The notes under the pieces: model-generated
What the model was told of the DNA's origin: nothing
The model's input: only the letters and a program-made list of their open reading frames with translations
The model's database searches: none
Translations under genes and position numbers: made by a program
Assembly: GCA_026391215.1 (NCBI GenBank)
Contig: JAPLDX010000068.1
Coordinates: 16,879 to 80,878, forward strand
Length of the DNA: 64,000 bases
Direction: 5' to 3'
From: Bacteroidia bacterium
GTDB lineage: Bacteria > Bacteroidota > Bacteroidia > Bacteroidales > VadinHA17
Shown: piece by piece, positions 1-64,000 of the stretch
How positions within the stretch are numbered: the first letter of the stretch is position 1
Layout: each line of letters opens with the position of its first letter

Positions 1-429
1 GAAATAATTATTCCTGCAATGAAGCAGGCTGAAAGGGAAGGGATCATGTCTTTCGGACCGTTCCCGGCTGATGGTTTTTTTGGTGCAGGATCATTTACAA
101 AATTTGATGGTATCCTGGCAATGTATCATGATCAGGGACTTGGACCATTCAAAGCGCTGTCATTTGATTCAGGAGTCAACTTCACAGCAGGACTGCCGTT
201 TGTCAGAACATCCCCTGTACATGGGACTGCCTTCCCTATTGCAGGAAAGGGAGAAGCCTCTGAAAATTCATTCCGGCATGCACTCTATCTGGCCTGCAGC
301 ATATATAAAAACAGGAAGGCCTATGCTGATCTTACCAAAGATCCGCTAAAGCATCAGGATATTGAAATACACACTGACAAGGTTGATGAGCTGCCTCCTG
401 ATATTATTAATTCCGAATCTCAGTTATGA
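1..429 (+). CDS. pdxA: 4-hydroxythreonine-4-phosphate dehydrogenase PdxA, C-terminal part (truncated by window start)
   Basis: Open in frame from base 1; motifs DGILAMYHDQGLGPFKALSFDSGVNFTAGLPFVRTSPVHGTAFPIAGKGEA typical of the PdxA C-terminus. Confidence 0.93.
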   Translation, partial: EIIIPAMKQAEREGIMSFGPFPADGFFGAGSFTKFDGILAMYHDQGLGPFKALSFDSGVNFTAGLPFVRTSPVHGTAFPIAGKGEASENSFRHALYLACSIYKNRKAYADLTKDPLKHQDIEIHTDKVDELPPDIINSESQL

Positions 430-1007
430 TCGATTACATTAAAGGTACAATAACCCAGATCACACCGGCATTCCTTACTGTCGAGACGGGAGGAATGGGA
501 TACTTCATTAATATCTCTCTTACGACCTTTTCAAAACTGGAAAGCAAAAATGAGTATAAGATCCTTGTGCATGAGGTGATCAGGGAGGATGCTCATCAGC
601 TCTATGGTTTTGCTGACCTGGAAGAACGTGAGATTTTCAGGTTCCTGATATCAGTTTCAGGAGTAGGTGCGGCTACCGCAAGGATGATGCTTTCATCGCT
701 CAGCCCGGCAGAAGTAGAAAGAGCAATAATAGGATCTGAAGTCAATGTTCTGAAAAGCGTCAAGGGGATAGGATTAAAAACTGCACAAAGGATCATTGTT
801 GACCTTAAAGACAAGCTTGGCAAACAGTCCGAAACCGATGAAATATTTGGCTTCCCGGACAATACAAGACGCGAAGAAGCGTTATCTGCTTTAGTGATGC
901 TTGGGTTTGCCAAAAGCGCTGTCTCAAAAGTTCTTGACAAGATTTTAAGGGAAGAAAAAAACCTTTCTGTCGAGGATATTATAAAGAGAGCGCTTAAGAA
1001 CTTGTAA
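426..1007 (+). CDS. ruvA: Holliday junction branch migration protein RuvA
   Basis: MIDYIKGTI start, HhH motifs (VSGVGAATARMMLSSL, VKGIGLKTAQRIIVDLKDKL), C-terminal helical domain; ATGA overlap with pdxA. Confidence 0.95.
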   Translation: MIDYIKGTITQITPAFLTVETGGMGYFINISLTTFSKLESKNEYKILVHEVIREDAHQLYGFADLEEREIFRFLISVSGVGAATARMMLSSLSPAEVERAIIGSEVNVLKSVKGIGLKTAQRIIVDLKDKLGKQSETDEIFGFPDNTRREEALSALVMLGFAKSAVSKVLDKILREEKNLSVEDIIKRALKNL

Positions 1008-1024
1008 TACTGAAAAAAGCCGGA

Positions 1025-4000
1025 TTGGGATCAGGGATATCACATAAGAATCTTCTGGTATTTTTATATCCTCTGCTGTTGGCTTCCTTGTTATTGAACT
1101 CGGAAAAAGCCGGCAGCCAGACCTCTGTTCAATACGGAGATACAACCCGGAAATCGATCCTCAAACTGGAGGATGTTTCAGGAATTCCCTGGGAATCAAA
1201 GCAAAAAGCCCCTCTGTATCTCGATAATCCTTCAAACATAAAATCAAATGTGATATATGACCCTGATAAGAATGAATATGTCATATATCAGAAGGTAGGA
1301 TCATTCGATTATCGCCCTCCGGTTTATATGAGCCCTGAGGAATTCAGGAAATATGAGTATACCAGGGCGATGAGAGACTACTGGCAATCGAGAATATCCG
1401 GCGATGAATCAGGCTTCAGGTCAACACTGATACCGCAGATCGAAGTAGGGGGCGCTGCATTCGATAAGATATTCGGCAGCAATACAATAAATATCATTCC
1501 CCAGGGATCGGCTGAACTGATCTTCGGGATAAATATTTCACGATCTCAGAATCCGGCACTTTCTGAAAAGCTGCAGACAATACCGACATTTGACTTTAAG
1601 GAAAAGATACAGATGAATGTCACCGGGACAATAGGTGACAAAATGGAGCTTGGTGTCAATTATAATACTGATGCGCTGTTTGAATTTGAGAACAGGACAA
1701 AGCTGCAGTATTCCGGGAAAGAAGATGAGATACTTAAAAAGGTCGAAGCAGGTGATGTCACTCTTCCTCTCACGGGGACTCTCATAACCGGTAGCTACAG
1801 CCTTTTCGGGCTTAAAACAGAAATGCAGTTTGGCAAACTGACAGTCACTACAGTTCTTTCACAGCAGAAAGGAGAATCATCGGTTGTTGAAGTGGAAGGA
1901 GGCGCTCAGCTTACCGATTTTGAGATTTTTGCAGATGAATATGAGGCAAACCGGCATTTCTTCCTGTCGCAGTTTTTCAGGGATATTTATGATGATGCGC
2001 TCAGGACCATGCCTGTCATAAGCTCGGGAGTAAATATTGAAAGGATTGAAGTATGGGTGACAAATAAAACGAGCCGCTTTGAGGAGGGAAGCAACAGGAA
2101 TATTGTCGCATTTATTGACCTTGCCGAAAACAAAAATCATATTTACAACAACATCCCTGAATTCCAGGAATCTACGGGAGCCTCTCTATATCCCGATAAC
2201 AGCACAAACCAGATGTATGATCAGCTGAATTCTGTGTACACGGGGGTGAGAAGCGTTGACCAGGTAACCAATGCGCTTGATCCTTTGTACCCCGGATTCC
2301 AGATAGGACGTGATTATGAAAAGATAGAGAATGCAAGAAAGCTGAATGACAGGGAGTACTCAGTCAATAAACAGCTTGGATATATTTCCCTTAATTCAGC
2401 ACTTAATACTGATGAGGTTCTGGCAGTCGCTTTTGAATATACCCTGAACGGGAAGATATATAAAGTAGGAGAGTTTTCAACTGACGGCATTACAGCCCCC
2501 CAGACTCTTCTTCTTAAACTTTTGAAGGGGACAACACTTACACCAAAGCTGCCAACCTGGAGCCTGATGATGAAAAACATCTACTCCCTTGGATCAGGCA
2601 CCCTTGAAAAGAAAGATTTTGAACTTAATGTACTGTACCAGGATGACAAAACAGGCAACTCCATAAACTACCTGCCTGAAGGGAAGCTTGAGGATCAGAT
2701 ACTTCTCCAGGTGATGGGTCTTGATGTGCTTAATTCACAGCTTGACCGTGAATCGGATGGTTATTTCGATTTCATTGAAAATGTGACTGTAATGGTCGAC
2801 AGGGGAAAGATCGTATTTCCTGTTCTCGAGCCTTTTGGGAGTCATCTTATTAAAGTAACTGCCGGAGGGGTGACTCTGACAGAAAATACAGATTATACTG
2901 TTGATTACAACATGGGGACTGTAAGAATTATCAATCCTGCACTTATTGAATCACAAACACCTATCCAGGTGTCGCTTGAAAGCAACCAGTTCTTTGGTTT
3001 TCAAACCAAGACACTTGTCGGAACACACCTGGATTACCGTTTCTCTGACAACTTTGATATCGGCGGTACAATCCTTCATCTTACTGAAAGGCCTTACACA
3101 CAAAAAGTTAACTTTGGAGAAGAACCAATTTCAAACACTATCTGGGGCCTGAATACATCTTATAAAACACAATCCCAGGTTCTCACTAATATTATTGACA
3201 AAATTCCTCTTCTGGAAACAAAAACTCCTTCATCAATATCATTTTTCGGTGAGTTTGCACACCTGATCCCCGGTCATTCAAAAGCAATCTCAAATGCCGG
3301 CAACTCATATATAGATGATTTTGAAGCAAGTGAAATACCCCTCGACCTGAAGTCATTTAATGCCTGGACAATAGCCAGCATTCCGCAGGGACAGGATCTT
3401 ATGTTCCCTGAAGCGAGACTTAATGATAACCTTGCAAGCGGTTTTAACAGGGCAAAGCTGGCCTGGTATGTCATCGATCCGATCTTCCTTCGCAACAGCA
3501 CATCAACACCCGAGCATATTAAAGATAATGCTGATTTACAGTCAAGCCATTTTGTAAGAGAGATCTTTGAGAATGAGATCTATCCATACCGTGAGAGCAC
3601 AACAGGAATACCTACCAACATTACAGTACTTAACCTGGCTTATTTCCCTGAAGAAAGAGGTCCATATAATTTTGACACTTATCCCGGCAGCTATTCTGAA
3701 GGAATGAACTCTAATGGCGGACTCAATGATCCGGGATCGCGATGGGGCGGTATCATGAGGGAGGTTCTTACAAGTGATTTCGAAACGGCAAATATTCAGT
3801 ATATAAAGTTCTGGCTCATGGATCCCTTTGTTGAGGATCCGGACCATGAAGGCGGCGATCTTTACATAAACCTTGGAAATATATCGGAAGATATCCTCAG
3901 GGATTCAAGGAAAAGTTTTGAGCATGGCCTGCCCGTAGGCCCTGAACAGATAAATGTGGATTCGACTTCCTGGGGAAGAATTCCCACAGTTCAGGCAGTT

Positions 4001-7000
4001 GTTAACGCTTTTGATAATGATCCCTTATCACGAACATACCAGGATGTAGGCTTTGACGGTCTCAGGAATCAGGATGAGCAGACATTTTTCTCAGATTATC
4101 TTCAGAAAGCAGGTGCAATTACCAGCCCTGAAGCATACCAGGATATCCTGGATGACCCGTCCGGTGATGATTTTCATTATTTCAGGGGAACGGATTACGA
4201 TCTGGATGAACTGGGAATTATTGACAGGTATAAAAAATATAACGGGCCGGATGGCAATTCAAAAACTGCAGAAATGTCACCCGAACAATATCCTACCTCA
4301 GGATCAACACTTCCTGACATGGAAGATATTAACCGAGATAACACCCTGAATGAAACGGAAAGTTATTATCAGTACAGAGTAAGCCTAAGACCGGGAGACC
4401 TGGTAGTGGGTTCGAATTATATAGTCGATGAAATTGAAAATAAGGAAGTTACATTTCCTAACGGCATCAAATCATCAGTAAAATGGTACCAGTTTAAAAT
4501 CCCGATTACTGATTATCAGAAGATAGTAGGCACAATCAGTGATTTTAAATCGATAAGGTTCATGAGAATTTTCCTCCGCAATTTCAAAGAACCTGTTATA
4601 ATGCGTTATGCTGACCTGGACCTCGTCAGGGCAGAATGGAGGAAATACAATATCTCATTCATGGAAGGCGGTGAAAGAGTTACCTTACCTGAGGCTTCTG
4701 ACGGGACATTTGAGATAAGCTCCGTGAGCATTGAGGAAAACTCGGGCAAGGAGCCTGTAAACTATGTTCTTCCCCCGGGATTTGACAGAGTTACGGATCC
4801 TTCCAATCCTCAGCTGAGGCAGCTTAATGAACAGTCAATGGTTCTTAAGGTTCAGAATCTTGAAGATGGTGATGCCCGGGCAGCTTTTAAAAATGTAAGT
4901 CTTGACATAAGGCAATACAGGCGCCTCAGGATGGAGGTTCATGCCGAAGCGCTCATTGGACAGCCTCTGCAGGATGGCGAACTTACAGCCTTCATAAGGA
5001 TAGGATCGGATTACAAAAGCAACTTCTATGAATATGAGATCCCTCTAAAGCTTACATCTCCACGACATTATGACAACAAGATCGATTCAGAAAGGGAGAT
5101 GGTATGGCCTGAGGAAAACAGCTTCAACATTGATCTGTCGGTATTCCAGGATGCCAAACAGGCACGAAACAGGAAGATGCAGGAGGCAGGATCATCCCTG
5201 AGCATATCAGATGTTTTTGTTTATGCATATCAAGGGCACAGGATATCAATTTCAGGTAACCCTAATCTGAGCAACGTAAAAGTCATAATGGTCGGGATCA
5301 GGAATCCCATTAAGACGAGGAATCCAGTGATTGATGACGGACAACCCAAGTGGGGAGAGGTCTGGGTCAATGAGCTTCGTCTTAATGATTTCGTTGAGAA
5401 CGGCGGCTGGGCAGCAAATGCACATTTACAGGCCCGCCTGGCTGACCTTGGTACCGTTGACGTGGTTGGACAGTCAAGCACTCCGGGTTGGGGAAGCATA
5501 GAAAAGAAAGTGAATGAGCGAAGCAAGGAACAGGTTATGAAATATGATCTTTCATCAACTCTTGAGCTTGGGAAATTCTTTTCTGATAAAGCAGGTATAA
5601 GGCTTCCTGTCTATGTTGGTTATTCCGAAACAAGAATCAGGCCCCAGTACAATCCCCTGGATCCTGACATACCTCTTGAAGATGCTTTACGGAATGCCGA
5701 GGACCAGACGGCAAGGGATTCAATAAAAGCCATTTCAGAAGATTTTGCGAGAAGAAAAACCATCACTATAAGCAATGCGGGAATTACGAAACGGGGAGAA
5801 AAGCCCCATGCCTGGGATCCTGCAAACCTGAGCGTCAACTATACCTATAATGAAATTTACAGCAGCAATATCAAAACTGAAATAGACCTTGAAAAGAATT
5901 ACAGGGGTGGGCTGAATTATGACTACCAGGCTCAACCTGAAAATATAGCTCCTTTTAAGAGTGTGAAATTCCTTAATGGATCCATTTTCCGGCTCATAAA
6001 GGATTTCAATTTCTATCTCTTCCCTAAAAGCATCTCTTTCAGAACAGATCTTTCACGTTATTATAACGAGGTGAAGGCCAGAAATATAAATAATCCTTAT
6101 CTGCGCATTACTCCAACGTATAGAAAGGATTTTGAATGGACAAGAATGTACGATTTCAAGTATGATATCACACGTCAGCTGAAGGTTGACTTCACTGCAA
6201 CAAATCTTGCAAGAATCGATGAACCAACAGGCGGGGTTGACAGAGAAAGATACGGCAATCAGTATGATTTCTGGCGTGATTCTGTAATGACAAACCTGTT
6301 GAATTTCGGAAGGACGACCTCCTATAATCATTTTATTAATGCAACGTATACCATCCCGGTCAATAAGCTGCCTCTTCTTTCCTGGATAAATGCGAATGCC
6401 CGTTTCGGTTCGGATTATACCTGGCTGGCAGGGCCGCTTTTCCCTGACAGCATGAATATAAACATCGGCAATTCAATAAAGAACCATAATGAGCTATCGT
6501 TCACTGCCATGGCAAACCTCTCGACACTCTATGGCAAATCGAAATTCCTTAAAAAGATTGAGAACAATACACGTCCGGATGCGGCGCAACGGATGAAACC
6601 TGAATACAAGACAGTGAACTACACGAGGAATAATGTCAATTTCAGGACAAATGCAGTCAAGGGGATTATTCATAACCTTGGCACTACCGACGTAAAAGTC
6701 AGGATCGTTAAAAAGACCGGAGAGGAAGTAAAGGGCAAAGTTGATATTGTGAACAGCGACAAGATAAACTTTGCAGCGGCAGAGCAGGTTGACGGTGCAC
6801 AGGTACTGATTGAGGGAAGGGTCCCGGTAAAACGGAATCCATTAAGTATAGCGGGTGAATATATGGTGAGAGCCCTTCTTGGGGTAAGATCTGTAAGCCT
6901 GACATTAACATCATCACAGGGACAATTCCTTCCGGGTTATATGCCTGAAACAAAATACCTGGGATTATCGAAAAACAATAGTATCCTGGCGCCGGGCTGG

Positions 7001-8278
7001 CCATTCATACTTGGTTACAACGACAAAAATTTCTTTGACAGGGCAGCATCCAATGGCTGGCTTTCAAAAGACACCCTTCTCAATACTCCGGCAAATTACA
7101 ATAACAAGTATGATCTTTCTGCCAGGAGCATGATTGAGCCCTTCCCCGGCATGAGGATTGATGTTAATGCCGACCGGAGATTCCTTGAAGGGGTGAGTGC
7201 ATATTATATTGCGGATATGAACGGCAATTTCCCGGACAGCACCCGCAACATGATAGTTAACGGGAATTTCTCTATTTCAGTTATTTCATGGGGTACTGCA
7301 TTTGAAAAGATATCGGCAAAGAATAATTATGTTTCTCCTACTTTTGAAGCTTTCAAGGAAAACCTGGTAATTATTTCCGGAAGAAGAGCTTCGGAAAGAT
7401 CCAAATCAGATCCGGGTTATAATCCTGATATTAACCCGTTTACAGGAGAGCCTATCGAAGGGCCCTATAAGAGCGGATATGGAAAAACCTCACGCGAGGT
7501 AATGATACCTGCATTCCTTGCAGCCTATACCAAAACTGATCCGAATAAGGTGACCATGGAAACCTTCCCTTCTGCGCTGCGGATGATGCCAAACTGGAGG
7601 CTGACATTTGACGGATTATCGAAATTTGAATTCATACAGAAGGTTTTCAGGTCAGTAAATCTCTCACATCAGTACAGAAGCACTTTCCAGATAGGGAGCT
7701 ATACCACGAACCTCAGCTATATGGAAGATATAAACGGTATTAACTCCATCAGAGACCTTCAGGACAACTTCATCCAGGAATACGAAATCAATGTTGTGAC
7801 GCTGAATGAACAGTTCAGCCCGCTGATAAATATCGACATGAACTGGATAAACAGCCTGACAACCCGGTTTGAATGGAAAAAATCACGTACCATCTCGCTC
7901 AACATGACAAGCAACCAGATAGCCGATGCACGTACCAATGAGCTTGTTTTCGGAGCCGGATACAGGTTTGACGAAGTGCAGATCGTGCTCAAAACCGGGG
8001 GCGGACAGAAGGTGCTGAAGAGCGACCTTAACCTGCGGTTTGATCTTTCAATCCGTGACAACAAGACTCTGGCAAGAAAGCTGGTTGAGGATGTAAATCA
8101 GCCTGTCGCAGGACAAAGGGTCTTTACTGCGGGGCTGACGGCAGATTATGTCTTAAGTGACAGGTTTAACCTTCAGATCTTTGCCGACCACACCATGAAT
8201 AATCCATTTGTGGCAAACACCTTCCCCACATCTAACACAAATTTCGGGTTTAGCCTTAAGTTTACCCTGGTCCAGTAA
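1025..8278 (+). CDS. sprA: Cell surface protein SprA (type IX secretion outer-membrane translocon)
   Basis: 2417-aa ORF with signal peptide, directly after ruvA; SprA-like motifs (SYIDDFEASEIPLDLKSFNAWTIASIPQG; EVWVNELRLNDFVENGGWAANA) and C-terminal FGFSLKFTLVQ strand. Confidence 0.95.
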   Translation: MGSGISHKNLLVFLYPLLLASLLLNSEKAGSQTSVQYGDTTRKSILKLEDVSGIPWESKQKAPLYLDNPSNIKSNVIYDPDKNEYVIYQKVGSFDYRPPVYMSPEEFRKYEYTRAMRDYWQSRISGDESGFRSTLIPQIEVGGAAFDKIFGSNTINIIPQGSAELIFGINISRSQNPALSEKLQTIPTFDFKEKIQMNVTGTIGDKMELGVNYNTDALFEFENRTKLQYSGKEDEILKKVEAGDVTLPLTGTLITGSYSLFGLKTEMQFGKLTVTTVLSQQKGESSVVEVEGGAQLTDFEIFADEYEANRHFFLSQFFRDIYDDALRTMPVISSGVNIERIEVWVTNKTSRFEEGSNRNIVAFIDLAENKNHIYNNIPEFQESTGASLYPDNSTNQMYDQLNSVYTGVRSVDQVTNALDPLYPGFQIGRDYEKIENARKLNDREYSVNKQLGYISLNSALNTDEVLAVAFEYTLNGKIYKVGEFSTDGITAPQTLLLKLLKGTTLTPKLPTWSLMMKNIYSLGSGTLEKKDFELNVLYQDDKTGNSINYLPEGKLEDQILLQVMGLDVLNSQLDRESDGYFDFIENVTVMVDRGKIVFPVLEPFGSHLIKVTAGGVTLTENTDYTVDYNMGTVRIINPALIESQTPIQVSLESNQFFGFQTKTLVGTHLDYRFSDNFDIGGTILHLTERPYTQKVNFGEEPISNTIWGLNTSYKTQSQVLTNIIDKIPLLETKTPSSISFFGEFAHLIPGHSKAISNAGNSYIDDFEASEIPLDLKSFNAWTIASIPQGQDLMFPEARLNDNLASGFNRAKLAWYVIDPIFLRNSTSTPEHIKDNADLQSSHFVREIFENEIYPYRESTTGIPTNITVLNLAYFPEERGPYNFDTYPGSYSEGMNSNGGLNDPGSRWGGIMREVLTSDFETANIQYIKFWLMDPFVEDPDHEGGDLYINLGNISEDILRDSRKSFEHGLPVGPEQINVDSTSWGRIPTVQAVVNAFDNDPLSRTYQDVGFDGLRNQDEQTFFSDYLQKAGAITSPEAYQDILDDPSGDDFHYFRGTDYDLDELGIIDRYKKYNGPDGNSKTAEMSPEQYPTSGSTLPDMEDINRDNTLNETESYYQYRVSLRPGDLVVGSNYIVDEIENKEVTFPNGIKSSVKWYQFKIPITDYQKIVGTISDFKSIRFMRIFLRNFKEPVIMRYADLDLVRAEWRKYNISFMEGGERVTLPEASDGTFEISSVSIEENSGKEPVNYVLPPGFDRVTDPSNPQLRQLNEQSMVLKVQNLEDGDARAAFKNVSLDIRQYRRLRMEVHAEALIGQPLQDGELTAFIRIGSDYKSNFYEYEIPLKLTSPRHYDNKIDSEREMVWPEENSFNIDLSVFQDAKQARNRKMQEAGSSLSISDVFVYAYQGHRISISGNPNLSNVKVIMVGIRNPIKTRNPVIDDGQPKWGEVWVNELRLNDFVENGGWAANAHLQARLADLGTVDVVGQSSTPGWGSIEKKVNERSKEQVMKYDLSSTLELGKFFSDKAGIRLPVYVGYSETRIRPQYNPLDPDIPLEDALRNAEDQTARDSIKAISEDFARRKTITISNAGITKRGEKPHAWDPANLSVNYTYNEIYSSNIKTEIDLEKNYRGGLNYDYQAQPENIAPFKSVKFLNGSIFRLIKDFNFYLFPKSISFRTDLSRYYNEVKARNINNPYLRITPTYRKDFEWTRMYDFKYDITRQLKVDFTATNLARIDEPTGGVDRERYGNQYDFWRDSVMTNLLNFGRTTSYNHFINATYTIPVNKLPLLSWINANARFGSDYTWLAGPLFPDSMNINIGNSIKNHNELSFTAMANLSTLYGKSKFLKKIENNTRPDAAQRMKPEYKTVNYTRNNVNFRTNAVKGIIHNLGTTDVKVRIVKKTGEEVKGKVDIVNSDKINFAAAEQVDGAQVLIEGRVPVKRNPLSIAGEYMVRALLGVRSVSLTLTSSQGQFLPGYMPETKYLGLSKNNSILAPGWPFILGYNDKNFFDRAASNGWLSKDTLLNTPANYNNKYDLSARSMIEPFPGMRIDVNADRRFLEGVSAYYIADMNGNFPDSTRNMIVNGNFSISVISWGTAFEKISAKNNYVSPTFEAFKENLVIISGRRASERSKSDPGYNPDINPFTGEPIEGPYKSGYGKTSREVMIPAFLAAYTKTDPNKVTMETFPSALRMMPNWRLTFDGLSKFEFIQKVFRSVNLSHQYRSTFQIGSYTTNLSYMEDINGINSIRDLQDNFIQEYEINVVTLNEQFSPLINIDMNWINSLTTRFEWKKSRTISLNMTSNQIADARTNELVFGAGYRFDEVQIVLKTGGGQKVLKSDLNLRFDLSIRDNKTLARKLVEDVNQPVAGQRVFTAGLTADYVLSDRFNLQIFADHTMNNPFVANTFPTSNTNFGFSLKFTLVQ

Positions 8279-8317
8279 ACATTTTTCAATCCCTGTTGAT
8301 TTTTTTATTTTTTCAGA

Positions 8318-8329
8318 AAACGTTTGAAA
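8318..8329. promoter_or_regulatory. Candidate LacI-family operator AAACGTTTGAAA upstream of the maltose cluster
   Basis: Palindromic AAACGTTT core; same 12-mer at 35688-35699 in the susC/lacI intergenic region. Confidence 0.45.
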
Positions 8330-8415
8330 CAAAGTCGTACTGATTTTTTACCCGAAAATCGGCGAATCTCAGTGAAAATAAATAACATACGCAGTTTTTT
8401 AACAATCATTTTTCC

Positions 8416-8423
8416 TATTTTTG
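8416..8423 (+). promoter_or_regulatory. Bacteroidota -7 promoter element TATTTTTG upstream of MFS gene
   Basis: Match to TAnnTTTG, 55 bp upstream of ATG at 8478. Confidence 0.45.
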
Positions 8424-8477
8424 AATAGGATTCTTATACTTTTTCGATAAATTTTCTGAAAAACATATTCATTATTT

Positions 8478-10019
8478 ATGAAAAGGACCAAACCAAAATT
8501 ATCCTTCTGGCAGATCTGGAACATGAGCTTCGGATTCTTAGGGATCCAGTTTGGCTTTGCTCTGCAGAATGCAAATGTAAGCCGCATCTTTGAAACTCTT
8601 GGAGCAAAGGTGGACGATATTCCGATACTCTGGGTTGCCGCACCTGTTACAGGGCTGATAATGCAGCCGATCATAGGCCATATGAGCGACAGGACATGGA
8701 ACCGTCTGGGCCGTCGCCGTCCATATTTTCTGACAGGGGCCATCCTGGCTTCACTTGCCCTGTTGCTAATGCCGAATTCACCTGCACTCTGGGTTGCCGC
8801 AGGAACCCTATGGATCATGGATGCTTCAATAAATATATCGATGGAACCGTTCAGGGCTTTCGTGGGTGACATGCTATCATCGGAACAAAGAACAAGAGGT
8901 TTTGCCATGCAAAGCTTTTTCATAGGCACAGGGGCAGTTGTAGCATCATTTCTACCATATATACTTACTAACTGGTTTAACGTACCGACAGAACCCTCCC
9001 CGGGGAAGCTGATCCCAATGAATGTCAAGCTCTCCTTTTACATTGGAGCGACAGTCTTCTTCCTTGCAGTTTTGTGGACAATCCTGAGAACAAAGGAATA
9101 CTCTCCGGAGGAGCTTGCTGAATTTGAAGAAGGTGAGCAGATTGCAAGGGGAGAAAAAGAGGACTCAGGGCTCACGACTCATGGCACAGGGCTGAAGACA
9201 GAAAGAAAAACTAATTTCTATGCTCCGGGTTTAATATGGCTGGGAGCTGGCCTGATCCTGACATTTATACTGTCAAAAACCAATCTGGAAAAGGAACTGT
9301 ATATCATTACCGGTGGCATATCTTTTTTCGGCCTTCTCCAGTTAATTGCAGGCATTCTGCAGACCTCAGGCAAAGGGGAAAACGGGCTTAATTCAATTCT
9401 TATTGATCTTAGAAACATGCCTTCCACAATGAGTCAGCTGGCACTGGTACAGTTCTTTACATGGTTCGCACTTTTTTCGATGTGGATTTATACTACATCC
9501 GCTGTAACATCAAATATTTACGATACTTCCGACACGACATCGCTGGAATATAATAAAGGTGCCAACTGGGTTGGTGTGCTCTTCGGAATTTATAACGGAG
9601 TAGCTGCTCTTGTCGCTTTTCTCCTGCCAGTACTGGCAAGGATAACAAGCAGGAAGATCACACACTCAATATGTCTTGTGGTCGGCGGTATCAGCCTTAT
9701 ATCAATAAGCCTTATCGGCAATCCCTGGCTGCTGATCCTTCCCATGGCAGGGATAGGAGTCGCATGGGCAAGCATTCTTTCTATGCCTTACGCCATGCTC
9801 ACCGGCGCTCTGCCGCAGAACAAGATGGGTATTTATATGGGCATTTTCAACTTCTTCATTGTAATACCCCAGATACTTGCCGCAAGCATTCTCGGCAGCA
9901 TGGTCAAACACCTTTTTGACGGGAATACCATGAATGCACTTATTACGGGCGGTATATCTATGATAGTTGCAGCCATAATGGTGAAATTTGTAAAAGACGT
10001 TGACGACAAGAGAAAATAA
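8478..10019 (+). CDS. MFS sugar transporter (maltose/alpha-glucoside-type, SLC45-like)
   Basis: Polytopic; GHMSDRTWNRLGRRRPYFLTGAI MFS loop motif; adjacent to GH65 and beta-PGM genes. Confidence 0.85.
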   Translation: MKRTKPKLSFWQIWNMSFGFLGIQFGFALQNANVSRIFETLGAKVDDIPILWVAAPVTGLIMQPIIGHMSDRTWNRLGRRRPYFLTGAILASLALLLMPNSPALWVAAGTLWIMDASINISMEPFRAFVGDMLSSEQRTRGFAMQSFFIGTGAVVASFLPYILTNWFNVPTEPSPGKLIPMNVKLSFYIGATVFFLAVLWTILRTKEYSPEELAEFEEGEQIARGEKEDSGLTTHGTGLKTERKTNFYAPGLIWLGAGLILTFILSKTNLEKELYIITGGISFFGLLQLIAGILQTSGKGENGLNSILIDLRNMPSTMSQLALVQFFTWFALFSMWIYTTSAVTSNIYDTSDTTSLEYNKGANWVGVLFGIYNGVAALVAFLLPVLARITSRKITHSICLVVGGISLISISLIGNPWLLILPMAGIGVAWASILSMPYAMLTGALPQNKMGIYMGIFNFFIVIPQILAASILGSMVKHLFDGNTMNALITGGISMIVAAIMVKFVKDVDDKRK

Positions 10020-10666
10020 TGGAAATAAAAGGCTGCATTTTTGATCTTGACGGGGTTATAGTTGATACAGCAAAATACCATTATCTGGCATGGAAAAGAC
10101 TTGCTGACCATCTGGATGTAAATTTCACTTTGGAGGATAACGAAAGGCTTAAGGGTGTCAGCCGTATGGATTCGCTTGAAATAATCCTTGCGATAGGCAA
10201 AAGAAAGCTGAATAAGGAATTGAAAGAAAAATATGCACGCCTGAAAAACGAATGGTATATAGATTATATAAGTAAAATGACTCCTGATGAGATACTCTCA
10301 GGAAGCATAAAATTCATTAATGAGCTGAAGGGAGCGGGAATAAAAACAGCATTGGGATCAGCAAGCAAAAACACGCCTCTGATACTTAAGAGAGTAGGTA
10401 TGGAGAAAATGTTTGATGCAGTAGTTGATGGTAATATTGTAAGCAGGGCGAAACCCAATCCCGAGGTTTTTATTGTTGCCGCCGGAATGATAAAAGTGAA
10501 ACCTGAACATTGTGTTGTTTTCGAAGATGCAGTGGCAGGGGTGCAGGCTGCAATTAACGCTGGGATGATATGTGTGGGTATCGGATCACGAAAAGTACTT
10601 GCCAAAGCTCATTATATAATTTCAGGATTAGATGAAATGAACCTGAAGAAACTCAAAGAAATTTAA
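10019..10666 (+). CDS. pgmB: Beta-phosphoglucomutase (HAD superfamily)
   Basis: IFDLDGVIVDTAKYHYLAWKRLAD, GSASKNTPLILKRVGM, VFEDAVAGVQAAINAGM motifs; followed by GH65. Confidence 0.92.
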   Translation: MEIKGCIFDLDGVIVDTAKYHYLAWKRLADHLDVNFTLEDNERLKGVSRMDSLEIILAIGKRKLNKELKEKYARLKNEWYIDYISKMTPDEILSGSIKFINELKGAGIKTALGSASKNTPLILKRVGMEKMFDAVVDGNIVSRAKPNPEVFIVAAGMIKVKPEHCVVFEDAVAGVQAAINAGMICVGIGSRKVLAKAHYIISGLDEMNLKKLKEI

Positions 10667-10679
10667 AGAAAGGCCGGAC

Positions 10680-12998
10680 ATGAACAGCTGTTATAAAAAG
10701 GATGAATGGCTCATAATAGAGGAGGGATTCCACCCTGAATTCAACAGGGAATCGGAAAGCATATTTTCGATAGGGAATGGTTATATGGGACAGAGAGCAA
10801 ATTTTGAAGAGCAATATTCAGGTGACAGCCTCCAGGGAAGCTATATTGCCGGTGTTTATTATCCTGATAAAACCCGTGTCGGCTGGTGGAAAAACGGTTA
10901 TCCAGAATATTTTGCGAAAGTCCTGAATGCGCCAAAATGGATAGGTATAGATATCTCAGTTAACGGGAAACCCGTCGATCTTGCAACCTCAAAGCTCACC
11001 TCTTTCAGAAGAGTGCTCAACATGAAAGAAGGATATATTGACAGGATTTTCAGAATAGCTGTATCGGGAAACAAAACTCTTGAATTTAATTCCAGGAGGT
11101 TCGTCAGCATGTCAGAGCCCGATACCGGTGTTATCAGATATTCAGTAAGATCGGTTGATTTTGAAGGTATTGTAGGTTTTAATCTTTATATTAATTCCGA
11201 TGTAAGGAATGAAGATGCCAATTACGGCAAAAAATTCTGGAAAGAAGTTGGAAGGGAAGTAACAGAAGGAACGGGGATGATCATATCCAGAACGATGAAG
11301 ACCGATTTCCATGTTGCAACAGGAATGTGCTATCAAATCCTTAGAAACAAAAAAGTCCTTTCTGTAAAACCGATCCTTACTAACCGTGAAAAGTACGTAG
11401 CCAATTCTTTTAAGGAAAAGATCAAACCCGGTGATGACCTGACAGTTATCAAATATGTTTCAGTTCTTTCGTCCCTGAATAGTCCTAAGGGAGACCTGAT
11501 GAATGATGTGAAGAAGCGGCTTAAGGAATCATCATCGAAAGGTTATGAAAAACTGTTTGCGGATCACAAACATGAATGGGAAAGAATATGGTCAGCCTCG
11601 GATGTTGTGATTGAAGGAGATATTGCAGCCCAGCAGGCAATAAGATTCAATATTTTTCACCTGAACCAGACTTACACGGGAAAGGATGAAAGACTGAATA
11701 TAGGACCAAAAGGATTTACAGGCGAAAAATACGGCGGAAGCACATACTGGGATACTGAAGCTTTTGCGCTTCCTTTCTTCCTGAAGACTGCCGATCAGAA
11801 GGTTGTCAGGAATTTGCTGCTGTACAGGTATAAGCATTTACCACGCAGCATTGAAAATGCAAAGAAGCTTGGTTTTAAGAACGGAGCAGCCCTTTATCCG
11901 ATGGTTACAATGAACGGAGAAGAGTGTCATAATGAATGGGAAATAACTTTCGAGGAGATCCACCGTAACGGGGCAATCGCATATGCAATTCATAACTACA
12001 TCAGGCATACCGGTGACAAGAATTATATAGCTGATTACGGACTTGAAGTCCTGATTGCCATATCCCGTTTCTGGAGCCAGAGAGCAACATGGTCGGAGGA
12101 TAAAAAGAAATATGTGATCCTCGGAGTTACCGGACCGAATGAATATGAAAATAATGTCAACAACAACTGGTACACCAACACACTGGCTGTATGGACATTG
12201 TCATATACAATCAAAAACCTGGAACAAGTCAGGGAAGAAAATAAGGATAAGTATAATAAAGTAGTCAAAAAGGCAGATCTCAATTTCACAAAAGAAACAA
12301 GCCTCTGGCGGGATATAATAAAGAATATGCACCTGCCCTATGATGATGTACAGAAAGTCTTCCTACAGCAGGATGGATTCCTTGATAAGGAACTTATACC
12401 AGCAGAAAAATTACCTGCAGATGAGCGCCCGATAAATCAGCACTGGTCATGGGACAGAATACTACGTTCCTGCTACATCAAACAGGCTGATGTGCTCCAT
12501 GGCTTATATGTATTTGAAGACCAGTATGATACTAAAACAATAAAGCGAAATTTTGATTTCTATGAACCAATGACCGTTCATGAATCATCCCTGTCAGCCT
12601 GTATACATTCAATTCTTGCATCGAGGATCGGGAATATTAAAAAAGCGTATGAACTTTATCTCAGGACGGCCAGGCTTGACCTCGATGATTATAATAATGA
12701 GGTTGCTGACGGTCTGCATATAACAAGCATGGCCGGAACATGGCTGGCTATTGTCGAAGGATTTGCAGGAATGAGAATAACAGACAGCAAGATCGTTATC
12801 AATCCGCTTATACCGGACAAGTGGAAGTCATATTCATACCATGCAAGGTTCAGGGGAATCCTTTTTGAGATAAAGGTGAATCACAGGACAATAATTATAA
12901 GAAACCTGTCACCTGAAGCCCTTAAAATCATTAGTTTCGGAAATGAATATGAGGTTGCCGGCAGGGAAAAGAAAGAAGTCCAAATAGTAAAAAAATAA
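10680..12998 (+). CDS. Glycoside hydrolase family 65 disaccharide phosphorylase (maltose phosphorylase-like)
   Basis: SIGNGYMGQRANFEE, GGSTYWDTEAFALPFFL, MNGEECHNEWEITFEEIHRNGAIAYAI motifs; gene context with pgmB. Confidence 0.92.
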   Translation: MNSCYKKDEWLIIEEGFHPEFNRESESIFSIGNGYMGQRANFEEQYSGDSLQGSYIAGVYYPDKTRVGWWKNGYPEYFAKVLNAPKWIGIDISVNGKPVDLATSKLTSFRRVLNMKEGYIDRIFRIAVSGNKTLEFNSRRFVSMSEPDTGVIRYSVRSVDFEGIVGFNLYINSDVRNEDANYGKKFWKEVGREVTEGTGMIISRTMKTDFHVATGMCYQILRNKKVLSVKPILTNREKYVANSFKEKIKPGDDLTVIKYVSVLSSLNSPKGDLMNDVKKRLKESSSKGYEKLFADHKHEWERIWSASDVVIEGDIAAQQAIRFNIFHLNQTYTGKDERLNIGPKGFTGEKYGGSTYWDTEAFALPFFLKTADQKVVRNLLLYRYKHLPRSIENAKKLGFKNGAALYPMVTMNGEECHNEWEITFEEIHRNGAIAYAIHNYIRHTGDKNYIADYGLEVLIAISRFWSQRATWSEDKKKYVILGVTGPNEYENNVNNNWYTNTLAVWTLSYTIKNLEQVREENKDKYNKVVKKADLNFTKETSLWRDIIKNMHLPYDDVQKVFLQQDGFLDKELIPAEKLPADERPINQHWSWDRILRSCYIKQADVLHGLYVFEDQYDTKTIKRNFDFYEPMTVHESSLSACIHSILASRIGNIKKAYELYLRTARLDLDDYNNEVADGLHITSMAGTWLAIVEGFAGMRITDSKIVINPLIPDKWKSYSYHARFRGILFEIKVNHRTIIIRNLSPEALKIISFGNEYEVAGREKKEVQIVKK

Positions 12999-13014
12999 TT
13001 CAATCATAAAGATC

Positions 13015-14394
13015 ATGGAAAAAGTAATTGTTGGCCTGTTAACTGTTTTTATGGTATTGGCACTCGGCATTGGCGGATGTTCGTTCTTTGGTAAGAAGAA
13101 GGAGCTCAAGCCATTCACCTCTGAAGTCGTTCACCCGGACTGGACCAAAGATATAGTGATGTATGAGGTAAATGTAAGACAATACACCAATGAAGGAACA
13201 TTTGCGGCATTTGCGGAACACCTCCCGAGACTTAAGTCCCTCGGAATTGATGTTCTCTGGTTTATGCCGACTTTCCCTATCGGAGTTGTAAACAGGAAAG
13301 GCGAGCTTGGCAGCTATTATTCAGTAAAGGATTTCATGGATGTTAACCCGGAATTTGGAACGGTTGACGATTTAAAGGATGTTATTGACAAGACCCACGA
13401 GCTGGGAATGTATGTACTGCTCGACTGGGTGCCCAATCATACTTCATGGGATAACCAGCTTACAATTGATCACCCTGATTGGTATGCAAAGGATTCAAAT
13501 GGTAAATTTACTCCTCCCATCGGCACCGACTGGACTGATGTAATTCAGCTTGACTGGTCACAGAAAGGGCTTCAGGATTATATGATTGATGCAATGAAGT
13601 TCTGGGTTAACCTGGGAGTTGACGGATTCCGAGTCGACCATCCGCATAATACCCCCAAAGAATTCTGGGAAAGGGCAAAAGCAGAGCTGAGTGCAATCAA
13701 GCCGGTATTGATGCTGGCCGAACACGAAGGTCCGGGTTTTTTCATGGAGAAGGGATTTGACATGAATTATGCATGGGAGCTTCATCACATGATGAACAGT
13801 GTGGCTCAGGGAAAAGACAGTGCAAATGCCATAATGAAATACTTTAAGAGGGAACAGGCTGTTTACCCGCAAAAAGTTTACCGGCTTATGTTCCTGACCA
13901 ATCATGACGAGAACTCATGGGCCGGAACAATTGATTCCCTGATGGGCGATGCACAGAAAGTTTTTGCAAACCTTATTTTTACGGCCCCGGGAGTGCCTCT
14001 CATCTACAGCGGCCAGGAGACCTGCCTTGATAAGAAGCTTAAATTCTTTGTAAGGGATACAATTGAATGGGATGCATGCGATCTAACTCCATTTTATACC
14101 AGCCTGATAAAGCTGAAAAAAAATAATAAAGCTCTCTGGAACGGAGAATCGGGAGGGCAAATGGTTACAATTAAAACCGACAATAAAAACAAGGTACTTG
14201 CTTTTTACAGGGAGAAGGATGAGAACAGAGTGGTAGTCTTTCTTAACCTTACAAAAAAGAGCGTCTCATTCAAGCCTGTGCTTAAAGGGATTGAAGGTGA
14301 ATACACGGATTATTATGCCGGGGAAAAAGTTTCCCTGCCATTAAGTGTAAAATATACACTTGATCCGTGGGGATATAGAGTTTATGTGAAATAA
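13015..14394 (+). CDS. GH13 alpha-amylase-family lipoprotein
   Basis: Lipobox-like LGIGGCSF; DGFRVDHPHNTP, MLAEHE, FLTNHDENSW GH13 conserved regions. Confidence 0.92.
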   Translation: MEKVIVGLLTVFMVLALGIGGCSFFGKKKELKPFTSEVVHPDWTKDIVMYEVNVRQYTNEGTFAAFAEHLPRLKSLGIDVLWFMPTFPIGVVNRKGELGSYYSVKDFMDVNPEFGTVDDLKDVIDKTHELGMYVLLDWVPNHTSWDNQLTIDHPDWYAKDSNGKFTPPIGTDWTDVIQLDWSQKGLQDYMIDAMKFWVNLGVDGFRVDHPHNTPKEFWERAKAELSAIKPVLMLAEHEGPGFFMEKGFDMNYAWELHHMMNSVAQGKDSANAIMKYFKREQAVYPQKVYRLMFLTNHDENSWAGTIDSLMGDAQKVFANLIFTAPGVPLIYSGQETCLDKKLKFFVRDTIEWDACDLTPFYTSLIKLKKNNKALWNGESGGQMVTIKTDNKNKVLAFYREKDENRVVVFLNLTKKSVSFKPVLKGIEGEYTDYYAGEKVSLPLSVKYTLDPWGYRVYVK

Positions 14395-14397
14395 CGG

Positions 14398-14514
14398 CAC
14401 GTACCCACCCCCTAGCCCCCTCCCTACTGCGTAAGGAGGGGGAATAAATTAATAATCAGCCACATAGCCCCCTTCCTTGCGTAGCAGGGAAGGGGGTTGG
14501 GGGATGGGTACATG
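14398..14514. mobile_element. Non-autonomous 117-bp inverted-repeat element (two GC-rich hairpins, CAYGTACCCAYCCCC ends)
   Basis: Ends CACGTACCCACCCCCTAG / rc CATGTACCCATCCCCCAA (14/18 identical); hairpins 14416-14442 and 14468-14496; same architecture as 45401-45987. Confidence 0.7.
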
Positions 14515-14563
14515 CAGTTCAGGGATGGGGGGTAGATTACTACGTTGTTCAAATATTATTATA

Positions 14564-16411
14564 ATGAAAAGAACTCAAAGATTCATCAGGCTAACCCTGG
14601 TCGCTGCAATGATCAGTACAGCATTGTCTGCTCAGAAGATTGAGCGTGTTGAACCTCCTTCATGGTTCACCGGAATGAAAGACACAGGTTTACAGTTGAT
14701 GGTCTATGGGAAGGAGATCGGCTCATTTGATGTGATTGCTGATTATCCCGGTGTTAAAGTCACTAAATTGGTCAAGACCGGAAATCCAAACTACCTTTTT
14801 GTCAACCTTGATATCAGCAGCAGTGCAGTTCCCGGAAGTGTTAAACTGACTTTCACACAGGGCAAACAGAAGCTGGTGCATAATTATCCTCTCCTGGGAC
14901 ATCCGGCGGAGCCGGCAAAAGGTTTCAACACATCAGATGTAATTTACCTGCTAATGCCCGATCGTTTTGCCAATGGTGATCCATCAAATGACAATGTCGA
15001 TGCCATGCTGGAAAAAGTCAGCAGGGCCAATCCCAACGGCCGCCACGGAGGAGACCTGAAAGGCATATCTGATCATCTTGATTATATTAAGGATCTTGGA
15101 GTTACCGGAATATGGCTTAATCCGTTCCTGGAGAATAATCAGACTGCTTACTCTTATCATGGATATTCAATAACTGACCTTTACTGCGTTGATCCGCGAT
15201 ACGGAAGCAATGAGGATTTTAAAAATCTGGTATCAAAAGCACATGATACGGATATGAAACTGATTATGGATATGATATGTAACCATATAGGATCAGGACA
15301 CTGGTGGATGAAAGATCTGCCCTCGGAAGACTGGATCCATCAGTTCAGCACATTCACCCGCACCAATTACAGGGTGTCGACCAACATGGATCCTTATGCA
15401 GCAAAGAGCGATGCTGACCTGTCGGAGAAAGGGTGGTTTGACAATACCATGCCCGACCTTAACCAAAGCAATCCGCTTGTTGAAACCTACCTTATCCAGA
15501 ACAGCCTCTGGTGGATCGCTTACTTCGGTATTGACGGTATAAGGATGGATACCTATCCTTATCCTGAAAAGAACATGATGTCAAGATGGGCCAAAAGTAT
15601 CACTGACGAGTTCCCGGGATTCTTTATCGTTGGAGAGGTATGGTACCAGCAGGAAGCAATGACTGCTTACTGGGCACTTGACAAAGTAAACAGTGATGGT
15701 TACCAGTCTAACCTTCCGTCTGTAACCGATTTCCCTCTGTCACTGGCTACCCATAGAGCATTTAATGAGCCTGATAACTGGACGGACGGATTAGCCAGAT
15801 TGTACAATATACTTTCACAGGATTTCCTCTATCCAGATCCTTTCCGCAATGTGATCTTCCTGGATAACCACGATATGACAAGATTCTTTACCGAAACCGG
15901 TATGAGGCTTGATATTTACAAAATGGCCCTTTCATTTATCCTGACCACCAGGGGGATTCCTCAGTTTTACTATGGCACAGAGATAGTTATGGAAGGCGAT
16001 AAAAATCGCGGTGATGGATATCTGAGAGGGGATTTCCCTGGCGGATGGCCGGGTGATAATAAGAATGCGTTTACCGGAAACGGGCTGACAACGACCGAGA
16101 AAGATGCTTTCGATTTTACTGGTAAGCTGCTCAAATGGAGAAAAGACAAAGAGGTTATCCATACAGGTAAGCTGAAGCATTACATTCCTGAGAACGGGCT
16201 TTATGTATATTTCAGGTATAATAAAAATGAAAGTGTGATGGTTATTCTGAATAACAATGAAAAGAATTCAGTTACCATAAACAAAGACAGATATGCCGAG
16301 GCCATGGCAGGCTTCACAAAAGGTTATGATGTTATCACAGGCAAAACTGTGGATGACCTCACATCATTCAGGGTAGGTCCAAAGACAGCAATGATCCTGG
16401 AACTGAAATGA
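14564..16411 (+). CDS. GH13 alpha-amylase family enzyme with N-terminal domain (neopullulanase/cyclomaltodextrinase-like, SusA-like)
   Basis: Signal peptide from ATG 14564; DVIYLLMPDRFANGDPSND, GIDGIRMDTYPYP, FIVGEVW, FLDNHDMTRF motifs. The longer track ORF start (14477) lies in the inverted-repeat element. Confidence 0.92.
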   Translation: MKRTQRFIRLTLVAAMISTALSAQKIERVEPPSWFTGMKDTGLQLMVYGKEIGSFDVIADYPGVKVTKLVKTGNPNYLFVNLDISSSAVPGSVKLTFTQGKQKLVHNYPLLGHPAEPAKGFNTSDVIYLLMPDRFANGDPSNDNVDAMLEKVSRANPNGRHGGDLKGISDHLDYIKDLGVTGIWLNPFLENNQTAYSYHGYSITDLYCVDPRYGSNEDFKNLVSKAHDTDMKLIMDMICNHIGSGHWWMKDLPSEDWIHQFSTFTRTNYRVSTNMDPYAAKSDADLSEKGWFDNTMPDLNQSNPLVETYLIQNSLWWIAYFGIDGIRMDTYPYPEKNMMSRWAKSITDEFPGFFIVGEVWYQQEAMTAYWALDKVNSDGYQSNLPSVTDFPLSLATHRAFNEPDNWTDGLARLYNILSQDFLYPDPFRNVIFLDNHDMTRFFTETGMRLDIYKMALSFILTTRGIPQFYYGTEIVMEGDKNRGDGYLRGDFPGGWPGDNKNAFTGNGLTTTEKDAFDFTGKLLKWRKDKEVIHTGKLKHYIPENGLYVYFRYNKNESVMVILNNNEKNSVTINKDRYAEAMAGFTKGYDVITGKTVDDLTSFRVGPKTAMILELK

Positions 16412-16591
16412 GATCAGCAGGAAGAAATATTATTTCTGTCTCTATCATTTTATATTCTTTGTAACTTAAATTTATTCTAAAACCACACCTTAAATTTGTA
16501 CCTTTACTTATAGACTATTCACTTTCAATTTACACACCGAGGTTATACAGGGATGGAACCTTGAATCATTTACAGACAAAAAAATATAACT

Positions 16592-17683
16592 ATGAAAAAA
16601 ATATCGTATTTCATGATTTTCCTAATTTTTATCGGATGTCAATCAATACCATCGGAGGAATGGAATTTCAGATCATTTTATAAACCCAAAGAAAATCCGA
16701 TAATCCAGGCAGATTCATCTTTCAGTTTTGTCGATCCGGTTAAGAAAGAGGTGGTGAAATGGCAAAAAGCTGATGTTTTTAATCCTGCCGCCATTGTCAG
16801 GGACAATAAAGTATATTTGCTTATACGATGTGAGGATAATCCTATTGCCAATCTGGGCGGACGAACTTCCAGAATTGGTTTGGCGTATAGCGATGATGGG
16901 ATACATTTCACCAAATACCCTACGCCTGTTTTATATCCGGATTCCAGTGAATATATGATATACGATTTTCCGGGAGGATGTGAAGATCCCAGAATTGTTC
17001 AAACCAGCGATTCCTTATATGTTTTAACTTATACCTCCTGGAATTATAAGATTGCCCGTCTAAGTGTAGCATTTTCAAAGGATCTGATTGTCTGGGAAAA
17101 GAAAGGACCTGCATTTGCAAAAGCATACAATGGAAAATTTTTAGACACATGGTCAAAATCGGGCTCTATAGTTACTAAAATGGAAAATGGCCGACAGGTT
17201 GTTGCACAAATAAATGGAAAATACTGGATGTATTGGGGAGAGCGTTTTATCAACCTTGCTTGGTCAGATAACTTCATTGACTGGACCCCTTTACTGGATG
17301 AAAAGGGAGAGCTTAAGAAACTAATTGAACCGCGAACAAGAAAATTTGATAGTGATCTTGTAGAATGCGGCCCTCCGGCATTAATAACCAATGAAGGGGT
17401 TGTATTATTTTATAATGGTAAAAATACCGAAGGAGAAAATGCCGATAAGTCTCTGCCTGAATCTACGTATTCAGTGGGGAAAGTTGTTTTTAATACTAAT
17501 AATCTTGAAAAAGTAATCTATCGTACCGATACTTGTTTGTTAAAACCTACCTTACCCCATGAGGTTTCCGGACAATATTCGGCGGGAACTACTTTTGCTG
17601 AAGGGCTTGTGTATTTTAAATCAAAATGGTTTCTTTATTATGGTACGGCAGATTCCTATGTTGGTGTTGCAATTTCAAAATAA
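16592..17683 (+). CDS. Glycoside hydrolase family 130-like lipoprotein
   Basis: Lipobox IFIGCQS; FNPAAIV, GGCEDPRIV and YYGTADSYVGVAI five-bladed propeller GH130-type motifs. Confidence 0.8.
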   Translation: MKKISYFMIFLIFIGCQSIPSEEWNFRSFYKPKENPIIQADSSFSFVDPVKKEVVKWQKADVFNPAAIVRDNKVYLLIRCEDNPIANLGGRTSRIGLAYSDDGIHFTKYPTPVLYPDSSEYMIYDFPGGCEDPRIVQTSDSLYVLTYTSWNYKIARLSVAFSKDLIVWEKKGPAFAKAYNGKFLDTWSKSGSIVTKMENGRQVVAQINGKYWMYWGERFINLAWSDNFIDWTPLLDEKGELKKLIEPRTRKFDSDLVECGPPALITNEGVVLFYNGKNTEGENADKSLPESTYSVGKVVFNTNNLEKVIYRTDTCLLKPTLPHEVSGQYSAGTTFAEGLVYFKSKWFLYYGTADSYVGVAISK

Positions 17684-17699
17684 TCAAAACATAAGTACT

Positions 17700-18446
17700 A
17701 TGAAAAAAATAAAAACTGCACTGAAAAGAAGTATTTCGGAGATAACATCCAGGAAAGCTTTATTGATTAAAAATCTTGTTGGAGGCATATTGTTTCTTAT
17801 GATTTTAAGCCTGTCAGCATTTGTTTCAGATCGTTCAGAATGGCGGCAGCTGTTTAACGGGAAGGATCTGACCGGCTGGAAACACGCTGGCCCGGGAGAG
17901 CAATATGTGGAAGATGGCTTGATAAAGTCACACGGTGGTATGGGCCTGATATACTGGCCCGGAGAGAAATTCGGGAATTGTATGATCCGGGTGGTTTTCA
18001 GGATGCGTGATGAAAACAGTAATTCAGGAGTTTTTATACGGATGCCTATCGAACCCCGTGAGGAATGGATGCCTGTTCATTACGGCTTTGAAGTTCAGAT
18101 TGACAATAAACCTGAACTATCTGACGAAGATGAATATCACTACACAGGCACTCTCTATTCACTGACAAAGCCATTAGCTAAAACCGGAAAACCAGGGCCT
18201 GAATGGAATACCATGGAGATTACCCTCGCTGGTTCCCGTACCATTGTTTATCTGAACGGTACAAAAGTGACTGACTTTAAGGAAGGGGATCCGGTACCTG
18301 ATCGTAAATTTGATTTTGAACCTTTCCGTGGTCCACGACCGGATTCTGGATTTATAGGTATTCAAAATCATGGTGATAAAGATGTTGTCTTCTTTAAAGA
18401 AATTGCTGTGAAGCCTCTCTCAAAAAAAGAACTAAATAGCTTATAA
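17700..18446 (+). CDS. DUF1080 (3-keto-disaccharide hydrolase-like) protein
   Basis: WRQLFNGKDLTGWKHAGPGEQYVEDGLIKS...GFIGIQNHGDKDVVFFKEIAVKPL; start at ATG 17700 rather than track start 17559. Confidence 0.9.
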   Translation: MKKIKTALKRSISEITSRKALLIKNLVGGILFLMILSLSAFVSDRSEWRQLFNGKDLTGWKHAGPGEQYVEDGLIKSHGGMGLIYWPGEKFGNCMIRVVFRMRDENSNSGVFIRMPIEPREEWMPVHYGFEVQIDNKPELSDEDEYHYTGTLYSLTKPLAKTGKPGPEWNTMEITLAGSRTIVYLNGTKVTDFKEGDPVPDRKFDFEPFRGPRPDSGFIGIQNHGDKDVVFFKEIAVKPLSKKELNSL

Positions 18447-18479
18447 TTCATTATTGTCTGACATAATAAGAATAATAAA

Positions 18480-20006
18480 ATGAAAACGATTAAAAAAGAG
18501 TCAAAGAATCCGGGAGAAATCTCCAGACGAAAGTTTGTTATAACAGCAGCATCTGGAGCAGCAGCCATTACAATAGTCCCGAGCTTCGTGGTAAGCGGAT
18601 GCGGGCATGTCGCGCCAAGCGATAAATTGCTTATAGCAGCAGTTGGATGCGGAGGGGAAGGGAGCGATGACATCCGTCATTACGCAATTGCACCTAAAAA
18701 AAATGCAGAAATTGCTTTCCTCTGCGATGTTGATGATAGGCAGGCTGCTTCTAAAAGAAAAGAGTTTCCGAAAGCTAAGTTTTATTATGACTGGAGGGAA
18801 ATGTTCGACAAGGAAAGCAAGAACTTTGATGCAGTGTCAGTAGCTATTCCAGATCATAATCATGCCATTGTAGGTCTTGGCGCCATGCAGCTGAAAAAAC
18901 ATCTGTACCTTCAAAAGCCATTGACTCACGATATCTATGAGGCTCGTATCCTGACAGAAGCATCTGAAAAATATAAGGTTGTTACTCAAATGGGGGACCA
19001 GGGGGCTTCATGTGAGGGAATGCGCACTTTAAGGGAATGGATTGAAGCCGATGTCCTTGGAGAGATTGAAAAAGTCTATTGCTGGACTGACCGGCCGGTG
19101 TGGCCGCAGGGAATTCCCTGGCCTGATGCCCGCCCTGCAGTTCCGTCTGAATTAAAATGGGATCTCTGGCTGGGTACTGCTGAAGAAACGGAATATATTG
19201 ATAATCTGGTTCCTTTCAACTGGCGTGGCTGGTGGCGGTTTGGTACCGGAGCGCTTGGCGATATGGGATGTCATATTATGGGACCACCGTTTAAATTGCT
19301 GGGTCTTGGGTATCCAACCGAAGTATCCTGCAGCGCAAGCACTGTTTACAGTGGCATTTTCATTGAAGGCATATATCCCGAAAGCGGACCAGTATCAAGT
19401 TCTGTACGCTTCAGATACCGGTTAAAAAATGGTAAAGACCTTGATCTCTACTGGATGGACGGCGGGATAACCCCGGAACGCCCATATGAAATAGAACCGG
19501 ATCTTAATATGAATAATGTAATGGCAGATTGGCCGGGACTTAATGATTATGAAGGGGGTACTCTTTTTATCGGGACCAAGGGAAAAGTGGCCTGTGGCTG
19601 GGGTGGTCGTAATCCGGTTTTGCTTCCACTTTCAAGAAATAAAGAGATCAATGTTCCGAAAAAATATCCAAGGGTAGAGGGAGACATGGATGGTCACTGG
19701 TGGCAGTGGATTGATGCCTGTATTGCAGGTTATGGAAACGCTGAGGTTGATTCTCCGTTTGTCGGCTATGCCGGTCCTCTGACTGAAACCGTTCTGATGG
19801 GCAACCTGCTCCTGAGAAGTTTCAATATCCGTGAAAAGATAAAACGCACAGATCCTGTTTATGGCAATATGGAAGGATACATTTTCCCTGGCCGTTACAT
19901 CAGTTATAAATGGGATGGGGAGAATATGAGAATAACCAATTTTGAACAAGCCAATCAATTTGTCAGAAGAGAGTACAGAAAAGGATGGGGTGACATGAAG
20001 ATCTGA
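18480..20006 (+). CDS. Gfo/Idh/MocA-family oxidoreductase with Tat-like signal
   Basis: SRRKFVITAASGAAA signal; AAVGCGGEGSDDIRHY..DVD; SVAIPDHNHAIV; LQKPLTHDIYEAR; MGDQGAS. Confidence 0.92.
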   Translation: MKTIKKESKNPGEISRRKFVITAASGAAAITIVPSFVVSGCGHVAPSDKLLIAAVGCGGEGSDDIRHYAIAPKKNAEIAFLCDVDDRQAASKRKEFPKAKFYYDWREMFDKESKNFDAVSVAIPDHNHAIVGLGAMQLKKHLYLQKPLTHDIYEARILTEASEKYKVVTQMGDQGASCEGMRTLREWIEADVLGEIEKVYCWTDRPVWPQGIPWPDARPAVPSELKWDLWLGTAEETEYIDNLVPFNWRGWWRFGTGALGDMGCHIMGPPFKLLGLGYPTEVSCSASTVYSGIFIEGIYPESGPVSSSVRFRYRLKNGKDLDLYWMDGGITPERPYEIEPDLNMNNVMADWPGLNDYEGGTLFIGTKGKVACGWGGRNPVLLPLSRNKEINVPKKYPRVEGDMDGHWWQWIDACIAGYGNAEVDSPFVGYAGPLTETVLMGNLLLRSFNIREKIKRTDPVYGNMEGYIFPGRYISYKWDGENMRITNFEQANQFVRREYRKGWGDMKI

Positions 20007-20021
20007 TTGACCTGATACAAT

Positions 20022-23000
20022 TTATTGTTGAGCAAAAGATTTGAATACTTGCAGATCTCCATTATTTACTGCAGCTACCAGATACTGTTCACCCAATACC
20101 TCAATTGAAAGGATTCTTCTTGCATCTCCTTTAAGTGTGAAACCACTTTTCACAGGCATTATGGTTTTATAACTATTGTTTGGTTCCCCTGCTAAGAACC
20201 AGCCGTAACTTGCATCATACCTGCCATAAGAAGGCCTGACCAGATAATTGTTACCGACAAAAAGAAGGTCATTAATGCCGTCGTGGTTAAAATCCTGAAC
20301 CATTAAATCACGAACAGGGGAGAACTGTGCTTCTATCGGAAGTTTACTGGTTTTGAAAGTTCCATCTCCATTATTCAGGAAAATACAACTTTCAAATAAT
20401 ACTGCTTTTTTTAAGATAGATTTTTCCAATGTATTCTTATCAAATATGTCTTTTACAGTATTACCTCCAAAATCAGAATAATTGGGATATTTTTTATTAA
20501 AACCGGTTATCTGACTGGCCAGCTCATCCAGAGAGGCAATGGGGTAACTGATACCGTTTTGATAGGAACAGATCAATTGGTCAAGCAATCCATTGTTATC
20601 AAAATCATTCAGGTACATTTCAACAGGCTCTTTAATTGAAGCTTTTAGCAACGAATTAAGACCCAGATTTCCAACTATTAAATCATCGTCTCCGTCCTGA
20701 TCAACATCGGCAGCATGGATGCAGTACCACCATCCGGAGGTTTCATCAAGACCGGCAGTAGAAGTTACATCAATAAAATGGCCCTCATCATTCCTGTATA
20801 TACTTACCTTCATCCATTCTCCGGCTACAACCAGATCCAGGTCACCATCCTGGTCATAATCCATCCAACAGGCGTCGGTAACCATCCCGGCATTTCTTAC
20901 GGCGCTCATTCTGCTTTCTGTTACATCCTTAAAATGACCTGTTCCATCATTTTCAAGAAGATACTGATCAGGTGACAATCCATAGGCGCCAGGAACAGAT
21001 CTCGAACCCACAAAAAGATCTATATCACCATCACCGTCAAAGTCACCCGGCCTTACGCAGGAGCCATTATGAGACATAAAAGGCAGAGATCCTTTTTCGC
21101 TCTTATTAAATCCTCCTTTTCCATCGTTTATGAGCAACAGGTCAATCAGCAAAGGATTTCCGACAGGCACTTCATTGCCTCCCCTTACAATATAAAGATC
21201 CATATCGCCATCTCCATCAGCATCAAAAAAAGCTGCATCCACATCATCTGTATAATGTAGCTCTTTAAAAAGTGGTACATCTGAAGATTTGAAATTACCA
21301 TCATTTTGCTGAATGAAGATTTCAGATTTCTGCCCTTTAGCTCCACCTGCAAACAAATCTTCCAATCCGTCACCGTTTATATCACCAACAGCAAGTGGAG
21401 GACCCTCTGCGGTCAGACTATGAGGAATCAAGCGTTCACGGTAAAAGTCAACATAACTGTCTTCTCTGTGCCTGAACTCAAGACCCGGGATAGAAGCCCG
21501 GGAAAAAAACTTCGGTTTTTCTCCATTATCTATATTTGTTCTAACTGGTTTTGAGGCACTTATCATTTCAAGTGTGATAAACTTATCAGCTTCAACATTT
21601 CTTATGGTTTGTTCAGAAAGGTCAGGCCAGCGTACTACTATTGAATCAATCAGTTTTACAGCTCCTGTCCCAAAATGCAACACTTCGGATGTTGAAGATA
21701 AAAATCCCCTGGTAAGAAATTGCTCGGCAACCTGTTCTTGACCATTATAGAATAATGTAACTCTGGCACCTATACCTCTGGTATTCAATCCTTGTCCTTT
21801 AAGTATCACGGATAGGAAATGGTTTTTTGACTTTGATGAAGAATTATTTCTGAAAATAAATGCGTTATCGTTTATATTATTTACAATAAGATCCAGATCT
21901 CCGTCATTATCAAGATCAGCATAAGTTGATCCATTAGAAAAAGATCGATCTTTAAAGCCCCATTCATAGGCCATATTAGAAAACGTAAGATCGCCATTGT
22001 TTTTAAAGAGATAATTGACATTCGGATACAGAGGCATCTTCTCGTACAGGACCCTGTCCGGAACATCACTATTATCCTGCGAAGGAACGTACCTATTCCC
22101 CCCTGTCAGAAATTTAACATAATCCAGGTCATTGGCCCTCCGGTATATTCCGTTGGTAATGAAAAGATCTTTCCAGCCATCATTATCCACATCACAAAAC
22201 AGCGGTGACCAGCTCCAGTCAGTGGCATAAACTCCGGCCAGCAATCCTATTTCACTGAACAATCCTCCTCCCAGATTAAGCTGCAGAGTATTACGTACAA
22301 ACTGGTTATTGTAGCCATATTGCCGTTTTAAATCAAAGAGCTCATAGTCATCTTCTCCTCCTGATTGTTTTCTTATTTTTTCCTCATCCGGCATCATATC
22401 CAGAACCATCACATCCAAAAGGCCGTCATTGTTGATATCTCCTACATCATTACCCATCGATGATCTGCTTGTATGAGCAATAAACTCTGTCAGCCGTTCA
22501 GAAAAAGTTCCATTACCGTTGTTGATATACAAATAATCATTTTCATGGAAATCATTCGATACATAAATATCCGGAAATCCATCATTGTTTATGTCACAGA
22601 TATTTACTCCCAGGCCATACCCGATCTGACTACTATATATCCCGGCCTGGCGGGTAATATCCCGGAAGAAGCATTTTCCATCGGCCTCATCATTTCTGAA
22701 TAATCTGTCGCCAGCCAGAGAATCCTGTTCAAAGCGTAACGAAGCATAACCATAACTGCGTGAAGTATGTACGGAATGGTTAAGAAGGTACATATCAAGA
22801 TCGCCATCCATATCGAAGTCAAAGAAGGCTGCCTGTGTCGAAAAACCCTTAAAATCAAGTCCGTAATCGTCGGCAGCTTCTTTGAAAGTCAGGTTCCCCT
22901 GATTAATGAATAATTGGTTTCTCCCATGATAGCTCTTATAATTTCCGACCTGGCAAACATAAATATCAAGAAACCCATCTCCATTCACATCTGCCATTGT

Positions 23001-23342
23001 TACACCGGTTTTCCAGTCACCAGTTCCTGCAACTCCTGCTGTATCAGTGATGTCCTCGAATCTTAGATTTCCCTTGTTCAGGTATAATTTATTGGATTGT
23101 TGATTTGAAGTGAAATAAAGATCAATCAGTCCATCGTTATTGATATCTCCTGCAGCAACACCTGCTCCGTTGTTGAAATAAAGATATTCTATGATATTTG
23201 ATTGCTCTGTTTCTGTCAGCTCGTTTATAAAGTCGACATGTGTGGATGAAGGAGGCATCAGAGAAAACAAATGATCTTTTTCCCCGGATTTACAGGAAAA
23301 AACCAATAAAGATACAAGCAAAATTAAGCCTGATTTTTTCAT
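20022..23342 (-). CDS. FG-GAP/VCBS repeat lipoprotein with ASPIC/UnbV domain (paralog 3 of 3)
   Basis: Lipobox LLVFSCKSG; many GDINNDGLIDLYF/FDGDGDIDLFVG repeats; ASPIC-like RGIGARVTLFYNGQEQ...RWPDLSEQ. Confidence 0.92.
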   Translation of the reverse strand: MKKSGLILLVSLLVFSCKSGEKDHLFSLMPPSSTHVDFINELTETEQSNIIEYLYFNNGAGVAAGDINNDGLIDLYFTSNQQSNKLYLNKGNLRFEDITDTAGVAGTGDWKTGVTMADVNGDGFLDIYVCQVGNYKSYHGRNQLFINQGNLTFKEAADDYGLDFKGFSTQAAFFDFDMDGDLDMYLLNHSVHTSRSYGYASLRFEQDSLAGDRLFRNDEADGKCFFRDITRQAGIYSSQIGYGLGVNICDINNDGFPDIYVSNDFHENDYLYINNGNGTFSERLTEFIAHTSRSSMGNDVGDINNDGLLDVMVLDMMPDEEKIRKQSGGEDDYELFDLKRQYGYNNQFVRNTLQLNLGGGLFSEIGLLAGVYATDWSWSPLFCDVDNDGWKDLFITNGIYRRANDLDYVKFLTGGNRYVPSQDNSDVPDRVLYEKMPLYPNVNYLFKNNGDLTFSNMAYEWGFKDRSFSNGSTYADLDNDGDLDLIVNNINDNAFIFRNNSSSKSKNHFLSVILKGQGLNTRGIGARVTLFYNGQEQVAEQFLTRGFLSSTSEVLHFGTGAVKLIDSIVVRWPDLSEQTIRNVEADKFITLEMISASKPVRTNIDNGEKPKFFSRASIPGLEFRHREDSYVDFYRERLIPHSLTAEGPPLAVGDINGDGLEDLFAGGAKGQKSEIFIQQNDGNFKSSDVPLFKELHYTDDVDAAFFDADGDGDMDLYIVRGGNEVPVGNPLLIDLLLINDGKGGFNKSEKGSLPFMSHNGSCVRPGDFDGDGDIDLFVGSRSVPGAYGLSPDQYLLENDGTGHFKDVTESRMSAVRNAGMVTDACWMDYDQDGDLDLVVAGEWMKVSIYRNDEGHFIDVTSTAGLDETSGWWYCIHAADVDQDGDDDLIVGNLGLNSLLKASIKEPVEMYLNDFDNNGLLDQLICSYQNGISYPIASLDELASQITGFNKKYPNYSDFGGNTVKDIFDKNTLEKSILKKAVLFESCIFLNNGDGTFKTSKLPIEAQFSPVRDLMVQDFNHDGINDLLFVGNNYLVRPSYGRYDASYGWFLAGEPNNSYKTIMPVKSGFTLKGDARRILSIEVLGEQYLVAAVNNGDLQVFKSFAQQ

Positions 23343-23351
23343 TATGGTGAT

Positions 23352-26300
23352 TCACCGGTTTGAAATTTTAAAGACCTGTAACGCATCGTTACTGCGTGCA
23401 ACAACCAGCAATTTACCGTCTGAAGTACTCACCTCCTTGAAATCTCTGATCTCTCCGTCGAGACGAAATCCAGATGATTTTACCGGGATGTTTTTAAACC
23501 CTCCTCTTCCGTCACCCATTAAGAATGATCCATAACTGGCATCATAACGGCCCACCTCCGGTTTCACATTGTAAAGATTACCACCCAGGAGGATATCGGG
23601 TTTGCCATCAGCGTTATAATCTCCGGTTTCAGCAGCATAAACCGGTGAAAACTGCACTTCGACAGGCAGAGGTTTTCTTGTGAAATTTCCGGAACCGTCA
23701 TTTAGAAAAAGGGAGGTTTCCAGAAGATATGCATCAAGATGGATAGAATTCTGTAACTGCTCCGGTGGAAATATATCTGTAATCTGCTGATCCTTATACA
23801 TCTCATATTTTGGGTATTTTTTCCCCAGAGCAGGTATTTGTCTTGTCAGATCATGTTTCAGCGCAATAGGGTATGATTTATCACCATCATAAGCACATAT
23901 TATTTGCTCTACCGTACCATTCAGGTCAAAATCATTCACATACATACTCACAGGTTTTTCGGATGTTGGTTTAAATCTGGAGTTTAATCCATGATTTCCG
24001 GCTATAAAATCAATATCACCATCAGAGTCAAAATCCGCGGGAGCCAGGCAGTTCCACCAGCCTTCAGTTTTATCGGAGCCAAAAGCATCATTTTTTTCTT
24101 TGAACCTGCCATTTTCATTAATGAACACCTTTATCGGCATCCAGTCTCCTGCCAGGATCATGTCTTCATCTTTATCACCGTCAACGTCTGCCCATAACAT
24201 ATCGCGGATCATGCCAACATTCATTAGTCCCGGTGCAATCTCAGACGTAACATTGGTAAAATTTCCTTTGCCGTCATTATCAAGCAAATATCCGTTAACC
24301 GGCACTCCATACAAAAATGGCTTTAGCCGGATGCCTGCAAATAACTCAATATCCCCATCGTTATCAAAGTCCATAGGTCTGACGCAGGAAGTACTTTCAT
24401 ATTTGCCTGCAGGCAGAACCTGCGGTGATTTAATGAAATGGCCTTTCCCATCGTTTAAATATAACCGGTCAATCAAAGCAGATGAGCTCTCCGGAAATTC
24501 ATTTCCTCCGCTGGCTACATATAAATCAAGATCACCATCACCATCTGCATCGAACATTGCGCAATCAGTGTCTTCGGATATCTTGTCAGCTTCAAACAGC
24601 TGTTCTTCAACAGAAACAAATGTGCCATTCTTTCGCTGAATCATCAATGAGCCTGGCTGGCCTTTGGCTCCACCAATATATATATCATCCAGTCCGTCTC
24701 CGTTTACATCGCCTTTGCACACATGAGGACCTTCGGTTGACATCATTTGATATATCAATGGTTCCTGTTCAAAATCATTAAAATCATTCTCCTTATGAAC
24801 GAAATTTATTCTGTTTTCCTTACTTATATTTTGAAAATAAGCATTTTTAGAGCTTACGGTATCTATTAAGCTTATGGACTTTATTATGCCGTCTTTCTGA
24901 TATAAAGTTAAAATCTGATCTGTTTTTACATCTGTCATAACTGTAACCCTGTCATCCGGCCATTCAACTACCAGTGAATCCACTATGGTTAAAGGACCTA
25001 ATCCCAGATTAGGACGGGAATCGACTGTTGACAGATAGCCACGCATTGGCATTTGCTCAAGATATACCAGCTTACCTTTATGTTTAACCGTCACTTTGGC
25101 ACCTATGGCTGCTGTATTTCCGGGTTCACCTTTCAGAATTATTTTCAAATAGTGATTGTCCGGCAACTGATGATCTGTTTCATTCCTGTAAATGAACATA
25201 GGCATATTAACATTGTTTACAACCAGATCCAAATCCCCATCGTTATCAAGATCACCATAAGCAGCGCCATTTGAGAAACTTGGTGCATCCAGGCCCCATT
25301 CAGGTGCAACATTTTGAAATTTGTAATTTCCCATGTTTTTAAAGGCATAATTGGGAATTCTAACAGATGGAATAGCATCAATAAGGGTTTTATAGTCCAC
25401 ATCGTTGCCTGACACAATAGATAAGACCATATCACGGTTAGAAAAATACTGAATATAGTCCTGATCGGTCAGGTCCTTGTAAATGCCATTTGCTTCATAA
25501 ATATCCTTCAAACCATCATTATCGAGATCCATGATCAGAGCGCCCCAGGACCAATCAGTGGCGGACACGCCTGCCAGCCTTCCGATTTCGCTGAAAGTCC
25601 CATTGGCGTTGTTTAATTGAAGCACATTACGAGTATACTGAGAGTGGTAACCATTATCAAGGCTGAATTTGTAATTTTCCCAATTATCAAAAGTTGTTTT
25701 TGTTTTTAAGCGGTCGTTATGTTCAGGTAGCATATCGGTAGCAAATATCTCCGGATAATGATCATTATTTAGATCGGCCATATCGCCTCCCATGGATGCT
25801 GCAGAAATGGATCTCATCATATCCACCAATGTTTCCTTAAATGTTCCATCCTGATTATTAATGTAAATATAATCCCGTTCAAAAAAATCATTTGCAACAT
25901 AGATATCCATCCAGCCATCCTGATCAATATCCCCGACTGTAACGCCCAATCCAAATGCTATAGTGCTCCCATAAATACCAGCCTCTGCACTGACATCGGT
26001 AAATTTATTGCCATTGTTATTGAAGAGCTTAGAACCACCTACGGAATCGCGGACAAGGCGCTGATTTTCCTTAAGATTAAAACTGCTAATCGCTTTTGGA
26101 AAATTCTTTAATAAAAACAGGTCAAGATCACCGTCCTTGTCGTAATCAAAAAACACTCCCTGGGTTGAATTGCCGTTTTCATCTAAGCCATATTCTTTTG
26201 CTTTTTCTGTAAATGTCAGATCACCATTGTTGATGTAAAACTCATTCCGGCTTTGAACGCCTTCTGCATTTCCTGATTTACATACATAGATATCTAACCA

Positions 26301-26711
26301 ACCATCGCCATTGACGTCAGCAAAGCTGACACCTGTCGACCATCCTTTTCCTTCAATACCCGTCTGACGGGAAATATCTTCGAACCTGAAATTTCCATTA
26401 TTCAAATACAGCTTATTATTGCCCATATTTGATGTCATAAATATATCTGGGAGACCATCATTATTCACATCCCCTATGGCTACACCTCCGCCGTTGTAAA
26501 AATTACGGAAAGTGTAAATGTTGAATTTGCTCTCAATTTGTCTATCGTAGTCCAATTGGTTGATAAAATCAGCATGAGTAACAGAAACTGGCATAAGTGT
26601 AAACAGATTATTTCCGGACTGTTTGCCACAAGCGCAAATAAACAATGGCAAAAGAAGCCATATATATCTTAGCGTTAGCGTGCGCCTGTTTGATTGAACT
26701 GTTCTGAACAT
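23352..26711 (-). CDS. FG-GAP/VCBS repeat lipoprotein with ASPIC/UnbV domain (paralog 2 of 3)
   Basis: Lipobox FICACGKQ; GDVNNDGLPDIFMTSN repeats; AAIGAKVTVKHKGK...EWPDDRVT. Confidence 0.92.
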   Translation of the reverse strand: MFRTVQSNRRTLTLRYIWLLLPLFICACGKQSGNNLFTLMPVSVTHADFINQLDYDRQIESKFNIYTFRNFYNGGGVAIGDVNNDGLPDIFMTSNMGNNKLYLNNGNFRFEDISRQTGIEGKGWSTGVSFADVNGDGWLDIYVCKSGNAEGVQSRNEFYINNGDLTFTEKAKEYGLDENGNSTQGVFFDYDKDGDLDLFLLKNFPKAISSFNLKENQRLVRDSVGGSKLFNNNGNKFTDVSAEAGIYGSTIAFGLGVTVGDIDQDGWMDIYVANDFFERDYIYINNQDGTFKETLVDMMRSISAASMGGDMADLNNDHYPEIFATDMLPEHNDRLKTKTTFDNWENYKFSLDNGYHSQYTRNVLQLNNANGTFSEIGRLAGVSATDWSWGALIMDLDNDGLKDIYEANGIYKDLTDQDYIQYFSNRDMVLSIVSGNDVDYKTLIDAIPSVRIPNYAFKNMGNYKFQNVAPEWGLDAPSFSNGAAYGDLDNDGDLDLVVNNVNMPMFIYRNETDHQLPDNHYLKIILKGEPGNTAAIGAKVTVKHKGKLVYLEQMPMRGYLSTVDSRPNLGLGPLTIVDSLVVEWPDDRVTVMTDVKTDQILTLYQKDGIIKSISLIDTVSSKNAYFQNISKENRINFVHKENDFNDFEQEPLIYQMMSTEGPHVCKGDVNGDGLDDIYIGGAKGQPGSLMIQRKNGTFVSVEEQLFEADKISEDTDCAMFDADGDGDLDLYVASGGNEFPESSSALIDRLYLNDGKGHFIKSPQVLPAGKYESTSCVRPMDFDNDGDIELFAGIRLKPFLYGVPVNGYLLDNDGKGNFTNVTSEIAPGLMNVGMIRDMLWADVDGDKDEDMILAGDWMPIKVFINENGRFKEKNDAFGSDKTEGWWNCLAPADFDSDGDIDFIAGNHGLNSRFKPTSEKPVSMYVNDFDLNGTVEQIICAYDGDKSYPIALKHDLTRQIPALGKKYPKYEMYKDQQITDIFPPEQLQNSIHLDAYLLETSLFLNDGSGNFTRKPLPVEVQFSPVYAAETGDYNADGKPDILLGGNLYNVKPEVGRYDASYGSFLMGDGRGGFKNIPVKSSGFRLDGEIRDFKEVSTSDGKLLVVARSNDALQVFKISNR

Positions 26712-26712
26712 T

Positions 26713-27339
26713 CTATTTCTTCAGACTATTCGTAGTGTCGTTCTGAATTATTCCCGGATTTGAAGCAGAATCATTCCACTCTTTTTTTACAGTCAGGTCA
26801 GTAAAAACGACCCACACATTCAATTCATTTTCAATAAAAACTGTAATACGACGATTCCCGTCTATCTTTACAAATGCTGTCCCCCTTTCAGGATGCTTCA
26901 CTTCTATAAAATCCTCACCGTAAATCTTTTCATACCATTTTAATATATCAATTTCGAGGTTATCTGAAGATAGTGTTTTATTCCAGGGTGCCCATCCTTT
27001 ATATGTAAACCGAACAGGCATTTCATAAATTTTACCTTGAACAAATTTCGGATAGAAATTCATAGCGGCCGGATATTTCAGCTCATCTTTCAATTCATAC
27101 AGAACGGTTGTATTATTTTCACCCTGCCTGATTAATCCTTTCTTGTTAAGATTCCAACAATGAACATAGTAATCTTTTTCAGGCATTCCAAAGTAGAATC
27201 CCATAAATAACGAATCATATCTAACCCCGCTGGCCAGTTCATGCTTCAACTTACGCTCATATTTTGCTCTTGGTGAACATCCGGAAATAATAGAACCTGA
27301 AATAAGGATCATCACGAGCCACATAATTCTTGTCTTCAT
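26713..27339 (-). CDS. Hypothetical lipoprotein lying between two VCBS paralogs
   Basis: Lipobox SIISGCSPR; no recognised domain; operon position. Confidence 0.7.
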   Translation of the reverse strand: MKTRIMWLVMILISGSIISGCSPRAKYERKLKHELASGVRYDSLFMGFYFGMPEKDYYVHCWNLNKKGLIRQGENNTTVLYELKDELKYPAAMNFYPKFVQGKIYEMPVRFTYKGWAPWNKTLSSDNLEIDILKWYEKIYGEDFIEVKHPERGTAFVKIDGNRRITVFIENELNVWVVFTDLTVKKEWNDSASNPGIIQNDTTNSLKK

Positions 27340-27348
27340 AGTTTTCTA

Positions 27349-30300
27349 TCAATATTTATAAAACTGTAAATTATCATTATTTTTTGCAACTACGATGATC
27401 GGGCTTCCATTTATGTTCATAATCTCAAGATCGCGTATCTCCCCTTTGGTAAAAAAACCAGATGTCAAAGAGGAAACAGACTGCCATGTTCCTCCAGAAT
27501 TCCCTTTCAGGAAAAGGCCATAACTCGCATCGTAAATTCCTGTCTCCGGTTTGCCCCTGTACTGGTTCCCTCCGATAAGGATATCACAATTTCCATCATT
27601 ATCAAAATCTTCGGCAGCTATAGCATAAACCGGTGAGAACTGTGCTTCTACAGGAAGGGGAGTCAACTGAAAAGATCCCTTGCCGGTATTGATCATCAGG
27701 CAACTCTCCATGATTCGTGCATTTAATTTAATTGACCGCTTCAAAACTTCATCAGGAAAAATATCTTCAATGGTTGCCTCCTTATAATCATCAAACTTCA
27801 TGAATTTTTGCTTAAGGGAAGGAATTTGCTTTACCAGATCATCCTTCATTGCTAAAGGATATGATTTATCCCCGTTGTAAGTACAGATGATCTGTTCAAT
27901 CGTACCATTCAGATCAAAATCATTTATGAACATGGTAACAGGCTTCTTTTCTGAAGCTTTAAACCGTGAATTCAATCCATGATTACCCAATATTAAGTCC
28001 ACATTTCCGTCTCTGTTCAAATCTTTGGCAACAATCGTATGCCACCAGCCTTCCGTATTTGATAAACCAAACTTTTCGGACTGATCTGTAAAGATCCCAT
28101 GATCATTAATAAATATCTTTACAGGCATCCAGTCACCCACTATCACAATGTCCAGATCTCCATCACTATCCACATCAGCCCATGTCATATCTGTTATCAT
28201 GCCGATGCCTGTCAATCCGGGTGCTAACTTCCCTGTTTCATTTAAAAAATTACCATGACCGTCATTTTCCAGCAGGTAGCCATTTGCCGGTAAACCATAA
28301 CCGAACGGACGTAATCGAATACCTACAAACATGTCAATATCTCCATCACCGTCAAAGTCTGCTGGCTGTACACAGGATGTACTCTCATATTTACCTGCTG
28401 GCAAAATTTGCCCGGATTTTACAAAGCGTCCTTTGCCATCGTTAAAGTACAAACGATCCACCAGGGCCGATGAACTCTCCGGAAATTCATTTCCCCCACT
28501 TGCCACATATAGATCCTTATCTCCATCGCCGTCTGCATCAAAAAAAGCACAATCAGTATCTTCCGATATTCTGTCCGACGCAAACAATGTCTCATTTGTT
28601 TTTTTGAAACGTCCCTGTCCATCCTGTACAAATAAGGCTCCCTGAGAATCCTTTGCACCACAAATATAGATATCATCAAGCCCATCGCTGTTCACATCGC
28701 CAACAGCTATATGAGGACCTTCATTAGATAACATCTGAAACAGCAGCCTGTCGCGTTCAAAATCATTAAAATCATTCTCACTATGAATATAATTAAGATC
28801 ATTGATCTTTTCTACCTTAAGGAATAGAGTCGGATTTACATAACCATGAATGTGAGAACATTCTTCAGACTTATCATTTTCATCAATAGTAAGAAACTGA
28901 TTCACTCCAATATTATGCAGAACGCTGTACCTGCCATCCGGCCAGTTCACGATCAGAGAATCAACAAAATTGCATTCCCCAAGGCCGAAATGGAGCCTGT
29001 TATCGACACTGGATTGAAATCCCCTTGCAGGTATTAGTTCAGAATAATTCGTTTTTCCATCAATGTAAAGAATTACGGAAGCTCCGATAGCATCTTTGTT
29101 TTTCCCTGCTCCTTTTAGTTTTATTGAAAGATAATTTGTTCGGATGGATGTTTCTGTTTCATTTTTGTAAACAAATGACGGCATATTGACATTATTTACT
29201 ACCAGGTCAAGATCACCGTCGTTATCAAGGTCGCCATAAGCAGCGCCATTAGAAAAGGAAGGTGTACTCAGTCCCCATTTTTCTGATAGATTGGTGAATG
29301 TCAGATCAGCGTTATTATGAAAAGCGTAGTTGGGAATTTTAACTGAAGGCATCATATCGATCAGGCTCAGGATTGCCGATTCTTCAGTCTTTATCATTGA
29401 CCGCATGATGGAAGGATTAGAATAGATGTTAAGATAATCGAGATCAAGCAGATCCTTGTATATCCCATTTGCTATAAAAATGTCTTTCCATCCGTCATTA
29501 TCAAGATCCATTATCAAAGCCCCCCAGCTCCAGTCGGTTGCACTAACTCCGCTCAGCCTTCCTATTTCACTGAAAGATCCGTTCCTGTTATTCAGCTGAA
29601 GCACATTCCTGGCAAACTGATGATAATAGCCACTGGTAACTTTCTTAGAGTATGCTTCCCAGCTCTCAAACAGTGCTTTTGTCTTTAGGCGTGCATTCCC
29701 TTCGGGAGTCATCTCTGTGGCAAAGATCTCAGGCCACGTATCATTGTTTATATCAGCAATATCTGCTCCCATAGCGCCAGCACTTATCTCGCGAATCTGG
29801 TCTTCAAGCGATTCTGTAAATGTGCCGTTCTTATTATTAATGTAAAGATAATCACGTTCAAAGAAATCATTTGAAACATAAATATCAGGCCACCCGTCAC
29901 GGTTTATGTCTCCGACAGTGACGCCAAGTCCAAAACCGATTTTACTGCAATATATGCCAGCTTCGAGGGTGATGTCAACAAAATGGCCATTATCATTCCG
30001 GTACAATTTATTACCTCCCAGAGTATCGGGTATTTGCCGCTGATAAGGTTTCATATCAAAATCAGTGACTGACTGAAATGAGTTGTTAAGAAGATAGCAA
30101 TCGAGATCTCCGTCCCGGTCATAATCGAAAAAGGATGCGTGGTTTGAAAGTCCTGAATTGCCAAGGCCATATTCATCTGCTTTTTCTGAAAAGGTAAGAT
30201 CACCATTATTAATGAATAGCTCATTGGAACGATGGGGAGTGTCAGGTTTTCCCGATTTGCATACGTATATATCAAGCCATCCATCGCCATTGACATCTGC

Positions 30301-30681
30301 AATGCTCACTCCTGTTGACCATGAACCAGAACATGACACTCCTGCTCCTTGAGTGACATCCTCGAAAACAAAACTGCCCTTATTTATATAAAGCCTGTTT
30401 TCTGCCTGGTTCCCGCAGAAATATATGTCGGGAAGGCCATCATTATTAAAGTCACCCAGGCCCACACCAGCGCCATTATAGTAATTCCTGTATGTATATG
30501 TATTAAACTTCTCAGTATATTCCAGCTGATTTATGAAATCGATCCTAGTTTGTTTTTGGTTGAGAAGCGAGAACAGCGGTTTCTGAACCAGATCAGACCG
30601 TTTTGTCCGGCATGAGCTGAATAAAACGAAAATTATCATCAGCACTGCTACAAATAAACTTCTTAACCTCATAAAATCCAT
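27349..30681 (-). CDS. FG-GAP/VCBS repeat lipoprotein with ASPIC/UnbV domain (paralog 1 of 3)
   Basis: Lipobox FVLFSSCRTK; GDFNNDGLPDIYFCGN repeats; DAIGASVILYIDGKTN...NWPDGRYS. Confidence 0.92.
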   Translation of the reverse strand: MDFMRLRSLFVAVLMIIFVLFSSCRTKRSDLVQKPLFSLLNQKQTRIDFINQLEYTEKFNTYTYRNYYNGAGVGLGDFNNDGLPDIYFCGNQAENRLYINKGSFVFEDVTQGAGVSCSGSWSTGVSIADVNGDGWLDIYVCKSGKPDTPHRSNELFINNGDLTFSEKADEYGLGNSGLSNHASFFDYDRDGDLDCYLLNNSFQSVTDFDMKPYQRQIPDTLGGNKLYRNDNGHFVDITLEAGIYCSKIGFGLGVTVGDINRDGWPDIYVSNDFFERDYLYINNKNGTFTESLEDQIREISAGAMGADIADINNDTWPEIFATEMTPEGNARLKTKALFESWEAYSKKVTSGYYHQFARNVLQLNNRNGSFSEIGRLSGVSATDWSWGALIMDLDNDGWKDIFIANGIYKDLLDLDYLNIYSNPSIMRSMIKTEESAILSLIDMMPSVKIPNYAFHNNADLTFTNLSEKWGLSTPSFSNGAAYGDLDNDGDLDLVVNNVNMPSFVYKNETETSIRTNYLSIKLKGAGKNKDAIGASVILYIDGKTNYSELIPARGFQSSVDNRLHFGLGECNFVDSLIVNWPDGRYSVLHNIGVNQFLTIDENDKSEECSHIHGYVNPTLFLKVEKINDLNYIHSENDFNDFERDRLLFQMLSNEGPHIAVGDVNSDGLDDIYICGAKDSQGALFVQDGQGRFKKTNETLFASDRISEDTDCAFFDADGDGDKDLYVASGGNEFPESSSALVDRLYFNDGKGRFVKSGQILPAGKYESTSCVQPADFDGDGDIDMFVGIRLRPFGYGLPANGYLLENDGHGNFLNETGKLAPGLTGIGMITDMTWADVDSDGDLDIVIVGDWMPVKIFINDHGIFTDQSEKFGLSNTEGWWHTIVAKDLNRDGNVDLILGNHGLNSRFKASEKKPVTMFINDFDLNGTIEQIICTYNGDKSYPLAMKDDLVKQIPSLKQKFMKFDDYKEATIEDIFPDEVLKRSIKLNARIMESCLMINTGKGSFQLTPLPVEAQFSPVYAIAAEDFDNDGNCDILIGGNQYRGKPETGIYDASYGLFLKGNSGGTWQSVSSLTSGFFTKGEIRDLEIMNINGSPIIVVAKNNDNLQFYKY

Positions 30682-30692
30682 ATCATAAAAAG

Positions 30693-30727
30693 AGAGAGCA
30701 GGTAAATGTAATAATTACCTGCTCTCT
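30693..30727 (-). terminator. Hairpin between susD and the first VCBS gene (terminator/attenuator-like)
   Basis: 13-bp perfect arms AGAGAGCAGGTAA / TTACCTGCTCTCT, 9-nt loop, followed on minus strand by CTTTTTATG. Confidence 0.75.
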
Positions 30728-30752
30728 AAAAGAAATTACTTAAATATTGTTG

Positions 30753-32444
30753 CTAATAACCCGTATTTTGAACCAGGTTAGGATTAGCTGCCAATTTAGA
30801 TTTGTTAATTGGGAACAAAGAACGATAAGCATCTGATTTCATTACATCTCCAACATTATTAAAGGGGAGTGTCCATTTTGAATTACTGGTCCATAATCCC
30901 CAGCGGATCAGATCCTGACGTCTGTTGTGTTCTGCAAACATTTCACGTCCCATTTCATTGAATAATTCACCTCCGGCAATGGCTGCACTTCCCATATCAA
31001 AACTCAGCTGTCCATCTAACGAAGTAAGATCAACCAAACCGGCCCGTTTTCTGATCTGGTTTACCAATGCCAATGCAGCGGCATCTGTGGGGCTATTGCT
31101 CTTACGCCAGAGCGCTTCTGCTTTCATCAGCATGACATCGGCATAACGGAATACTGCAAGATCATTGCTCATATTACCCGGATCGGATCCTACAGCAAAT
31201 TCCCACTTGCCTATTCTGACTCCAGACTGTCGCCAGCACTGGGGGCCCAGTTCATTTATCTGACCTGCAGTTGAACCTATATTCCCAAAATTAAGAGGTT
31301 TTCCATCAGGATCTCCGGCATCAGCTCCGTCATCAACTACTTTTACTCCTCCGTTCGTGTATTGATAACCTGCAAGGAAATTGCCTCTTTTTCCAGCCGG
31401 AGCTGTAATTGTACCTACATCGCCTCTGCGAAGATCTGTAGCATCGTAGGATTTATAAAATTCCTCAAGCGTACAGAAACCATTCCACGGCTGCTGTGTA
31501 AGATTATAGGTATACTGGCTGCCATAATGCAATGTCTGGCATGCAATGTTGAATCCCTGGAAGAAAATCTGGTCGTAGGGTATAGCAAAGATAAATTCTT
31601 TGGACCCCGAATTGTTCACATTAAAATTTGTAAAATAGTTACTTTCCAGTGAATATTTACCTGAGTTTATAATCTCATCACAAGCTGTGATCACTTTATC
31701 CCACTGTGCAGTGCCAGTATATACTGCTGCATTAAGGTATAATTTAGCCAGCAACATCTGTCCTGCATAATAATTCATACGTCCGTAAGTTGTTCCGTCG
31801 ACGGCTTTTGACAGCTTGGGAACAGCTGTTTCCAGATCGCCAACAACAAAAGTGTACACCTCTGATCTTGACTTGGTTGCAGGTGCAGCTTCTCCGCTTG
31901 CGAAATCAGTAACAAGCGGGACATTACCATACATATCAATCAATTGCCAATAAAAGAAACCACGAACAGTCTCGAGTTCCGAAATATAAGCATCTGCTGC
32001 GGCCTGTTCTACCTGTCCGCTCTCAACAAGAGACTGAAACTGGTACATTAACCTGTTTGCAGTATTTACGCCGCTGAAGCAAAAGTCCCATGCACCACCT
32101 GTTGCGCTAACTTCATAATCCCATGAATGTAAATGAAGCTTTCTCCAGTTACCTCCATCATCCCAGTCCGATCCTCTGGTAGGAACAGCCATCTCATCAG
32201 TAGTGACCTCCTGTAAACTAAACATATCACCAGAAGCATAACCTCCAAACTGAGTATAAGCAGCGCCTAACGCTGAAACAAATTCTTTCTCTGATTTGAA
32301 GAAATTGTCGGGTGTTACCTCGCTGTAAAGAGTTTCATCCAATTTGGTGCACGACTGACTAAAAGCAATTACTATAATTGCAGTTAATGTTACTTTTATC
32401 AGAAGTATTGATTTTTTCATCATATTTCTTACTATTGTTTTCAT
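30753..32444 (-). CDS. RagB/SusD family nutrient-binding outer-membrane lipoprotein
   Basis: Lipobox AFSQSCTKLDE; YTQFGG, VRGFFYWQLIDMYGNVPLV, RYADVMLMKAEALWR, NQIRKRAGL, EMGREMFAEHNRRQDLIRWG. Confidence 0.95.
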   Translation of the reverse strand: MKTIVRNMMKKSILLIKVTLTAIIVIAFSQSCTKLDETLYSEVTPDNFFKSEKEFVSALGAAYTQFGGYASGDMFSLQEVTTDEMAVPTRGSDWDDGGNWRKLHLHSWDYEVSATGGAWDFCFSGVNTANRLMYQFQSLVESGQVEQAAADAYISELETVRGFFYWQLIDMYGNVPLVTDFASGEAAPATKSRSEVYTFVVGDLETAVPKLSKAVDGTTYGRMNYYAGQMLLAKLYLNAAVYTGTAQWDKVITACDEIINSGKYSLESNYFTNFNVNNSGSKEFIFAIPYDQIFFQGFNIACQTLHYGSQYTYNLTQQPWNGFCTLEEFYKSYDATDLRRGDVGTITAPAGKRGNFLAGYQYTNGGVKVVDDGADAGDPDGKPLNFGNIGSTAGQINELGPQCWRQSGVRIGKWEFAVGSDPGNMSNDLAVFRYADVMLMKAEALWRKSNSPTDAAALALVNQIRKRAGLVDLTSLDGQLSFDMGSAAIAGGELFNEMGREMFAEHNRRQDLIRWGLWTSNSKWTLPFNNVGDVMKSDAYRSLFPINKSKLAANPNLVQNTGY

Positions 32445-32462
32445 GTCTTTAAATTTTCAGGA

Positions 32463-35400
32463 TTAAAAAACAAAGTTTGCACCAAAAGTTACAGATCTGG
32501 TTCTGAACCATTCACTCCTTCTGTCGACACCAGGTACGAGCGTACTGCCATATGTTCCAAGATCTGTGGCACTATCTGTGTATCTCGGGTTAGGATCCAC
32601 ACCTTTATACTTGGTGATATAGAATAAATTATTACCGCCAAGGTAAACCCTTATTTTACTGAACTGGCCGCTCTTTGGTAAATTGAAATTATACCCTACA
32701 CTCATGTTATCGAGAGAAACAAAGTCAGCATTTTCAACATCTTTGCTTGACAAAGTACCTGAAGAGACGTTCAGAAGTTTTCCTGTCGAACTTCTCATAT
32801 CAGTAGTTGAATTTGGCAGGTTATATGATGTGATATAATTCGGCACTTCAAAGAATCCACGGAAAGAGTTAATAAGATCATGTCCGAATACGCCACGGAA
32901 GAATACATTCAGATCCCAGTTTTTATAATTAAGTGTATTGCCAAATCCAGTCTGGAACTTGGGCAAACCGTTTCCAGTCACCGTCCTGTCAGATGCACCG
33001 ATACTTCCATCTCCGTCTACATCTTTAAATATAAATTTACCATCGTCATCAATTCCCTCGTATACATATGTAAGTATCTGACCTAAAGGTTTACCTTCTT
33101 CCACTCTTGTTAATGGTGTCTGATTTTGTCCTGGCGAACCCATATCACCCAGATCCTGTACTCCATAACTCAAATCAGCACCATTGAAAGTGCCTGAAAG
33201 TGATACCAGTGTGTTCCCAAGACTGTATGATGGAGTAACTGTTACGCTGTAGGAAAAATCTTGTTTTTCAACAGCATGCCAGGTCAGTGTCAATTCCAAG
33301 CCGCTGCTTTTTAATTTTCCAAGGTTCATCCATGCCTGATTATAAAGGTTTGGTGGAACCGGCACTCCATATTGCCACAACAGGTCAGTAGTCGTTCTGG
33401 TATAAAAGTCAAATGCACCGGAAACCCTTGATTTGAACAATGCGAAATCAAATCCGGCATCTATTTCACCTTTCTTTTCCCATTTAAGATCAGTATTTGC
33501 ATTACTTACAGGTGAATAGCCAGGGACGAATGCTCCGTTATAGAAGAAATTACCCGAAGGGCCCATGCGAAGCAATGATAAATAACTGCTTGGCGGCTCG
33601 GCTCCTGTAACACCATAACTGGCTCTCAATTTAAGGTTGTCAACAAAACTGAGGTTTACTAATCTGGATAGATCCACTCCTCCTCCAATTGATGGGAATA
33701 TACCCCACTTACTATCAGCACCGAACCTTGAGGAGCCTTCATACCTTGCGCTGGCGGTCAAAAACCATGTACTGTTAATATTCAGGTTGACACGTCCAAA
33801 GAATGCAATCAGTTTATGGTCGTTCTTATAACTGGTTATTGTTCCTTTACCATTTTTGAAATCGAGGGCAGCATTAAGATTATTATATGTGAAATTGTCG
33901 GTAAGAAAATCACCTCCCTCAGCATAAAAACCTTCATAAGTAAAATCCTGATATGAATAACCACCAAGGACTGTCAGGTTTGTACCTGCTGTCACATCAC
34001 CTGTCCAATGTGCTGTTGATTCAAAAAGCCGGCTGAAAGAAGAATTTGCACTCCTTGAAGCTAAGCCAGTCCTGTTCATCCCTCCCCAGTAATCATTTTT
34101 ATCATAATATGTACCCCCGAGATCATCAGAACTCTGGATAGCATAAAAAGCATCAAGAGTCAATCCTTTGATGATTTCATAGGCACCTTTTAATGAAAGA
34201 TTCATCATTCTGGATTGTCCGTCATTTTTATTTAACTCTAGGATTGCAACAGGGTTATAGTAATCAAACAGCACCTGTTGAAAATATCCATCGTATTTAT
34301 CATAAAGTGCATCATCACTTTTTACAGGAGCAGTCGGATTATATTGTGTGGCATATCTGAATGCAGCAGGAAAACCATATTGTGATTCCCTTTGCGTAGC
34401 CCCCAGATTCACATCAAAGGTAAGCTTATCATTCAATGCTTTTTGTGTAAGATTGATCCTTCCGTTTAACTGTTTGAATCCAGTCGTACGCATAACACCT
34501 TCACCATTATGATAATTGATTGAAGCCCGGTAATTTGATTTATCAGTTCCTCCCGATAACGAAAGATTATGTACCTGTGTCAGGGCTGTCTGTTCAATCT
34601 CCTTGAACCAGTCAGTACTTTCGCCAAAGTCTGTTCCAATAGTGTTCGAGTACTCCTGATTAATTTCAGTCTTCAATGCCCTCCATTCTGTAGCAGTCAT
34701 CACAGGGTAATTCTTTGCAACCATTTCAGCAGTACCATAAACATTGTACTCGATGACGGATGTACCTTTTTTGCCCTGCTTGGTAGTAACCAGAATTACG
34801 CCGCTGGAACCCCTTGTTCCATAAATAGATGCAGCAGAACCATCCTTTAAAACGCTCATGGATTCAATATCATTCGGATCCACATTTTCAAGAGAACCCC
34901 CGACAACGCCATCAATAACAACAAGAGGCTGGGTATTTGCACCAATGGTACTCAAACCCCTCAGGCGTATAGTATACCCTCCATTCGGGTCCCCGCCAGC
35001 TTTACTGACGGACAAACCTGCCACCTTACCAACTATAAGCTGTTCAGGTGTGTTGAGGTTACCCTTGTTAAACTCATCAGATTTTACACTGGAAATGGCA
35101 CTCGTAATCTCTTTCTTCTTCTGTGTGCCATATCCTGTAACCACAACTTCTCCAAGTGTACTTGTCTCAGGAACCAGTACCACATTGAATGTAGACTGAC
35201 TACCTACAGCCACCTGCTGAGAAGTATAGCCGATAAATGAAAAAACCAGGACTGCTTCCGATCCCGGAACCGGAATACTGAAATTACCTTCAGCATCACT
35301 TATCGCCCCGGTCATTGTTCCCTGAACAACAATGTTCACTCCGGCTAGCGCACCCTCTGTCTCAGAAGTTACTTTACCTGTAACTGTTCTTTGTTGAGCG

Positions 35401-35486
35401 CTGGCTAAGCTAACCGCGAAGTATAAAAGGAAAATAGATAATATCCATTTCCTCCATGAGAATAAATAATTTTTAAAAGTTCCCAT
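32463..35486 (-). CDS. SusC/RagA family TonB-linked outer-membrane receptor
   Basis: CarboxypepD_reg domain; GEVVVTGYGTQKKKEITSAISSV; PLVVIDGVVGGSLENVDPNDIESMSVLKDGSAASIYGTRGSSGVILVTTKQGKKG. Confidence 0.97.
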   Translation of the reverse strand: MGTFKNYLFSWRKWILSIFLLYFAVSLASAQQRTVTGKVTSETEGALAGVNIVVQGTMTGAISDAEGNFSIPVPGSEAVLVFSFIGYTSQQVAVGSQSTFNVVLVPETSTLGEVVVTGYGTQKKKEITSAISSVKSDEFNKGNLNTPEQLIVGKVAGLSVSKAGGDPNGGYTIRLRGLSTIGANTQPLVVIDGVVGGSLENVDPNDIESMSVLKDGSAASIYGTRGSSGVILVTTKQGKKGTSVIEYNVYGTAEMVAKNYPVMTATEWRALKTEINQEYSNTIGTDFGESTDWFKEIEQTALTQVHNLSLSGGTDKSNYRASINYHNGEGVMRTTGFKQLNGRINLTQKALNDKLTFDVNLGATQRESQYGFPAAFRYATQYNPTAPVKSDDALYDKYDGYFQQVLFDYYNPVAILELNKNDGQSRMMNLSLKGAYEIIKGLTLDAFYAIQSSDDLGGTYYDKNDYWGGMNRTGLASRSANSSFSRLFESTAHWTGDVTAGTNLTVLGGYSYQDFTYEGFYAEGGDFLTDNFTYNNLNAALDFKNGKGTITSYKNDHKLIAFFGRVNLNINSTWFLTASARYEGSSRFGADSKWGIFPSIGGGVDLSRLVNLSFVDNLKLRASYGVTGAEPPSSYLSLLRMGPSGNFFYNGAFVPGYSPVSNANTDLKWEKKGEIDAGFDFALFKSRVSGAFDFYTRTTTDLLWQYGVPVPPNLYNQAWMNLGKLKSSGLELTLTWHAVEKQDFSYSVTVTPSYSLGNTLVSLSGTFNGADLSYGVQDLGDMGSPGQNQTPLTRVEEGKPLGQILTYVYEGIDDDGKFIFKDVDGDGSIGASDRTVTGNGLPKFQTGFGNTLNYKNWDLNVFFRGVFGHDLINSFRGFFEVPNYITSYNLPNSTTDMRSSTGKLLNVSSGTLSSKDVENADFVSLDNMSVGYNFNLPKSGQFSKIRVYLGGNNLFYITKYKGVDPNPRYTDSATDLGTYGSTLVPGVDRRSEWFRTRSVTFGANFVF

Positions 35487-35613
35487 CGTAAAAATATTAA
35501 GGTTAGTTATTTATAGGTTTAAGAAAAAATACTTTGTCAAAAAAATGTGCTATTCTGTGCATGATAACTTCAAAGGATTTAAGACAGGTTCAAGGTTTCA
35601 TAATTAGGTTAAT

Positions 35614-35621
35614 CAAATATA
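35614..35621 (-). promoter_or_regulatory. Bacteroidota -7 promoter element (TATATTTG on minus strand) for the susC operon
   Basis: CAAATATA on plus; TTT-rich block about 20 bp upstream on minus. Confidence 0.4.
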
Positions 35622-35687
35622 GAATTAATTCTGAGATTAAAAACAGATTAAAAAGAAATATTCACGGAATCTGAAACACATTACAGC

Positions 35688-35699
35688 AAACGTTTGAAA
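35688..35699. promoter_or_regulatory. Candidate LacI-family operator AAACGTTTGAAA between susC and lacI
   Basis: Same 12-mer as 8318-8329; palindromic AAACGTTT core; adjacent to LacI regulator. Confidence 0.5.
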
Positions 35700-35833
35700 T
35701 ACTAATAATAAAAAAAACCTCATTATCCTCCGATTATTCTGTTTAATCTTTACTGAATATTGATTAACAGAATTTTGCTTTGAGGATCATTTTTATTCCT
35801 TTTAGGAAAATATATTTATTTCAACTAACTTGG

Positions 35834-35841
35834 TATTTTTG
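35834..35841 (+). promoter_or_regulatory. Bacteroidota -7 promoter element TATTTTTG for lacI-type gene
   Basis: TAnnTTTG match, 17 bp upstream of ATG 35858. Confidence 0.45.
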
Positions 35842-35857
35842 AACCTCCGGGAAGATT

Positions 35858-36877
35858 ATGGGAAAGGGACGGGTAACAATTAAGGACATAGCCAGAGAGC
35901 TCGGGATTTCTCCTTCAACGGTATCAAAAGCTTTGAAAGGACATCCTGATATCAGCTCTGCTACAAAAAAGGCAGTAAAGGAGCTTGTTGAAAAATGGAA
36001 TTATAAACCCGATCCTATAGCCCTGAGCCTTAAAGTCGGCCAGAGCAGGACCATAGGTGTGATAGTACCGGAAATAGTTCATTATTTCTTCTCCACAGTG
36101 ATAAGCGGGATTGAAGATATTGCTTATGATTCAGGATATAATGTCCTCTTCTGCCAGTCAAATGAATTATATGAAAGAGAAGTAAAGGCAGTTGAAACTC
36201 TTCTCTCCGGACGGGCTGACGGGATACTTGTCTCTCTGAGCAAAGTGACAGAGAATTTTGATCATTTCAGGAAGATAATGAAAGCAGGGATACCGCTCGT
36301 ATTTTTTGACAGGGTATGTGATGAACTTGAAACAGACAGGGTAATAGTCGATGATGAAAAGGGTGCATATGATGCTACAAATCATCTTATACACACCGGA
36401 TGTTCCAATATCATCCATCTGTCCGGACCACCAAACCTGATAATCGGGAAAAACAGGAAAGCAGGATTTATAAGAGCATTGAAGGAGCATAGAATTCCAA
36501 TCCGGGCCGAAAATATTATTAAGTGTGATACAGCCCCCGAAGCCCGGATCATAGTTCCTGAGATTCTAAAAAGAACCAAGAAACCTGACGGCATTTTTGC
36601 AGTCAATGACCTCACTGCTGCAGAGACCATGAAAATTGTAAAGCTCAATGGGTATAAAGTGCCTGATGATATTTCGATAATCGGATTTACCAGCGGCATG
36701 ATATCTGATCTTACCGATCCTCCTCTTACCTCAGTTCAGCAGCATGGGTACATCGTCGGACAGGAAGCAGTAAACTTACTCATAAAGAATATTGAAAACA
36801 GAAACGAGATACCTTTTCAGACAAAGGTGATCAAAACAGAACTTGTCATTAAAGGATCAACCAGAAAGGTGCTGTAA
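35858..36877 (+). CDS. LacI family transcriptional regulator
   Basis: RVTIKDIARELGISPSTVSKALKGHPDISSATKKAV HTH; TIGVIVPEIVHYFFSTVISGIED periplasmic-binding-like domain. Confidence 0.96.
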   Translation: MGKGRVTIKDIARELGISPSTVSKALKGHPDISSATKKAVKELVEKWNYKPDPIALSLKVGQSRTIGVIVPEIVHYFFSTVISGIEDIAYDSGYNVLFCQSNELYEREVKAVETLLSGRADGILVSLSKVTENFDHFRKIMKAGIPLVFFDRVCDELETDRVIVDDEKGAYDATNHLIHTGCSNIIHLSGPPNLIIGKNRKAGFIRALKEHRIPIRAENIIKCDTAPEARIIVPEILKRTKKPDGIFAVNDLTAAETMKIVKLNGYKVPDDISIIGFTSGMISDLTDPPLTSVQQHGYIVGQEAVNLLIKNIENRNEIPFQTKVIKTELVIKGSTRKVL

Positions 36878-36930
36878 AAAAGAAAAAAAACCTTATTTTT
36901 GGCTCAATAGTAATTTTAAAACTGATCATT

Positions 36931-37305
36931 ATGAACATACCGGCAGATCTTTTGTATACCAAGGACCATGAATGGCTTCGCGTTGAAGGAGATATGGGCT
37001 ACGTGGGAATAACCGACTTTGCCCAGGGAGAACTGGGAGATGTTGTTTTCGTAGAGATAGAAACTCTAGGAGAAACCCTTAAGAAAGAGGAGGTCTTTGG
37101 AACCATCGAAGCAGTAAAAACAGTTTCGGATATGTTTATGCCGGTGGGAGGAGAGATACTTGAAGTAAATCCTTCTATTGAAGAATCACCTGTCGTAGTA
37201 AACAAGGATCCTTACGGGAAAGGCTGGATGGTAAAAATTAAAATAACAGATCCTGCTGAAATCAGTACACTGCTCTCAGCAGATAAGTACAAAACACTTT
37301 TATAA
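36931..37305 (+). CDS. gcvH: Glycine cleavage system H protein
   Basis: [34 protein letters not shown]; lipoyl site [21 protein letters not shown]. Confidence 0.97.
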
Positions 37306-40206
37306 GGTTTTCTTGATCTCGAATTCCTGGTAGCCTTCAACGATATCACCTGCTTTTATGTCGTTGAAATTCTGAATGTTAAGCCCGCATTCATACCCGC
37401 CAACGACTTCCTTGACATCATCCTTGAATCGTTTGAGCGAACCGAGTTCCCCTGTATATATAACAATACCATCGCGTATTAAACGCACTCTGGTATTTCG
37501 TGTGATCTTTCCTTCCTTGACATAACATCCGGCAACCGTGCCAACTTTAGTGACCTTAAAGATCTCGCGTATTTCCAGGGTGGCGACAATCTCTTCTTTG
37601 ACCTCCGGAGAGAGCATCCCTTCCATAGCTGCCCTGATCTCCTCAATGGCATTGTATATAATTGAATAGAGACGGACATCAATCTCCTCCTTCTCGGCAA
37701 GCTTGCGTGCTGCCATTGATGGGCGAACCTGGAATCCTACTATAATTGCGTTGGATGCTGCAGCGAGCAGAATATCCGATTCTGAGATCTGGCCAACAGC
37801 TTTATGAATAATATTCAGCTGTATTTCAGGTGTTGACAGCTTGATAAGCGAATCGCTCAGAGCTTCAATTGATCCGTCAACGTCACCTTTTACGATAATA
37901 TTAAGTTCCTGGAAATTGCCAATGGCAATCCTTCTTCCTATTTCGTCAAGGGTAATATGCTTCTGCGTACGCAGTCCCTGTTCTCTCTGTAGCTGTGATC
38001 TCTTTGTGGCTATATCCTTTGCTTCCCTGTCGCTGTCCATTACATTGAATTTGTCACCGGCCTGGGGAGCGCCGTTGAGTCCTAGAACAAGAGCGGGTGT
38101 TGCCGGGCCGACTTCGTCAACCTTATTGCCTCTTTCATTGTACATAGCCTTTATATGTCCGAAGCTGGCTCCTGCCAGAAGTACATCACCAACCCTCAGC
38201 GTCCCGGCTTTTACGAGAATGGTTGCTGTGAATCCGCGGCCTTTATCAAGGGATGATTCCACAACTGTGCCAATTGCAGGCTTGTCGGGATTAGCCTTTA
38301 GATCAAGCATCTCAGCTTCGAGCAGTACTTTTTCAAGCAGAAGCTCAATATTGAGCCCGGTTTTTGCAGATATCTCCTGTGACTGGTATTTGCCTCCCCA
38401 GTCCTCAACCAGGTAATTCATATTTGCAAGAGCCTCCTTTATTTTCTCAGGATTTGAGGTAGGCTTATCAATCTTGTTGATCGCGAATACAATAGGTACT
38501 CCAGCGGCTGAAGCATGGTTGATGGCTTCTATTGTCTGCGGCATTACACCGTCATCAGCGGCCACAACAATAATAGCTATGTCGGTGATCTGTGCTCCGC
38601 GGGCACGCATTGCAGTGAAGGCCTCATGTCCGGGTGTATCCAGGAATGTTATCTGACGGCCGTCATCAAGCTTCACAGCGTAGGCTCCTATATGCTGTGT
38701 AATTCCGCCTGCCTCACCCGCGATCACATTTGTACGGCGTATATAGTCGAGCAATTTTGTTTTGCCATGATCGACATGTCCCATGACTGTTACTATCGGT
38801 GGCCTGGGCTTAAGATCTTCGTCTTCATCATCTGACTCCCTCACAGCTTCCTGAAGCTCAGCACTTACAAATTCTACCTTATAACCGAATTCATCGGCAA
38901 GAAGTGCCATTGTTTCTGCATCAAGACGCTGATTTATTGAAACGAAAAGCCCGAGGTTCATACATGTAGAGATAATGTCTGTAACCGGGGTATTCATCAT
39001 AATCGCCAGCTCATTTACCGACACGAATTCCGTAACCTTGAGGATATTCTTTTCCAATTCAATTCTGTCCTCGTCCTCGCGATGCTTCTGACTTATTGCT
39101 TCTCTCTTTTCCCTGCGGTATCTTGAACCCTTTGATTTGCCTTTTGTAGTAAGCCTCGCAAGCGTTTCCTTTATCTGCTTCTGTACTTCCTCTTCATCTA
39201 CCTCAACCCTTACAGGTCTTTTCTTCAGGATTTTCTTGCCGCCTTTTTCTTTTTTATCGCCCAGGTCAGGCTTGACTGCTGAAACCTGGTCTTTTTCCTT
39301 GGTGATCCTTTTCCTTCTTTTCTTCCTTCTGAAATCGCTCTCACTATTCACCTTTACCGGCTGGTATGGAGCAGGTTTCCTCTTTTCCTCCACAGGGAGG
39401 TTTATTCTCCCCACGACTGTAGGTCCGGTAATTTTCTGATAACCTGGCCTGAAAACTTCTATTATTTCCTCCTGTTCGGGGATTAAATCTGCTTCCGGGA
39501 TTTCCAGATCTGGTGCAGCTTGTGATACAGGCTCTTCTACAGTCTCCCTCTCTTTTTTTGATGGAGCTTTCTTTTCTTCTTCAACGACAGGTTCTTTTTC
39601 CTTGGTCTTCTCTTTTTTGGCAGGCTTAGCATCTTTGGTTACTGTACCAGGTTCAGCTTCACCTTTAGTATCTGAAGCTGAACGGCTCTTCTTTTCTTCA
39701 GCTGCACCTGTCTTTTCCGCAGCGGCCTTCTTCTGTTCATCCTTTTCAGGTTCAGCACTTTTTGCTGCTTCCTGTTTTGATGGTGCCGGTTTTTCTGTTT
39801 TGGGTATCTTTTCCAGATCAATCTTTCCGACAAGCTTTATGTCAGGCTTTTTGATCTCTGTTTTGATATCGACACCTTTCTTTATTCCTGAAGAATCTAT
39901 AACAAGCATCTCTTCTTCACGGTCAGTATCTTCAGACTGGGCTTTTTCCGGTACATCATCAATTGAAACGGTTTCTTTCTTCCGATGCAGATCTTTGAGG
40001 GCAAGCTTTTCAGATTCTTTCTTGACGCTTAAATCAGAGCTGTATTCTTTCAACAGCATAAGGTATGCTTCATGAGGAAGCTTTGTATTGGGATTTGGAT
40101 CGATTTCAATACCTTTCTTATGGAGGAATTCGATCATTGTGGAAATCCCTACATTGAACTCCTTGGCAGCTTTACTTAACCGTGTCGCCTTTACGTCCTC
40201 TGTCAT
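37300..40206 (-). CDS. infB: Translation initiation factor IF-2
   Basis: [45 protein letters not shown]; long charged N-terminal linker. Confidence 0.98.
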
Positions 40207-40255
40207 AGATATGCCCTGTCTTTATAATGACTTCAATAACAAAACTTTAATAATA

Positions 40256-41494
40256 TCATTCAAATTCAGCTTTAAGGATGTTTACAACTTCCTTAACGGT
40301 TTCCTCTTCAAGATCGGTTCTCTTAACAAGATCGCTTATAGAAAGGTTGAGAACGCTTCTGGCTGTGTCGCATCCGATAGCTTTAAGCTCATCGATGATC
40401 CATTCTTCAATCTCATCACTGAATTCCTCGAGTTTGACATCTTCCTCATCCTCACCTCCCGGCTCCCTGTACACATCAATCTCATAACCGGTCAGCTGAC
40501 TTGCAAGCTTAATATTAAGACCTCCTTTTCCTATAGCGAGGGATACTTCACTCGGTTTAAGATAGATCTCGGCTCTTTTCGTATCTTCAATGAGCTTTAT
40601 TGATGTGATTTTTGCCGGACTGAGAGCTCTCTGTATAAAGAGCTGGTTATTGGCGGTATAGTTTATGACATCAATATTTTCATTACGGAGTTCCCTTACA
40701 ATGCCATGTATTCTTGATCCTTTCATACCAACACAGGCGCCTACCGGGTCGATCCTTTCATCATATGATTCCACTGCAACTTTGGCCCGTTCACCCGGAA
40801 CCCTGACAATCTTCTTTATAGTGATAAGCCCATCGAATATCTCAGGTACTTCAAGCTCGAAAAGCCTTTCAAGGAATACAGGTGAAGTACGGCTGAGAAT
40901 TATGAAAGGTGTGTTATTCCTCATTTCAACCTTAATGACAACAGCTCTTATGGAGTCGCCTTTCCTGAAATGATCGGAAGGTATCTGTTCGCTTTTGGGT
41001 ATAATAAGCTCATTCCCGTCATCATCAAGAACTAGGATCTCTCTTTTCCAGACCTGGTAAACCTCACCGGTGACGATCTCGCCGATCCGATCCTTGTACT
41101 TCATGTAGATGTTGTTCTTTTCAAGATCCAGGATACGCGCTGTAAGATTTTGTCGCAGCGACAAAATTGCCCTTCTTCCGAAATCGAGGAACTTAACCTC
41201 ATCCGAGACCTCTTCGCCTACTTCATAGTCATCATCAATTTTCTTGGCTTCTGAAAGCGGTATCTGAGTTATGGGGTCGGTAATCTCATCGTCATTGACA
41301 ACAGTTCTGTTACGCCATATTTCGAAGTCGCCTTTATCGATATTGACAATAATGTCGAAATTATCTGCCGATCCGTACCTTTTGGCAAGCATACCTCTGA
41401 AAACATCCTCCAGAACGCTCATCATTGTCGGGCGATCAATATTTTTCAGCTCTTTAAATTCCGAAAAAGTGTCGATCAAATTAATATTTTCCAT
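40256..41494 (-). CDS. nusA: Transcription termination/antitermination protein NusA
   Basis: S1/KH architecture; DPVGACVGMKGSRIHGIVRELRNENIDVI; SLAIGKGGLNIKLASQLTGYEIDV. Confidence 0.97.
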   Translation of the reverse strand: MENINLIDTFSEFKELKNIDRPTMMSVLEDVFRGMLAKRYGSADNFDIIVNIDKGDFEIWRNRTVVNDDEITDPITQIPLSEAKKIDDDYEVGEEVSDEVKFLDFGRRAILSLRQNLTARILDLEKNNIYMKYKDRIGEIVTGEVYQVWKREILVLDDDGNELIIPKSEQIPSDHFRKGDSIRAVVIKVEMRNNTPFIILSRTSPVFLERLFELEVPEIFDGLITIKKIVRVPGERAKVAVESYDERIDPVGACVGMKGSRIHGIVRELRNENIDVINYTANNQLFIQRALSPAKITSIKLIEDTKRAEIYLKPSEVSLAIGKGGLNIKLASQLTGYEIDVYREPGGEDEEDVKLEEFSDEIEEWIIDELKAIGCDTARSVLNLSISDLVKRTDLEEETVKEVVNILKAEFE

Positions 41495-41511
41495 CTGGTA
41501 TTAACCTATTT

Positions 41512-41964
41512 TTATTTAATCACTAAAACCTCTTTTGTCGATTTTACCTGGTCAAAGTTGAACGAAATATCCTTCAGCTCCTTACCCTTGCCTTTTACTC
41601 TGACTTCAGTTTCCAGTTCAAATCCTCCCTTTGTCACATTTTTAAGATTACCTGTAAACTTTTCGCCATCCGTATCAACAACCTCAACTTTCTTTCCTTC
41701 ATTTTTATAGTACTGTTCAGGCACTCCGAAAGGCATATCAAGTCCCGGAGAAGAAACCTGCAGCTCAAAGTCCTCAGTGCTGCGGTCAAAGTGTTTTTCA
41801 ACATAGCGGTGAATGGCAGCACATTCATCAATGGTTATGCCTGTCATTGTATCTGCCAGTACAGTTATTTTGTTTGAACTGCTCACTCTGATTGTGACAA
41901 GAAAAATACCTGTTCCCTTAATGAACTCACTTACAAGCTTTTCTATTTTATTTTTATCTACCAT
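41512..41964 (-). CDS. rimP: Ribosome maturation factor RimP
   Basis: IDECAAIHRYVEKHFDRSTEDFELQVSSPGLDMPF; upstream of nusA-infB. Confidence 0.95.
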   Translation of the reverse strand: MVDKNKIEKLVSEFIKGTGIFLVTIRVSSSNKITVLADTMTGITIDECAAIHRYVEKHFDRSTEDFELQVSSPGLDMPFGVPEQYYKNEGKKVEVVDTDGEKFTGNLKNVTKGGFELETEVRVKGKGKELKDISFNFDQVKSTKEVLVIK

Positions 41965-41986
41965 ACTTTAAATTAAGAAATAAAAT

Positions 41987-42004
41987 AGGGGACTCTGGTC
42001 CCCT
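41987..42004 (-). promoter_or_regulatory. Short leader hairpin upstream of rimP-nusA-infB
   Basis: GGGGACtctgGTCCCC perfect stem, plus one closing A-T pair, U-rich on minus strand downstream. Confidence 0.5.
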
Positions 42005-42031
42005 TGTCTCAACTACCCCTCAAATCGGTTG

Positions 42032-42061
42032 CAAAGATAAATAATGTTTTGTAATTAGCAA
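42032..42061 (-). promoter_or_regulatory. Promoter of rimP operon (TTG-N19-TATCTTTG on minus strand)
   Basis: Plus-strand CAAAGATA 42032-42039 and CAA 42059-42061; matches Bacteroidota -33/-7 pattern with 19-nt spacer. Confidence 0.55.
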
Positions 42062-42101
42062 TAAGAAAGATAATTATTAGTAATATTTTGATTTGAAATA
42101 T

Positions 42102-42205
42102 AACGGAAAGGCACAACGGCGTAGCGGCATAAAGGCGCAAAGGTGTTTCGATCATTTACATTTTCCTTTGTGTACCTTTGTGATCTACCTTTGTGCCCCT
42201 TTGTG
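42102..42205. repeat. Degenerate tandem octamer array (ggcacaac/ggcgtagc/ggcataaa/ggcgcaaa/ggtgtttc) followed by inverse-sense CCTTTGTG-type repeats
   Basis: GG dinucleotides at 42110, 42118, 42126, 42134, 42142; then cctttgtg... units in opposite polarity with 10- and 13-bp spacings. Confidence 0.7.
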
Positions 42206-43165
42206 TTTAAAAAAGAAATAATAAGTTATTATGAAATCTATGATAGCAGTGAGCATGATCTGCTGTCTCACTGCACTTTATGCCCGCGGGAATGCGGGGT
42301 GAACAGGTTTAATAGCGGTGATGGATATTGTGGAATGGATGCAGGGATGAATATTGCATCAATATGCATCCACAGGGGAGAAGAACCCCCGATAAGCGGT
42401 CCCGATGGCATCTGTAATATATTTTTTGCCGGCTGCAATCTTCACTGCATCTATTGTCAGAACTATGACATAAGCAGATCTGATGGAAAAAACAGGAAAA
42501 CTTCATTGACATTAGCGGAGGTTCTCGATCAGATTGAAAACATCCTTTCTGCAGGCATCAGGGCTGTCGGATTTGTCTCCCCTTCACATGTCGTTCCTCA
42601 AGTAAGGGCAATTATACGAGGACTGAATGCAAGAGGTCTTAAGCCAATAACGGTATATAATACAAATAGTTACGACAAACCGGAGGTGATAGACGCTCTT
42701 GATGGCATGATTGATGTCTGGCTCCCTGACTACAAATATGTCACACCTGGAACAGCGAAAGAGTATTCCGATGCTTCTGATTATCCTGAGGTGTCACTGA
42801 AGGCAATAAAGCGAATGTATTACCAGAAGGGTTCCGTACTTCAGATGGATGAGAAGGGAAGGGCAGAGAGCGGCATGCTGTTACGGCATCTAGTATTGCC
42901 GGGTCATGCTGAGGAGAGCAAACAGGTAATGAGAAAGATCGCCGGTGAATTGTCAGCAGGAGTTCATATTTCGCTAATGTCGCAGTATCATCCGACATAC
43001 GAGGTAAAAAACCATCCTGTGATTAACAGACCCCTTTACATTAAAGAGTACAACGAAGTGACTGCAGAAATGGAGAAGCTGGGGTTCCGTAATGGCTGGC
43101 TTCAGGAGATGAACAGTTACCGGAATTACAGGCCGGATTTCAGAAAAAAGAATCCTTTTGAATAA
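42203..43165 (+). CDS. Radical SAM protein (PflA/AmmeMemoRadiSam-like)
   Basis: CNIFFAGCNLHCIYCQNYDIS cluster motif; CTLCPRECGVNR; track start 42143 reads through repeats, GTG 42203 is an alternative start. Confidence 0.85.
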   Translation: MFKKEIISYYEIYDSSEHDLLSHCTLCPRECGVNRFNSGDGYCGMDAGMNIASICIHRGEEPPISGPDGICNIFFAGCNLHCIYCQNYDISRSDGKNRKTSLTLAEVLDQIENILSAGIRAVGFVSPSHVVPQVRAIIRGLNARGLKPITVYNTNSYDKPEVIDALDGMIDVWLPDYKYVTPGTAKEYSDASDYPEVSLKAIKRMYYQKGSVLQMDEKGRAESGMLLRHLVLPGHAEESKQVMRKIAGELSAGVHISLMSQYHPTYEVKNHPVINRPLYIKEYNEVTAEMEKLGFRNGWLQEMNSYRNYRPDFRKKNPFE

Positions 43166-43242
43166 TTGATTTAGTGCAATTATTTTAATATATTTTCGCC
43201 GGTTTTCAATTAATGGAAACCCTTAACGGAAAGGAGCAAAAA

Positions 43243-43953
43243 ATGTGTTTCTCGGCAGGAGCAAGCTTTACGGCAGGAGCAGTCATTTCAGCTATTGGTA
43301 TTGCGACGGTTAAAGAGGTTCAAAAACCGTCTCAGTGGGTATTTGCCAGCATACCTTTGATTTTTGGAATTCAGCAAATTGCAGAAGGTTGTCTGTGGAT
43401 GACATTACAGAATGGTGATTATGCTGTCATTCAGAAAATCAGTACATATATTTTTCTACTGACGGCAGATGCTCTCTGGCCGGTAATAATTCCTCTTTCT
43501 GTCCTGTTATTGGAAGAAGATAGTAAAAGGCGCAAAATATTGCGGATTCTGCTATTTACGGGCATAATCTTAGCATTGTATTATGCATATTTCATAGTGT
43601 TTTTCAAAGTGACACCTCAGATTCTGAATTGTCATATTTATTATGACACTTTTACCCCGGAATCTCTCATGATACCTGCTTTCTTGATTTACTTATTCGT
43701 AACCATCACATCCTTGTTTGTCTCAAGCACTAAAAATATGCATCTACTGGGTATTTTAATGTTTCTGTCATGTGTGGTTTCAGTTATTTTCTATACAATA
43801 AATACTACTTCGGTCTGGTGCTTTTTTGCGGCGGTTATCAGCGGTGTGATATATTGGATCATCCGGGTACCGCAGGAGGAGAACAGTCCGATCAGCCTCA
43901 GATTAATGAAGATTATATCTGATAACAATCCCTGGAAAAGAAGATCAAACTAA
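43243..43953 (+). CDS. Multi-pass membrane protein (DUF6629-like)
   Basis: MCFSAGASFTAGAVISAIGIATVKEV...IPLIFGIQQIAEGCLWMTL; several TM helices; start ATG 43243 likely. Confidence 0.7.
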   Translation: MCFSAGASFTAGAVISAIGIATVKEVQKPSQWVFASIPLIFGIQQIAEGCLWMTLQNGDYAVIQKISTYIFLLTADALWPVIIPLSVLLLEEDSKRRKILRILLFTGIILALYYAYFIVFFKVTPQILNCHIYYDTFTPESLMIPAFLIYLFVTITSLFVSSTKNMHLLGILMFLSCVVSVIFYTINTTSVWCFFAAVISGVIYWIIRVPQEENSPISLRLMKIISDNNPWKRRSN

Positions 43954-43960
43954 TCCTCAT

Positions 43961-45334
43961 TTAAAATCCGGTCACCTTCCATCCTTTCCGGTAATCTCGG
44001 CGAAGGTATTTATTAGCTTCAGGATAGTTTGTCACAGCCATTTTCCCGGCATTCCATTCCAGCAATGTATCCGGGACGCGGATTGCCACCGTACCAAGGA
44101 GAATTGCCTCTGTCATCGGTCCCGTCTGTGCGAAATGAGATTCAGTCTTAGGGCCGCCCAGGCAGGCAACTACAAAGCTGTGATAATGATTACCGGCTTC
44201 GAATTCAGGTATTTTATAATTTGCGAATTTACTTTCGGGTAACAATACAGGAAATTCATCATGCGGATTAAGCAGGGCTCCTTCAGTACCAATAAGCATT
44301 GCGGATTCAGCGGGATATTCTTTTCCCGCATATAAGTCACGTACTTCCGTGGGAGGATAAAACTCTCCATCGAACCATTCCAATGGAAGAACGTCAGAAT
44401 CCGTTTTATCGTTTCCCGGAAACATCCATGTTATATGATCACCCTGGGGCCAGTTATCAGTTCTTCTTTCAGGTGAATCCTTCCATGACTTCTGAACTTC
44501 GGCTATAACAGATATAGGTGGTTTCAATCCAATACCTTTCCAGACAGCATCAAATATATGGCATCCGATGTCGCCTGACCAGCCAGTTCCAAAGTCCTGC
44601 CATGCTCTCCATTTTGTCTGATGATATATTTCGGGAGCATAAGGACGCATAGGTGCAGTGCCGATCCAGATGTCCCAGTTCAGATTTGCCGGAGCTGCCT
44701 GTCCCTGTGGAGGACGTGGTCCAAAAAGGCGGTAATTTTCTACGGCACCAGGGCGATTGGAACAGAGATATGCATGCTTTATCTTGCCAATGGCACCGTC
44801 TTTAATTAGCTGGACCGCTGTCAGGTCACCTTTTCTCGAGGCAATCTGAGTGCCAAGCTGGGTTATCACTCCATTCTTCACTGTTGCTTCTGTAAGGGCT
44901 CGAACCTCTGCCACATCATGACACATTGGTTTCTGGCAATAGACATGCTTTCCCATCCTGATAGCCATCATGGCAATCGGGAAGTGATTATGATCCGGTA
45001 CAGTAACATTGACAGAATCAATATTATTCTCTTCTTTCCTGAGAAGCTCGCGCCAGTCGGAATAAGTACGGGCATCAGGAAGAATTTCAGAGGCCTTCTT
45101 CAGATTGTCAGCATCCACATCGCATATTGCGACGATCTGTACATTCGGATCCTCTTTGAATTTATTAAGGTCTGACCATCCCATCCCCCCGACTCCTATG
45201 CAGGCATGATTAAGCTTGCCGTTTGATGATGGGGCATTCCCTGAGCATCTGATTATGAGCGGTGCGCCAATTGCGGCAGTTGCAGCCGTTTGTATAAACT
45301 TCCTTCGTGATAATGAATTGTTATGGTTTGTCAT
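43961..45334 (-). CDS. Gfo/Idh/MocA-family oxidoreductase with Tat-like signal
   Basis: LSRRKFIQTAATAAIGAPLI; ACIGVGGMGWSDLNKF; NVTVPDHNHFPIAMMAI; YCQKPMCHDVAEVR; track start 45403 lies inside the flanking inverted repeat. Confidence 0.92.
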   Translation of the reverse strand: MTNHNNSLSRRKFIQTAATAAIGAPLIIRCSGNAPSSNGKLNHACIGVGGMGWSDLNKFKEDPNVQIVAICDVDADNLKKASEILPDARTYSDWRELLRKEENNIDSVNVTVPDHNHFPIAMMAIRMGKHVYCQKPMCHDVAEVRALTEATVKNGVITQLGTQIASRKGDLTAVQLIKDGAIGKIKHAYLCSNRPGAVENYRLFGPRPPQGQAAPANLNWDIWIGTAPMRPYAPEIYHQTKWRAWQDFGTGWSGDIGCHIFDAVWKGIGLKPPISVIAEVQKSWKDSPERRTDNWPQGDHITWMFPGNDKTDSDVLPLEWFDGEFYPPTEVRDLYAGKEYPAESAMLIGTEGALLNPHDEFPVLLPESKFANYKIPEFEAGNHYHSFVVACLGGPKTESHFAQTGPMTEAILLGTVAIRVPDTLLEWNAGKMAVTNYPEANKYLRRDYRKGWKVTGF

Positions 45335-45400
45335 GGCCTGATGGATAATATTAAATGCTACATAAAATGCAAGTAATGCAAGATAAGAAATTTTGCAATT

Positions 45401-45987
45401 CATGTACTCACCCCCTTCCTTCGCTACGCTCAGGTTTTCCCCCTCTCTGCTGAAGCAAAGAGGGAGAAGGATTCACCTAATAATGTCGTAGATTTTGTAT
45501 TTTTATATTGTGTTAAAAAAATATGTCTCAATCTAAGAAATTTGATATTAAAGGAATTAAGAAGCATGCTCAAGACCTGAGAAATAATATGACTGAATCT
45601 GAAAAACTATTGTGGAGAGAGCTTAAGGGAAGGAAACTATCAGGTTCTAAGTTTTTACGTCAGCACTATATACTTTATAAAGGCAATTTAACGAGATACA
45701 ATTATTTTATTGCTGATTTTTATTGTTATGCCCGGAAAGCTGTGATTGAACTTGATGGCCCGATTCATGATACTTCAGTCGAATATGATCAATTCAGAGA
45801 TTCGGAATTGCAGGAACTGGGTTTTCATATTTTACATATCAAAAATGAAGAGCTATCAAATATAAAAGAAGTTCTTTGTAAAATCATTTTATTTCTTAAT
45901 CGAATAAGCAAATAATCAACTAATTACACGAACTTACTCCCCCCTCTTTGCTTCAGCAGAGAGGGGGGCTGAGGGGGTGAGTACGTG
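45401..45987. mobile_element. Putative DUF559-nuclease mobile element with hairpin-bearing inverted ends
   Basis: Ends CATGTACTCACCCCCTT / rc CACGTACTCACCCCCTC; hairpins 45441-45464 (CCCTCT-c-TGCT-ga-AGCA-a-AGAGGG) and 45939-45968 (CCCCCCTCT-t-TGCT-tc-AGCA-g-AGAGGGGGG); single ORF inside. Confidence 0.75.
45523..45915 (+). CDS. DUF559 domain protein (Vsr/PD-(D/E)XK-like endonuclease)
   Basis: MTESEKLLWRELKGRKLSGSKFLRQH...YNYFIADFYCYARKAVIELDGPIHD...LGFHILHI. Confidence 0.9.
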   Translation: MSQSKKFDIKGIKKHAQDLRNNMTESEKLLWRELKGRKLSGSKFLRQHYILYKGNLTRYNYFIADFYCYARKAVIELDGPIHDTSVEYDQFRDSELQELGFHILHIKNEELSNIKEVLCKIILFLNRISK

Positions 45988-46000
45988 TTGTACAAAACAA

Positions 46001-46022
46001 AAACCCCGCTTTTGGCGGGGTT
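46001..46022 (-). terminator. Rho-independent terminator for the 46074..47546 minus-strand gene
   Basis: CCCCGC-ttttg-GCGGGG stem; minus strand continues GGTTTTTGTTTTG. Confidence 0.8.
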
Positions 46023-46073
46023 GCGAGTCTCAAAGACTCCTGGCACACATTATCTTATCTGCTATATGTTGCC

Positions 46074-47546
46074 TTATCTTATTCTATCATTTTCTTCAGG
46101 TTTTTCAGGTTTATCAGCTCGTCTGGTAACAGTTTCGGTTTTGGTCTCAGCCGGAGCACTTTTGCGTTCCGGCTGGCTTTCTGCAGGTCTGGAAACCTTG
46201 GGAGCTTCCTCTCTCTGAGCTGGTTCAGGTCTGCTGACGACTCTTTCAGCCGGCTCCGGCCTGGAGATCACCCTTTCCTGAACTGGTTCAGGTTCCCTTC
46301 TGGTCTCAACAGCCTTTTCAGACGGTTCAGGCCTTGAAGCTGGTCTCTCATAACCGGTGTCAGCCGGTCTGCGAACCGGGGCAGAAGCTTCATCTGAAGA
46401 GGACTTCGTCACGGGCCTTTCCTCAACAGTGGTTGTTGACCTTCTTACATCTCCTGTATTCTGATCAGATGATGATTTTATTACAGGTCTATCATCAACA
46501 GTTGTGGTTGATCTGCGTGAGGTACCTGTGCTCTGACGGTTGGAGGGATCAGTAGCGCTCCTGCTGTTTGTAACATTATCTGAACGTCTGGTGCTGCCTG
46601 TGGTGTTACTCGTAGTTGCCTGGTCACGGGTTGACTGAGAGACTGACCTTCTGGTCTGGCTGATAACGGGAGTATTCTCCTGTGTCCTTTTTTCCTGATC
46701 AGGATGAGTTGAGGTGAAAAGAACCTCGCCATCACGCCTCTGTTCAGGGTGTGAATAAGTGGATTTATATTTACCGTCATTGATGTTATGGTCAATTTGC
46801 GGTGAATGTGAACGTATCCCTGAGTAATAAAAGTCATTATATCCATGGTAGCGGGGATGATCCCAATGATGGTAATGATTGTAGTAATGATGGCACCAGT
46901 TATAATGATAACCGTAGTAGTAGTGCCAGTAGTATGGCTGCCATGGATCCCAGTAAGGAGGGTAATAACCCCAGTACCATGAAGAATGCCACATGACATA
47001 ATCAGGGTAATACATGAATCTTATCATCGGCCAGTCGGCTATTTCATAAAAATCAGTATAAACAATGGTTACATTGCTCTTACTGTTCTTCTTACCCAGG
47101 TAGCCGGGATTAGGAGTCTCCTTGTAATAGGGCTCAATTATATAATTCTGTCCATACAGAGCTTCGTCGCCAATAAGCTGTATCTGAACGGAACCATCGC
47201 GGAACTTCTGAACTGTAAATACTGCAACATCCTGGAATTCATTTTTAGCCAGGGCAACACGCAGTACTATGGTATGTACATCACCATCGACATAGTCAGA
47301 AACCATTATATAATCAACATAATTGTCGCTGTTAAGGTCGAGGTTGTTGATCTTTGAATTCTGATCATTCAGGCTTCTTTCAAAACCTTCAAGCGTTTCT
47401 GACTCCTGGAACAGTTTCATAACTGCATACAGGTTAAGATTATCACCAGGCAGTCCCAGGTACTCGTCAGGATATTCCTGAGCCATAACTGTGGTCCCGA
47501 AAGCGACCAGGACTGCGAGAATCGATGTGATTATGAACTTTTTCAT
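46074..47546 (-). CDS. Secreted protein with Trp/Tyr/His-rich central tract and Arg/Pro/Ser/Thr/Glu low-complexity C-terminal tail
   Basis: Signal peptide MKKFIITSILAVLVAFGTTVMAQ; WYWGYYPPYWDPWQPYYWHYYYGYHYNWCHHYYNHYHHWDHPRYHGY; repeats TTTVxxRPVxKSSSD and RPEPxERVxS. Confidence 0.8.
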   Translation of the reverse strand: MKKFIITSILAVLVAFGTTVMAQEYPDEYLGLPGDNLNLYAVMKLFQESETLEGFERSLNDQNSKINNLDLNSDNYVDYIMVSDYVDGDVHTIVLRVALAKNEFQDVAVFTVQKFRDGSVQIQLIGDEALYGQNYIIEPYYKETPNPGYLGKKNSKSNVTIVYTDFYEIADWPMIRFMYYPDYVMWHSSWYWGYYPPYWDPWQPYYWHYYYGYHYNWCHHYYNHYHHWDHPRYHGYNDFYYSGIRSHSPQIDHNINDGKYKSTYSHPEQRRDGEVLFTSTHPDQEKRTQENTPVISQTRRSVSQSTRDQATTSNTTGSTRRSDNVTNSRSATDPSNRQSTGTSRRSTTTVDDRPVIKSSSDQNTGDVRRSTTTVEERPVTKSSSDEASAPVRRPADTGYERPASRPEPSEKAVETRREPEPVQERVISRPEPAERVVSRPEPAQREEAPKVSRPAESQPERKSAPAETKTETVTRRADKPEKPEENDRIR

Positions 47547-47632
47547 TTTCTTAAGTTTTAGAAGAACTGTCTCTTCAATACTATAAATATCAAAACGCGT
47601 ACCAATCTCTGAAAACGGCTACAGGCCACAAG

Positions 47633-47680
47633 AGGAGAAAGGGAGAAAGGGAGAGGGGGAGAGGGGGAGAAAGAAACAAG
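47633..47680. repeat. GGGAGARR octamer tandem array
   Basis: Units at 47633, 47641, 47649, 47657, 47665, 47673: aggagaaa gggagaaa gggagagg gggagagg gggagaaa gaaacaag. Confidence 0.8.
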
Positions 47681-47710
47681 AATTGAATAATCAGCAAGAG
47701 CTATTCCTGT

Positions 47711-47756
47711 TGAACCGTCGTTCCAATGCACCATCGTACCGTCACACCGTTACATA
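47711..47756. repeat. Degenerate octamer tandem array (CC every 8 bp)
   Basis: CC at 47715, 47723, 47731, 47739, 47747: tgaaccgt cgttccaa tgcaccat cgtaccgt cacaccgt. Confidence 0.75.
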
Positions 47757-48187
47757 TATCTGATCCTGATGGTTATAGTCCGTTTCTGGTTTGGTACTAT
47801 CCTGAATTTAAAGGAATCGAATTTCGGTTTAGTGAATCCTTTATGATAGTAATCTGAGAATCCGAAGCCTTCTTTTGGTATTCCCAGGAAATTGTATTCC
47901 ATAAGTCCGTCTGAGTTCTCATCATCAAGCAGGGCAAAGCCGTAAATACCGGGTTCAAGGCTGAACCGGACTTCCATTTCCCTGTTTGAAATTCCGCTTT
48001 TGACAAAAATCTTATTCAGCAATGGCTCTTCCTTCTGAAAGGTGGGATCGTCTTTAAAAACACCTATCCCAATATGTCCCTTATCTGACCTTATACCTTT
48101 TATAATGACCTCCACATTTTGTGCATTCAGGTCTGTGAAAATCAGCAGAAGGAGGATTTGTACAGACAGAACTTTCTTAATCATCAT
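47750..48187 (-). CDS. DUF2141 domain-containing secreted protein
   Basis: VEVIIKGIRSDKGHIGIGVFKDDPTFQ...GIYGFALLDDENSDGLMEYNFLGIPKEGFGFS; start M24 (48187), as the upstream part reads through octamer repeats. Confidence 0.85.
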   Translation of the reverse strand: MMIKKVLSVQILLLLIFTDLNAQNVEVIIKGIRSDKGHIGIGVFKDDPTFQKEEPLLNKIFVKSGISNREMEVRFSLEPGIYGFALLDDENSDGLMEYNFLGIPKEGFGFSDYYHKGFTKPKFDSFKFRIVPNQKRTITIRIRYM

Positions 48188-48188
48188 T

Positions 48189-48236
48189 CCGTTGCGCCGT
48201 TGCCCCTTTGAGCCGTTGAGCCATTGAGCCTTTTTA
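48189..48236. repeat. Degenerate octamer tandem array (CC every 8 bp)
   Basis: CC at 48189, 48197, 48205, 48213, 48221, 48229: ccgttgcg ccgttgcc cctttgag ccgttgag ccattgag ccttttta. Confidence 0.8.
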
Positions 48237-49364
48237 TATTCCCATTTTCTTCGCAATTGCCTCCGGTATTGCGTTTTTATTAACCATAATATTGGTTGTC
48301 TTCAACATAATAAATGGTCTTGATACAAAAATGAAGCCATCATATTTACCGGTTATGCCCCATGAATTCTTCACTTTGTAGAAGGTCTTTCCCGTCTGGT
48401 CGGCAGCAAGACCTGTAATCTGCATTCCGTGATCGTCGGTGGTTAAATAATTGTCAAATTCCTTCTGTCTGATCTCCTGGGTGATCACCTTTTCGGAATG
48501 AAGTCCATCAAAGACTTTTAATGCTTCTTCCTGTGTCATCTCATTCCAGTTTTTTTCGGGAATAATTGCCACACCCTCTTTCATAGAGAAACCCTTATCG
48601 CTGATATCGCTTGCCCAGCCGACTGTATACCCGTTCGTCACTGCATTATCGATAATCTGCATTAATTCATCAAGAGGCAGGTTATAGAATAATCCGGCAG
48701 CCCAGTTGTCTGGCAGCTCCAGCATAAAAGGCTGATAAAAGGGATGATGATTAAATGATGTGAGCGTGATATAATCATCAGGATTTATACCCAGCTCCTT
48801 CCTGAAGCTTACCGGGGTATAGGTTTTTCCCTCAAAGGTAAAGGTCTCCGGAACTTCCCCGAGGTATGCATCAAGAATGCCATTAAGTCCCGCGAGCCAT
48901 GCGGTTGTCAGCTTTGAGCTTTTCAGCACGCCATCCATATATCCCTTAAGAGCGGCATCCATCTCGCCATGATTATGCTTGACCTCCCCATAATTAAGAC
49001 CGGGATATGCTGCATCCGGAAGCAATCCGACTTCGTCGCTTCCGCTTATCACATCTCCGTATTCACCGCCTCCGGCAAAGCTTGAGTTCCCATGCATCCT
49101 GGCGTACATCTCAGCTTTTTTCTCATAAGTGTGCCTGACAATATACATTTCCGAAAGGTCATAAGGTTTCTTTCCCATCCTTAATAGTTCTGATTCATAA
49201 AGGGCGATTCCCGAGAAACACCAGCATGTGGATGTGGAACTCTGGTTTTTCACCGGAGTGCATGCAAGCTCTTTTTTCATGGTGAAAGTGTATCCTGTTG
49301 TCTGACCGCCTGCATAAGCAGTGACCAGCAGGAACAGCAAAGAAATTCTGATGATCTTATTCAT
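48234..49364 (-). CDS. C1 family cysteine peptidase (aminopeptidase C/bleomycin hydrolase-like) with signal peptide
   Basis: CTPVKNQSSTSTCWCFSGIALYESELLRMGKKPYDLSEMYIVRH; DHGMQITGLA; YKVKNSWG. Confidence 0.9.
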   Translation of the reverse strand: MNKIIRISLLFLLVTAYAGGQTTGYTFTMKKELACTPVKNQSSTSTCWCFSGIALYESELLRMGKKPYDLSEMYIVRHTYEKKAEMYARMHGNSSFAGGGEYGDVISGSDEVGLLPDAAYPGLNYGEVKHNHGEMDAALKGYMDGVLKSSKLTTAWLAGLNGILDAYLGEVPETFTFEGKTYTPVSFRKELGINPDDYITLTSFNHHPFYQPFMLELPDNWAAGLFYNLPLDELMQIIDNAVTNGYTVGWASDISDKGFSMKEGVAIIPEKNWNEMTQEEALKVFDGLHSEKVITQEIRQKEFDNYLTTDDHGMQITGLAADQTGKTFYKVKNSWGITGKYDGFIFVSRPFIMLKTTNIMVNKNAIPEAIAKKMGI

Positions 49365-49457
49365 GATTTTTAAGTATTTGTTTTCAGTAGCAATTAAACG
49401 ATAAACAAAAATAGCAAATAAGTCCTATCTTTAAAATATCATTTAAACAGTAATCGT

Positions 49458-50018
49458 ATGGATGATATTTCTTTGATATTGAAGGCTTTGGAATTTGCTG
49501 CCGGGAGACACAAGTCTCAGTTTCGTAAAGGTTCCGACAGGTCTCCCTATATAAATCATCCGATTCAGGTAGCCAACCTGCTGGCAAATGAAGCAAAAGA
49601 AAAGGATACTGCGCTTATCGCTGCTGCAATTCTTCATGATGTCATTGAGGATACTGTCAATACAAAGAAGCAAAAGAAAGAGCTTATTGAACAGATAAGG
49701 GAGACCTTCGGAGATGAAGTTCTGTCAATTACCCTTGAGGTGACCGATGATAAAAGCCTGAGCAAGAAGGAAAGGAAGCGAATGCAGATAGTTCATGCAC
49801 CAAAGTTGTCAGAGAAAGCGAAGAAATTGAAGTTGGCAGATAAAACCATGAATGTCAATGATATAACTGCCCATCCTCCGGTAACATGGCCATTAAGAAG
49901 AATAAAGAAATATCTCGATTGGTCCGAAAAGGTTGTTGCAGGTCTGAGAGGTGTGAATAAAAAGCTTGAAGACAATTTTGATGAAAGCCTGAAGGCTGGA
50001 AGGGAAAAGTATAAATAA
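49458..50018 (+). CDS. HD domain-containing phosphohydrolase (RelA/SpoT-type HD)
   Basis: ALEFAAGRHKSQFRKGSDRSPYINHPIQVANLL...AAILHDVIEDT. Confidence 0.88.
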   Translation: MDDISLILKALEFAAGRHKSQFRKGSDRSPYINHPIQVANLLANEAKEKDTALIAAAILHDVIEDTVNTKKQKKELIEQIRETFGDEVLSITLEVTDDKSLSKKERKRMQIVHAPKLSEKAKKLKLADKTMNVNDITAHPPVTWPLRRIKKYLDWSEKVVAGLRGVNKKLEDNFDESLKAGREKYK

Positions 50019-50057
50019 TGGTACAGAGATAGTATTCAGGGTATAATGTAAAAACTA

Positions 50058-50105
50058 GGGTGAGGGCGAGAAGGGGAGAGGGGGAGAAAAGGGGAAAAGA
50101 TAAAA
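50058..50105. repeat. GGGAGARR octamer tandem array
   Basis: Units from 50058: gggtgagg gcgagaag gggagagg gggagaaa aggggaaa agataaaa. Confidence 0.75.
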
Positions 50106-50125
50106 GAGTATTAAAATTCAGGATA

Positions 50126-50995
50126 GTGAGAATAACTGTAAATAAGTCAATTACTCTGATAGAATTTCTGGCAGAACAGTATCCTGATTCTCCGCGGACC
50201 AGGATAAAAAAATTACTGCAGAGCGGTACCATCAGGATAAATGATAAGCCGGTAACGATGCATTCCTATAAGCTTAATCCGGGTGATGTTGTTGAGATAA
50301 ATAAGCAGGGCGGCAATGCGGCAAGGGCAGGATTTCCCTTTCCTGTATTGTTTGAAGACGAGGATGTTATAGTTGTTGATAAGCCTGCGGGCAAACCGAC
50401 ATCCAGCACAGATGGGAGTGTAAATATCCAGGAGATCATATCGGAATTCCTGAAACGGCAGCGCAAGGGTAAATACCGGGCATTCGTTGTTCACCGTCTC
50501 GATAAGGAAGTATCGGGAGTGCTGCTATTCGCAAAGACACGTGAAGCCATGGAGACTATCAAAGATAAATGGCAGGAGACCGAGAAACATTATTATGCTC
50601 TTGTAGAGGGAATTCCAAAGAAGACTGAAGACACAATAAAGAGCTGGCTTATTGAAGATAAGTCACAGAAGGTACATTCCACACACGAAAGTCCTGATGC
50701 GAAATTTTCAATTACAAACTACAGGACAATAAAACAGGTTGATAAAAACACGCTTATTGATGTGAAAACAGATACTGGCAGAAAGAACCAGATAAGGGTA
50801 CACCTCTCAGATATCGGCTGTCCGATTGTAGGCGACAGGAAATATGGTGCATCTGATGAATTCAAACGCCGTGTAAGGCTTCATGCTTATTCATTATCAT
50901 TTCCGCACCCGTCAGCAGGAAAGATGATAACTGTTAAATCTCCCATGCCTGATGGATTCCTGTCACTTAAACAGCGGGATGAGCATTATAAATAA
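50126..50995 (+). CDS. RluA-family pseudouridine synthase
   Basis: S4-like N-terminus; FVVHRLDKEVSGVLLFAKT; TGRKNQIRVHLSDIGCPIVGDRKYG; GTG 50126 preferred over ATG 50060, which reads through octamer repeats. Confidence 0.9.
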   Translation: MRITVNKSITLIEFLAEQYPDSPRTRIKKLLQSGTIRINDKPVTMHSYKLNPGDVVEINKQGGNAARAGFPFPVLFEDEDVIVVDKPAGKPTSSTDGSVNIQEIISEFLKRQRKGKYRAFVVHRLDKEVSGVLLFAKTREAMETIKDKWQETEKHYYALVEGIPKKTEDTIKSWLIEDKSQKVHSTHESPDAKFSITNYRTIKQVDKNTLIDVKTDTGRKNQIRVHLSDIGCPIVGDRKYGASDEFKRRVRLHAYSLSFPHPSAGKMITVKSPMPDGFLSLKQRDEHYK

Positions 50996-51055
50996 TAGTA
51001 CAGGGTTTGTGATGGAACGCTATAGAGGTATACGGATTACGATCTAATAGATGTC

Positions 51056-52609
51056 TTATAAAGATTTCTGAATAAGTTCAATACCCTCATCTTTGCCAAG
51101 ATCCCTGCTGTATTTCTTTTCCATGACATTGTTCCAATGTTCCATCACCCCAAGACTTGAGGCTGCTACACCTTTCCGTTGAGGATCATATTTCACCTTT
51201 GACGGAGGATTATCCGCCATTGCAGCTTCAAAAAGGTACATATCGCTGAAAGCCATATCCGGTGCATCTGGCCATTCACTCCTCAGAAAATCGAGTCCGA
51301 CGGCATCAATTGCAACTGGATCCTGTGATGCCAGCAAGCTGCATCCCCAGCTGTCATTGAAAGGCTCCATTTTCCATTTCGGACCAGGAGCACCATTGAC
51401 AAGCTTTGAACCGTAAATACCATCAATAAGGAAAAGCATGGTTTTACCGCCAAGATCCTTATGAGCAAGAAAATCAACAAATGTAAGGTACTGAGGAGTG
51501 CCTTCCCTGCCGGGATTAAAATTGTCATGAGCGTTTTTGCGCCAGTCATTGTAAATGCTTGTGACTCCGTAATAGTTTTTTGCGCATAGAGTAACACCCT
51601 GTCCCACATGTCCTTTCAGCAACGCCATGTTTATCAGGTAATCTGCCTCTGTGGCGCAGGTTGCCAGTCCTGTGGCCAGCTTGCCGTTGTCAACCGAATA
51701 AGGTATTGTATTGTCGGCATAGGTGGATTTTATTCTCCCGTCACCTCCGACATTATCAATAAAAACAACATCCGGGAAAACTACATGGCATTTATTGAAG
51801 ATATTATCAGTGATGAACCTGCTGGCATCGAATACCGTGATATTTCCCTGCAATACGCCGGCCTCATTCACAAGGCTTGTCAGCAGAGCAAGCACCAACT
51901 GCGGAGTCGCATTTATCTCCGGAGAATTCTGGTGGCTGTAAGTATTATTGACATTTATTTTAATGGCAATTTTCTCGCCTGACTGATAATCCTGACCAGC
52001 CTTGTCATGATTTGTGTTGAAATATCTGAAAAGAGCTGACCATGAATCTTTTTCTGTACTTGCGCCTGTCAGCGATGTAAGGGATTCTTTCAGCATCCTG
52101 ACGGTTTCTGTTTGCGAGGTGACATTTTCATCCCACCAGTTGCCCGTGGTTCCATCCCAGCTTGCTACAGCCGGATCATGGATCCATACTACCCTGCCGG
52201 GGAAAATCCCTTGTGCTGATCCGACAGGCTGATTTGGCACAATGACCCATTCCACACTATCTGCCGGTGCAGCATTCCCCTTTTCCCTGCAGTCAACAAA
52301 TATTGAACCAGCAAAAGCTATCAGCATAAATACAACACCGTACACATAATTTGATTTCAGGAAATGCAACTTTACTTTTCTGAAAGCAACTACCGATCCT
52401 ATCAGTGTCAGGAGCCATACTACAAATCCTGACATGACAGGTGCCGCCACACGCATACAGGGATATGTTGCTCTCTGAGGTTTTGGAATGACGCGAACCA
52501 GGAACCATATCGTTGATGCAATTCCTGCAGCAATGAATGTGATTTTAAACCAGGTGCTCTTTTTAACCAGGCTAATCCGGTTAAGTATTCTGCAGGCAAT
52601 ATTCTTCAT
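51056..52609 (-). CDS. DUF362 domain-containing membrane-anchored protein
   Basis: N-terminal TM segments; KIAIKINVNNTYSHQNSPEINATPQLVLALLTSLV; LINMALLKGHVGQGVTLCAKNYYGVTS. Confidence 0.85.
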   Translation of the reverse strand: MKNIACRILNRISLVKKSTWFKITFIAAGIASTIWFLVRVIPKPQRATYPCMRVAAPVMSGFVVWLLTLIGSVVAFRKVKLHFLKSNYVYGVVFMLIAFAGSIFVDCREKGNAAPADSVEWVIVPNQPVGSAQGIFPGRVVWIHDPAVASWDGTTGNWWDENVTSQTETVRMLKESLTSLTGASTEKDSWSALFRYFNTNHDKAGQDYQSGEKIAIKINVNNTYSHQNSPEINATPQLVLALLTSLVNEAGVLQGNITVFDASRFITDNIFNKCHVVFPDVVFIDNVGGDGRIKSTYADNTIPYSVDNGKLATGLATCATEADYLINMALLKGHVGQGVTLCAKNYYGVTSIYNDWRKNAHDNFNPGREGTPQYLTFVDFLAHKDLGGKTMLFLIDGIYGSKLVNGAPGPKWKMEPFNDSWGCSLLASQDPVAIDAVGLDFLRSEWPDAPDMAFSDMYLFEAAMADNPPSKVKYDPQRKGVAASSLGVMEHWNNVMEKKYSRDLGKDEGIELIQKSL

Positions 52610-52614
52610 ATGTA

Positions 52615-53487
52615 TCAGGTATTAAGCAGGTAAGCAGCGCTATCTTTAAATGTATTCTCTTCCATTTCAACAAAGATGTTTTTTACTCCTCCTTTTTTAA
52701 TAGAAGCAAAAAACTCTTTCCAGTCCACAATACCCTGTCCGACAGGAGCTTCTGTTGTTTTATCCGTGGAAAAGTCAGCCAGGTGGGCAGAAATGAATCT
52801 TCCAGGGTATTTGTTAAAATAATCGCTGGCTTTATATCCGATGGTTATGACTGCTACCTGGAATTGCATTTTTATGTATTCCGGATCAAACTGGTTTAAA
52901 AGGACATCATAGATAAGTGTCCCGTCGATCTGCGCGAATTCCATATGATGATTGTGGAAGCCCATCTGGATCCCGCCATTTTTTGCTTTCAAACCAATTT
53001 CGTTCAGTTCATCTGCCGCTTTTTTCCAGTCATCCATGGTTGCTTTTCCGGGTAATCCAAAACTGGAAAGGATCATCTGTGTCTGGCCAACTTCCAGCGC
53101 AAATGCTACCCGTTCATCCAGGTTCTTCCTGAGTTCGTCCATTCCATAATGACAGCTTGAGCATATAAGGCCGGCATCATTAATGATCTGTTTCATCTCT
53201 TTGGCTGTCAGGTTCATAAGAGGGCCAAAACCCGCAAACTGATAACCGGGAGGAGAGCACATCTCAATGCTTTTATATCCCATACCTGCTATATTTTTCA
53301 ATGTTCCCGGAAAATCTTTTACCAGGGAGTTCCTCACGGTCCAAGCCTGGAAGCCTAAAGGCATTTTTTTGGGTTTAAGCGATTTCTCTGCTTCTCCGGG
53401 GGAAAGCGGAAACTGCGATGCAAGAACTACTGAGCCCATTCCGAGGGCACTTCTATTCAGAAAGTCTCGTCTTGTTATTTTTTTCAT
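52615..53487 (-). CDS. Sugar phosphate isomerase/epimerase (TIM barrel, xylose isomerase-like) with Tat-like signal
   Basis: ITRRDFLNRSALGMGSVV; LGFQAWTVRNSLVKDFPGTLKNIAGMGYKSIEM; MGFHNHHMEF; VEMEE. Confidence 0.9.
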   Translation of the reverse strand: MKKITRRDFLNRSALGMGSVVLASQFPLSPGEAEKSLKPKKMPLGFQAWTVRNSLVKDFPGTLKNIAGMGYKSIEMCSPPGYQFAGFGPLMNLTAKEMKQIINDAGLICSSCHYGMDELRKNLDERVAFALEVGQTQMILSSFGLPGKATMDDWKKAADELNEIGLKAKNGGIQMGFHNHHMEFAQIDGTLIYDVLLNQFDPEYIKMQFQVAVITIGYKASDYFNKYPGRFISAHLADFSTDKTTEAPVGQGIVDWKEFFASIKKGGVKNIFVEMEENTFKDSAAYLLNT

Positions 53488-53522
53488 ACGGCGTGATTTA
53501 TACCTGCTAATATATATAAAAA

Positions 53523-53562
53523 GGTACAATGGTGCAAAGGTTCAAAGGCGCAATGGCATACA
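53523..53562. repeat. Degenerate octamer tandem array (GG every 8 bp)
   Basis: GG at 53523, 53531, 53539, 53547, 53555: ggtacaat ggtgcaaa ggttcaaa ggcgcaat ggcataca. Confidence 0.8.
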
Positions 53563-53613
53563 ATAAATAAAAAGTATTAATAAACTATATTTGAATACAA
53601 ATTATATGGGAGT

Positions 53614-54180
53614 ATGAACAAGATAGATCGTCCTTATGTCTGTCCGGCAGAATTAGCAGGCACTCTTGACAATTTCTTCAGGAGAATAATCCACAAGCCA
53701 CGAAAGATACTGAAACCGTACATCAGCAGCGGAATGACTGTACTTGATCTTGGTTGCGGCCCAGGTTACTTTACAGCAGAGCTTGCAAGGCTGGTCGGTG
53801 AAGATGGGACGGTTATTGCCGCTGATCTTCAGCAGAAAATGCTGGAAAAAATGGCCGGGAGGATCAGGGGAGCAGGTCTGGAACAGAGAGTTGAAGCCCA
53901 TATTTGCCCCGCTGACAGAATAGGCATTTCAACAAAGATTGATTTCGTTCTGGCTTTCTGGATGGTCCATGAAGTTACTGATAAGCAGAAGATGTTTGAG
54001 GAGCTGAAATCCTTACTGAATCCCGGAGGCAGGATCCTGATAGTCGAGCCGAAAATTCATGTAACAGGGAAATCGTTTAATAAAATGATTGACATACTTG
54101 AGGTGGCCGGGCTGCAGATTATTGAAAGGCCGGAAGTATCTATCAGCAGAGCAGTCCTGGTACAGATCAGGAACAGTTGA
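53614..54180 (+). CDS. Class I SAM-dependent methyltransferase
   Basis: VLDLGCGPGYFTAELARLVGEDGTVIAADLQQKML; FWMVHEV; LLNPGGRILIVEPK. Confidence 0.93.
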   Translation: MNKIDRPYVCPAELAGTLDNFFRRIIHKPRKILKPYISSGMTVLDLGCGPGYFTAELARLVGEDGTVIAADLQQKMLEKMAGRIRGAGLEQRVEAHICPADRIGISTKIDFVLAFWMVHEVTDKQKMFEELKSLLNPGGRILIVEPKIHVTGKSFNKMIDILEVAGLQIIERPEVSISRAVLVQIRNS

Positions 54181-54189
54181 AGAAAGAAG

Positions 54190-54237
54190 GGGGGAAAGGG
54201 AGAATAGGTGAAAGGGAGAAAACAAGAAACAAGGATG
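54190..54237. repeat. GGGAGARR octamer tandem array
   Basis: Units from 54190: gggggaaa gggagaat aggtgaaa gggagaaa acaagaaa caaggatg. Confidence 0.7.
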
Positions 54238-54429
54238 GGAAAGACGTTTAGTTCAATGTTGGAAGTATCGGGGACCATGCTGATAACTCTTTATGCGAGG
54301 GCTCGTGAAACCCAAAGCCGTAATCCTATCATCAACGATTCAATCTTAAATTAGGGATCTCTGACAGCCGCCCGGATTCGATGATAGTCGGGTATTCCTA
54401 CTATTATTGATATTGACCTGAAAATTTAT

Positions 54430-54460
54430 TTGACTTTTATTTTTGTGTGGCATAACTTTG
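54430..54460 (+). promoter_or_regulatory. Bacteroidota promoter TTG-N20-TAACTTTG upstream of the 2TM protein gene
   Basis: TTG 54430-54432, TAACTTTG 54453-54460. Confidence 0.5.
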
Positions 54461-54556
54461 ATATGCAATACAATTTTACAGGATTCAATTACCATTAAAA
54501 AACAATGAAACCAATACACTTTAATCTTTTTACTTTTTACTTTTAACTTATTTACT

Positions 54557-55060
54557 ATGATCCGTCAGCAGATATGGACTAACCTTGTCAATGTAAAATT
54601 CAAGACCATCTACCTCGGGCATCTGATAAGCAGGAATCAGAAGATCAGCCTGTGGATAAACATCTTCCTGGCAGTAGTTTCGCTGTCAAGCTTCTCTGCC
54701 TGGACAATCTGGAAAATACTGCCGGGACTTTTTACAACCCTGATAGCAGTTTCTAACATCCTTATGGTTGTAAAGCCGCTGCTCTCTTTTGACAGGCGGA
54801 TAAAGGAGCTGAACGAAAAGCTTGCCAGGCTTGAGGATGTGCAGTTTGAGTATGAAAAGCTGTGGTATCATTTCGAGACAAAAGCGATAAATGAAAAAGA
54901 TGCCGGGAAAATGTTTTTCGAGATCTATGAGAAACAGAAAAACAGTCTGAGGACATCATCTGAGATCATCCTGAGCAGCAATAAAAAGATCACTGGCAAA
55001 AGCAATATTGAGACAGACAATTACATAAGGAATCACTACGGATATAATTTTAAGAAATGA
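54557..55060 (+). CDS. Small membrane protein with two N-terminal TM helices and helical cytoplasmic tail (SLATT-like layout)
   Basis: ISLWINIFLAVVSLSSFSAWTIW / LPGLFTTLIAVSNILMVVKPLL hydrophobic helices followed by long charged helix. Confidence 0.65.
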   Translation: MIRQQIWTNLVNVKFKTIYLGHLISRNQKISLWINIFLAVVSLSSFSAWTIWKILPGLFTTLIAVSNILMVVKPLLSFDRRIKELNEKLARLEDVQFEYEKLWYHFETKAINEKDAGKMFFEIYEKQKNSLRTSSEIILSSNKKITGKSNIETDNYIRNHYGYNFKK

Positions 55061-55227
55061 AAGATAAGATCTATACCAGCACTGAAGAAGTAAAACCGGC
55101 ACCTCCGGCGCCTCCTCCTCCGCCCCCGGAGAGGTACGGCTCTGACAGTCCGGAGATCAAAGGGATCCCGGATAAGCCTTATATTCCGCCTCCGCCTCCG
55201 GCGACAACGTCAGAAAATCAAGTCTGA
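55057..55227 (+). CDS. 56-aa proline-rich micro-protein translationally coupled to the 2TM protein
   Basis: Reads MKDKIYTSTEEVKPAPPAPPPPPPERYGSDSPEIKGIPDKPYIPPPPPATTSENQV*; ATGA overlap with 54557..55060; below the 60-aa cutoff of the ORF track. Confidence 0.6.
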   Translation: MKDKIYTSTEEVKPAPPAPPPPPPERYGSDSPEIKGIPDKPYIPPPPPATTSENQV

Positions 55228-55338
55228 CCTTCGATCGTCTGTCCAGACTATAATAATTTGTATTATAAATATATAGGGGGAAACCAATTTCTCCGGTCAT
55301 TAACAAGACAACCAATACCTTTATTAATATAAACTGAT

Positions 55339-55830
55339 ATGAAAAACGAATTTAAACGCCGGGATTTCATTTCAACATGCTTTAAAGCAGGTGCAGCATG
55401 CTGTGCAGTAGCTTACTGTCCCGTTATTGCAGCACAGGATCCTGCAAAGAAACAGGATGTTAAGATTGATCCAAAGGACTTTGAATATTGCGGTTATAAA
55501 TGTCCAGCTGATTGTCCTCTGAAGAAAGGCACCCTGGAGAATAACCTGGAGCTGAAGAAGAAAGCTTATGCAGATTTCAAGTTTAAGGAAAAGTACGGTA
55601 TTGACTTCGATGCTGAGAAAGTCTTTTGTTACGGATGCAAGGTAAAAGAGGGTACTCCGTTAAGTCTTCCTGTCAAATCATGCACTGTACGTACATGTGT
55701 GATTGACAAAGGATATGAATGCTGCATTCAATGTGACGGACTGGCTAAATGCGATAAAGAACTCTGGACAAATTTCCCCAAATTCAAGGAAACTGTCATT
55801 GAGATGCAGAAGAAGTATAAAGCAGTCTGA
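55339..55830 (+). CDS. Cys-rich DUF3795-like protein with Tat-like signal
   Basis: KRRDFISTCFKAGAACCAVAYC; FEYCGYKCPADCPL; VFCYGCKVKEG; CTVRTCVIDKGYECCIQCDGLAKCDKELW. Confidence 0.75.
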   Translation: MKNEFKRRDFISTCFKAGAACCAVAYCPVIAAQDPAKKQDVKIDPKDFEYCGYKCPADCPLKKGTLENNLELKKKAYADFKFKEKYGIDFDAEKVFCYGCKVKEGTPLSLPVKSCTVRTCVIDKGYECCIQCDGLAKCDKELWTNFPKFKETVIEMQKKYKAV

Positions 55831-56827
55831 CCTGGAGTTTCACAATATCAGTGAGAAACTTATCCGTTTCTCTTTCAACTCCCTGCCAGTCTTTTGACCT
55901 TATATATGATGCAATCACATGTTCCCCGGCTTCCGGGAAAGCCATTTTTTGTTTTAATGCGACAGGAGTGCCAAGCTCATCGAACATTTTTAACATAGCG
56001 GGGACTGACACGGTTTTATCCTGTTCATCTTCATTTTTATAGTAATAGGCAAGTAAGGCAGGGCATTTGATTTCTGAGAAAACTTCAGGCTTCATTGTAT
56101 TTGAAATAAGATTTTGCAGGGCAACCAGCGCCTCAATCCGGTATTTCATCACCCAGTACTTTGCATGATCTTCGCTCTCCGGATTAAATTTCATCATAGG
56201 TCCCTTCTGTACCTTCCTGGCGATCTGTAAGCCCCAGTTATTATCTATTATACCGGCTGTTTTATCATAGAGTTTCACGCAAGGGGAATACAAAACAATT
56301 GCTTTGATTTCGGGATGCCTGGAAGCCAAAATAAGAGTCAGTGATCCGCCAGCAGATGTTCCCATTACAATAACTTCATCACCTAATTTTTCAGCAATAG
56401 CGAGTGCCTTTTCGGCTGAGGCAACATATTCGTCGGCAGTGAGATTGATCATTGTACTGTCACCGTTGTCAATGCCATGTTCGGCAAGTCTGGCAAGATA
56501 CAGATTAGCATTATATTTTTTTGCAAGGTCCCTGTGCACCGGGTCACCTTCTGCCTGGCTTGCCGAAAAGCCATGAAGATAGAGGAAGGCAGTTGCTGTC
56601 TTTTCCTTCTTCGTTGAATCAGCCCAGACAATCCTGGCTTCATTATCAGGACGGATCCCTTTTACAGATAGTTCGCTTTCATTTATTTGTTTTTCAAGCT
56701 CTGCAAGCGACGCCGGAAGAGTGATTGAAGCTGTTTCTAATACTGGTTTTGAGGGCTTCGGGCCAATGAAGTAACCAATTAATATAATCAGTATTATTCC
56801 GGATAACCACCTGATAAAAGTTTTCAT
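55796..56827 (-). CDS. Alpha/beta hydrolase
   Basis: FLYLHGFSASQAEG; VIVMGTSAGGSLTLILASR nucleophile elbow. Confidence 0.88.
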   Translation of the reverse strand: MKTFIRWLSGIILIILIGYFIGPKPSKPVLETASITLPASLAELEKQINESELSVKGIRPDNEARIVWADSTKKEKTATAFLYLHGFSASQAEGDPVHRDLAKKYNANLYLARLAEHGIDNGDSTMINLTADEYVASAEKALAIAEKLGDEVIVMGTSAGGSLTLILASRHPEIKAIVLYSPCVKLYDKTAGIIDNNWGLQIARKVQKGPMMKFNPESEDHAKYWVMKYRIEALVALQNLISNTMKPEVFSEIKCPALLAYYYKNEDEQDKTVSVPAMLKMFDELGTPVALKQKMAFPEAGEHVIASYIRSKDWQGVERETDKFLTDIVKLQVRLLYTSSASQ

Positions 56828-56942
56828 AGCATATTAGTAATTGATGATAAAAATAGTAAAGTACAACGATTCGGGCAAATATACTTGTCGTCTGAGGCAG
56901 AAAGACATTCCGCAAAAGCGAAATAGACGAATTCCTGCATTG

Positions 56943-58007
56943 TTATTTTGTACTATTTAGTTTGGTAAGCATCCTGTTCTTACTGTTCAATATCTCATCC
57001 TGCCCGGGTTTACCCGCCACATACTTTTCGAGGAAAGCAATTGAGTACCTATTGATTACCTCAAATTGTTTTTCAGTGCCACTCAGAGCTCTGGTGCCTG
57101 CACCATCTGACAGTCGTATGTTGAAGGAGAAGTGAGTGGCTCCCCGGACCTCAAGGAAATATTTCGGGACCGGCATATTGCGGTAGATGGTTTCGGAAAG
57201 CTCTTTCATGGTTTTGTCTCCCCGTTTCTTGTTTCTCTCACGGCTTCCGAGGTAAAGCATTGTAGGCATTTTGACCGAGGCGAGCTCTTCCTCCGTGAAA
57301 AGGTACGACGCAGCGCCTGTCGAGAACATTAGCGCTGCCTTGATCCGGTGATCGAAATATTCCGGCATCGTACCGCAAAGCGCCAGTGATGTGAATCCTC
57401 CGAATGAATGTCCGCCGACAGCAATGCGGGTAGTGTCAATCAGCCTGGCAAAGGGTGTTGCTGTTGACATGATCTCGATTACTGTCTGAAGCTCCTCCGG
57501 ACGAAACATGTATTTTTCCCTGTCCTCAGGCGTTGAAGCCCCGATTTCTTTAGCAGCTTCAACTGTTCCTTTTACATCCGGCTTTTCAACTCTTCCTCCC
57601 TCTATCCGGCCTATGGAATGGGAGTCATTATGATCGGGACAGGCAACGATCCATCCGTGTGAAGCAAGGGCTTCAGTAAAGAATTGTGATCCGAGTCCGG
57701 TGCCTCCGAAACCATGGGAAAAAGCCATGAACGGGAATGTTCCGGCATTTGTCAGCAATTTTCCATTCAGCGCCACGTTGCCCCAGGTAGGGCCACCATA
57801 CTGGAATTTTTTTGGAATCTCGGATGTCGGATACCAGACTGCAACTGCGAGCTTCTTCTGCAGACCGTTTTGCATGTATTGAAAATCAATAACCATATAC
57901 CCGACATTATATTTTGTTTCTGCAGGTGCAGATGAAACTGATTGATTTGCATTACAGCAGAGCATTGCTATCGGCAGCATAAGGATCGCAGGAAATGGTT
58001 TTTTCAT
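56943..58007 (-). CDS. Alpha/beta hydrolase (dienelactone hydrolase/PAF-acetylhydrolase-like) lipoprotein
   Basis: FMAFSHGFGGTGLGSQFFTEALASHGWIVACPDHNDS; IAVGGHSFGGFTSLAL; lipobox IAMLCCN. Confidence 0.88.
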   Translation of the reverse strand: MKKPFPAILMLPIAMLCCNANQSVSSAPAETKYNVGYMVIDFQYMQNGLQKKLAVAVWYPTSEIPKKFQYGGPTWGNVALNGKLLTNAGTFPFMAFSHGFGGTGLGSQFFTEALASHGWIVACPDHNDSHSIGRIEGGRVEKPDVKGTVEAAKEIGASTPEDREKYMFRPEELQTVIEIMSTATPFARLIDTTRIAVGGHSFGGFTSLALCGTMPEYFDHRIKAALMFSTGAASYLFTEEELASVKMPTMLYLGSRERNKKRGDKTMKELSETIYRNMPVPKYFLEVRGATHFSFNIRLSDGAGTRALSGTEKQFEVINRYSIAFLEKYVAGKPGQDEILNSKNRMLTKLNSTK

Positions 58008-58143
58008 TATGACTTGAAATAAAATATAAATATAATAAACCCAGTAGTTTTTGGTCACGCCGTACACTAAACACTTAACATTGAACGTTTAATGATTAAG
58101 GAAATATAGTTACTTTACGGGGGATACATTAAATATCAGGGAT

Positions 58144-59580
58144 ATGAACAAAAAAAAATTCCTTCTTCTTTTTACAGGATTACTTTTCACTTTAGTCCTG
58201 AGCGCCCAATACACCGACTTTGATTTATCGAAGTATAAACTTCCCGATATCAGGCTCAACAGACTTGATGCCACTTTTGATTTTAACAATGATGTGAACA
58301 GATATGTTGATCAGGAACTGTGGGACACCACCGAATCAAAATTTAATGACCTGGCCGGATCGCTGAATCTTAACTACCATTTTTACCGCAACACTGAAAA
58401 GTACCAGGGGAAACTGGATGTCGGCACATATTTACATCCGACTATTTATAAGTATGATATAGATAATAATAAGACAGAGAATAAATATATGGATGGTGGT
58501 TTTGTGATAAGCAGCACCAACAGGTTTTATAATCAGAGAATGTTCTTCGTTGAGGTGGATCCGGGTTTTTCTTTCAGTTCAACTAAATACTATGAGCTTC
58601 ATGAAAACAGCAACACTACAGAAACTGACAGCCGTGAGGCTGATACACGGTTGTCGGCGCCTGTTTCGGTTGGATATGGCAGGATTGAACCTGTGGAAGA
58701 TCTGCGATTAGCCCTGTACATACTTGAGGAGCTGCAAAAAGCCGGCAGGATAAAAGCTGTTCCGCCTGAGGATGTTATTATTGATATGGCCAGGGAGATT
58801 TCGAAGATCAGGAAGAAAAGATTTTTTGATACCAGACTCAGGAAGATTGAGGAGCTTCATGTTATAGATTCTTTCCTTGTTACTAAAAATATTGTCTCTT
58901 CAAATGATATAACCTGTTTTGCAGTCCTGAACGACCAGTGGGACTATGCTTCCGGTCCGGCAAGAGAGGCAGGTTTTGCAGTCAACGCCGGGATTGGCAA
59001 CGATATCCTTTTAAACAGGTACAGTGAGAAATACACTGTTAACAACACAATCCAGACAGACGACAAGGATTACAGCAATGTTTATAAGGTGGGCGGATTT
59101 ATTAATGCCAGGTATGCAAAACCGCTGAATCTTTACTGGCAGACAGGCGCAGGTGTAAATGCATCTTATGGAATAGAATTAAAAGGAGATCCCCGGGACA
59201 GGGATGGCGAGGCGGGCAACTACACAACAAATATTTTCAGGACCAGCATCAACGGCTTGATCCAGTATCTTCCAAATTCAAGGACATCAATCGGCCTTGA
59301 CATAACCGGATCGTATCAGCATTCACAGGGCGACAGAACAATTCTGATACTTATTCCGACAGACTATCAAATGACGAGCAGGCAGTTTTCTGTTGTTTCA
59401 TCATTCAATATGTACTACTATATTTCTCCGCGTTTCAGGGTTCAGTTCTTAGCATCAATAAATGGTAATAATTCACTCATAAAAAATATCTATGGAGTTC
59501 CGCCATTGCCTGAAGAGGAAGATATGACGAAGTCGTACCACCACAATCTATCACTGACACTTACCTATAGTTTCTTTTAG
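58144..59580 (+). CDS. Hypothetical outer-membrane beta-barrel-like protein
   Basis: Signal peptide MNKKKFLLLFTGLLFTLVLSAQ; amphipathic strands, C-terminal LSLTLTYSFF. Confidence 0.7.
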   Translation: MNKKKFLLLFTGLLFTLVLSAQYTDFDLSKYKLPDIRLNRLDATFDFNNDVNRYVDQELWDTTESKFNDLAGSLNLNYHFYRNTEKYQGKLDVGTYLHPTIYKYDIDNNKTENKYMDGGFVISSTNRFYNQRMFFVEVDPGFSFSSTKYYELHENSNTTETDSREADTRLSAPVSVGYGRIEPVEDLRLALYILEELQKAGRIKAVPPEDVIIDMAREISKIRKKRFFDTRLRKIEELHVIDSFLVTKNIVSSNDITCFAVLNDQWDYASGPAREAGFAVNAGIGNDILLNRYSEKYTVNNTIQTDDKDYSNVYKVGGFINARYAKPLNLYWQTGAGVNASYGIELKGDPRDRDGEAGNYTTNIFRTSINGLIQYLPNSRTSIGLDITGSYQHSQGDRTILILIPTDYQMTSRQFSVVSSFNMYYYISPRFRVQFLASINGNNSLIKNIYGVPPLPEEEDMTKSYHHNLSLTLTYSFF

Positions 59581-59606
59581 AGCATAAAACAAAACATTTG
59601 ATCATG

Positions 59607-59650
59607 CAATCCGGCAATCGTACGATCGTATGATTGTATGAACGTACTTC
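59607..59650. repeat. Degenerate octamer tandem array (YGTA every 8 bp)
   Basis: CAAT at 59607 and 59615; CGTA/TGTA at 59619, 59627, 59635, 59643. Confidence 0.65.
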
Positions 59651-59722
59651 GTTCTGGGATGAGTAACTCTATTATATGTTTCACCGTATTTTATACCTTT
59701 GACCGATTAGAAATGAGAAATT

Positions 59723-60604
59723 ATGTCTGTTAGAAAAAGTATTAAGGTTGTGAGAGGGCAGCATGCTGTTGACGGAGCTGGTGTTAAATTGCGCAGAGTA
59801 TTGGGACTGAATACAGTTAAAGATTTTGATCCTTTCTTAATGCTGGATGGTTTCGATTCTATAAATCCCAGGGATTACATCAGGGGATTCCCATGGCATC
59901 CTCACCGTGGAATTGAAACAGTCACCTATCTGCTGAAGGGAGAAATAGAGCATGGCGACAGCCTGAGTAACCAGGGGACCATACGGGATCATCAATGTCA
60001 ATGGATGACGGCAGGATCAGGGATTATTCACCAGGAGATGCCTATCGCCTCAGAAAGATTATTAGGCTGTCAGCTCTGGGTCAATCTTCCTAAAAAGGAC
60101 AAGATGACACAACCGGCCTATCGGGATATTAAGCCTGAGGATGTTTCAGCGGTTAAGGAAAAAAACACGACTGTCAGAGTCTTATCCGGCGACTATCATG
60201 ACCATCACGGAGCGGTAAAAGGTGAATATGTGAAAGTTCAGTACCTGGATGTAGCATTGGAATCCAATAGTGTATGGCTTTATAAAGAAACCCCCAACGA
60301 TCAAACCCTGTTCCTCTACCTGATTGCAGGGACTTTAGCCGCGGATGAAGCACTGTCTGATTTTGAAGAAGATGCCTGTGCAATCCTGATGGCAGCTTCA
60401 TCGGCAAACAACTCTGATTATGATGAATTGGTGGTTAAAGCAGGAACTCATGGAGCAAGATTTTTCCTCATAGCAGCTAAACCGCTTAAAGAACCGGTTG
60501 CCTGGGGAGGACCTATTGTTATGAATACGGAAGAAGAATTAAATGAAGCCTTCAGAGAGCTTAATAATAAGACCTTTATAAAACACGACAAGACAACAAG
60601 TTGA
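59723..60604 (+). CDS. Pirin family protein
   Basis: DPFLMLDGFDSINPRDYIRGFPWHPHRGIETVTYLLKGEIEHGDSLSNQGTIRDHQCQWMTAGSGIIHQEMP. Confidence 0.96.
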   Translation: MSVRKSIKVVRGQHAVDGAGVKLRRVLGLNTVKDFDPFLMLDGFDSINPRDYIRGFPWHPHRGIETVTYLLKGEIEHGDSLSNQGTIRDHQCQWMTAGSGIIHQEMPIASERLLGCQLWVNLPKKDKMTQPAYRDIKPEDVSAVKEKNTTVRVLSGDYHDHHGAVKGEYVKVQYLDVALESNSVWLYKETPNDQTLFLYLIAGTLAADEALSDFEEDACAILMAASSANNSDYDELVVKAGTHGARFFLIAAKPLKEPVAWGGPIVMNTEEELNEAFRELNNKTFIKHDKTTS

Positions 60605-60651
60605 GTCCCGCGCAGCGACTCGGGAACTGCATGTCCTCCCTGGGAGCCATT

Positions 60652-61281
60652 TTACCGGATAAAAATTGTCATTAATACCTGCAAAAAGATCACAGTAACA
60701 ACACTATTAATTATCACCTGCCACCACCGCGGGTTTTCCACAATCTTTAATGCCACTGCCACAAGAAAAAACAGCCATAACAGAGAGACAAGCGGATAGC
60801 TATATGTAAATGCCTGCCATGTACCTCCACGGGCTATCATTTCAGACCATTTCTGAGGTGTCAGGATATGAAAAAGATATAGGATTGCAATAACGGTGTC
60901 TGCAAGCCAGGTAATGTACCAGGGAATATTCAGAGCAAATCCTAATACCGCGAGATGTGCCTTGTAGGTGCCGCTCCTTTTGAATAATATATTAATCAAC
61001 AAAGCGAGAGCTGAGGCTGACAACCAGCCAAAAACAAACAGTGGCACAAGGAAAAATGTCTCCCAGAAATAATACTCCTGAGCTGGGATACCTATAACCG
61101 GCGGCATAAGCGGGGAAGCTCTGATGACTGCATATCCTATAGTTGTAATTGTATAGAAAATGCCCATTAACAGGACGGATTTAAATCCATGTGATAGTTG
61201 CCGGGGATCAGATAGCAATCTGGTAAAAGTGCTGCGAGGGCTATGAAATGTTCCAAAGAAATATGACCAGAATGAATTCAT
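60652..61281 (-). CDS. YIP1 family membrane protein
   Basis: Multi-TM; FFGTFHSPRSTFTRLL N-terminus; LGFALNIPWYITWLADTVIAILYLFHI. Confidence 0.65.
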   Translation of the reverse strand: MNSFWSYFFGTFHSPRSTFTRLLSDPRQLSHGFKSVLLMGIFYTITTIGYAVIRASPLMPPVIGIPAQEYYFWETFFLVPLFVFGWLSASALALLINILFKRSGTYKAHLAVLGFALNIPWYITWLADTVIAILYLFHILTPQKWSEMIARGGTWQAFTYSYPLVSLLWLFFLVAVALKIVENPRWWQVIINSVVTVIFLQVLMTIFIR

Positions 61282-61291
61282 ATTTCCTTTA

Positions 61292-61609
61292 TTATGATAT
61301 GATCATTTCATCACAGTTGTCGAATTCACAAGTCCCTTTCTTATTTTTAAAAAGTACTTTTCTGTGAGCTACTGATAGACACTGTATATATTCTTTAATG
61401 TTCAATACTTTTGCAGGATTTCTGACAACAAGCGGGATTACTCCAATCATTAAAGGAGACGTTTGCTGTTTGGATTTCTGTTCGCAAACAAAGTATAATT
61501 CTTTATTAATTTCAAGGGGATCACCTTCAGTTGGGATCTTTTCAACTTCAATCTCAGGCAGCTCCGCCTGAGAAACAACATCATAAGGCTTTATGACTTT
61601 TTTATTCAT
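61292..61609 (-). CDS. Hypothetical protein
   Basis: 105-aa ORF 10 bp upstream of the YIP1-like gene on the same strand. Confidence 0.5.
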   Translation of the reverse strand: MNKKVIKPYDVVSQAELPEIEVEKIPTEGDPLEINKELYFVCEQKSKQQTSPLMIGVIPLVVRNPAKVLNIKEYIQCLSVAHRKVLFKNKKGTCEFDNCDEMIIS

Positions 61610-61747
61610 AAAGACAGATAGAATATTTTCAGGTTAAAGTTATGAAATATTGCTCAATTCGGGAGTAAATGTATTATCATGCAATCGTGCATTCCTGAAT
61701 TCCGGTAACCTTGTACCATGAACTATGCACCTTTTCATTCTTTTTAC

Positions 61748-61778
61748 TTGACTTTCATTTCCAGGTGATGTAAATTTG
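61748..61778 (+). promoter_or_regulatory. Bacteroidota promoter TTG-N20-TAAATTTG upstream of ABC transporter operon
   Basis: TTG 61748-61750, TAAATTTG 61771-61778. Confidence 0.5.
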
Positions 61779-61936
61779 GTCTGCAATGCAATTTCGGAGG
61801 GAATCTAATCAGTTGAGCATCGCGTAACATCCGGCACTCATCCTGTTGGCAGTCCGAAATTATTGGGACTGAAGGAAAGAAAGAATGGAGAAGAAACAAG
61901 ACAAAAGTAAAAAAGCGAAAGTATGAGGATTAGTTT

Positions 61937-62461
61937 ATGAATTCACCAATTATTGATATAAGAGATCTTTCAAAATTCTACGGGAAGGCCAGGGGAATTG
62001 AACATGTTAACCTGGAAATCGAAGAGGGAGAGATTTTTGGTTTTATCGGACCTAATGGAGCCGGCAAATCGACTACGATCAGGATATTGATGAACCTGAT
62101 CTTCCCGACCAGCGGCAGTGCAAGGATAATGGGAATGGATGTTATCAGGGAAACAAAGAAGATTAAAAGCCAGGTCGGGTATATCCCTTCAGATGCCAGC
62201 GCATATTCTTCCATGGATGCCCATGAATTTCTGAGCTACTGTATACGTTTTTACAAGGCACAAAACGGTGAGCAGAGGATTGCAGAACTCTCGGAAATGT
62301 TTGAGCTGGACCTTAAACGGAAAATTGCGGACCTCTCAATGGGAAACCGGAAGAAAGTATCGATTGTCCAGAGCTTGCTGCACAGACCCAGGATTCTAAT
62401 CCTGGATGAGCCGACAACCGGGCTTGACAGCTGCTGCGTTCGGAGAACCGGAAAGGAATGA
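61937..62461 (+). pseudogene. ABC transporter ATP-binding protein, N-terminal fragment (frameshifted after GLD)
   Basis: Walker A GPNGAGKSTTI, signature LSMGNRKKVSI, Walker B ILILDEPTTGLD, then off-frame SCCVRRTGKE stop. Confidence 0.75.
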
Positions 62462-62802
62462 CTATCTTTTTTTCTTCACATGTACTCAGCGAGGTTCAGA
62501 TACTTTGTAAAAGAGTCGCCATCATTAAAGAAGGGAAAATTATAAAGATGGAGGACATAGAAAACCTGAGAAAAAAACAATTGAAAAAGGTGTATATAGA
62601 ATTTTGGGATCAGAGGAAAAAAGAAAGCTTCAGCATCGCCGGTATTGAAAAAGTGATCAGCAGCGCTGATAATATACTATCCTTTATGTACTCGGGTAAT
62701 ATCAATGAGCTTGTCAGCCGGCTCTCGGGGGAAAAGATAATTAACCTCATGATCGAGGAGCCGTCGCTTGACGAAATATTTATGCACTATTATAAACAAT
62801 AA
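62458..62802 (+). pseudogene. ABC transporter ATP-binding protein, C-terminal fragment
   Basis: H-loop MTIFFSSHVLSEVQILCKRVAIIKEGKIIKME; in-frame upstream codons encode LLRSENRKG. Confidence 0.75.
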
Positions 62803-62814
62803 TGTACAGGATAA

Positions 62815-63624
62815 ATGAACAGTAATCTGTTTTTCAAGGAGTTAAGAAGAAACGCATTCAGTCTCATAATATGGATGGTCGTAATAACCCTTTTTATTTC
62901 GGGTACCATGGCTTTCTACCGTACATTTCTGGAAAACCAGTCAAAGATACTGGGGATGATGAGCATTATTCCTAAAGAACTCCTTCAGTTCAAGGGTGTT
63001 TCGAATTTCGACGATATGCTTTCAGCGCTTGGTTTTTATTCTATCAACAATATCATCTACATGATGGTGCTCGGGAGTATTTTCTCCATTGTGCTTTCTT
63101 CGAATATCCTGCTTAAGGAAGAATACAGCAAAACCGCAGAATATCTTTTGACACGTCCTCTAACCCGCAGCGAGATCTTTATCAGCAAACTGACTGTTGT
63201 TTCACTTAATATATTAATACTGAATCTTGTCACTGCCCTGGCTGGATTTATTAGCCTGGAGCTGGTCAAAACAGGCCCCTTCAGCATAAAGGCATTTTTA
63301 ATTCTTTCCTTCTACACCCTGCTGCTGAATATCCTTTTCGGGGCGATTGGACTTTTTATGTCGACCCTTGTTAAAAGGGCAAAGCCAATTACCACCTTCA
63401 GCATAGGATTGGTTCTGATCCTGTATTTTATTTACACTCTTTCAAAGATCACAGCAGGAGCAGCAAAAATAGGGTATCTGAGCCCTTTCAGATTTGCTGA
63501 TACAGATGCAATAAATCCGGCTTATGCAATAAATCTATGGAACCTGGCATATTTTATCGGCATATCTTTGTTGCTGACTACGATCTCGTACCGGCTCTAT
63601 CTCAGGAAGGACATTTATACATAA
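62815..63624 (+). CDS. ABC-2 type transporter permease
   Basis: Six hydrophobic segments; SKTAEYLLTRPLTRSEIFISKL motif; downstream of ATPase. Confidence 0.88.
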   Translation: MNSNLFFKELRRNAFSLIIWMVVITLFISGTMAFYRTFLENQSKILGMMSIIPKELLQFKGVSNFDDMLSALGFYSINNIIYMMVLGSIFSIVLSSNILLKEEYSKTAEYLLTRPLTRSEIFISKLTVVSLNILILNLVTALAGFISLELVKTGPFSIKAFLILSFYTLLLNILFGAIGLFMSTLVKRAKPITTFSIGLVLILYFIYTLSKITAGAAKIGYLSPFRFADTDAINPAYAINLWNLAYFIGISLLLTTISYRLYLRKDIYT

Positions 63625-63788
63625 ACTGAATTTATCAGGGAGAGATGTACAAGACATCACGCAGTGACAGACTGAATGACTATCACTGACAGTGATAATA
63701 AAGCAAATAAAGTTGACTCGTATTATTATAAGGCGTACATTGTGTGAGTACAGAATTTCTGATAGTTATAGAATTAATACTAAAATCG

Positions 63789-64000
63789 ATGAAAAGCAGA
63801 TCAAGAATTTTATTTATGGTTGTTACAACAATGATTTCAGTAAGCTTGTTTGCCCAAATGAAAACAGATGTTGAAAACAGTAAAGACTACCCTTTAATAG
63901 GCCGATTCGAAGGTGCTGTGATAGAATTTTACAAAGAAACAAAATGGGGAACATATAAAATACCCGTTGATGAAAATGGCAAAATTAATTTTGATAAGCC
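63789..64000 (+). CDS. Secreted protein, N-terminal part (truncated by window end; possibly DUF4892/OmpA-like)
   Basis: Reads MKSRSRILFMVVTTMISVSLFAQMKTDVENSKDYPLIGRFEGAVIEFYKETKWGTYKIPVDENGKINFDK, open to window end; signal peptide. Confidence 0.7.
   Translation, partial: MKSRSRILFMVVTTMISVSLFAQMKTDVENSKDYPLIGRFEGAVIEFYKETKWGTYKIPVDENGKINFDK

Follow-up and report, generated by a model that had tools for sequence, protein, structure and literature searches.

Positions 45401–45987 of the window, i.e. the whole 64-kb stretch of DNA that was analysed, contain an element of 587 bp, delimited from the sequence and its inverted repeats, in which a nuclease gene lies between two inverted ends made of a box and a hairpin. 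The left end begins with the outer box CATGTACTCACCCCCT (45401–45416, + strand), a border type common to short sites in the same genome. It is followed by a 22-nt spacer (45417–45438, + strand), which direct comparison of both ends showed to be unique to the left end, and by the left hairpin CCCCCTCTCTGCTGAAGCAAAGAGGG (45439–45464, + strand), defined by repeat comparison and folding. The single open reading frame of 130 amino acids, already recognised in the first-pass annotation, encodes a DUF559 (PF04480) nuclease (45523–45915, + strand; Pfam E 1.2e-26). It is the only gene of the element, which lacks a transposase, and its orientation opposes that of both neighbouring genes. The right end consists of the hairpin CCCCCCTCTTTGCT-TC-AGCAGAGAGGGGGG (45939–45968, + strand), identified as an inverted repeat and by single-stranded DNA (ssDNA) folding, a second loop CTG (45969–45971, + strand), which leads from the G-rich arm to the box and with 3 nt has the modal length of the repeat class, and the right outer box (45972–45987, − strand; AGGGGGTGAGTACGTG on the + strand). 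This box is the inverted partner of the left box and the mirror of the hairpin's G-rich arm.

All features initially described for the inverted ends and their inner hairpins of the same design are present: each end combines an outer box (CAYGTACTCACCCCCT) with a mismatched hairpin whose inner stem is TGCT/AGCA; its apical loop, GA/TC, is 2 nt long, and the stem contains a single internal mismatch. The spacing between box and hairpin is unequal, with 22 nt on the left vs 3 nt (CTG/CAG) on the right. The flanks pair in a 31-nt inverted repeat (94%) and a 26-nt inverted repeat (81%). A search of the 64-kb window located exact GTACTCACCCC only at the two element ends. When one mismatch was allowed, five matches were obtained vs 0.5 expected, and none of 100 shuffles reached five. 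The same window holds another pair of this repeat type, GTACCCACCCCC...GGGGATGGGTACATG (14401–14513), which contains no gene and is absent from the first-pass annotation of the element. The z-scores of the ssDNA fold were −2.9 for the right unit and −1.2 to −1.6 for the left unit, and there was no Rfam match.

The hairpins might have been ordinary terminators, which, in the absence of empty-site polymorphism, the first-pass annotation considered fatal to the idea of an element. We rejected this reading, since neither element hairpin is followed by a T-run and the repeats occur as dispersed inverted pairs. The single terminator-like site found, at 46002–46022, belongs to the neighbouring gene. 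The genus is too diverged for an orthologous empty site of the window element to be identified; in one related assembly (G001) the two genes that flank it are on separate contigs.

The window protein matches Pfam PF04480 with 93.2 bits (cut-off 20.6), and the active-site residues E51, D80, E91, D93 and H97 are invariant among 28 diverse DUF559 members. For the structure search we used an AlphaFold2 model of one family member (mean pLDDT 84.8). The best PDB match was 3hrl, annotated as N. gonorrhoeae NGO0050, and the second was the catalytic domain of the homing endonuclease I-Bth0305I (3r3p), with a TM-score of 0.79 by target length and a sequence E of 3e-6. The element nuclease thus shares its fold with I-Bth0305I and the Vsr family. 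The first-pass annotation related DUF559 to Vsr-like PD-(D/E)XK nucleases, and E. coli YcjD had already been assigned to the PD-(D/E)XK superfamily, near Vsr (PMC1189080). Another DUF559 protein, Caulobacter VsrA, is needed in vivo for DNA damage signalling and for the SOS response in cells without a cytosine methyltransferase, and its proposed role is T:G mismatch repair in methylated YGCCGGCR motifs (PMC12907096).

Searching the element's own genome (3.39 Mb, 135 contigs) at the DNA level yielded 101 matches, most of them to the element ends. The closest were three other gene-bearing or part-gene copies, on contigs C16, C29 (one stop) and C3 (cut by the contig end) of genome G000. An internal-deletion derivative (C128:9210-9474) retains element bases 1–69 and 429–584, including part of the nuclease gene. 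We examined 18 short sites. Seventeen proved to be inverted pairs whose boxes face outward, of which sixteen measure 114–149 bp and the internal-deletion copy 262 bp. The CAYGTACTCACCCC...GGGGTGAGTACRTG border type, with at most two core mismatches, likewise occurs at 17 of the 18 sites. The criterion for REPIN/MITE-type derivatives, gene-less inverted pairs with the ends of a gene-bearing element, is therefore met at 17 of 18 sites. Direct repeats were not seen outside the borders of the 17 own-genome pairs, in line with the initial remark that no target-site duplication was obvious. Altogether, nine genes or gene fragments of DUF559 were counted in the genome, and the five remaining loci are flanked by hairpin repeats of the same design and other sequence.

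To assess bracketing more widely, we took 142 distinct DUF559 loci with usable flanks, compared the 300 nt on the left of each with the 300 nt on its right for an inverted repeat, and applied a score threshold of at least 14. Flank-to-flank inverted repeats were detected at 102 loci (72%) and at none of 141 same-spacing neighbour windows or 142 Markov shuffles; swapping the flanks among loci gave 11%. The other 28% of DUF559 loci remained under the threshold. Bracketing of DUF559 homologues by such ends, on which the first-pass annotation had made its model depend, is thus the usual situation. The gene was present in 110 of 197 sampled Bacteroidota genomes. For a cross-phylum check, 12 loci in plasmid-collection records of Cyanobacteria, Deinococcus and Alpha-, Beta- and Gammaproteobacteria were read by eye. 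Repeats were found on both sides of eight, on one side of three and on neither side of one. The nuclease-repeat system is a large class that extends over Bacteroidota, Cyanobacteria, Deinococcota and Proteobacteria, including E. coli ycjD with its BoxC repeats.

Nuclease and repeat are matched to each other. Nuclease identity correlated with repeat similarity (Spearman 0.29; maximum of 999 permutations 0.12; p=0.001), and matching repeats were found in 60% of comparisons at 70–85% protein identity vs 0.3% at 40–50%. Because repeats were compared across loci only between left flank and right flank, homology on the gene side cannot create this correlation. In the genus test, which comprised 58 genomes and was not corrected for phylogeny, the median number of cognate repeats per genome was 5.5 with a cognate nuclease vs 1 without (Mann-Whitney p=4e-4), and at least three copies were present in 14/16 genomes with the nuclease vs 14/42 without (Fisher p=2e-4). 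The reversed pattern occurred in none of the 58 genomes. The association is not absolute, since orphan repeats occur without the nuclease: three genomes from which no cognate nuclease was recovered are rich in repeats (G068, 27; G010, 23; G021, 17), and these are fragmented assemblies, which are apt to break at repeats.

Orphan repeats would also be expected if the DUF559 genes were mere passengers, captured between repeats that another enzyme (RAYT/Y1) or a host process moves. The genome does encode seven proteins that match Y1, all sited away from the element, which agrees with the initial description of an element without a Y1 transposase. Four of the six Y1 loci that we tested carry clear inverted repeats of their own, and the window repeat had no match at any of the six. 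The best match scores to it were 9–11 at Y1 loci vs 36–39.5 at the DUF559 loci L002 and L071. We therefore rejected mobilisation as a RAYT-dependent REP. Neither the nuclease-repeat correlation nor bracketing across phyla is expected of passengers, and we regard this explanation in its general form as improbable.

What relates the box to the hairpin? The first-pass annotation likened the box to a guide tetranucleotide as used by Y1 enzymes. We observed a different relationship, which resembles the intrastrand-triplex repeats described by Holder et al. (PMC4666352), with the layout C-stem, loop, G-stem, 3-nt loop, G-stem. The G-rich arm of each hairpin was compared with the box under the purine-motif triad rule, i.e. 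G opposite G and A or T opposite A. With the two in mirror orientation, triad compatibility with the unit's own box reached at least 90% in 48% of the 145 distinct boxed units. A direct-repeat match of box to G-rich arm was rejected, as the direct orientation fitted in only 6%; 200 box swaps gave a mean of 6% and a maximum of 12%. The second loop is 3 nt long in 49 of the 69 units that fit the rule. The right unit of the window element is 90% triad-compatible, with A/T opposite A. The mirror rule is a rule of sequence, and triplex formation in cells has not been shown.

DUF559 elements with their repeats are also inserted in frame within protein-coding genes, namely those of LeuRS (L097, L099, L139, L142), MetH (L247–L252), HsdR, HsdM, type ISP, DNA-methylase and GATase_5 (PurL-type) proteins. 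In LeuRS and MetH, repeat-encoded peptides lie on each side of the DUF559 domain. The metH element was found in seven genomes of one family with a sporadic distribution within genera, and congeners keep an uninterrupted linker. The repeat is absent from these empty metH sites; metH of one genome retains an apparent repeat-only scar. LeuRS and MetH copies share one clade of the DUF559 tree with one free-standing gene, so this lineage seems to have changed its host gene. In the hpa operon of two Deinococcus species, the DUF559 gene occupies one intergenic site in the first species and another in the second, so that each shows the empty site of the other. A separate observation concerns locus L100 (G028:C60), where an ORF at 1794–2591 (− strand) encodes tandem in-frame peptide repeats, KDPLPGGARGGF..., which stem from repeat units preceding a DUF559 domain.

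The strongest rival to a mobile repeat system is homing into alleles. DUF559 could be a homing enzyme whose target is either an allele lacking it or a repeat pair already in place; after cutting, its own gene would be copied in through double-strand-break repair, so that the repeats spread only as its flanks. Its nearest characterised relative, I-Bth0305I, is a homing endonuclease; the LeuRS and MetH copies fall into one clade with one site per host gene, and the sporadic occurrence in metH would suit homing as well. The other insertion sites, by contrast, are spread over intergenic regions and many genes unrelated to one another, gene-less inverted pairs outnumber gene-bearing elements and are themselves polymorphic, and the empty metH sites hold no repeat. 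Unlike I-Bth0305I, the element has neither an intron or intein nor a long DNA-binding extension in its protein, and it is bracketed by repeats and dispersed instead of residing at one cognate site. Homing into alleles thus appears unlikely as the sole explanation, and it could coexist with a mechanism that disperses repeats. In a further scenario, DUF559 would be a domesticated Vsr-like nicking enzyme of mismatch repair and the repeats would be regulatory or structural elements that happen to lie nearby. The repair role proposed for VsrA (PMC12907096) and the mismatch in the element hairpins could be cited for it, but it leaves bracketing, multi-copy diversity, in-frame insertions and empty sites unexplained, and we give it very little credence.

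In E. coli, the DUF559 gene is ycjD. Copy 9 of the TMECO repeat (MG1655 1,351,204–239), as listed by Holder et al., 2015 (PMC4666352), lies about 170 nt downstream of it, and E. coli KE47 has a second, inverted TMECO directly after the gene; the repeats of ycjD are on its 3′ side only. TMECO is a BoxC/PIT intrastrand-triplex repeat with 3610 copies in 262 proteobacterial genomes (PMC4666352). Repeats of the BoxC type have been known since the 1990s and are tied to genome instability, and the agent of their spread is unknown (PMC4666352). Holder et al. report no mobility functions near TMECO repeats, neither ycjD nor DUF559 appears in their main text, and they observed no triplex formation in vivo (PMC4666352). 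We counted 27 and 11 copies of the TMECO consensus CCCTCNCCCN3-6GGGNGAGGGN3GGGNGAGGG in two ycjD-bearing E. coli records, without a single copy of the reversed pattern. Inspection of the window hairpin and box showed that they depart from this consensus. A PF04480 control search of 14 named genomes gave no hit for E. coli, even though ycjD is present in K-12; this control may therefore be insensitive, or the strain may lack the gene.

BoxC pairs are polymorphic among E. coli strains, present in some and absent from others. The insertion between entC and fepB amounts to 186 bp relative to a strain with 99.6% identical aligned flanks, with merely a 3-nt TTA ambiguity and no clear target-site duplication, and that between mrcB and hrpB to about 102 bp. 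Alleles of different length also exist at alx-sstT and trpS-yhfZ, which were not read in detail. Internal deletions fuse the outer BoxC arms into a single hairpin in UTAK-18 (L304, mrcB-hrpB) and VL46 (L308, entC-fepB), and could be due to replication slippage or nuclease processing. The sapF-fabI interval was rejected as a clean empty site, as ycjD-lacking strains hold the eefRABCD operon (PMC12817139) there. At this locus, which carries BoxC repeats, ycjD and eefRABCD are swapped between phylogroups (L291, K-12 J53, vs L289 and L290 without ycjD). The empty sites that the first-pass annotation proposed to look for thus exist, both in orthologous coding genes (MetH) and between E. coli strains. 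Its reading as a mobile element is supported by bracketing, dispersal and empty sites, and the element proves to be no one-off but a member of a large class.

We consider it probable that the 587-bp unit is a REPtron-like selfish element in which a DUF559 nuclease of the Vsr/EDxHD type replaces the HUH Y1 transposase. The best-supported mechanism, which rests on association, specificity and mobility, is that DUF559 acts on its cognate box and hairpin and drives dispersal and loss of the repeats. In its cognate ends, a short loop of some 3 nt separates a C/G hairpin from an outer box that mirrors the hairpin's G-rich arm. Once single-stranded, on the lagging strand or during transcription or repair, such a repeat may fold into a hairpin or intrastrand triplex. 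DUF559 would recognise the folded structure together with the box and nick or cut there, and the repeat or the whole element would then be copied elsewhere, leaving no consistent target-site duplication. We know of no strand transfer by PD-(D/E)XK nucleases alone; a host repair or replication step that completes the move must therefore be assumed. Gene-less inverted pairs of the REPIN/BoxC type would be non-autonomous products. Association and mobility are shown by the data above; that DUF559 is the enzyme, that it recognises and cuts the repeats, that a structure is what it recognises, and the strand chemistry are all inferred in the absence of biochemistry, and we found neither a consistent target-site duplication nor an excision product. 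Counting against the model are also the repeat-rich genomes from which no cognate nuclease was recovered, the one-sided repeats of ycjD, the DUF559 loci under the bracketing threshold and the lack of observed triplexes in vivo (PMC4666352).

Like REPtrons (RAYT/TnpA-REP, GTAG REPs, REPINs), the element places a small nuclease gene between inverted hairpin repeats, with dispersed gene-less inverted pairs, repeat-specific enzyme variants and no obvious target-site duplication. It differs from them in its Vsr/EDxHD-type PD-(D/E)XK enzyme, with no HUH Y1 transposase, and in the lack of a GTAG tag: the window border is CAYGTACTCACC, and other DUF559 families have other boxes. Unlike a classical insertion sequence, it has neither a transposase gene nor an evident target-site duplication. 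With BoxC/PIT/TMECO repeats it shares the succession of C-stem, loop, G-stem, 3-nt loop and G box and the occasional inverted pairs, but the window repeat is of different sequence and has longer stems. Rickettsia palindromic elements, which are short and mobile and can lie in frame inside protein genes, offer a further likeness; to our knowledge, no nuclease gene is carried by them or paired with them. REP-style selfish repeats have so far, as far as we know, been paired solely with HUH Y1 proteins. No link of DUF559 to REP, BoxC or triplex repeats was found in the open-access papers searched. Subscription papers and preprints were largely outside this search, so priority cannot be claimed.

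A broader proposal, which we put forward only tentatively, is that DUF559 represents an unrecognised class of mobilising enzymes, present in at least four phyla, that recognises and spreads repeats able to fold into intrastrand triplexes. The orphan BoxC/PIT/TM repeats of E. coli and many other bacteria would then be its non-autonomous products, and its in-frame form would be a mobile element living inside essential proteins without splicing. The link between BoxC and DUF559/YcjD provides a concrete candidate for the agent of spread, which can be tested in E. coli K-12. If true, these findings would add a second type of enzyme for REP-style selfish repeats, give a role to a large family of 'unknown function' and explain why nucleases are found inserted in frame in LeuRS, in MetH and in restriction proteins.
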